Shown: piece after piece, positions 1-39,243 of the stretch
Numbering within the stretch: position 1 is the first letter of the stretch
Layout of the letters: every line of letters begins with the position of its first letter
Assembly: GCA_030156825.1 (NCBI GenBank)
Contig: JASGLU010000010.1
Coordinates: forward strand, 1 to 39,243
Direction of reading: 5' to 3'
Source of the DNA: Candidatus Atribacteria bacterium
GTDB lineage: Bacteria; Atribacterota; Atribacteria; Atribacterales; JASGLU01
Length of the DNA stretch: 39,243 nucleotides
Translations under genes and position numbers: made by a program
The notes under the pieces: model-generated
Seen by the model: only the letters and a program-made list of their open reading frames with translations
What the model was told of the DNA's origin: nothing
Databases searched by the model: none

Positions 1-16
1 TTAAAGATAAATACTA

Positions 17-131
17 ACCGAGGAAGGAAAGGCATCTTCCTCGGTATTAGGGGGAAAATACCCCCCTAATAACCCCCAAAAACAAAGATAAAAAAGGAAA
101 GTGAGGAAGGTTTTCCTTCCTCACTTTCCTT
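17..131. repeat. Composite hairpin repeat, A and B modules plus long A-like hairpin
   Basis: ACCGAGGAAG-n9-CTTCCTCGGT 17-45; TTAGGGGG-n7-CCCCCTAA 47-69; AAGGAAAGTGAGGAAGG-TTTT-CCTTCCTCACTTTCCTT 94-131 (17 bp perfect stem). Confidence 0.88.
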
Positions 132-239
132 GGTAACTTACACCTATCTCCAGGGGAGAGAAAACCAATGGTTTCAGCTTTTAGAATTTCCTCTTCCTTC
201 AAGGGAGAGGATTAAGGTGAGGGAGGCATAAGGATGGGC

Positions 240-268
240 TCCAGGTTTTCATTACTATCTGGTGGTGC
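240..268. repeat. R2 element, internal fragment (copy 3), upstream of glgA
   Basis: TCCAGGTTTTCATTACTATCTGGTGGTGC vs TCCGTTTTCATTGTTATCTGGTGCTGC at 20907-20933. Confidence 0.65.
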
Positions 269-375
269 AGGAGAAGGAGCTAACCGTCCCTTCCTACTCG
301 ATTAGAAGAACAAAAAAGAATAAAACTAACAGGAAAGGAAAACACTTTCCTCAGAAAAGGGGTGAAAAACTTTAT

Positions 376-1791
376 ATGGAAGTAGCTTTAGTTTCTTCAG
401 AGGCTTATCCTTTTGCACAAAGCGGAGGCATGGGAGATGTGGTGGGAGCTCTTTTTAAATATTTACCCACTTTTGGTTTTACCCCCAGCCTCTTTATTCC
501 TGCCTATTCTACTCTTTTAGAAAAGAGCTCTTTTGTTTTGAAAGAAGAGGTCAGTTTCCCCTTTGGAGACCGCATGATAAAAGCTCAATTTTTTACCAAG
601 GAAGATACAAAAGGGAAAGTGGTGGCGGTAGCGGGAGAAAATTACTTTAACCGGGCGAAAATGTATGGTTATCCTGACGATTTAGAACGGTTTATTTTTT
701 TCTCCCGGGCGGTTTTTGAATATTTAGTGCGCTCTCAAGAGCAACCGTTTGTTCTGCATGCTCACGATTGGCAGAGTGCGCTTGTTTGTGCCTATATTAA
801 AATGTACTGGCCGGCTTACAGAGTAAAGCCCCATAAAACAGTATTTACTATTCACAATTTAGCCTATCAGGGAATAGGCAGTGGAGATTTATTTCGGTTA
901 GTCAATCTCCCAGGTAGATTTTTTACCCATGAATATTTAGAATTTTATGGTAATATCAACCTTTTGAAAGCTGGTCTTATTTTTGGAGAAGTAATCACTA
1001 CTGTCAGTCGGAGTTACGCGCGGGAGATAACTACTGCCGAGTTTGGAGAAGGACTGGATGGTTTAATCCGGGCAATTGCTCAGAGCAAAGGTATTACCGG
1101 GATAGTAAATGGAATTGACCTGGAACAGTTTAATCCGGCAGACGACCCTTATTTAGCGGTTAATTTTACCAAAGATGACTTGACGGGCAAAAAAATCAAT
1201 AAAGAGAAGCTTATCCAGCAGTATTTTGCTTCAGCGGAAGATACCTCTTTACCTTTGATATCCTTTGTTTCCCGGTTGGTAGAGCAGAAAGGACTGGACC
1301 TTATTCTCCGTCAGCCAGATAAATTTTTTAACCTTCCGGTTTTTTGGTTGTTTTTAGGTACCGGAGACGAAGCGTATGAGAAACTACTCAAAAACTTAGA
1401 GAGGCGCTTCCCCCGCTTGCGGGCCGAAATCAAGTTTGATGAAACTTTAGCCCATTGGATATACGGAGCCTCTAATTTTCTGTTGCTTCCTTCCCGATTT
1501 GAGCCTTGTGGTATTTCTCAGCTAATAGCCATGCATTATGGAACTATTCCTATTGTGCGTCGGATAGGAGGTCTGGCAGACACAGTAGTTGATTATCCCT
1601 TTAATCCCAAGTTGAGTAACGGTTTCAGTTTTGACCAGTATAAGTCAGAGGAGCTTTTGCGTGTGTTGCAACGGGCTCTTACTACTTATAACCAGGATTC
1701 CAAACTGATGGAGAGAATGATAGCTAACGCTTTTGATTCAGATTTTTCCTGGGAGAGAGCTATTGGCCACTATGTATCCCTCTATCAATAG
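376..1791 (+). CDS. glgA: Glycogen/starch synthase, GT5 (ADP-glucose type)
   Basis: ORF 262-1791; conserved N-terminus begins at ATG 376 (MEVALVSSEAYPFAQSGGMGDVVGAL); HAHDWQ, TIHNLAYQG, PSRFEPCGISQLIAM motifs. The 38-aa extension from 262 reads through an interspersed repeat and is unlikely to be translated. Confidence 0.93.
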   Translation: MEVALVSSEAYPFAQSGGMGDVVGALFKYLPTFGFTPSLFIPAYSTLLEKSSFVLKEEVSFPFGDRMIKAQFFTKEDTKGKVVAVAGENYFNRAKMYGYPDDLERFIFFSRAVFEYLVRSQEQPFVLHAHDWQSALVCAYIKMYWPAYRVKPHKTVFTIHNLAYQGIGSGDLFRLVNLPGRFFTHEYLEFYGNINLLKAGLIFGEVITTVSRSYAREITTAEFGEGLDGLIRAIAQSKGITGIVNGIDLEQFNPADDPYLAVNFTKDDLTGKKINKEKLIQQYFASAEDTSLPLISFVSRLVEQKGLDLILRQPDKFFNLPVFWLFLGTGDEAYEKLLKNLERRFPRLRAEIKFDETLAHWIYGASNFLLLPSRFEPCGISQLIAMHYGTIPIVRRIGGLADTVVDYPFNPKLSNGFSFDQYKSEELLRVLQRALTTYNQDSKLMERMIANAFDSDFSWERAIGHYVSLYQ

Positions 1792-2410
1792 AAGTTGGAA
1801 GGAAAATCGCCCACTGGTGGTGGGAGTTGCCGGTGGTATGGCCAGTGGAAAAAGCACTTTTTCCCGTTTTTTGGCCCAAAAAGGAGCAAAATTAATTGAC
1901 CTTGACTGGATTGCAAGGGACTTTTCTGATAAAGGGAAACCTCTTTGGGAAGCGATAGTTGCAGGTTTTGGTAGAGAATTTTTAGCCGCCGATGGTACCC
2001 TTGCTCGGAGCAAATTGGGGTGGGTGGTATTCAAAAGTTGGAATAACCTTTTTCTTTTAAATCAACTAACCCATCCTTTTCTTCGGCAGGTGGTGAGGGA
2101 GAAATTAGCTGAATTCAGTGCTTCGGAAATAGTGGTGGTCGATGGAGCGGTTTTGTTTGAGGCTGGTATTTTGAATTGGGTAGATTTTTTAATTTTTATT
2201 GATGCTCCGTTGGGACTGCGTAAAAGTCGGTTGCGAGAAAAAGGTCTTCCAGAACGGGAAATTGACCGGCGAATTAAAAGCCAGAAATTTCTTCCCTGTT
2301 TGCGCCGACGGGCTTGGAAAACAATTTTTAATCAGAACGGTAAAGAACAATTACAGGCAGAAGCAGAAAAAATCTGGTTTGAACTGAGTTCTCACTTATC
2401 CGTTGATTGA
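1772..2410 (+). CDS. coaE: Dephospho-CoA kinase
   Basis: P-loop GVAGGMASGKSTFSRFLAQKGAKLIDLDWIARD and VVVDGAVLFEAG; start ATG 1772 overlaps glgA end by 20 nt. Confidence 0.9.
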   Translation: MYPSINRSWKENRPLVVGVAGGMASGKSTFSRFLAQKGAKLIDLDWIARDFSDKGKPLWEAIVAGFGREFLAADGTLARSKLGWVVFKSWNNLFLLNQLTHPFLRQVVREKLAEFSASEIVVVDGAVLFEAGILNWVDFLIFIDAPLGLRKSRLREKGLPEREIDRRIKSQKFLPCLRRRAWKTIFNQNGKEQLQAEAEKIWFELSSHLSVD

Positions 2411-2500
2411 TTCGGGGGTAAGGAATAGAAAGTTAAAGTTTTTGTTAAAAAAACATGGATTAGTAAGGAACAAAAGTGTGGGAGTGGATGTTAGTCCAAA

Positions 2501-4564
2501 ATGGATACTTTACAGGTAAAGAGCGGGGAATTTGAACTTTCTTCTTCCTTCTCCCCCCAGGGCGACCAGCCACAAGCAATTGAGAAGCTGGTTGATGGTT
2601 TACGGCGGGGGTATCGCTATCAGACTTTGATTGGTGTAACCGGATCGGGTAAAACTTTTACCATGGCCAATTTGATTGCCCGATTTAATCGACCGGCTTT
2701 GATTATTTCCCATAACAAGACCTTAGCTGCCCAGCTTTACAGTGAGATGAAAAGCTTTTTCCCGAAAAACCGGGTGGAATATTTTGTCAGTTATTATGAT
2801 TACTATCAGCCCGAAGCCTATGTTCCTGAATATGACCTTTTTATTGAAAAAGACGCCTCGGTTAATCAACAGCTTGATCGCCTGCGGCTTTCTGCTACCA
2901 GCTCTTTAATGGAAAGAAACGATGTGATAATTGTAGCTTCGGTTTCCTGCATTTATGGTATAGGTTCTCCCCAGGAGTATCAAAAAAGGGTTTTTCATGT
3001 GCGGTTGGGTGATCGTTGGGATCGCAGAGATTTTGTCCATCGATTGGTGGAGCTTTTATACGAGAGGAACGAGATAGAGTTCACCCCCGGTCGGTTTCGA
3101 ATGAAGGGCGATGTGGTGGAGTTATTTCCAGCTTATAATGAACCTGCTATTCGCTTTGAGTTCTGGGGTGACCAGGTGGATAAGATTAAAACTTTCGACC
3201 CGGTGAGTGGAAAAAGTTTACAGCAGTTGGAAGAAGTTTTCGTTTACCCGGCCAAGCATTATTTGGTGGATCGTGATATTTTTCAACAAGCTTTAAGAAA
3301 CATAGAGAGAGAAATGACCGAAAGGGTAAACTATTTTTTGTCTCAAGGTAAAGTGGTAGAGGCAGAAAGACTCCAGCGGCGAACTCTTTATGATTTGGAA
3401 TTACTACGCGAGACCGGTTACTGCGCGGGAATTGAGAATTATTCCCGCCATCTGGATGGCCGGAATCCGGGGGAGCCTCCCTATACTCTGATTGATTATT
3501 TTCCAGAGGATTTCTTAGTTATTATTGATGAGTCTCATGTGACCATTCCTCAGCTAAGAGGAATGTTTGAAGGGGATAAAGCGCGCAAACAAAGCCTGGT
3601 TGAATATGGATTTCGTCTTCCTTCTGCCTTTGATAATCGGCCACTTAAATTTGAAGAGTTTGAGCAGAAAATACCGAGAGCGGTTTTTGTTTCCGCCACT
3701 CCTGGTCCTTACGAACTCTCTTTGAGTGAACAGGTGGTAGAACAGCTTATTCGGCCTACAGGATTGATTGACCCGGCGATCGAAGTTCGTCCGGCTACCG
3801 GTCAGGTGGAAGACCTTTTGACCGAAATTAAGCGGGTTATCAAAAAAAATCAGCGGGTGTTGGTAACCACTTTGACCAAGAAGAGCGCAGAAGACCTGAG
3901 TGATTATCTTTTCCAAATGGGGATTAAGGTACAGTATCTTCACTCGGAAGTGGATACTTTAGAAAGGGCTAAAATTATCAAAGACCTAAGGTCGGGTAAG
4001 TTTGATGTTTTAGTGGGGGTTAATCTTCTTCGGGAAGGGCTTGATTTGCCCGAGGTGTCTTTAGTGGCAATTTTGGATGCGGATAAAGAAGGGTTCTTGC
4101 GGTCAGAGGTGTCTTTAATTCAGACAATTGGCAGAGCGGCTAGAAACCTGGAAGGTCGGGCTATTCTTTATGCCGACCAGTGGACCGGTTCCATCAAAAG
4201 AGCGGTGGAGGAAACCCAGAGGAGACGAAGCATCCAGCAAGAGTTTAATTTAGCCCATAATATTCAACCCCAAACTATCGTGAAAAAAATCCAGGCTTTG
4301 CTTCCTGAGGTAGTTGGCCTTTCTTCTGAGGCAGAAGAAACCCTGGCTCAGTTGGAAAGCTGGAAAGAACAGGCTTCGCCAGCAGAAATGATAAAAATTA
4401 TGGAACAAGAAATGATGAGGGCGGCTGAAAATTTAGAATTTGAGAAAGCAGCCCTTCTTCGAGATGAAATACTCCGTTTACGAGGAGAGAAAACGAGGGA
4501 TAAAATCGATGGAAAATCACATCCTAATAAAAGGCGCCAGAGAAAACAATCTAAAAAATATTGA
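2501..4564 (+). CDS. uvrB: Excinuclease ABC subunit B
   Basis: [17 protein letters not shown], beta-hairpin [48 protein letters not shown]-terminal UVR domain. Confidence 0.98.
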
Positions 4565-7313
4565 TCTTGAGATACCGCGTAATCAACTGGTAGTTATTAC
4601 CGGCTTGTCCGGTTCGGGAAAATCTTCTTTAGCTTTTGATACCATTTATGCCGAAGGACAGAGACGGTATCTGGAGTCTCTCTCTTCCTATGCCCGTCAG
4701 TTTTTGGAAAAGATGGAAAAACCCAAAGTGGATTTGATTGAAGGTTTATCCCCGGCTATTGCCATCAATCAAAAAGCCACCTCTCACAATCCTCGCTCGA
4801 CGGTGGGGACTGTTACCGAAATATATGACTATTTACGGGTTTTGTTTGCCCGATGTGGGCAGGTATTCTGCCCGGAGTGCGGACGACCGATATCTTGCCA
4901 GACGGTTCAGCAAATGACAGACGAAGTTCTTTCTCTACCCACTTCCACCAGGACTCTGGTCATGGCTCCTTTGGTGACAGGGAGGAAAGGGGAATATCGA
5001 AAACTTCTGGCTGATTTATTGAAGAATGGTTTTGTCCGGGTAAGGATAGATGGCGAAATAATAGAGTTAGAAGATTGGGAAAACATTGAGCTTGACCGTA
5101 CTAAAAAACATACTATTGATTTGGTAATAGATCGCTTGATAATAGAAAAAGGGACCGAAAGAAGAATAGCCGACTCGATTGAAATTGCTCTCCGCTATGG
5201 GCGAGGTTTGATGAAGCTTTTGGTAATCGAAGAGGAAGGGAAAGAGTACGAGCGAATTTTCAGCGAAAATTTCGCCTGTGCTGACTGTGGCATCAATTTT
5301 CCGGAAATCAACCCTCGGATGTTTTCCTTTAATAACCCTTATGGTGCCTGTCCTACTTGTGGAGGATTGGGCTATTTATCGGTGGTGGATCCTGACTTAG
5401 TGGTTCCTGACTGGTCAAAAACCATTGAAGAAGGAGCAATAATTCCCTGGATGGAAGAGGAGGAACCGATAGCCAGCTGGCGACTGAAAAAGCTTCGAGG
5501 GCAAGGGGTGAGAGTTAATCTTCCTTTCAGGGAATTGAGTGAAGACGAGCGAAAAATAGTGTTTCAAGGTAATTCCCATCTGGAAGGGGTTATCTCTCAG
5601 CTGGAGCGAAAGCTGGCGCTTGCTCGGGGTTGGTGGGAGCAGGAGGAAGTGGCTCCTTTTCTTTCCACTCAGACTTGCCCAAAATGTGAGGGAGATCGCC
5701 TGCGCCGGGAAAGTTTAGCTGTCAAGATTGGTGGTTTTTCTATTGGTGACCTTTCTCGTTTTACGGTGGAGGAGCTGTTCGCTTTTTTTGAACGTTTTGC
5801 TTTTACTGGTAACGAATCAATAATTGCCCAGCCTATCCTGCGGGAAATAAAATCCCGACTTAACTTTTTAAAAGAGGTGGGCCTTGATTATTTAACCCTT
5901 AACCGAACTGCTTCCACCTTGTCGGGGGGAGAATCACAAAGGATTCGACTGGCTACCCAGATTGGCTCCGGCTTGGTAGGGGTGCTTTATGTGTTGGATG
6001 AACCCACGATAGGCCTTCACCCGCGGGATAACCAGCGATTGATCAATACCTTGAAAAGATTGAGAGATTTAGGGAATACGGTGGTAGTGGTAGAACACGA
6101 TCCTGATACTATTAGAGCGGCCGATTTTGTAGTAGACATTGGACCGGGGGCGGGAGAACGGGGAGGACTTGTGGTAGCTACCGGTTCTCCTCAGGAAATT
6201 GCCAACCACCCTGATAGTCTAACCGGCCTTTATCTTAGCGGTAGAAGAAAGATTCCGGTTTCCCTTCCTCGAAAGAGTCCAGATAACGGATGGTTGGTAA
6301 TCAGGAAAGCTCGGGCGAATAATTTGAAGAATATAGACGTGAAAATACCCCTCGGCCTTTTGGTAGGAGTTACCGGTGTATCCGGATCTGGTAAAAGTAC
6401 TTTGCTGGATAACATTATCTATCGTTCTTTGGCTAGGAAGCTATACTATTCCCCTTTAGTTCCGGGAGAGCATGAAGCAATAGAAGGGGCAGAATTGATA
6501 GATAAAGTAGTGGTAATTGACCAATCCCCGATTGGCAGAACCCCGCGTTCCAATCCGGCCACTTATACCGGCGTATTTACTGAAATCAGAAACCTTTTTG
6601 CCAGGCTGCCCGAATCTCGAGCTCGAGGTTATAAACCGGGCCGGTTCAGTTTTAATGTAAAGGGTGGTAGGTGTGAAGCCTGTCAGGGTAACGGAGTGCT
6701 TAAAATAGAAATGCATTTTTTGCCGGATGTGTTTGTTACCTGTGAGCATTGTAAAGGGAAAAGATATGCCCGGGAAACGCTGGACATTCGGTATAAAGGA
6801 AAAAATATTGCCGAAGTGTTAGACTTGAGTTTGGAAGACGCTTTAGCTTTTTTCCAGAATATTCCGACTATTCGTCGCAAGTTAGAGATTCTCTGCCAGG
6901 TGGGTTTAGGTTATATTAAACTGGGACAGCCGGCTACCACCTTATCGGGAGGAGAGGCTCAGAGAATCAAACTTGCTCGAGAGCTGAGTAAAATAGCTAC
7001 CGGAAGAACTATTTATTTGCTGGACGAACCAACTACCGGTCTTCATTTTGCCGATGTAGAGAAGTTACTGAATGTTCTGCTTGAGCTGCGTCGACGGGGT
7101 AATACGGTGATGGTGATTGAACATAATCTGGAAATTGTTAAATCGTGTGATTATATTATTGATTTGGGTCCAGAAGGAGGGGAGAAGGGCGGATATATAG
7201 TAGTTCAGGGCACTCCAGAAGAAGTAGCGGCTACTCCTGGTTCTTACACCGGCCAGGTTTTGAAAGAGGTGCTAACGATTGAAGAAGAAAGAGTATGCTC
7301 GGTTGGAAGTTAA
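4509..7313 (+). CDS. uvrA: Excinuclease ABC subunit A
   Basis: [40 protein letters not shown], CxxC zinc motifs, two ABC signature regions ([26 protein letters not shown]). Start ATG 4509 with upstream GAGGG; overlaps uvrB by 56 nt. Confidence 0.98.
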
Positions 7314-9117
7314 AAAAGACAACCTGGAAGAGCTTCCTTCTACCTGTGGGGTTTATCTTTTCCAGGATGAGTCGGGAGAGACCATCTATGTTGGGAAAGC
7401 GGTAAACATTAAAAATAGAGTTCGGTCTCATTTCCATAATTATCCTCTTTCTCCACTCAAACAGGAGATGAAAGAGCGGGTTTCGCAGGTGAGTTATATC
7501 CTGACTGAAGACGAAAATGAAGCCTTACTTTTGGAAGAAGAACTGATTAAGAGTGCTCAACCTCGGTATAACTTAAGGTTGAAGGATGATAAAAGCTACC
7601 CTTATTTACGGATCGATTCGAGCGGCTCTTTTCCGGCAATCAGATTGAGTCGAAAAAAGATAGCTCGGGAAGGACGATTTTTTGGTCCTTTCACCGACGT
7701 TAAAGGAGCAAGACAGGGTTTGAAAACTTTGCGTTCAGTTTTTCTCCTTCGGAGTTGTCGGGTAGCTGAGAGTCGATTCCCCCTGGCCCGTCCCTGCCTG
7801 GATTTTCAATTGGGCCTCTGCAGTGCCCCTTGTGCTGGTCTGATTTCTCCGGAAGATTACCAGAAAAATGTGAACCAGGCTATTTCTTTTTTAAATGGTG
7901 ATTATCAGCTGGTATCTGCCTGGTTAGAGGAAGAGATGAAAAAGGCAGCTCGGAATCTTAATTTCGAATTGGCTGCTTCTTACCGTGACCGTTTAAGAGC
8001 GGTTAAAAAACTTTTGGCCCGTTATCGATTGGTTTTGCCTGAACCCCAAGATATTGATTTTTTGGAAGCAAAGGTGGAAGTGAATATAGCAGCGATAGCT
8101 CTTTTGAAAGTAAGGAAGGGTAGATTGATTGGTTGTGAAAATCTTTTTGTTTCCGGAGAGAACCTGGAAAAAGAACAGGTGATAAGGCAGTTTATAGATG
8201 AATTCTATCTCGATTACTTTTCTTTACCCTCTCGAGTTTGTTTAAGTATAAAGGCGGTTGCTCAAAAGGAAATTGTTGAAGAAGTTGGAGGCAGGAGCTG
8301 TATTTTTTCCGGTCCCAAAAGCCAGGCGGAGCAAGAGTTATTAGAGTTTACCCTGGAAAATTGTCGGAAAAACCTTGAATTGAGGAGTAGCCGACTTAAA
8401 AAAAGAGAGATGGAAATAGAAACGAAGTTGAAAGAAATGCAATCGCTTTTTAATCTTCCTGCTTTGCCCCGGAGGATTTCCGGCGTGGATATTTCGAATT
8501 TTCAAGGAGGAGAAGCAGTAGGGTCGGTAGTTTCTTTTTGGAATGGCTTGCCGGATAAAACTCACTATCGGAAATTTATTATTAAAAGAACTGATTATCC
8601 CAACGATTACCAGATGATGGCCGAGGTTTTGGAACGTTACTTAGGAAAAGTGCGCACCGGTGATTTTGTTTTTCCTGACCTTATCCTGGTAGATGGGGGA
8701 AAGGGGCAACTTTCTACTGCGCAAAAAGCAAGGGACCTTTTGGCCCTTAAAATTCCCATCATTTCTCTGGCTAAGGAGTTTGAAGAAATTTATCTGGAAG
8801 GGCACCCCGACCCAATTCGCCTGCCAGAAAACTCATCAGTTTTACAGCTTTTGCAGCGGATTAGAAACGAGGCCCATCGGTTTGCTGTTTCTTTCCACAG
8901 AAAAAGAAGAAACGATCGTGCATTCCATTCTGTTTTAGACGGAGTAAAGGGAATTGGGCCCAAACGCCGGCAGAAATTAATGATAGCTCTGGATAATTTA
9001 GAGGATATCTTAAAGCAGGATAGTGTCGAGTTAAGCAAAAATTTACAGATTCCAAGGCCGATAATTGATGATTTAAAGGAAAAAGTGGCTAACTTGGAGA
9101 AGGGTCATGGAGTTTAA
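7279..9117 (+). CDS. uvrC: Excinuclease ABC subunit C
   Basis: GIY-YIG domain ([30 protein letters not shown]), UVR domain, RNase H-like region ([17 protein letters not shown]), C-terminal HhH. TTG start 7279 preceded by AGAGGTG. Confidence 0.96.
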
Positions 9118-10030
9118 CCGTTGTTTAAGAGACGAACTTTACTCTATTTTACCCACCCAAAAAGAGGAGTTAAAGCAAGAGTGGTTAGGTCTTTTTTGGG
9201 GCGGGGGAACGGTTAAAAAACAAAAAGCTTCGGTTTTTCTCCAGTTTTCTCATCGAGACTTAGGTTTAATCAAAAAATTGTTATTTATTCAAAAAAAGTT
9301 ATATCCGGAACTTTCCCACAACCTTTATCAAATGCAAAAAGAGGGGATTAATTCCGGCTCTTTTTTTATTCTGGAATTTCCTGTTTCGCAAGCGATACTG
9401 GTTGATTTAAAGCTTTATGATTTGGGGGAAGGAGAACTTTTTTCTGGAGCAGAGGAAGGCTTTCATTTTTTGAGAGGTCTGTTTGAGGCAAGAGGTTATA
9501 TCGACGACCCTGGCCGAGCTTATCATCTGGAACTGAGACTAAATTCAAAGAATGTAGCCGAATTTCTGTTTTCTTTTTTAAGAGATAAAGCGCTTTCTTT
9601 TTCTCTTCGTCGGGAGAAAGAAGGGTACAACCTTTACTCCAAAAATGCCCAGACTATCGGTTTTTTCCTGCAGGCAATTGCTGCTTCTCACAGTTATTTG
9701 TTGTTTGAAAAAACTTTAACCGAAAAAGCCACTCTCAACAGCTTAACCCGTTGGGTTAACTGTGAAACCTCTAATGTGGAAAGAACTATCCGTTCCTCTA
9801 TTAGGTTAAGAAATAAAATCCAGCACTTAGGGGTGACCTCGCTTCCCAAGCGGTTGAAAGAAGTGGCTTTCCTTCGACTGCACTATCCCTGGGCTTCTAT
9901 CCGTGAGCTGGGTGAACTTTGCTCTCCCCCTCTTTCAAAAAGCGAAGTGTATCGCCGGTTAAAAGAAATAGAAAAGATAGCCGACCAGGCAGAATCTGCT
10001 TCTGACCGGTTTACAAAAAAAGAAAAATAA
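9107..10030 (+). CDS. whiA: WhiA-family regulator (DUF199: degenerate LAGLIDADG domain + HTH)
   Basis: C-terminal WVNCETSNVERTIRSSIRLRNKI...LPKRLKEVAFLRLHYPWASIRELGELCSPPLSKSEVYRRLKEIEKIA matches the WhiA HTH pattern; N-terminal domain carries FLRGLFEARGYIDDPGRAYHLEL. Confidence 0.88.
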   Translation: MEFNRCLRDELYSILPTQKEELKQEWLGLFWGGGTVKKQKASVFLQFSHRDLGLIKKLLFIQKKLYPELSHNLYQMQKEGINSGSFFILEFPVSQAILVDLKLYDLGEGELFSGAEEGFHFLRGLFEARGYIDDPGRAYHLELRLNSKNVAEFLFSFLRDKALSFSLRREKEGYNLYSKNAQTIGFFLQAIAASHSYLLFEKTLTEKATLNSLTRWVNCETSNVERTIRSSIRLRNKIQHLGVTSLPKRLKEVAFLRLHYPWASIRELGELCSPPLSKSEVYRRLKEIEKIADQAESASDRFTKKEK

Positions 10031-10097
10031 TTTACAATATTTTTAAGTAAATTTCAACTATTTTTAATATATTATTGATAAAGAGGAGGAAAAATAG

Positions 10098-11204
10098 ATG
10101 GCTGGTGTAAATTTAAAAAGTGTGGTTAAACGATTTGGGAATGTAGTAGCCGTAAACAAGATAGATTTGGACATTCCCGACCAGGGATTTACTGTTTTAG
10201 TAGGTCCTTCTGGATGCGGAAAAACCACTACCCTTCGGATGATAGCAGGCTTAGAAGAGCTGGACGAGGGGGAAATTTATATTGGTGATAAGCTGGTGAA
10301 CGATGTCCCTCCCAAAGACCGGGATATTGCTATGGTTTTTCAAAATTATGCTCTCTACCCTCATATGGATGTGTACAACAACATGGCTTTTGGACTGAAG
10401 TTGAGGAAATTTCCTAAATCGGAAATTGACCAACGGGTTAAAGAAGCAGCCACTATTTTGGGAATTCAAGAACTGCTTAATCGAAAACCTAAACAGCTTT
10501 CCGGTGGTCAGCGGCAGCGGGTGGCCGTAGGCAGGGCCATTGTGCGTCACCCCAAGGTATTTTTATTTGATGAGCCCCTTTCCAATTTAGATGCCAAGCT
10601 GCGCGTACAGATGAGGGCTGAGCTATCCAAGCTACACGACCGCTTGAAAACCACTATGATTTACGTAACCCACGACCAGATAGAGGCTATGACCATGGGA
10701 GACCAAATTGTAGTTCTCAAAGACGGACTTATTCAGCAAGTTGGTTCTCCGCTCGACCTCTATAATAAGCCAGCTAACAAGTTTGTGGCTGGCTTTATTG
10801 GTACGCCTTCTACCAACTTTGTTGAGGTAGTGGTGAAAAAAGAAGGGGATAACCTCTTTTTGGATGGACAAACCTTCCGGATTCGCATTCCGGATGAGCA
10901 TCGTTCCCTGCTGGAACCTTACGTAGATCGGGAAGTAACCTGGGGAGTTAGACCACAAGATATTTATGATGCTGCTGTTTCCCATGATATGGTCCGGGAA
11001 GGTGAAAACGTGATCGATACTCAGGTAGATGTGATAGAGCCTTTAGGCTCAGAGCAGATTATTTACCTTACCGCTGGACCTCATACCCTGGTAGCTACCT
11101 TGGATATGCAGACTGTAACCGAGGTAGGTGCCCCGCTCAAAATAGTAGTAGATATTCCAAAAACGCATGTTTTTGATGCGGAAACAGAAAAGGCTATTTT
11201 CTGA
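10098..11204 (+). CDS. ugpC: Carbohydrate ABC transporter ATPase, MalK/UgpC/MsmX family
   Basis: Walker A GPSGCGKTTTLRMIAGLEELDEGEI, LSGGQRQRVAVGRAIV, VFLFDEPLSNLDAKLR, C-terminal TOBE-type domain (TWGVRPQDI). AGGAGG RBS at 10084-10089. No cognate permease nearby. Confidence 0.93.
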   Translation: MAGVNLKSVVKRFGNVVAVNKIDLDIPDQGFTVLVGPSGCGKTTTLRMIAGLEELDEGEIYIGDKLVNDVPPKDRDIAMVFQNYALYPHMDVYNNMAFGLKLRKFPKSEIDQRVKEAATILGIQELLNRKPKQLSGGQRQRVAVGRAIVRHPKVFLFDEPLSNLDAKLRVQMRAELSKLHDRLKTTMIYVTHDQIEAMTMGDQIVVLKDGLIQQVGSPLDLYNKPANKFVAGFIGTPSTNFVEVVVKKEGDNLFLDGQTFRIRIPDEHRSLLEPYVDREVTWGVRPQDIYDAAVSHDMVREGENVIDTQVDVIEPLGSEQIIYLTAGPHTLVATLDMQTVTEVGAPLKIVVDIPKTHVFDAETEKAIF

Positions 11205-11213
11205 GTTGTTTTC

Positions 11214-11244
11214 AAAAGGCGCCTGTGTGGGCGCCTTTTTTTTT
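11214..11244 (+). terminator. Intrinsic terminator downstream of the ugpC-like gene
   Basis: AAAAGGCGCC-tgtgtg-GGCGCC followed by nine T residues. Confidence 0.92.
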
Positions 11245-11254
11245 GGAGCAATGG

Positions 11255-11632
11255 CAATAAGGGGGAAAAGAACTCCCCCTTATCAACCCCCTGAAAGACA
11301 AAACATGAAAAGATAAATACTAACCGAGGAAGAAAACGTCCCTCGGTATAAGGGGGAAAAGAACTCCCCCTTATCAACCCCCTGAAAAACAAAGACAAAA
11401 GAAAAAAACAAATACAACCGAGGAAGAAAACGTCCCTCGGTATAAGGGGGAAAAGAACTCCCCCTTATCAACCCACCCGGGAAAAACTAAAAAGACATAA
11501 AAGAAAAAGATAAAATCAAAATAAATACAAAGACAGAAACTACTGAGAGAGAAAAAACGTCTCTCTCAGTGGGGCAAGCCTCCTAATAACCCCCGAAAAG
11601 TAGACTTACTGAGGATAAAATAAATCCTCAGT
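11255..11632. repeat. Tandem array of composite hairpin repeat (modules B and A), units of about 91-94 bp
   Basis: B hairpin ATAAGGGGG-n9-CCCCCTTAT at 11257-11283, 11348-11374, 11442-11468. A hairpin ACCGAGG-n11-CCTCGGT at 11323-11347, 11417-11441. Variant A hairpins ACTGAGAGAG...CTCTCTCAGT at 11542-11570 and ACTGAGGAT...ATCCTCAGT at 11608-11632. Confidence 0.93.
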
Positions 11633-11737
11633 GCCCACAGCGCTAAAAAACCTAAATACAATAATTCTGGTTTAGCTGGTAGTTTATTTTGGCCAGTTTC
11701 TTTTTTGACCGGTCTTTTAAGTTTTGGTTTAATAGGA

Positions 11738-11743
11738 TATAAT
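11738..11743 (+). promoter_or_regulatory. Candidate -10 box for gap operon
   Basis: Perfect TATAAT about 65 bp upstream of gap. The -35 is weak (TTTTAA at 17-nt spacing); GACCGGTC palindrome lies at 11707-11714. Confidence 0.5.
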
Positions 11744-11782
11744 AGCGGTTAGTTGAAGATTATTGCCAGCAAGGATGACTAA

Positions 11783-12799
<1,017 letters not shown>

Positions 12800-12818
12800 G
12801 AAAGAAATGGTGAGTCAG

Positions 12819-13583
12819 ATGCGAGTTCCTATTGCTGCTGGAAATTGGAAAATGAACAAAACGGTGAAGGAGGCTTCGGCTTTTGCCGAAGCCTTCCCGG
12901 GAGATGCTTCTTTTGGTGAAGTAGAAGTGATTATTTGTCCTCCTTTTACCGCTCTGGTTGCTCTTGCGAACGCATGGCAACAGACACCGGTTAAATTAGG
13001 CGCCCAGAATATGCACTGGGAACTAAAGGGTGCCTTCACCGGAGAAATATCTCCTCTCATGCTTTCAGAGCTGGGGTGTGAGTATGTAATTCTGGGACAT
13101 TCGGAAAGGCGACATATCTTTGGTGAAAAGTCAGAAGCCATAGGGAAGAAAGTTCATACCGCCTTTTGCCAGAATTTGAAACCGATTCTTTGTGTAGGGG
13201 AAACTATTGAAGAAAGAGAAAGTGGTAAAACCAAAGAGACAATAAAAGAGCAGCTGCTGTTGGGAGTGGAACTGTTAGAATCCGAGCAGGCCAAAAATTT
13301 AGTGATTGCTTACGAGCCAGTTTGGGCTATTGGAACTGGAAAAGCGGCTACTCCCGAAGACGCTTTAGAGGTAATCACTTTTATCCGGGAAGAGTTAAAG
13401 AATAAATTTGGAGAAGAAGCAAGTGAACTGATAAGGATACTGTATGGAGGAAGCGTGAGTCCGGATAACGTATATGATTTCGTCAACCACCCGCAGATTG
13501 ATGGGACTTTAGTAGGAGGAGCCAGTTTAGATCCTACTAAATTTGGAAAGATTGTGGTGCAAACTGAAAAGGCAAAAACCTGA
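12819..13583 (+). CDS. tpiA: Triosephosphate isomerase
   Basis: MRVPIAAGNWKMNKT, ILGHSERR, AYEPVWAIGTGKAATPE, ILYGGSVSPDN, LVGGASL. ATG 12819 follows conservation; ATG 12807 is an alternative. Confidence 0.97.
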   Translation: MRVPIAAGNWKMNKTVKEASAFAEAFPGDASFGEVEVIICPPFTALVALANAWQQTPVKLGAQNMHWELKGAFTGEISPLMLSELGCEYVILGHSERRHIFGEKSEAIGKKVHTAFCQNLKPILCVGETIEERESGKTKETIKEQLLLGVELLESEQAKNLVIAYEPVWAIGTGKAATPEDALEVITFIREELKNKFGEEASELIRILYGGSVSPDNVYDFVNHPQIDGTLVGGASLDPTKFGKIVVQTEKAKT

Positions 13584-13597
13584 AAAGGGGTTAGAAA

Positions 13598-13822
13598 ATG
13601 CAACCGTGGATGATTGTTCAGATAATAGTTTCGGTGGTTCTTATTTTGGTAGTTATCCTCCAACCCCGGAAAGCCGGGGTGGGGGGAGGTATATTTGGTG
13701 GTAGAACTCGAGCCGACCGGAGCAGCAAGTTTAGGAATTTATCTTTCTTAAATAAGCTGACTATAGCTTTGGCTACTGCCTTTATGGTAATCTCATTGTT
13801 TTTCTCTTTTATTTTAATTTAG
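13598..13822 (+). CDS. secG: SecG preprotein translocase subunit
   Basis: 74 aa, two TM segments, VVILQPRKAGVGGGIFGG, position after tpiA. Confidence 0.85.
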   Translation: MQPWMIVQIIVSVVLILVVILQPRKAGVGGGIFGGRTRADRSSKFRNLSFLNKLTIALATAFMVISLFFSFILI

Positions 13823-13846
13823 TCTGGATGGAAAAGGGGATTGTTG

Positions 13847-14887
13847 ATGGGGGAAAAGAGCTGGATTTCAACTTTGGAGGAAGTAGAAAAGGTTAAAATT
13901 TCGCCCGACCGCCGCTTTTTCTCTGCTACCCCGGAAGAGATAAAACAGGGTTATACCACCGACGTTTACTTTGTGACTGCGCAGGAGATTCTTCGTTACC
14001 TTCATCTTGACTCCACTTCGGTAGTAGCTGAGGTTTTCCCAAGAAAAGCGGGAATCATGTGTGGGGTACAAGAAGTGATTGAACTTCTGCGGGAAAGCGA
14101 GGTAGAAGTCTGGAGTTTGGAAGAGGGAGAGTGGTTTGAGACAAAAGAGGTAGTGTTGCGAATTAAAGGTCCTTACTCGGAGTTTGGCGTATTTGAGACT
14201 CCGCTGCTGGGAATTTTAGCCCATAGTGCTGGCTGGGCTACTGCTGCCTGGGAATGTAAACAAGCGGCAGAGGGAAAGACGGTGCTATGTTTTGGAGCCC
14301 GCCACGTTCATCCAGCGGTGGCACCAGTAATGGAGCGGTCAGCTTTGATAGGGGGGGCGGACGGATCAGCCTGTATTTTGGGGGCTAAATTAGGGGGGAA
14401 AGAGCCGGGTGGAACTATTCCCCATGCCGCTATCCTTATTGTGGGAGATACGGTGGTTGCGGCCCGAGCTTTTGAGGAGATAGTGCCATCTGAGGTGGCA
14501 CGGGTTATTCTGGTGGATACTTTTAAGGATGAAGCGGAAGAGTCTTTGCGGGTGGCGCAGGTTCTCCAAAACCGACTGGACGGGGTCCGACTTGATACCC
14601 CCGAAGAAAGAGGAGGAGTGACTCTGCCTTTGGTCAGGGAGGTTCGTGCCCGACTTGATCAGGCTGGTTTTGCCGGGGTGAAAATTGTGGTGTCAGGAGG
14701 CTTAAACCCGGGGAAAATTGCTTCTTTGCAAAAAGAGGTGGATGTCTTCGGAGTAGGAAGTTACATAAGTGGAGCTAAACCCATTGATATGACAATGGAC
14801 CTCAAGGAAGTGGCCGACCAGAAAATAGCTAAAAGAGGGAGAATTCCGGGGGTTGTTCCCAATCCTCGGTTGATAAAAATCAAATAG
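13847..14887 (+). CDS. Nicotinate phosphoribosyltransferase, short (about 350 aa) class
   Basis: GYTTDVYFVTAQEIL, FGARHVHPAVAPVMERSALIGGADGSACILGAKLGG, VVSGGLNPGKIASLQKEVDVFGVGSYIS. Confidence 0.85.
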   Translation: MGEKSWISTLEEVEKVKISPDRRFFSATPEEIKQGYTTDVYFVTAQEILRYLHLDSTSVVAEVFPRKAGIMCGVQEVIELLRESEVEVWSLEEGEWFETKEVVLRIKGPYSEFGVFETPLLGILAHSAGWATAAWECKQAAEGKTVLCFGARHVHPAVAPVMERSALIGGADGSACILGAKLGGKEPGGTIPHAAILIVGDTVVAARAFEEIVPSEVARVILVDTFKDEAEESLRVAQVLQNRLDGVRLDTPEERGGVTLPLVREVRARLDQAGFAGVKIVVSGGLNPGKIASLQKEVDVFGVGSYISGAKPIDMTMDLKEVADQKIAKRGRIPGVVPNPRLIKIK

Positions 14888-14899
14888 GAGGTGGGAAGT

Positions 14900-16738
14900 T
14901 TGAAAAAAATCTGGTTTTGTTTGCTTTTGGGAGTGTTTTTGGTAGTGAGTTCCTGTGCTTTCGCCCAAGTTAAGAGTCCCGATACCTATATTTACTTGGG
15001 TATTGGGGAACCGGATACTTTAGATCCTCACTATGCATATGATACGGCAAGTGGCGAGACAATAGGAATGGTCTATGATAACCTGATTGCCTATAAAGGA
15101 GAAAGTGTAACGGAGTTTATTCCCAGATTGTCTCTCGAGGTTCCCTCACTGGAGAATGGTTTAATTAAAGATGATGGTAAAACTTACATTTTTCCCCTTC
15201 GAGAAGGGGTAAAATTCCACAATGGTAGTGACCTCACCCCAGAAGATGTGGAATATACTTTTGAGCGGGGGATTCTCATGGACCCTTATGCCGGCCCCAT
15301 GTGGATGATAATCGAGGCCTTGTTCGATTATCAAACCATAGAAGATATGGTAGAAGATAAGCTGCAGGTGGCCTGGAGTGACATGGTGGACGAAGATGGT
15401 AACTTGAAAAGTGAAGAATATGCTTCTCAACTCATCGATTTTTACCACCAGTATATCGACCCGGCTATTGAAGTGGAAGGACAAAATGTGGTGTTTCATC
15501 TGGTGCGACCTTTTGCTCCTTTCTTGAGCATTCTGGCCCAAAACTCAAGCTGGAGTGCTATTATGGACAAAGAGACCTGTGTCTCTTTAGGCCTCTGGAA
15601 TGGAGAGCCTGATGGTTGGTGGAAATATCATACCCTGAAAAAAGAAGAAAGCCCCATTTATGAGAAAGCTATAGGGACCGGGCCTTTTGAGCTGGTGGAG
15701 TGGGATAGGGCACAACAAAGATTAACTTTTAATAGAAATGACAACTACTGGGGAGAAAAGCCCAAAATCGCTAAAGCGGTAATCTGGGGGATTGATGAGT
15801 GGAGCACTCGCCGGGCAATGTTAGAAGCTGGAGACGCTGACCAGATATATACTCCCCTTCAGTATTTAGAGCAGGTAAAAGGATTACCGGGAGTAAAAAT
15901 TGAAGAAGGAGCACGGATTACCATTACCGCTTTACATTTTAACTGGACAGTGGAAAAAGGAAGTCAATACTTAGGTAGCGGTCAGTTAGATGGAGAGGGA
16001 ACCCCTCCTGATTTCTTTAGCGATGTTCATGTCCGCCGTGCCTTCTCTTATGCTTTTGATTATGACACCTTTATAGAACAAGTTTTACAGGGTTATGGAT
16101 TCCGGGTTCCTTCGGTGATTCCCAAGGGGCTTTTAGGTTTTAATGAAGCCCTTCCCATGTATGAATTTGACTTAGAAAAAGCAAAAGAGGAACTTCAGAA
16201 AGCTTGGGGTGGAGAAGTGTGGGAAAAAGGGTTTAAACTTACTCTCCTTTATAATACCGGAAACGAAGCGCGACAAACTGCCTGCGAAATGCTGAAAGAA
16301 TATATTGAATCGCTCAGCCCTAAGTTTAAAATCGAAGTCCAAGGAGTTCAGTGGCCTACATACCTGGATGCTTACCGGAGCGGTCAACTTCCAGCTTTTA
16401 TCATTGGCTGGTTAGCTGATTATCCTGACCCCCATAACTTTATTTTCACCTACTTTCACAGCAATGGGGTTTACGGTACTACCCAGGGGCAGGCTTTTCT
16501 GGATTTTGCTCGAGAAAATCTGGATTCATTAGTGGAAAAAGCCATAGCTGAGACAGATGATGAGGCACGGCAAAAAATTTATGAAGAAATTCAAACCATT
16601 GCTTATGAAAACGCTCTGGGCATGACTCTCTATCAACCGATAGAAGTTTATCCTATGAGAGATTGGGTAAAAGGGTGGATGTTCAATCCTATGAGACCAG
16701 GAGAAGTTAACTGGGAAGGAGTGTACAAAGAAGAATAA
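14900..16738 (+). CDS. Peptide ABC transporter substrate-binding protein (SBP_bac_5 family)
   Basis: Signal peptide LKKIWFCLLLGVFLVVSSCAFAQ; GIGEPDTLDPHYAYDTASGETIGMVYDNLIAYKG; start TTG 14900 after AGGAGGTGGGA. Confidence 0.92.
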   Translation: MKKIWFCLLLGVFLVVSSCAFAQVKSPDTYIYLGIGEPDTLDPHYAYDTASGETIGMVYDNLIAYKGESVTEFIPRLSLEVPSLENGLIKDDGKTYIFPLREGVKFHNGSDLTPEDVEYTFERGILMDPYAGPMWMIIEALFDYQTIEDMVEDKLQVAWSDMVDEDGNLKSEEYASQLIDFYHQYIDPAIEVEGQNVVFHLVRPFAPFLSILAQNSSWSAIMDKETCVSLGLWNGEPDGWWKYHTLKKEESPIYEKAIGTGPFELVEWDRAQQRLTFNRNDNYWGEKPKIAKAVIWGIDEWSTRRAMLEAGDADQIYTPLQYLEQVKGLPGVKIEEGARITITALHFNWTVEKGSQYLGSGQLDGEGTPPDFFSDVHVRRAFSYAFDYDTFIEQVLQGYGFRVPSVIPKGLLGFNEALPMYEFDLEKAKEELQKAWGGEVWEKGFKLTLLYNTGNEARQTACEMLKEYIESLSPKFKIEVQGVQWPTYLDAYRSGQLPAFIIGWLADYPDPHNFIFTYFHSNGVYGTTQGQAFLDFARENLDSLVEKAIAETDDEARQKIYEEIQTIAYENALGMTLYQPIEVYPMRDWVKGWMFNPMRPGEVNWEGVYKEE

Positions 16739-16770
16739 AAAAGAGGGGAGATTTCTCTCCCCTCTTTTTT
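16737..16770 (+). terminator. Intrinsic terminator/attenuator between the peptide SBP and permease genes
   Basis: AAAAAAGAGGGGAGA-tttc-TCTCCCCTCTTTTTT, 15 bp perfect stem ending in six T. Confidence 0.88.
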
Positions 16771-16783
16771 GAGGTAAAAGCAG

Positions 16784-17815
16784 ATGATTTTTTATATCAT
16801 TCGTCGGTTTTTATTTCTTCCTTTGACTTTGTTGGGTATTTCTCTTTTGGTTTTTCTTATGATTGGGCTATTGAGCCCTTATCAAAGATTGGCCACCTTT
16901 ATTGATAGTCCGGAAAGATTAAAGGGAGCAGATATTGATAAGTTGGTGGAGTTTTACGGCCTGAATGACCCGCTCATTGTCCAGTATGGTAGATGGCTAA
17001 AAAATATCTTTCAGGGTAATTTGGGCTGGTCCTATGTGGGGAAAGAGCCGGTTTACGATGCACTTATGCGGCGTTTCCCTTACACTCTGGAGCTGGCTTT
17101 ATTTTCCATCTTTCCCATCCTTTTTTTGGGGATAAACTTAGGAGTGATATCCTCAGTAAATCATAATCGTCCCTTAGACCATGGTTTGCGCATATTTGCA
17201 GTGGTGGGGTGGTCTTTTCCTGATTTTGTTTTTGGGCTGTTTATTCTGATGATTTTCTATAGTGTTTTGGGTTGGTTTCCCCCTGGAAATTTGAGCTTAT
17301 GGGCAGAAGAAGTGGTTAAATCTTCTGCCTTCCATAGTTTTACCGGTATGACCACCATAGATGCCCTTTTTAACGGAAGATTGGATATTTTTTGGGATGC
17401 TTTTTTGCACCTTTTGGGGCCGGTTTTGACCTTGACTTACGTCCAGTTTGCCTTTATTTTGCGCATTACTCGCTCTTCCATGTTGGAAGTGTTACAAAAA
17501 GATTATGTGCGCACTGCTCGAGCTAAAGGACTGGATGAGCGAGTGGTGATTAACAAACATGCTCGACGGAACGCTCTCATTCCTGTAGCTACGGTGAGCG
17601 GACAAACTATCATCGGACTTTTGGCCGGAGCAGTGATTGTAGAAACTATTTTTAATCGTACCGGAATTGGGAGTTTTATGTCTTTAGCTGCCCAACAGCT
17701 GGATTATGCCTCTATTATGGGAGGAACTCTATTCTTCGGACTTATCCTGGTTTTGGGAAACCTGATAGTAGATATTTCTTATGCTTTTATCGACCCTCGG
17801 GTAAGATTGGAGTAG
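16784..17815 (+). CDS. dppB: Peptide ABC transporter permease, DppB type
   Basis: Multiple TM; permease EAA-type loop VLQKDYVRTARAKGLDERVVINKHARRNALIPV. Confidence 0.92.
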   Translation: MIFYIIRRFLFLPLTLLGISLLVFLMIGLLSPYQRLATFIDSPERLKGADIDKLVEFYGLNDPLIVQYGRWLKNIFQGNLGWSYVGKEPVYDALMRRFPYTLELALFSIFPILFLGINLGVISSVNHNRPLDHGLRIFAVVGWSFPDFVFGLFILMIFYSVLGWFPPGNLSLWAEEVVKSSAFHSFTGMTTIDALFNGRLDIFWDAFLHLLGPVLTLTYVQFAFILRITRSSMLEVLQKDYVRTARAKGLDERVVINKHARRNALIPVATVSGQTIIGLLAGAVIVETIFNRTGIGSFMSLAAQQLDYASIMGGTLFFGLILVLGNLIVDISYAFIDPRVRLE

Positions 17816-17818
17816 TTG

Positions 17819-18700
17819 ATGAATAGAGAAACTCGGCGGATATTAAGACGGCTATTATCCAATACTTCTGCTATTTTGGGTTTTGTGCTGCTTATTTTCT
17901 TTGTGGTGGTGGCTATATTTGCTCCCCTTTTTGCTCCACCTCCTCCTAATAAAGATCCTTACATTATGCCTATCGTTACCTGGAGCTCTAACCCTCTTCC
18001 CCCTTCTCCTGAGCATCCTTTCGGGGTAGCTGGGAAAAGGGATATCTTTTATGGAGTGGTATGGGGAACCCGTACTGCTTTTCGGGTGGGGATTATCGTA
18101 ACTTTAATCTCTACTGCTTTAGGACTTTTAGTCGGGGCGGTGGCTGGCTATTTTGGAAAACTATGGGATGAAGTTTTGATGAGGATTACCGATATATTTA
18201 TGGCCATCCCTTTTTTGGTGGCAGCCATGGTTTTGACCACTATCTTGGGGGCTGGTCTGGATAAAGTGATGATAGCTATGACTGCCTTTAGCTGGATGTA
18301 CCCTGCTCGTCTCATTCGGGGGAATATTCTGCAAATTAAAGAAGAACAATTTGTTTTAGCAGCCAAAGCCTTAGGGGTGAGCGACTTTTCTATCATTCTT
18401 CGCCATGTTTTGCCCAACACTATTTTCCCAGTGCTGATTCAGGCTTCCATGCGTATGGGGTCTTTGGTAATTACCGCTGCGGCTTTGAGTTTTTTGGGAG
18501 TGGGAGCTCCTCAGGGTTATGCTGATTGGGGAGCACTCTTGAATTATGCTCGCAACTGGATGTTAGGGGGACAGGGAGAAGCGCTTAAATATTGGTATAT
18601 GACGGTATTTCCTGGTGCGGCCATGGTGCTTTTTGTGTTAGCTTGGAATTTAGTGGGAGACACCCTGCGAGATGCTTTTGACCCTCGCTTGAGGTTATAA
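17819..18700 (+). CDS. dppC: Peptide ABC transporter permease, DppC type
   Basis: EEQFVLAAKALGVSDFSIILRHVLPNTIFPVLI, LSFLGVGAPQGYADWGALL. Confidence 0.92.
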   Translation: MNRETRRILRRLLSNTSAILGFVLLIFFVVVAIFAPLFAPPPPNKDPYIMPIVTWSSNPLPPSPEHPFGVAGKRDIFYGVVWGTRTAFRVGIIVTLISTALGLLVGAVAGYFGKLWDEVLMRITDIFMAIPFLVAAMVLTTILGAGLDKVMIAMTAFSWMYPARLIRGNILQIKEEQFVLAAKALGVSDFSIILRHVLPNTIFPVLIQASMRMGSLVITAAALSFLGVGAPQGYADWGALLNYARNWMLGGQGEALKYWYMTVFPGAAMVLFVLAWNLVGDTLRDAFDPRLRL

Positions 18701-18703
18701 ATA

Positions 18704-19711
18704 ATGAAAGAGAACACTCCCCTCCTTCAAGTTCAAGATTTAAAAGTATATTTTTACACTGAAGAAAAGGAAGAGCTGAGAGCAGTAGATGGAGTGAGTT
18801 TTTATCTTAAAGAAGGGGAAACTATAGCTTTAGTCGGGGAGTCAGGATGTGGTAAAAGTGTTACTTCTTTGGCTATTCTGCGTTTGATTGATTCTGATGG
18901 AAAAATCCAGGGAGGGAAGATAATTTTAAGGGGTAGAGATTTGCTTTCTCTTTCGGAAAAAGAGATGCGAGAAATTAGAGGAAGAGACATTTCTATGATT
19001 TTTCAAGAGCCGTCTTCTGCTTTGAATCCAGTTTATACCGTAGGAGACCAAATAATGGAAGCGATAATTTTGCATCAGAAACTTCCTCGTCCCCAAGCTC
19101 GAAAAGCGGCAGAAGAAGCGCTCAGGTTGGTGGGTATTCCTGAAGCCCGGAAAAGATTAGATGAATACCCACATGAGCTCTCGGGAGGAATGAAGCAGAG
19201 AGCAATGATTGCTATGGCTTTATCCTGTCATCCTAAAGTTTTAATTGCGGATGAACCCACCACTTCTTTGGATGTTACTATTCAGGCTCAGATTTTGGAG
19301 TTAATTGCCGAGTTACAGCACCGGCTTAATATGGGAGTGATTCTGATTACCCATGATTTAGGAGTGGTGGCTGGCATGGCAGAGAGAGTGGTGATCATGT
19401 ATGCGGGCAAAGTGGTAGAAGAGGGAAGTCGCTGGGATATATTCCACCATTCTTTTCATCCTTACACCTGGGGGCTTCTACACTCTATCCCTCGTTTAGA
19501 CATCAAACAGGAAAAGTTAGCTATCATTCCTGGAGCGGTCCCTGACCCGCTTAACTTTCCTTCCGGCTGCAGATTTCGCAACAGGTGTCCTTTAGCAGAT
19601 GAGCTGTGCCTTACTGAGCCTCAATGGCGTGAAATAGAAAGCCAACATTATGTATACTGTCATCATTACTCGCAAGTTGAGGTGTTAAAAACCCGGGGTT
19701 TTGAGCGATGA
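18704..19711 (+). CDS. dppD: Peptide ABC transporter ATPase, DppD type
   Basis: LVGESGCGKSVTSLAILRL, ELSGGMKQRAMIAMAL, C-terminal GCRFRNRCPLADELC. Confidence 0.94.
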   Translation: MKENTPLLQVQDLKVYFYTEEKEELRAVDGVSFYLKEGETIALVGESGCGKSVTSLAILRLIDSDGKIQGGKIILRGRDLLSLSEKEMREIRGRDISMIFQEPSSALNPVYTVGDQIMEAIILHQKLPRPQARKAAEEALRLVGIPEARKRLDEYPHELSGGMKQRAMIAMALSCHPKVLIADEPTTSLDVTIQAQILELIAELQHRLNMGVILITHDLGVVAGMAERVVIMYAGKVVEEGSRWDIFHHSFHPYTWGLLHSIPRLDIKQEKLAIIPGAVPDPLNFPSGCRFRNRCPLADELCLTEPQWREIESQHYVYCHHYSQVEVLKTRGFER

Positions 19712-20700
19712 ATGATACTCCTTTGTTACAGGTGCAGAATTTAAAACAATATTTTCCCATTAGAGCCGGGGTTCTCCGAAAAATTGTAGATTGGGTGAAA
19801 GCGGTGGATGGAGTAAGCTTTGAAGTTTCACCCGGAGAAACCTTGGGAGTGGTGGGAGAGTCAGGTTGTGGGAAAAGCACTTTGGGCATGAGTATTATGC
19901 GGCTTTATGAGCCAACCGAGGGAAAAGTATTTTTTCAAGGACAAGAAATTTCTTCTTTGCAGTCCTCCCAGCTAAAAAATATTCGGCGCGATATTCAGAT
20001 GATTTTTCAAGATCCTTTTACCTCCTTAGACCCTCGCATGCATGTAGGACCTATAATTGAAGAAGGGATGAAAGTACATCATTTGGCTTCCCTTCCTGAA
20101 ATTCGGCGTAGGGCGCTGGATTTGTTAGAAAAAGTGGGTTTGGGAGCGGAATATTTTTCTCGTTATCCGCATGAGTTTTCCGGAGGTCAAAGGCAAAGAA
20201 TTGGGATTGCCAGAGCCCTGGCTCTTAGCCCTCGTTTGATAGTTGCGGATGAGCCGGTTTCCTCGCTGGACGTTTCGGTTCGTTCTCAAATTTTGAATTT
20301 ATTGAAAGATTTAAAAAAAGAATATCAACTAACCTATATTTTCATTTCTCACGATTTGGCGGTAGTGAGACAGGTTTGTAATCGGGTTATGGTCATGTAT
20401 TTGGGGAAAGTGGTAGAAATAGCAGAAGGAGAAGTTTTCTTTTCCACCCCCTATCATCCTTATAGTGTAGCTTTGATTTCGGCGGTGCCGGTTCCGGACC
20501 CCGATTATGAAGTCAAGCGAATCATTTTAAGCGGAGATGTTCCCAGCCCTATTAATCCGCCGGAGGGCTGTCGATTTCATACCAGGTGTCCAGTTGCTCA
20601 GGAAATATGTCAGCAGGTAGAACCGGTTTTGGAGCAGAAAGAAAAAAACCATTGGGTAGCCTGTCATTTTCCAGGAAGCCTTTCCTATAAAGGACAATAG
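19708..20700 (+). CDS. dppF: Peptide ABC transporter ATPase, DppF type
   Basis: VVGESGCGKSTLG, EFSGGQRQRIGIARAL, GCRFHTRCPVAQEIC; ATGA overlap with dppD. Confidence 0.94.
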   Translation: MNDTPLLQVQNLKQYFPIRAGVLRKIVDWVKAVDGVSFEVSPGETLGVVGESGCGKSTLGMSIMRLYEPTEGKVFFQGQEISSLQSSQLKNIRRDIQMIFQDPFTSLDPRMHVGPIIEEGMKVHHLASLPEIRRRALDLLEKVGLGAEYFSRYPHEFSGGQRQRIGIARALALSPRLIVADEPVSSLDVSVRSQILNLLKDLKKEYQLTYIFISHDLAVVRQVCNRVMVMYLGKVVEIAEGEVFFSTPYHPYSVALISAVPVPDPDYEVKRIILSGDVPSPINPPEGCRFHTRCPVAQEICQQVEPVLEQKEKNHWVACHFPGSLSYKGQ

Positions 20701-20843
20701 GGGGTAAACCCCCTATAACCCCCGAAAGGCAAAAAACTTAAAAACTGAAAAATACAAAATACTAACTGAGGAAGAAAGACATTCCTCAGTGGGGTAAACC
20801 CCCTATAACCCCCGAAAGGCAAAAAACTTAAAATAAAAGGCAA
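20695..20843. repeat. Composite hairpin repeat array between dppF and infC
   Basis: 43-nt exact direct repeat (ggggtaaaccccctataacccccgaaaggcaaaaaacttaaaa) at 20701-20743 and 20791-20833, 90 bp apart, separated by A hairpin ACTGAGGAA-n8-TTCCTCAGT 20765-20790. Confidence 0.93.
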
Positions 20844-20852
20844 AGACTAAAG

Positions 20853-20960
20853 AAACGAAAAGCTGAAAGGATAGACCATTATTGTTTTTCTAAGATTATA
20901 TTGAATTCCGTTTTCATTGTTATCTGGTGCTGCGAGCAGCATGGGGGTCTATCCTTTCAG
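20853..20960. repeat. Inverted-terminus element R2 (copy 1) upstream of infC
   Basis: CTGAAAGGATAGACC (20863-20877) and its perfect reverse complement GGTCTATCCTTTCAG (20946-20960); internal GCTGC-GA-GCAGC palindrome; partial copies at 32281-32337 and 240-268. Confidence 0.85.
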
Positions 20961-20983
20961 TTAGATAACAAGAAGGGTTAATA

Positions 20984-21012
20984 TTGACTTGTCCTTGACA
21001 AGTATGTTATTT
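20984..21012 (+). promoter_or_regulatory. Candidate infC promoter with embedded operator-like palindrome
   Basis: TTGACT (20984-20989), 17-nt spacer, TTATTT (21007-21012) preceded by TG. ACTTGTC-ctt-GACAAGT perfect 7+7 palindrome at 20987-21003 lies across the spacer. Confidence 0.45.
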
Positions 21013-21052
21013 TTGTCTCACTGCCAAAAATTAATTTGGGGAGGCGATAAGT

Positions 21053-21562
21053 ATCGAAGTTCGCTATCGAGTTAACGAGGAGATTAGGGCACGAGAGGTA
21101 AGACTAATTGGTGCAACCGGAAACCAAATAGGAGTTATACCTTTAAAAGAGGCCCTTCGGAAAGCAGAAGAAGCAAATTTAGACTTGGTAGAGGTTGGCC
21201 CTAACTCTAATCCTCCTGTTTGTAGGATTATGGATTACGGGAAATTTAAATATGAAAAAGAGAAGAAGGCCAAACTATCTCGGAAAAAACAAAAAAGTGT
21301 CGAATTAAAAGAGTTGAAAATGAGGCCTAAAATCGATATTCACGATTACCAGGTTAAGCTAAAAAGTGCTCTTCGTTTTTTAGAGGATGGGAATCGAGTG
21401 AAATTTACCGTCCGTTTTAGAGGACGAGAAATGGCTTACAAAGACAAAGGAAGAGAACTGTTAGAAAGGATAGTTGAGGACTTAAAAGAGGTAGCAAAAG
21501 TGGAAGGCAAAATTCAGGACGAAGGAAGAAACCTGACCCTAATCGTGGTCCCTAAAAAATAG
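21053..21562 (+). CDS. infC: Translation initiation factor IF-3
   Basis: In-frame translation IEVRYRVNEEIRAREVRLIGATGNQIGVIPLKEALRKAEEANLDLVEVGPNSNPPVCRIMDYGKFKYE... extends the track ORF (21185) upstream. Near-cognate start ATC 21053 (8 nt from GGGGAGG); ATA 21047 is an alternative. In-frame TAA at 21032. Confidence 0.93.
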   Translation: MEVRYRVNEEIRAREVRLIGATGNQIGVIPLKEALRKAEEANLDLVEVGPNSNPPVCRIMDYGKFKYEKEKKAKLSRKKQKSVELKELKMRPKIDIHDYQVKLKSALRFLEDGNRVKFTVRFRGREMAYKDKGRELLERIVEDLKEVAKVEGKIQDEGRNLTLIVVPKK

Positions 21563-21576
21563 AAGGAGTGATTCGT

Positions 21577-21771
21577 ATGCCAAAGATGAAATCCCATCGA
21601 GGAGCGGCTAAGCGTTTTAAAATAACCGCTAAAGGGAAAGTGCGACGAGCTCAGGCTGGCAAAAGTCATCTTTTAGCCCATAAGACTCAGGATCGCAAAA
21701 GAAGACTGAGAAGAACCGCTCTACTTAGTCCTAAAGAGGAAAAGCGGATAAAAACTTTACTCCCCTATTAA
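21577..21771 (+). CDS. rpmI: 50S ribosomal protein L35
   Basis: MPKMKSHRGAAKRFKITAKGKVRRAQAGKSHLL. Confidence 0.97.
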   Translation: MPKMKSHRGAAKRFKITAKGKVRRAQAGKSHLLAHKTQDRKRRLRRTALLSPKEEKRIKTLLPY

Positions 21772-21790
21772 CAAAGGAAGGTGATGGCAA

Positions 21791-22147
21791 ATGGCAAGAG
21801 TAAAAACCAGTGTTCCCTCTCATAAAAGAAAGAAAAAAATAATGAAGTTGGCTAAAGGTTATCGAGGATCCCGTTCTCGGTCTTATAGAAGAGCTAATGA
21901 ACAGGTCCTTCATTCTTTAGCTTATGCTTACCGAGATCGGAAAAACCGAAAACGCGATTTTCGCAAATGGTGGATTATCCGAATAAATGCAGCGATTCAT
22001 CCCTATGGTTTAAACTACAGTCAATTTATGGGGGCCTTGCGAAAAGCAGGAATCAAGATTGACCGCAAACAATTAGCCTATCTGTCGGTTAACCAGCCGG
22101 ATGCATTTGCGGAAATAGTTCGTCTGACCCAAGAGGTTAACCAGTAA
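21791..22147 (+). CDS. rplT: 50S ribosomal protein L20
   Basis: [68 protein letters not shown]. Confidence 0.98.
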
Positions 22148-22251
22148 ACCAGCCAGTCATAATTCCTGCCTGATTTATTTTCGGTTTTTTCTATTGAATT
22201 TTTGCTCCGTGAGGAGGGGATTTATCTTTGATTTTATTGGAGGATATATAG

Positions 22252-23271
22252 TTGGATGAGTTGAAAAAATATTTGGAAGATTTCACTAAGGAAATTTCTC
22301 AAGCTAAAAGTTTGGATGAACTTAACCGGGTGAAAGGAAAATATGTAGGACGGAAAGGTCTCCTGAACCGTCTTTTTCAGCAATTGGCTCAACTATCCCC
22401 GGAAGAGAGAAAAAATACCGGTAGAAAACTTAACCAGCTCAAGCAGACTATGGAATCCATGGTGAAGGAAAGAATGCAACAGATGCAGTCTTCCCGAACG
22501 AAAATCGAAAACGCAGTTGATATCACTCTTCCCGGGAAGAAGCAGTGGCTGGGGAGCTATCATCCGCTGTTGATTATGCTGGATCAAATTATTGCTATTT
22601 TTAAAAGTTTGGGCTTTAGAGTAGAAACCGGTCCGGAGATTGAAACTGAACATTATAATTTTGAAGCTTTAAACATGCCAGAAGACCATCCGGCCCGGGA
22701 CGAGCAGGATTCTTTTTATCTCGATTCCGGTTATTTGTTGCGAACTCATACCTCTCCCGGCCAAATCCGGGCTCTGCAAAGGCTGACCCCTCCTTTTAAG
22801 GTGATTATCCCCGGTAAATGTTATCGGCGAGACGCCTTTGACGCCAGTCATAGCCCGGTTTTTCACCAAGTGGAAGGTTTGGTGGTAGCCGATTCTATTT
22901 CTATGGGAGATTTAAAAGGGACAATTGAAGTTTTTGTCCGCAGATTGTTTGGTCCCGAAAGAAAAGTTCGTTTCCGCCCCAGCTATTTTCCTTTTACTGA
23001 ACCCAGTGCTGAGGTTGATATTTCCTGCGGGATATGTGGAGGCAAGGGGTGTCAGTCTTGTGGTTACAGTGGATGGCTGGAAATTATGGGGTCAGGCTTG
23101 GTCCATCCTAACGTTTTTCGCAATGCTGGTTGTGACCCGGACAAACTGCGGGGGTTTGCTTTTGGTATGGGGGTAGAAAGGATAGCTTTGCTCGTTTTTG
23201 GGATTCCTGATATCCGCTGGTTTTTTGAAAATGATATCCAATTTTTGGATCAGTTCCGAATATTTCGATAG
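22252..23271 (+). CDS. pheS: Phenylalanyl-tRNA synthetase alpha subunit
   Basis: GKKQWLGSYHPL, RTHTSPGQIRAL, CYRRDAFDASHSPVFHQVEGL, GFAFGMGVERIALL; TTG start with GGAGG. Confidence 0.97.
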   Translation: MDELKKYLEDFTKEISQAKSLDELNRVKGKYVGRKGLLNRLFQQLAQLSPEERKNTGRKLNQLKQTMESMVKERMQQMQSSRTKIENAVDITLPGKKQWLGSYHPLLIMLDQIIAIFKSLGFRVETGPEIETEHYNFEALNMPEDHPARDEQDSFYLDSGYLLRTHTSPGQIRALQRLTPPFKVIIPGKCYRRDAFDASHSPVFHQVEGLVVADSISMGDLKGTIEVFVRRLFGPERKVRFRPSYFPFTEPSAEVDISCGICGGKGCQSCGYSGWLEIMGSGLVHPNVFRNAGCDPDKLRGFAFGMGVERIALLVFGIPDIRWFFENDIQFLDQFRIFR

Positions 23272-23285
23272 GAGCGATATGGCCG

Positions 23286-25640
23286 ATGAAAATTTCTTAC
23301 CAGATTTTAAAAAGATACCTGGAAAAGTTGAACATCTCTCCTAAAGAAATAGAGGAGATTTTGACCAACCAGGGTTTGGTGGTGGAAAGGACTTTTTCGG
23401 GTAAGGAAATAGTAAGCCCAACCTTGGTGGCTGCTACTTTAGAAGAAGTTAAAGAAGAAAAAAAACAGTCTTTCTGCACCGTTCGAGTAAAAGAGCAAAC
23501 CTTTCGCCTGCAGGTAGAAAGTTGGAAGGTTCCCCCGACCGGTAGTCGGGTTATCTGGGATAAAAATCTTACTTCCTCTACTTTAGCCTCTACTGGCCCA
23601 AAAGATTCTAATCTTTTGATTACCTTGCCGGCAGAAGTGCCAGAAGGGGAGGAAATTTTTCCTTTAATGGGTGGAGAAGATACTGTATTCGAGGTAGAGG
23701 TTACCGCTAACCGGGGAGATTGTCTATCGGTTATCGGTTTGGCTCGAGAAGTGGGAGCAGCTTTGGATCAGGCCTTGATTTTCCCGAAAGTAACTTTTCA
23801 AGAGCAGCTGGAATCTTCCGGAATGGTGGTCGAAAATCAAAGGGAAGACCTTTGCCCTTTTTATTCCGGTAAATATCTTTACCAAGTGGTAGTTAAACCC
23901 TCCCCTTGGTGGTTAGTGAGAGATTTACTCCTTTTAGGCCTTCGCCCTATTAACAACTTGGTAGATGTAACCAACTGGGTGATGATGGAACTCGGTCAAC
24001 CATTGCATGCTTTTGATGTTACTCGATTGAGAGGAAGGCAGATTAAGGTAAGGGGGGCGGTGAGCGGGGAGAAAATTATAACTCTCGATCAGGAAGAACG
24101 GGAGTTAACTGAAGATATGCTGGTTATAGCCGATTCCTCTTCTCCGGTAGGCATCGCCGGTGTTATGGGTGGTTTTAGTTCCCAGGTTTTACCTCAGACA
24201 AGGGAGGTTTTTTTGGAATCTGCCTGGTTTAATCCATCTTCAATTCGTCGTACATCCCGTCAGTTGGGACTTAGAACTGAGGCTTCCCGCAGATTTGAAC
24301 GGGGGATAGATCCTGAGCAGGTGGTTTTTGCGCTCGAGAGAGCTTTGTCTTTAATGCAGGAGATAGGGGAAGCTAAAGTGTCCAGAGAATGGTTCAAATT
24401 AGGTAAATTAAAGTCTTCCCCCAAAATAGTGGAATTCGATCCGGTTAAAGTGGAAGATTTTCTATCGGTTGAAATTGAATCGGTCAAGATGGAGAAAATT
24501 CTCCACCGACTGGGGTTCGAGGTAGAAGCAAGAGAAAATCGAATGCTGGCTAAAGTTCCTTCCTGGCGACAAGATGTGGATTTAGAAGTGGACATCGCCG
24601 AAGAAGTCGGGAGAATTTACGGGTACAACCGGATAGCCTCTCGTCTTCCTTCGTTTCCGTTTGATCCCGGGGAAGAAGAACCATCAAGTCAGACGGAGAG
24701 AGCAATTCGGGCTTTTCTGGTTAATCGGGGGTTGAAAGAAATTGTGTCTCTTCCCTTGATAGGGGAATCTCTTTTGCAGGAGATCGGTTTTGATACTGAC
24801 TCTTTGGTTATGATAAAGAATCCACTTTCTCTTGATTATGCTTACCTTCGGCCATCGCTCGTAGTATCGGTGCTGGAGGTTCTGAAGCGCAATATAACCA
24901 CTCAAAAAGAAAATATCGGTATTTTTGAAATTGGCAAAGTATTCGGACGCGCCAACCAGAGTACTCCTCCTTTTAGAGAGGAACAAAGAATTTTAATCGC
25001 CATAGCCGGCCAAATTTTACCTCCACTCTGGCACGAGGGAAGCTCGGTAGATATTTTTGTTCTAAAGGGAATAATAGAGGAGCTACTTGGTATTTTTACT
25101 CCCTTTACCCGGGAGGTGGACTTTTATCCAGGGAATGATTATCCTGATTTATGGGAACCCTCCTGGTCTTTTTCCGTGCGTCACCAGGAAAAAGAAATAG
25201 CTTGGGGAGGCTTATTGAGGAAAGAATTGGTCCGGAAGTTAGATTTTTGGGGAGATTTTTATCTGTGCGAGCTCCAGTTTGCTGAATTAATGTCTAATTC
25301 GGTTGAGTCCTTTTCTTTGGAAGAAATCAAACGTTTCCCGGCCGTTTTGAGAGATATTTCCCTCTTGGTCGAAGAAGGAGTTTCCTGGAGAGCGGTGGAA
25401 AAGATGGTTTTATCATTGGCAGAGGCAAAGAAACTACCGTTGGAGCAGGTGGACCTTTTTGATTGTTTTCAAGGAGGGAACATCCCTCTTGGAAAAAAGA
25501 ACCTGTCTTTCCACTTGATTTTTCGCTCGACTCAGACTACTCTTAATGACCAAGAGGTTGATCAGTGGGTGGAAGAGATAAAAGGAAAATTGAGACAAAT
25601 CCCGGGGGCTCAACTTAGGGAGGAATTAACTACCACTTGA
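23286..25640 (+). CDS. pheT: Phenylalanyl-tRNA synthetase beta subunit
   Basis: VEVTANRGDCLSVIGLAREVGA, RPINNLVDVTNWVMMELGQPLHAFD, C-terminal ferredoxin-fold anticodon-binding domain. Confidence 0.97.
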   Translation: MKISYQILKRYLEKLNISPKEIEEILTNQGLVVERTFSGKEIVSPTLVAATLEEVKEEKKQSFCTVRVKEQTFRLQVESWKVPPTGSRVIWDKNLTSSTLASTGPKDSNLLITLPAEVPEGEEIFPLMGGEDTVFEVEVTANRGDCLSVIGLAREVGAALDQALIFPKVTFQEQLESSGMVVENQREDLCPFYSGKYLYQVVVKPSPWWLVRDLLLLGLRPINNLVDVTNWVMMELGQPLHAFDVTRLRGRQIKVRGAVSGEKIITLDQEERELTEDMLVIADSSSPVGIAGVMGGFSSQVLPQTREVFLESAWFNPSSIRRTSRQLGLRTEASRRFERGIDPEQVVFALERALSLMQEIGEAKVSREWFKLGKLKSSPKIVEFDPVKVEDFLSVEIESVKMEKILHRLGFEVEARENRMLAKVPSWRQDVDLEVDIAEEVGRIYGYNRIASRLPSFPFDPGEEEPSSQTERAIRAFLVNRGLKEIVSLPLIGESLLQEIGFDTDSLVMIKNPLSLDYAYLRPSLVVSVLEVLKRNITTQKENIGIFEIGKVFGRANQSTPPFREEQRILIAIAGQILPPLWHEGSSVDIFVLKGIIEELLGIFTPFTREVDFYPGNDYPDLWEPSWSFSVRHQEKEIAWGGLLRKELVRKLDFWGDFYLCELQFAELMSNSVESFSLEEIKRFPAVLRDISLLVEEGVSWRAVEKMVLSLAEAKKLPLEQVDLFDCFQGGNIPLGKKNLSFHLIFRSTQTTLNDQEVDQWVEEIKGKLRQIPGAQLREELTTT

Positions 25641-26176
25641 TTTTTGATTGGTACTCGATTTTAGGTTTTGCTATCGTTGTGGTCAATCTGGTAAAAAGTG
25701 GCTTTCGAGGGTTCAGTCGGGAGTTCCTGGTCCTGAGTGGAGCATTTTTAGGTCTTGCTTTAGGTCTGAGATTTTATCCTGGGTTAGTTGGTTTTTTGCA
25801 AAATATTACCGGCAGTGAGAGTGTTTGGTTTATTCCCCTTGCTTTTTTGATGGTATTTCTACCACTGGTTTTTCTATTTGGTTGGTTGGGAAAACAGTTT
25901 CGAAGGGTTTTTACTGGTTTAGACCTAACCTGGGTTGATTCTCTGTTGGGAGTAGGAGTAGGAATTATCAAAGGAATTCTCTGGGTTATAGTGGTTACCT
26001 TGATAATTGTCCAGATAGGATTTTTAGTTGGATGGGAAATTAAACTTTATCGTTCTCGATTCTTCACTCAGGTGACTTACCCATCTCTCACCATATTATA
26101 TGACTGGGTGGTTCAGCTACCCAATTCATCTTCTTTGGCGGAAATCATTGAAAGTGGAATAAGAGGGGGGATATGA
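25637..26176 (+). CDS. CvpA-family membrane protein
   Basis: Four predicted TM segments, VVNLVKSGFRGFSREFLVLSGAFLGLALGLRFYPG, LDLTWVDSLLGVGVGIIKGIL; position between pheT and mutS2. Confidence 0.75.
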   Translation: MIFDWYSILGFAIVVVNLVKSGFRGFSREFLVLSGAFLGLALGLRFYPGLVGFLQNITGSESVWFIPLAFLMVFLPLVFLFGWLGKQFRRVFTGLDLTWVDSLLGVGVGIIKGILWVIVVTLIIVQIGFLVGWEIKLYRSRFFTQVTYPSLTILYDWVVQLPNSSSLAEIIESGIRGGI

Positions 26177-28551
26177 TGTTTTTCCCGCCCCAGATTGAAG
26201 ACACTATCGGCTTCACTCGAATAAGGGAACGACTCCTCTCTTTCTGTTTTTCTCCGGTTACCAGAGAGTGGGTAGAAAAGCTTTCTCCTTTTTCTACGAT
26301 AGAGCAGGTGGAAAGAGCTTTACAGGAAGTCCAGGAGTTTGCCGAAATGGATCAATTTGATGGCTTGCCTCGCTTTCGAAATTTCCCCGATATTCGTCCC
26401 CAGTTCCAAATTCTTAGAATTTCTGGTAGTTTTATTCAAACTAAGGGTTGGCTGGACCTACTTTCGGTTTTGGACCTCGCCTGTGAGAATAAGGAGTTGG
26501 CTCAAGAAAGAAATATTTTCCCTAAGTATCCTTTTTTGAACCCTTATTTCCAGAAATTAGGTTCTTGGGGGCCGGTTAAGAAAAGAATTGAAAAAGTGGT
26601 GTCTCCTGAGGGTTTAGTTCAGGATATGGCCAGTCAAAAGTTGCAACAGATTCGAAGGCAGATTAGGCGTCTAAGGGAGGACATTTTAGATGCTATCCAG
26701 GCTCTTTTGGACAGTTCCCGGGTGGCCCCCTTGCTCCAGGAGCGAAATTTTACTATCCGGAGAGGGCGCTACGTTATTCCGGTTAAGGCTTCCCATAGCC
26801 ACCTGGTCAAGGGGATAGCGATTGATTATTCCTCAAGTGGGTCCACCGTTTTTGTAGAACCAGAGAAAGTTTTTCAACTTAACAATCAACTTGACCGACT
26901 TAAACTGGCAGAAGAAGAAGAAATCAGAAGAATTTTACTGGAACTTACTGATTTCGTGCGACCTCTAACCGATGAGTTGGAGCAGGCATTTTATACTTTA
27001 GTTGGGTTAGATTTTTTGCAAGCTAAAAATAAAGTTGCCCGGGCAATTGGCGGTCAGTTTCCCCAGATAGGGGGAGAAAAACTCACTATAATTCAAGGCA
27101 GGCATCCTCTTTTGGGAGAACGGGCAGTTCCCTTTTCTCTGGAAGTTAATCCTGAAAACCCGGTTTTGGTGGTGAGTGGGCCCAATGCTGGAGGTAAAAC
27201 GGTTCTTCTAAAGAGTGTGGCTTTAATTTTGTATCTAACTTATTGTGGAATTTTGCCTCCCCTGAAAGCAGGTTCTTCCATTCCTTTTTATCAGGGAATT
27301 TTTGTGGATATTGGAGACCATCAGGATTTGGAAAACAATTTAAGCACCTTTACTTTCAAAATGACCTTGTTGAAGCAGGCTTTTGCTTCCAATCGAGAGT
27401 TAAAAGGGACTCTTTTTTTGCTGGATGAAATCGGGGCAGGAACTGATCCGGATGAGGGTTCAGCTTTAGGGATGGCTATTTTAAGCTACCTGCGAGACCA
27501 GGGAGCTACCTGTTTAGCCACCACTCACCTTCCGGGAATCAAATTTGGTTTGGATAACCAGCCAGGTATGGTATCCGCTTCCTTAGAGGTGGATCCGATT
27601 AGTTTACAGCCCACTTACCAACTCAGCCTGGGTAAGGTGGGTGTTAGTTTAGGGGTTGAAATTGCTAAACGAGTGGGATTGCCAGCGAAAATTATAGAAG
27701 AAGCACAAGAGAATTTAAGCCGGGAGAGGTGGGACCTGAATCGTTTACTTTTATCCTATACTCAAAAATCGCAGGAATTGGATCGCCTCCTTCAGAATTA
27801 TCAGGTGCGGCAACAAAATTTAGAGCGGGAAAAAGCAGAGTTGGAGCGATTGAAGCTGGAACTAACCCGGGAGAAGAGGAAGTTTCAGCAAAAACTTCAT
27901 CGGGAATTAACCGAATATCTGGAGGATTTGAAAATCGAGATAGCCGATAAGGTAGGTAAATTGAGAAAAGAAAAGACACTGGACGAAGAGGTGTATCAGA
28001 CACTACGGAGTGCAATAAAAAAAGAAGAGAAAGAGCTCGCACGAATAGATTTGGAAAACGAAGGAAATTCTAATTTTCCTTCTTTCCAGATAGGAGAAGA
28101 AGTGACCATTTTTCACCTTCAACAAAGTGGGCGGATTATTGCCTTGGATTTGAAAAAGAAAGAAGCAACAATCCAGGCCTCTCAAGGAAGAGTCAGGGCT
28201 CCTCTGTCTTCTCTGCGGAAGAAGTCGCCGGCGGAGCAGACGGAGGCAGAGCAAGCAGTAAGGAATCATTCTTTTTCTTCGGTGGTTCGGGTTCGGTCTA
28301 AGTCCAGAGTGACTCCCGAAATTGAGATTAGAAGGCTTAACAAAGAAGAAGCCTTGGGGAAGCTGGAAAAATACCTGGATCAGGCGGTTCTGGCTGGATT
28401 CCAAAAAGTGTATATCATCCATGGTAAGGGAGAGGGAATCCTCCGCAAAGCAACTCATGAGTTTTTGCAGGAGCACCCCCAGGTTGATAGTTTCCGCTTG
28501 GGCGATGCTGCAGAAGGAGGAGCCGGGGTAACGGTTGTAACTTTAAAGTAA
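26173..28551 (+). CDS. mutS2: MutS2-family ATPase with C-terminal Smr-like domain
   Basis: VVSGPNAGGKTVLLKSVAL, FVDIGDHQDLENNLSTFT, LDEIGAGTDPDEGSALG, C-terminal IIHGKGEGILRKATHEFLQEHPQV. Confidence 0.95.
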   Translation: MMFFPPQIEDTIGFTRIRERLLSFCFSPVTREWVEKLSPFSTIEQVERALQEVQEFAEMDQFDGLPRFRNFPDIRPQFQILRISGSFIQTKGWLDLLSVLDLACENKELAQERNIFPKYPFLNPYFQKLGSWGPVKKRIEKVVSPEGLVQDMASQKLQQIRRQIRRLREDILDAIQALLDSSRVAPLLQERNFTIRRGRYVIPVKASHSHLVKGIAIDYSSSGSTVFVEPEKVFQLNNQLDRLKLAEEEEIRRILLELTDFVRPLTDELEQAFYTLVGLDFLQAKNKVARAIGGQFPQIGGEKLTIIQGRHPLLGERAVPFSLEVNPENPVLVVSGPNAGGKTVLLKSVALILYLTYCGILPPLKAGSSIPFYQGIFVDIGDHQDLENNLSTFTFKMTLLKQAFASNRELKGTLFLLDEIGAGTDPDEGSALGMAILSYLRDQGATCLATTHLPGIKFGLDNQPGMVSASLEVDPISLQPTYQLSLGKVGVSLGVEIAKRVGLPAKIIEEAQENLSRERWDLNRLLLSYTQKSQELDRLLQNYQVRQQNLEREKAELERLKLELTREKRKFQQKLHRELTEYLEDLKIEIADKVGKLRKEKTLDEEVYQTLRSAIKKEEKELARIDLENEGNSNFPSFQIGEEVTIFHLQQSGRIIALDLKKKEATIQASQGRVRAPLSSLRKKSPAEQTEAEQAVRNHSFSSVVRVRSKSRVTPEIEIRRLNKEEALGKLEKYLDQAVLAGFQKVYIIHGKGEGILRKATHEFLQEHPQVDSFRLGDAAEGGAGVTVVTLK

Positions 28552-28555
28552 AGAG

Positions 28556-30529
28556 TTATCGGCACTGAAAACAAACCTGGGTTGGTTCGGTCCCTGCTTT
28601 AAAAGGAACCAGCAGGCTTGAACAGCTTGCCCCGGGAAGAAGACCGCTTTTGGTACAAATTGGAATTTCTACTATTCCTTCTGGCTTTGAAAAGTCCCGG
28701 TTTGGTAGATTTTCGTGGGCTTTTTTCATTACCTGAGCAAAAATAGGAGCGGCTACTACTCCTCCGGTTTTACTCGGTCCAAGGGGGGTTCGGTCGTCAT
28801 TTCCCAGGAATACGCCGGTTACTAAATCCGGGGTAAACCCAACAAACCAGGCATCGATAAAATCTTCAGTGGTTCCAGTTTTACCCCCAGTTGGTCGTCC
28901 GATCTGAGCCCTTTGACCGGTTCCTCTTTCTACCACCCCTTGCAACAGTCGAGCCATAATATAGGCGGTTTGAGGAGAGATCGCTTGTTTGAATTCGGTT
29001 TCGGATTGAAAAAGAATGTTTCCTTCCTGGTCTTCTATTTTTAAAATAGCTATTGGCTCTGGAACTTTACCCTGGTTGGCAAAAGCACTATAGGCTTTTA
29101 CCAGTTCCAATAAAGTAACCTCTGAAGTACCTAAAGCTAAAGATAGATTATTTTGGAGAGGGCTTTCGATTCCCATTCTTTGCGCATATTGGATTACCCG
29201 CTCCACTCCTACTTGTTGGAGTAATTTGATGCCGATTATATTAATTGAATGTTCCAGAGCTTCGCGCAAGGTCACCGCTCCCCGAAACTCTTTTTCGTAG
29301 TTCTGAGGTTTCCAGCCGTTAGGGAAAACTAAAGGTTCATCTATTAAAATGGTGCTCGGGGTAAAACCGCTGTCTAAGGCGGCTGAGTAAATAAAAGGTT
29401 TAAAGGTAGACCCTGGTTGACGATAGGCCTGGGTAGCCCGATTAAATTTGCTTTCCTGGTAGTCTCTTCCTCCTACCATAGCTTTAATGTGGCCTGTTTG
29501 CGGATCGAGACATAACACTGCTCCCTGATAACCGCTCTCTTCTAAAGTTGCTTGGGCCTCTTTTTGGATGTTCAAATCCAGAGTGGTGTAAATCTTTAAT
29601 CCTCCACCAAATATCATTTCCTCATCATATTTGCCCAATAGTTGTTTAAGGATAAAATCTGTGAAGTAAGGAGTGGGGGAGGGAGATTTTTCAAGACCCG
29701 AGAGAACCAGCGGTTGGTTGAGAGCCTCTTCTTTTTCTTCGGGAGTAATGAAACCCAGGGTCTCCATTCGGTTAAGCACCCTTCTTTGCTGCTTTTTAGC
29801 CGCTTCAAAGTCAAGATAGGGAGAAAAATTATAAGGAGAACGAGCCACACCCACCAAAACCGCGCATTCAGCCAGGTTTAATTTGTCAAGCTCTTTTCCA
29901 AAATAAATCCTGGTGGCGGTTTTCACTCCGTATGCCCCATGGCCAAAATAGATCTGATTCAGGTAAGCTTCAAAAATTTGCTCTTTGGTATATTTTTTCT
30001 CTAAAAGAAAAGCTAAAATAATCTCTTTTATTTTTCGATCCCAGGTTACACTTTGGCTCAAGAATTGGTTGCGAGATAGCTGCTGGGTGATGGTACTTGC
30101 TCCTTCCACTATTTCTCCCGCTAATAAATTCTGTAATAGTGCTCGTCCGATTCCTACTGGGTCAATGCCGGCATGCTGGTAAAATCTTTGGTCTTCACTG
30201 GCAATAAAGGCTTTTTTGAGATTATCAGGTACTGCTGATAACTCTACAAACTCTCGGTTTTGGGTAAAAAACTCATGTATGAGCTCTCCTTGAGAATCGT
30301 AAACTCGAGAGGTAAAAGAGGGGGTAAAATCATCGAGCTGGCTGGAAATATCTTTTAAGTCAGAATTAAGAATAAAAAAGAGATAAGTAGCGATAACTGC
30401 TCCGGCTACCAGCCCCCCAAGGAAAAAATACCACCAAGCAAGTTTTTTCCCCGGTTGGTTTTTCCTTTTAATAGCGATTTCACCCCTTAAGTTCTCAAAA
30501 CTGCTATAATATTTAACTAATCTTACCAT
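28556..30529 (-). CDS. Class A penicillin-binding protein (transglycosylase/transpeptidase)
   Basis: TG51 motifs ASEDQRFYQHAGIDPVGI, GASTITQQLSRN; transpeptidase STFK, SIN, KTGTT. Confidence 0.95.
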   Translation of the reverse strand: MVRLVKYYSSFENLRGEIAIKRKNQPGKKLAWWYFFLGGLVAGAVIATYLFFILNSDLKDISSQLDDFTPSFTSRVYDSQGELIHEFFTQNREFVELSAVPDNLKKAFIASEDQRFYQHAGIDPVGIGRALLQNLLAGEIVEGASTITQQLSRNQFLSQSVTWDRKIKEIILAFLLEKKYTKEQIFEAYLNQIYFGHGAYGVKTATRIYFGKELDKLNLAECAVLVGVARSPYNFSPYLDFEAAKKQQRRVLNRMETLGFITPEEKEEALNQPLVLSGLEKSPSPTPYFTDFILKQLLGKYDEEMIFGGGLKIYTTLDLNIQKEAQATLEESGYQGAVLCLDPQTGHIKAMVGGRDYQESKFNRATQAYRQPGSTFKPFIYSAALDSGFTPSTILIDEPLVFPNGWKPQNYEKEFRGAVTLREALEHSINIIGIKLLQQVGVERVIQYAQRMGIESPLQNNLSLALGTSEVTLLELVKAYSAFANQGKVPEPIAILKIEDQEGNILFQSETEFKQAISPQTAYIMARLLQGVVERGTGQRAQIGRPTGGKTGTTEDFIDAWFVGFTPDLVTGVFLGNDDRTPLGPSKTGGVVAAPIFAQVMKKAHENLPNRDFSKPEGIVEIPICTKSGLLPGASCSSLLVPFKAGTEPTQVCFQCR

Positions 30530-30559
30530 ATTTTATTCTTAGTTGACAGAGGGAAATGG

Positions 30560-31012
30560 GTGAAAAATTTAACCAGAATTGCTTTGATAGCAGCTGTTTA
30601 TGTAGTTTTAACTGTTGTTTTTCTCCCTTATTCTTTTGGGCCGGTACAAGTAAGGTTGGCTGAGTGCCTGACAGTAATTCCCTATCTTTTTCCCGAAACC
30701 ATGTGGGGTTTATTTCTGGGGTGTTTTTTAGCTAATTTTTTGGGAGGGATGGGATTTTTAGATATATTTATTGGTAGCTTGCTTACCCTGTTAGCCGGAT
30801 TTTTAACTTCTCAGGTGACTCAGACCTGGATGGCACCTCTGCCCCCAATATTGATAAACGCTTTGGGGGTATCAGGGTATCTTGCTTATCTTTTACAGGT
30901 TAATTATTGGTATTCGGTAACCTGGATTGCAGTAGGAGAAACTATTGCCTGTTTTGGTCTGGGATATCCGTTGCTTCTATTTTTGCAAAAAAGGTTAAAA
31001 GAAAGGGGTTAG
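30560..31012 (+). CDS. queT: QueT-family transporter (ECF S-component-like)
   Basis: ALIAAVYVVLTVVFLPYSFGPVQVRLAECLTVIPYLFPETMWGLFLGCFLANF. Confidence 0.85.
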   Translation: MKNLTRIALIAAVYVVLTVVFLPYSFGPVQVRLAECLTVIPYLFPETMWGLFLGCFLANFLGGMGFLDIFIGSLLTLLAGFLTSQVTQTWMAPLPPILINALGVSGYLAYLLQVNYWYSVTWIAVGETIACFGLGYPLLLFLQKRLKERG

Positions 31013-31016
31013 AAGT

Positions 31017-32252
31017 ATGGACTTGAATGAACGACTGGCGGAGGATATGCAGCTAATTCTCCGGGGTGCAGAAGAAATAATCGAAACCGAGGACCTGAAG
31101 CGCAAAATTTCCCGTTTTTACCAGACGGGTAACCCTTTAATTATTAAGGAAGGCTTTGATCCCAGTGCTCCCGATATTCATCTGGGGCATACGGTTACTC
31201 TGAGGAAAATGAGACAATTTCAAGATTTGGGTCATCAGGTAGTTTTTTTGATTGGTGACTTTACCGGAAGAATTGGCGACCCTACCGGCAAAAAGGAAAG
31301 CCGCAAGCAGCTTACCGAAGAAGAGGTAAAAGAGAACGCACAAACCTATGCCGAACAAGTTTTTAAAATTCTGGATCCCACTAAAACCCGGATTGAATTC
31401 AACAGTCAGTGGTTGGGCGCTCTGACTCTGGAGGATCTGATTAAAATTACCTCTTATTTTACGGTGGCTAGGATATTGGAAAGGGAAGATTTTAACTCTC
31501 GTCTTAAGGCGGGGAGACCAATTGGTTTACACGAATTTCTCTACCCCCTTTTGCAGGGCTACGATTCGGTAGCTTTGAAGGCTGATGTTGAGTTGGGAGG
31601 TACCGACCAGCGGTTCAACCTCTTAGTAGGAAGAGACTTGCAGCGGGAATTTAAACAGGAACCCCAAGTGGTTCTCATGATGCCTCTTTTGGAAGGAACT
31701 GATGGGGTAGAGAAAATGAGCAAGAGCTTAGGTAACTACATCGGAATAAACGAGCCGCCGTTTACCATGTATGGCAAGGTTATGTCCATCCCTGATTTTT
31801 TAATTGAAAAATATTTTATTCTGCTTACCGATGTTCCCTTAAGCGAGGTTCACAAAAAGAAAGATCTCTGGGAAAAGAACCAGCTGCACCCTATGGCTTG
31901 GAAAAAAGAGCTGGCTTTCGAAATAGTTAAAACTTACCATAGTCAAACGGAGGCTCGAAAAGCAGCGGAGGATTTTGAGCGGGCTTTTCAGAAAAAAGAA
32001 ACCCCGGAACAAATTGTAGAAGTTAAATTGAAAAGGGAAGAGTTAACCGATGGTAAAATATGGGTGGTTGCTCTTTTAGAAAAAACTGGTATTTTCTCCT
32101 CCCGGAGTGAGATAAAACGCTTAATATCTCAGGGAGGGGTTTATCTTAACCGGGAAAGAATAGCCGATGTGGGGGTTGATTTACCGGTCAAAGAAGATGA
32201 TAGTCTTCGGGTGGGTAAAAAACATTTCTTCCGCCTTCGAATTCTGGATTAG
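31017..32252 (+). CDS. tyrS: Tyrosyl-tRNA synthetase
   Basis: GFDPSAPDIHLGHTVTLRKMRQFQDLGH, KMSKSLGNYIGI, C-terminal S4 domain. Confidence 0.96.
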   Translation: MDLNERLAEDMQLILRGAEEIIETEDLKRKISRFYQTGNPLIIKEGFDPSAPDIHLGHTVTLRKMRQFQDLGHQVVFLIGDFTGRIGDPTGKKESRKQLTEEEVKENAQTYAEQVFKILDPTKTRIEFNSQWLGALTLEDLIKITSYFTVARILEREDFNSRLKAGRPIGLHEFLYPLLQGYDSVALKADVELGGTDQRFNLLVGRDLQREFKQEPQVVLMMPLLEGTDGVEKMSKSLGNYIGINEPPFTMYGKVMSIPDFLIEKYFILLTDVPLSEVHKKKDLWEKNQLHPMAWKKELAFEIVKTYHSQTEARKAAEDFERAFQKKETPEQIVEVKLKREELTDGKIWVVALLEKTGIFSSRSEIKRLISQGGVYLNRERIADVGVDLPVKEDDSLRVGKKHFFRLRILD

Positions 32253-32280
32253 AAAGGGGTTGTTTGCTAAAATACTCTTA

Positions 32281-32337
32281 GAATAGAAACCCGTGTTGCG
32301 AAGCAGCATGGGCATCTATCCTTTCAGCTTTTCGTTT
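32281..32337. repeat. R2 element, shorter copy 2, upstream of the radical SAM gene
   Basis: GCAGCATGGGCATCTATCCTTTCAGCTTTTCGTTT; 32315-32337 is the exact 23-nt reverse complement of 20853-20875; CCCGTGTTGC-GAA-GCAGCATGGG hairpin. Confidence 0.82.
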
Positions 32338-32353
32338 TTTGTGAAGGAAAACC

Positions 32354-33511
32354 ATGATAGTTAAAAGCTCACCTACTTTAGAAGAAAAAGTGGTAATTCT
32401 GGGAGAAGCTGCCCAGTTTGACCTTTGTGGGGCTTGTTTTGAGGGAAACAAGAGAGTTCGTCGTCCCGGAGGGGGGTGGATTTACCCGGCAGTTTTATCA
32501 GATGGGAAAAAGGTCAATCTGTTGAAAATTCTCCTCACCAATCAATGCGTTCATAATTGCCTTTATTGTGCTAACCGAGCAGAGCATCGTGCTTTTCGAA
32601 TTTCCTTTCAGGCAGAAGAGTTAGCCAGGTTGTTTATCGCTCTTTATCAACGTAACCTGGTTCGAGGGCTGTTTCTCAGCTCGGCGGTGGGGAAAAGTGT
32701 TTTCTCTACCATGGAAGATATACTTAAAGTGGGAGAGATTCTTCGTTATAAATACCACTTTTCAGGTTATATCCATCTCAAAATTCTACCGGGAGTGACT
32801 GCCGACTATGTGGTAGAGGCCGCCCGTCTGGCCAGTCGGGTTTCAGTAAATTTAGAGGCTCCTTCCAGCCAACATCTTTATCGGATTGCCCCCGAAAAAG
32901 ACTATGCCAATATTTTTTCCTATTTTGGAGTGCTTAAGAAATTAGCCGAGCAAAAAAAGATTCCTCCCCGGTTAGGAGTGACTACCCAGTTGGTAGTAGG
33001 ACCGGGAGGTGAAACCGACCGGGAGATTGTTCAGGTAGTATCCAGCTTGTACCGGCAATTTGGTCTTTCTCGGGCTTATTTCAGCGCTTTTCAACCTTTG
33101 TCCCTTACTCCACTTGCAGATTATCCACCCACCCCTCTTGAGCGAGAACATCGTTTGTACCAGGCTGATTTTTTACTTCGTCGATATGGATTTTCTCCGG
33201 AAGAGCTTGTTTTTGAAGACGATGGTCAACTTTCTTCCCGTTTTGATCCCAAGTTGGCCTGGGCTAAAAATCATCCGGAGTTTTTTCCGGTGGAGATAAA
33301 TTCTGCCCCTTATCCAGTTTTGATTCGGGTACCTGGAATCGGGCCCACCTCTGCCAATAAGATTATCCGCCTAAGGCGGAAAAATAAATTTTCTGCCCTT
33401 TCTGAGTTGAAGCGCTTGGGAGTGAGGGCGAATCATTGTGCTCCTTTTATCCTACTTAATGGGAAAAAACCGCGAGTAAACAAACAACTGTCTTTGTGGG
33501 AAGGAATTTAA
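32354..33511 (+). CDS. Radical SAM protein with C-terminal helix-hairpin-helix (putative DNA modification/repair family, TIGR03916-like)
   Basis: CVHNCLYC (CxxxCxxC), upstream FDLCGACF pair, HhH IRVPGIGPTSANKIIRLR, C-terminal KQLSLWEGI. Confidence 0.85.
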   Translation: MIVKSSPTLEEKVVILGEAAQFDLCGACFEGNKRVRRPGGGWIYPAVLSDGKKVNLLKILLTNQCVHNCLYCANRAEHRAFRISFQAEELARLFIALYQRNLVRGLFLSSAVGKSVFSTMEDILKVGEILRYKYHFSGYIHLKILPGVTADYVVEAARLASRVSVNLEAPSSQHLYRIAPEKDYANIFSYFGVLKKLAEQKKIPPRLGVTTQLVVGPGGETDREIVQVVSSLYRQFGLSRAYFSAFQPLSLTPLADYPPTPLEREHRLYQADFLLRRYGFSPEELVFEDDGQLSSRFDPKLAWAKNHPEFFPVEINSAPYPVLIRVPGIGPTSANKIIRLRRKNKFSALSELKRLGVRANHCAPFILLNGKKPRVNKQLSLWEGI

Positions 33512-33525
33512 TTTTTTCTCAAGTA

Positions 33526-33534
33526 TGCTATAAT
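33526..33534 (+). promoter_or_regulatory. Extended -10 promoter for sugar-binding-protein gene
   Basis: TGCTATAAT (TGnTATAAT) about 60 bp upstream of the ATG; no clear -35. Confidence 0.6.
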
Positions 33535-33593
33535 TGAATTAAGCAAAGCCGGTCAGGCTTTGAATTTTAAAATTTAAAAGGAGGGTATGCACC

Positions 33594-34583
33594 ATGAAAA
33601 GAAATTGGTTGGTTTTGGTATTGGTGTTAGTGCTTTCACTTCTTCTTCTCTCTCCCGCTTTTGGCCAGGATAAATATCGGATTGCTTTTGTGCCCAAATT
33701 AGTTGGTATTCCTTATTTTAACGCCATGGAAGAAGGCGGGAAAAAAGCGGCCGAAGATTTAGGAGTGGAGTTTGTCTATACCGGTCCAGTAACCGATGAT
33801 GTAGCCAAACAGATTGAAATTATCGATAATCTGATAACCCAGGGAGTAGATGCTATTGCTGTAGCTCCTAATGACCCGGCGGCTATCACTCCCGTGCTGG
33901 AAAAAGCAAAAGAAAGAGGAATCGTAGTTATGACCAGTGATACCGATGGTGCCGAGGGAGTGCGGGATGTTTTTGTCAACCAAGCTCTGCAAGACCAAAT
34001 TGGGTACACCACTATGGATGAGCTGGCCAAAGCGATGGACTACGAAGGTAAATTTGCTATTGTCTCCTGTGGTCCTACCGCCTGGAACCTCAATACCTGG
34101 ATTATGTATGAATTAGAAAGGCTTACTCAGTATCCCGACATGGAATTGGTTACTATCCGCTATGCTTATGAAGACGTGCAAATGGCAATCAATGTTGCTT
34201 TAGACCTTATTAACGCTTTTCCCGATTTAAAAGGAATTATTGGTCAATGCAGCACTTCTGCTCCGGGAGTGGCGGAGGCGGTAACCCAGGCTGGGAAAAT
34301 TGGAGAAATCGTAGCCACTGGAGTGTCGGTACCTTCTATGATGAGGCCCTATGTTAAAAATGGGGCGGTTAAATCGTTTGTTTTGTGGAATCCGGTGGAC
34401 TTGGGTTACTTAACCGTATGGGCGGCTAAATACCTGTTAGATGGCAACCAATTTGAGGAAGGGGTAGAATACGAGGTTCCGGGTATCGCTACCAAACCTT
34501 GGTATGTAGCTGAAGAGAGAATGTTGGTTTTAGGACCACCTATGGTTTTTGACGAAACCAACGTAGATGATTTTGATTTTTAA
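33594..34583 (+). CDS. Sugar ABC transporter substrate-binding protein, LsrB/RhaS-like
   Basis: Signal peptide; YRIAFVPKLVGIPYFNAMEEGGKKAAEDLGVEFVYTGP; C-terminus MVFDETNVDDFDF. Confidence 0.88.
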   Translation: MKRNWLVLVLVLVLSLLLLSPAFGQDKYRIAFVPKLVGIPYFNAMEEGGKKAAEDLGVEFVYTGPVTDDVAKQIEIIDNLITQGVDAIAVAPNDPAAITPVLEKAKERGIVVMTSDTDGAEGVRDVFVNQALQDQIGYTTMDELAKAMDYEGKFAIVSCGPTAWNLNTWIMYELERLTQYPDMELVTIRYAYEDVQMAINVALDLINAFPDLKGIIGQCSTSAPGVAEAVTQAGKIGEIVATGVSVPSMMRPYVKNGAVKSFVLWNPVDLGYLTVWAAKYLLDGNQFEEGVEYEVPGIATKPWYVAEERMLVLGPPMVFDETNVDDFDF

Positions 34584-34596
34584 TTAACTTTTAGCT

Positions 34597-34624
34597 GGGG
34601 CGCAAAAGGCTGCGCCCCTTTCTT
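34597..34624 (+). terminator. Hairpin (weak terminator/attenuator or stabiliser) after the sugar SBP gene
   Basis: GGGGCGCA-aaaggc-TGCGCCCC then TTTCTTCC; poor T tract. Confidence 0.6.
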
Positions 34625-34637
34625 CCTAAAAAAACCA

Positions 34638-36173
34638 ATGGCTAATATTTTAGAATGTCGGGGAATTTCTAAATCTTTTGGCGGAGTAAGAGCGCTAAAT
34701 AAAGTGGATTTTTTTCTTCGCCCGGGGGAAGTGCATGCCCTGGTAGGGGAGAATGGTGCCGGTAAATCCACTTTAATCCGTATTATTTCTGGAGCTTTGA
34801 TGCCTGATCAGGGAGAAATATACTATCAGGAACAAAAAACGGAAATCACTTCTCCCCGATTAGCACAGGAGATAGGCATTTCTGCTGTTTATCAGGACCC
34901 TTTGGTTTATCCCTATTTAAGTGTAGTAGAAAATATCTTTTTAGGTCGGGAAATCAGAAATCGACGGGGTAACATAAATTGGAGGCAAGAAGAGGAAAAA
35001 ACCCGAGAGCTCTTTGATTGGTTGGGTATTTCCCCGCAATTTGTCCACCACTTAATGGGAGAACTAAGTGTAGGAGTACAACAGCTGGTTTTAATCGCCA
35101 AAGCGCTGGCATATGATGCCAGGGTTATTATTTTTGATGAGCCTACTGCTATCCTAACTGAACACGAAGCAGAAAAATTATTTGAAATTATTGCCCGCCT
35201 AAAGGAGCGGGGAGTGGGAATTATTTATATCAGCCATCGCCTGGAAGAAATCTTCCAAATTGCCGATTGGGTAACGATTATGCGAGATGGACAAGTGGTG
35301 GGTGATTTTCCCCTGTCGGAGGTTGATCGGGATAAAATTGTAAAACTGATGGCCGGTCGACTGTTGGTGGAAGAAATAGAACACGCTGGGCAGAAGAGCC
35401 GAGAACCCGTATTGGTGGTTAAAGATTTGACCGAGAAAGGGAGGTTTTACCAAGTCAGTTTTGAAGCTTACCAGGGGGAAATCCTTGGTTTTTCCGGTTT
35501 GGTGGGTTCGGGGAGAACCGATGTAGCGCAGGCCATTTTTGGTGTAAGTAAGCCAGACAGCGGCGAAATTTACTATCAGGGGAAAAAGTTGGAGCTAAAT
35601 TCTTCAGAAGAAGCAATGAGGTTGGGGATAGCTTACTTACCGGAAGATCGAAAAACCCAGGGGTTATTCCCTATCTTGAGCACTTCTTACAATATTACGG
35701 TAACTGTTTTGAATCGAATTTCTAACTATTTGGGAATAATCGACAGAAATCGAGAGCGAGAAGTGGCCGAAAGGCGGATTAAAGAGCTGGCCATTAGAAC
35801 TCCTGGATTAGAGACGCAAGTTTTTAACTTGAGCGGTGGCAACCAGCAAAAAGTAGTCCTGGCCAAGTGGCTGGAGGTTAATCCCCAGGTACTGATTCTG
35901 GACGAACCCACTCGGGGAATTGATGTGGCCACTAAAGCTGAAGTTCATCGGATCATTGCCCGTCTGGCCGAAGAGGGGATGGCAGTAATTATCATTTCCT
36001 CTGAATTGCCGGAAATAATAAAATTGTCTGACCGAGTGCTGGTTATGCACGAGGGTAGAATTACCGGAGTTTTTGAAGGAGAGGCAATCACTTCGGAAAA
36101 CCTTATTCGAGCTGCCACTGGCGAGAGGATGACCGGGGCCAATTTTCCAAAAATAGAAGAGGGATTACCATGA
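34638..36173 (+). CDS. Sugar ABC transporter ATPase with two ABC domains (RbsA/LsrA-like)
   Basis: GENGAGKSTLIRIISGAL, LSVGVQQLVLIAKAL, second domain NLSGGNQQKVVLAKWLEVNPQVLILDEPTRGIDVATKAEV. Confidence 0.93.
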   Translation: MANILECRGISKSFGGVRALNKVDFFLRPGEVHALVGENGAGKSTLIRIISGALMPDQGEIYYQEQKTEITSPRLAQEIGISAVYQDPLVYPYLSVVENIFLGREIRNRRGNINWRQEEEKTRELFDWLGISPQFVHHLMGELSVGVQQLVLIAKALAYDARVIIFDEPTAILTEHEAEKLFEIIARLKERGVGIIYISHRLEEIFQIADWVTIMRDGQVVGDFPLSEVDRDKIVKLMAGRLLVEEIEHAGQKSREPVLVVKDLTEKGRFYQVSFEAYQGEILGFSGLVGSGRTDVAQAIFGVSKPDSGEIYYQGKKLELNSSEEAMRLGIAYLPEDRKTQGLFPILSTSYNITVTVLNRISNYLGIIDRNREREVAERRIKELAIRTPGLETQVFNLSGGNQQKVVLAKWLEVNPQVLILDEPTRGIDVATKAEVHRIIARLAEEGMAVIIISSELPEIIKLSDRVLVMHEGRITGVFEGEAITSENLIRAATGERMTGANFPKIEEGLP

Positions 36174-37114
36174 ACACCTGGGTGAGGATAGTAAGAAGAA
36201 GAGAATTTACCGTTTTTATCTTAATTGTTATCCTCAGCATTATCTTCGCTGTTAGCACCGATCGCTTCCTTTCGATTAGCAATATCTCCAATCTCCTTTC
36301 CCAGTTAGCCGGAGTAGCAATAGCCGCTATCGGGATGACCATGGTAATTATTACCGGGGGAATTGACGTTTCAGTTGGGTCAACCCTGGGGTTAGCCTGT
36401 GTGGTATCGGGTAGCCTTTTAATGATACAGGCTCCTTTTTTGCTGGTTTTACTTGCTACTTTAGGGACCGGTCTGGCAGTTGGTCTTTTAAATGGAGTTA
36501 TTGTTGCTTATGGAAGAGTCCCTCCCATTATTACTACCTTAGGAATGATGAATATGGTCCGCGCTCTGGTATTTCAGGCTTTGGGAGGAAGATGGATTTC
36601 CGGTATTCCGCCCGAGGTGAGAACTATTGGTTTGGGAAAATGGCTGCAAATTCCCTTGGCTATGTGGGTAGCCGGGGCTCTGATTGTAGTATTCTCTTAC
36701 TTTTTGAGCTATCGCCCCTTGGGCCGCTCCGTTTACGCTGTGGGTAATAATCCGGAGGCTGCCCGGGTCTCGGGAGTGAACCTAAAAACTACACTTCTTT
36801 TTGTTTATGGCTTGACTGGAGCCTTAGCCGGCTTCGCCGGCCTTATCAATGTGGGGCGAACCGGTATAGTTCAAACCAACAACGGAATGGGATTTGAACT
36901 TGATGTTATTGCCGCTGTAGTTTTGGGAGGAACCAGTATTTTAGGGGGCAGAGGAACTATCGTTGGTAGCCTGTTGGGAGCACTTTTGGTTGCCATTATT
37001 AAAAATGGTATGATTCTGCTTAATATCCCGGCTTTGACCGAGGGAGTAATTATTGGGGCACTGATCATTATTTCAGTGCTGATTGATTTAGTGAGAGGAA
37101 GGGGGGTAAGATGA
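36170..37114 (+). CDS. Sugar ABC transporter permease (RbsC/LsrC-like)
   Basis: MVIITGGIDVSVGSTLGLACVVSG; GNNPEAARVSGVNLKTTLLFVYGLTGALAGFAGLI. Confidence 0.92.
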   Translation: MNTWVRIVRRREFTVFILIVILSIIFAVSTDRFLSISNISNLLSQLAGVAIAAIGMTMVIITGGIDVSVGSTLGLACVVSGSLLMIQAPFLLVLLATLGTGLAVGLLNGVIVAYGRVPPIITTLGMMNMVRALVFQALGGRWISGIPPEVRTIGLGKWLQIPLAMWVAGALIVVFSYFLSYRPLGRSVYAVGNNPEAARVSGVNLKTTLLFVYGLTGALAGFAGLINVGRTGIVQTNNGMGFELDVIAAVVLGGTSILGGRGTIVGSLLGALLVAIIKNGMILLNIPALTEGVIIGALIIISVLIDLVRGRGVR

Positions 37115-38094
37115 GAAACATTTGGGATACAGTTATTAGTAACCGGGTATTGTTTTTGTCTTTACTTTTTGTCATTCTTTTTGTTTTTTTCTCTTTTACT
37201 ATCCCCGGCTTTTTTAATCTTTACAACCTTAGCAATATGACTCAATATGGGGTGGAGTTAGGGCTTTTGGCTCTGGCAGAGGCTCTGGTTATTTTATCCG
37301 GTGGAGGAGGAATTGACCTTTCAGTAGGTTCGATGATGAGTTTGGTATCTATTTTGATGGGGGTGCTTATCGGAAGAGCAGGTTGGTCGCCAGTTTTTGC
37401 TGTCCCGTTAGGTATTTTAGCAGGAATGGGTATGGGCTTGTTTAACGGCATTTTGGTAAGCCTGGGACGGATTCTGCCACTAATTGTAACTTTGGCTGGG
37501 CTTTATATGTATCGATCGTTGGCCCTGATAATTGCGGTTGACCCGCAATTTGGCCCCAACCCCATGCCGGTTTCTACCTTTCCCGAGTCTTTTTACTTTG
37601 TTGGTCAATATCGAGTAGGAGGCATTCCCTTTCAAGTTTTGTTCATATTCCTGCCGGTTCTGTTAATTTTTCATTTCCTTTTATCTCGAACCACCTGGGG
37701 AAGACAGCTGTATGGGGTGGGCAGCAATGAAACGGCAGCTGTTTTTTCCGGAATTAATTTGAAAAAAGTCAGATTAACCGTCTACACTCTCTCGGGAATT
37801 TTGAGCGCTCTGGCTGCCTGGGTTATCACCTCTCGTATTGCCAGTGCTCGCCCGGACGTGGGGACTGGCTATGAACTTCAGGCAATTACCATTGCCGTTC
37901 TGGGGGGGATAAGTATCCAAGGGGGAGAGGGGACAGTAGGCGGAGTTCTGCTGGCGGTGGCTATTATTACGATGATTAATAATGGTTTGCAATTAGCCGG
38001 CATCCACCAAATCTGGCAATTGGGCGCTTTAGGAGCAGTCTTGGTCGGCAGTGTTCTTCTCAACCAGTTTCTTATTCAGAGAAGAAAAATTTAA
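37111..38094 (+). CDS. Sugar ABC transporter permease (RbsC/LsrD-like)
   Basis: ILSGGGGIDLSVGSMMSLVSI; GVGSNETAAVFSGINLKKVRLTVYTLSGILSALA. Confidence 0.92.
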   Translation: MRNIWDTVISNRVLFLSLLFVILFVFFSFTIPGFFNLYNLSNMTQYGVELGLLALAEALVILSGGGGIDLSVGSMMSLVSILMGVLIGRAGWSPVFAVPLGILAGMGMGLFNGILVSLGRILPLIVTLAGLYMYRSLALIIAVDPQFGPNPMPVSTFPESFYFVGQYRVGGIPFQVLFIFLPVLLIFHFLLSRTTWGRQLYGVGSNETAAVFSGINLKKVRLTVYTLSGILSALAAWVITSRIASARPDVGTGYELQAITIAVLGGISIQGGEGTVGGVLLAVAIITMINNGLQLAGIHQIWQLGALGAVLVGSVLLNQFLIQRRKI

Positions 38095-38101
38095 AAGTAC
38101 G

Positions 38102-39040
38102 GTGCTTAAAATCGCTCTTGGGATAATAATTTTTCTTCTGGCCTTTCAGCCGGTTGGGGCCTGGGCAGGAGATTTTCACATATTCCTTGTTTCACTCTTT
38201 CCCGAGAGCTACTTTTCCTCTTTTTTCCAACTTCATTTTGAAAGATTACTCGGCGAAAAAACTGTCCGATTTTTTGAGTTCTCCGCTTTTTGCTCAGCCC
38301 TTTCCGATGGAAATGTGCCCTGGGAAGCCAACTCTCGGCCGATAGTAGTTTTTAGCGAATTGAGTTTGGAACACGGGAAAAAGGTGGAAAAACTGATAGC
38401 AGAGAAAGGTGAGAGTCTGCGCCCGTTAATTTTGGGAGTAAACTGTCAGGGGAATTTTGGGAATAATGATTTTCTATCCCTTCTGGTTGACTACCATCGG
38501 GGAGGTAGGGAGATAGGAAAAACAATAAAGGGAAGAGGGGGAAAGGTGCTCTTAGCCCATTGGGGAGAATTTTTTGTTGATCAGTTTCAGTCCGGTTTAA
38601 GGGAAGAAATAGGGGACTTTAAAGTCGTTTTCTGGCAAAATGAAGCTTTGAGCTCGGATTTTTTAGAAGATTTTGAGTATTTGATTATAACCTCCGATTT
38701 TTTAACTCAAGAGATAATTAAAATTTTGAGAGATACATCTCTTTCTGAGAAAAATTTAATAGTGCTTGAAGCCTCAACCAGGATGTTAGCTTACTTGCAA
38801 GAGGGAAAGATAAACTTTCTTCTTGATACCAAACCCTCGCGCCTGGCAGGCAAGCTGGTAAACTGGATTGAAAAACTGGAAAAGGGAGAAGAGATTTTAG
38901 AAAGAGAGATTTTTATCCCCCCTTTAATTATTACTCCTTCTAATCTGGAAGAAGCAGATAGCTATGAAGTCCTTGTCCGCTGCTTTCTGTGTGGTAGGGG
39001 GACGAGGTTATCCGGGGCCAGACCTTTCAATAGACAATAG
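38102..39040 (+). CDS. Divergent periplasmic-binding-protein-like exported protein
   Basis: GTG start 38102 gives signal peptide VLKIALGIIIFLLAFQPVGAWA; PBP1-like architecture (PLILGVNCQG..., KINFLLDTKPSRLAGKLVNWIEKLEKGEEILEREIFIPPLIITPSNLEEA). Confidence 0.6.
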   Translation: MLKIALGIIIFLLAFQPVGAWAGDFHIFLVSLFPESYFSSFFQLHFERLLGEKTVRFFEFSAFCSALSDGNVPWEANSRPIVVFSELSLEHGKKVEKLIAEKGESLRPLILGVNCQGNFGNNDFLSLLVDYHRGGREIGKTIKGRGGKVLLAHWGEFFVDQFQSGLREEIGDFKVVFWQNEALSSDFLEDFEYLIITSDFLTQEIIKILRDTSLSEKNLIVLEASTRMLAYLQEGKINFLLDTKPSRLAGKLVNWIEKLEKGEEILEREIFIPPLIITPSNLEEADSYEVLVRCFLCGRGTRLSGARPFNRQ

Positions 39041-39243
39041 AGGGCAAGCCCCCTTATCAATCCCCTGAAAAGCAAAACAAACTAAAAAGACAAATACAAC
39101 TGAGGAAGGCAAAAAAGACCTCCGTGTCTGTCATTCCTGAATGTTCTATCCTGAAAACGGCAATAATGGGGGCTTCGCCCCCCTTAAACCCCCCTAAAAG
39201 ATAAAACAAATACAAAAAAGCTTAAAAAGATAAATACTTACTG
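39035..39243. repeat. Composite hairpin repeat array, continues past window end
   Basis: CAATAGAGGGCAAGCCCCCTTATCAATCCCCTGAAAA (39035 on), decayed A module near 39098-39126, CAATAATGGGGGCTTCGCCCCCCTTAAACCCCCC (39161 on), and linker 'gataaatacttactg' at the edge that matches the start of another A module. Confidence 0.85.

Follow-up and report, generated by a model that had tools for sequence, protein, structure and literature searches.

Hairpin cassettes in Atribacterota genomes form intergenic arrays that behave like REP/BIME palindromes

Introduction

The window analysed here, a stretch of 39,243 nt, is contig 15 of an Atribacterota MAG of 1.98 Mb in 98 contigs (hereafter the window genome), from an uncultured, deep-branching bacterium. 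Four of its intergenic loci carry the same two-hairpin unit, with stems that differ from copy to copy but keep their pairing. The question is whether this pairing marks a selected hairpin, as the initial annotation had proposed, or whether a process acting on DNA suffices to produce it.

Organization of the arrays in the window

Direct reading of the sequence confirms that both hairpin modules are present at all four loci, and every stem variant that the initial annotation had listed as keeping its pairing is found. The first module (H1) is a G-run/C-run hairpin, ATAAGGGGG-loop-CCCCCTTAT, usually followed by AACCCCC; its base is ATAA/TTAT, ATA/TAT, ATTA/TAAT or ACAA/TTGT, and a related genus (g10, from a different family of the order) adds ATGA/TCAT. 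Next comes a linker, one strand of which is rich in A and poor in T, and then the second module (H2), ACYGAGG(N)...CCTCRGT. Arrays read H1, AACCCCC, linker, H2 and next H1, with a basic cassette (H1-AACCCCC-A-rich linker-H2) of ~75–130 bp. The two hairpins differ from each other and keep a constant order and orientation, and different H1 classes stand behind one H2 type in these mosaic arrays. Some stretches take a shorter form, for example H1-AACCGAAC-H1, and there is a terminal type of H1 (ACAAGGGGG...CCCCCTTGT) with AAACCCCTTTCTTTTTT after it.

The first locus, on the plus strand like all units described below, begins with an H2 (ACCGAGGAAG...CTTCCTCGGT, 17–45). An H1 of stem class ATTA/TAAT and its AACCCCC follow at 46–77 (ATTAGGGGG-AAAATA-CCCCCCTAAT, 46–70), and a perfect palindrome read directly on the plus strand (GGAAAGTGAGGAAGG-TTTT-CCTTCCTCACTTTCC, 96–129) closes the array. 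The second locus contains four units: (i) 11257–11347, with H1 at 11257–11283, AACCCCC, an A-rich, T-poor linker and H2 at 11323–11347; (ii) 11348–11441, with H1 at 11348–11374, a linker and H2 at 11417–11441; (iii) 11442–11570, with H1 at 11442–11468, a long linker and H2 (ACTGAGAGAG/CTCTCTCAGT) at 11542–11570; and (iv) 11571–11632, read directly as a degenerate H1 (GGGGCAAGCCTCC), AACCCCC, a short linker and H2 (ACTGAGGAT/ATCCTCAGT) at 11608–11632. The units starting at 11257, 11348 and 11442 are 80–98% alike over 46 nt, which is plain tandem duplication. Thus, of the earlier view that these are selected hairpins and not simple duplicates, the kept pairing stands, but duplication is present in the window.

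At the third locus, a unit at 20697–20790 (H1 ATAGGGGG-TAAA-CCCCCTAT at 20697–20716, AACCCCC, linker, H2 at 20765–20790) is followed at 20791–20833 by a second H1 with a partial stem, AACCCCC and linker, identical to 20701–20743. Next to it lies a ~100-bp repeat of undefined strand (20863–20961) with inverted ends CTGAAAGGATAGACC / GGTCTATCCTTTCAG and a small inner hairpin; this repeat is MITE-like and recurs beside many other arrays.

The fourth locus had been placed at 39035; its true start is 39014, where a 19-nt sequence that recurs genome-wide (GGGGCCAGACCTTTCAATA, 39014–39032, plus strand) copies the left end of a RAYT-type insertion sequence with three mismatches. Both modules are there, but a complete H2 is not: an imperfect H1, AATCCCC and a linker (39036–39108) lead into an H2 whose left arm (39099–39108) has no right arm, and a further H1 (AATAATGGGGG-CTTCG-CCCCCCTTA, 39164–39186), AACCCCCC and linker (39164–39243) lead into an H2 start cut by the contig end. 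Two window ORFs, 19708–20700 (330 aa) and 38051–39040 (329 aa), have their TAG stop in or directly before H1 (CAATAG), and the arrays appear to provide their stop codon.

Copy number and distribution

A strict pattern search of the window genome gives 231 H1 matches, some of them overlapping, and 80 H2 matches, against none of either with reversed patterns. The repeat family recognized in the window is real, and its sequence is undescribed as far as our searches reached: an Rfam search returned no family above the gathering threshold. Copies occur genome-wide and in the four genomes of g10, with 22–50 H1 and 1–13 H2 matches each. In the remaining 20 genomes of the order, H1-like matches number seven or fewer and are unrelated in make-up, and H2 is matched no more than once. 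Plasmids and phages were searched for H1/H2 without a find, and the matches on viral contigs are unrelated hairpins sharing only core letters. The genome-wide comparisons below were made on stretches fetched around repeat copies (loci named L...).

Genomic placement and orthologous sites

The fetched stretches contain 98 intergenic repeat blocks, and each set shows a single ORF overlap. Where both neighbouring genes are known, 15 gaps are convergent and three divergent; in tandem settings, array and genes share a strand in 20 cases and are opposed in 16. With ORFs called by length alone, these placement counts are approximate. Arrays are therefore intergenic and prefer the 3' sides of genes, in both orientations relative to them: checking placement against genes, as the initial annotation had suggested, revealed a side preference but no strand preference.

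Sites that correspond between genomes are occupied differently. Loci L105 and L192 are orthologous, with flanks of about 90% identity, and have different stems and unrelated loops; L089 and L094 have an array site in common, but not its hairpins. One site, with flanks that match between genomes G019 and G015, spans 1.1 kb and includes an array in G019 but measures 55 bp in G015; no base-exact empty site was found in this comparison. A 111-bp H1-linker-H2 cassette is 93% identical between G019 and contig 53 of the window genome, which belong to different families; the match runs from the H1 base to H2, and the flanks are unrelated on both sides. Array flanks are poorly syntenic within the related genus. 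Many contigs end inside arrays, and arrays, by marking contig ends, help to explain the fragmented genomes of this clade. Separately, three locus pairs of G015 and G019 (L103/L085, L189/L186 and L231/L130) are 97–99% identical, compared with about 80–92% in other matching regions, which may reflect recent transfer or a binning mix-up.

Stem pairing and the case for RNA

Covariation was assessed by direct column tests on anchored stems against a null of shuffled partners. The window genome provided 40 distinct anchored copies of H2. Position 3 pairs as T-A in 24 of these and as C-G in 15, and is unpaired in one (39 of 40 paired; shuffle mean 20.6), and position 8 is A-T or G-C in 34 (shuffle mean 22.9), counts that treat related copies as independent, the independent changes being fewer. 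Positions 3 and 8 of H2 covary in g10 too, and sliding the partner by one base lowers the share of paired cells from 0.91 to about 0.3. The covariation in the stems is real.

The inference from covariation to selection, by contrast, is weakened by several observations: (i) G.T and A.C mismatches are about equally common (18 and 14), with no strand-skewed wobble, so neither strand behaves like a folding RNA; (ii) the loop is inverted within an intact stem in three clear copies among the loci fetched from the window genome, and in five copies from g10; (iii) the wholly swapped hairpins at orthologous sites do not fit stepwise compensatory evolution; and (iv) strand-neutral placement, together with the lack of wobble skew, argues against a stranded RNA. 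Paired stem changes also show few intermediates. With the inverted loops, these match the products expected from DNA-polymerase template switching between inverted-repeat arms, which homogenizes the arms and inverts spacers (PMC8604942). The stem matching can thus be explained by DNA copying or repair, with template switching plausibly maintaining the pairing, and we infer that template switching rather than selection accounts for the stems.

RNA hairpins serving as 3'-end stabilizers, terminators or small RNAs, with pairing conserved by selection on the RNA, would accord with the strong stem conservation and with the preference for gene 3' sides. Furthermore, H2 on the minus strand is followed by a T-rich tract and looks terminator-like, at seven sites in a 1-kb region including flanks compared with 1.5 after shuffling; gene orientation, however, does not match, and we rejected the terminator reading. 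The 20 to 16 split of strands in tandem settings, the mismatch balance, loops that vary freely and invert, the wholesale swapping of hairpins and the lack of an Rfam match all speak against RNA. An RNA role of the arrays has no specific support, and we regard it as unlikely. A DNA-level process is favoured because of the mismatch balance, loop inversion, unit swapping, the cassette shared between families and the site with an array in one genome and a short gap in the other, and because array strand shows no bias relative to genes.

Neighbouring repeats and the case for non-B DNA

Further structured repeats of known kinds accompany the arrays. CGTC-tagged REPs (CGTCATTCC...) adjoin them in the window genome (16 near, 0 far), a repeat bounded by GGATAGACC/GGTCTATCC is found near arrays 16 times and far from them once, and BoxC-like triplex motifs are near arrays in three cases and far in none in the window genome (11 and one in g10), although this near/far comparison is confounded by that of intergenic with coding sequence.

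The last of these bears on another alternative, namely that the arrays are non-B DNA elements (intrastrand triplex or cruciform) with a function like that of BoxC/TM, kept for their effect on DNA. In its triplex version, the G-run and C-run of the hairpin and a third C-run would form a class III triplex (class I on the other strand) that stalls replication and promotes rearrangement. A precedent is known: BoxC/TM elements, like the arrays, have three purine/pyrimidine tracts in one strand and lie between genes in unstable neighbourhoods (PMC4666352). A third C-run is generally present and varies in length with the hairpin C-run (rho 0.55 in the window genome; 0.24, not significant, in the related genus), a correlation inflated by shared ancestry. 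Co-occurring BoxC-like motifs, contig ends inside arrays and poorly syntenic flanks point the same way, but contig ends are an assembly effect and not biology. Moreover, the published intrastrand triplex motif comprises three homopurine/homopyrimidine tracts of ≥6 nt with loops of 1–6 nt (PMC4666352), whereas H1 tracts are shorter (mostly 5–6 nt, at or below that minimum), pure G/C and ordered R-Y-Y, with an A/T stem extension; ATAA/TTAT pairs separate the tracts, and some H1 copies (AACCGAAC) lack the third run. We consider such a DNA function improbable, on a par with the RNA role.

Association with insertion-sequence ends

The 19-mer GGGGTCAGGTCTTTCAATA, the left end of an insertion sequence, has 17 matches at ≤3 mismatches (control 0), and H1 follows within a few bases in 15 of them. 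One such copy of left end, H1 and linker leads into a frameshifted RAYT with inverted end GAAAGGCCTGATCCC, a remnant that has H1 on one side. At L056 (contig 19, 3161–4060), inverted ends enclose a frameshifted, N-terminally truncated RAYT, a Y1 transposase with a C-terminal HTH-like part; the left end contains a copy of H1. No intact RAYT was found in any repeat-bearing genome: only degraded ones occur, in the window genome and G021, and none was found in G015, G019 and G024. Elsewhere in the order, other families do have intact RAYTs; these end in plain terminal inverted repeats (e.g. GGGGTCAGGTCTTGA...TCAAGACCTGACCCC) without H1 and were rejected as present-day drivers on that ground. Among the loci fetched from the related genus, none has the left end GGGGTCAGGTCTTTCAATA. 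The arrays thus often sit at a RAYT-type insertion-sequence end, a sequence association that makes this element a candidate mover at most.

It is very improbable that an unassembled multi-copy RAYT/IS200-type element transposes actively today with the arrays as its end repeats. In favour, H1 lies directly against the left end at 15 sites, RAYT sequence still adjoins one copy and multi-copy insertion sequences are often absent from MAGs. Against it, the RAYT is degraded or missing in the genomes above, the intact RAYTs of the order lack H1 and the left end is missing from the related-genus loci.

In 41 of the 44 parsed cases, the base before an array-first H1 is C, mostly as part of RRC, which may be a candidate 5' tag. 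These H1 copies have RRC as their 5' flank and AACC as their 3' flank; for H2 the flanks are AAATACTAAC / ATAAG. Neither a GTAG tag (or close variant) beside the H1/H2 palindromes nor a CGTC tag at H1 or H2 ends was found. Overall, the arrays behave like REP/BIME palindromes, while the tag test of both known superfamilies failed.

A non-autonomous palindrome family

We consider it fairly probable that the arrays represent a non-autonomous, DNA-level family of intergenic palindromes that is REP/BIME-like but untagged. Like REP/BIME, they are short palindromes in hundreds of copies, intergenic, at gene 3' sides and in mosaic tandem arrays, with stem variants that keep pairing and a RAYT remnant nearby. 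Unlike REP/BIME, they have no GTAG tag and no intact RAYT; they combine two different hairpins in a set order, whereas a BIME repeats one REP that alternates in orientation. Pneumococcal BOX elements are likewise composite cassettes of hairpin modules, unrelated in sequence. REPINs are also composite hairpin cassettes, but inverted doublets of one REP and again unrelated in sequence (PMC3116915). CGTC-tagged REPs (dRS3, RPE-type) are similarly palindromes without a dedicated transposase; H1 and H2, however, lack the CGTC tag and have other stems and tails (PMC3733652). The GGGGTCAGGTCTTTCAATA end belongs to the type of inverted end that the order's intact RAYTs carry, as in TIR-associated tyrosine transposases (TIRYT; PMC3733652), but those intact elements have neither H1 nor H2. 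A MITE would be bounded by terminal inverted repeats and a target-site duplication; this cassette ends in two different hairpins, and the comparisons gave no base-exact empty site. An integron attC-like reading was rejected on inspection, with no cassettes or ORFs between hairpins.

In a REP/BIME-like family of this kind, cassettes would have spread to new intergenic sites, as suggested by dispersed copies, by array presence and absence at an orthologous gap and by the cassette common to two families in unrelated flanks. They would multiply locally by tandem duplication, as seen in the window, and the hairpins swapped at orthologous sites suggest exchange by recombination or conversion. In single-stranded hairpins at replication forks, one arm may template the other, which would be the main process keeping stems self-complementary and would also invert loops. 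We speculate that the original dispersal was probably by a HUH/Y1 (IS200/IS605-RAYT-like) transposase acting in trans, now decayed or absent from the assembly. Judging from placement, purifying selection may act only in excluding arrays from genes and promoter regions. It is conceivable, though doubtful, that the H1-linker-H2 cassette represents a separate class of single-strand mobile palindromes, with its own 5' tag (RRC) and third C-tract, moved between genera as a ~110-bp unit by a further enzyme and accreting on the ends of other repeats into mosaic arrays.

Our literature search found no paper describing these repeats, nor any on REP/BIME-like repeats in Atribacterota. The arrays extend such repeats to this phylum with a new sequence and organization. 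They also show that repeat copies can display strong apparent covariation in their stems without this implying a functional RNA: inverted loops and swapped units provide an explanation at the DNA level, one that covariation screens should check for.

Look-alike hairpins and a small linker module

A nearly identical hairpin, GGATAAGGGGGACTTTCCGGTCCCCCTTATAACCCCC, recurs in MAGs of Aminicenantes, Acidobacteriota, Deltaproteobacteria and Bacteroidales (L138, L139, L153, L169, L175, L187, L173 and L204, among others); in L139 and L175 it is accompanied by a reading frame for an IS200-type TnpA. A 20-base core, ATAAGGGGG...CCCCCTTATCAACCCC, is present in or next to archaeal tRNA genes (L134 and L191 from archaeal MAGs; also L157, L162 and L207), apparently as part of an intron-like insert. 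The H1-like hairpins in archaeal tRNA genes, and those at IS200-type TnpA ends in Aminicenantes and further phyla, share the 20-base core but have neither linker nor H2, and we therefore attribute them to coincidence or convergence. Within the arrays themselves, a small module, GACAGYCTACGRCGTAARCAAAA, is inserted in the linkers of both lineages (L077, L081, L083, L089 and L102, among others, in g10; L054, L060, L065 and L071 in the window genome).
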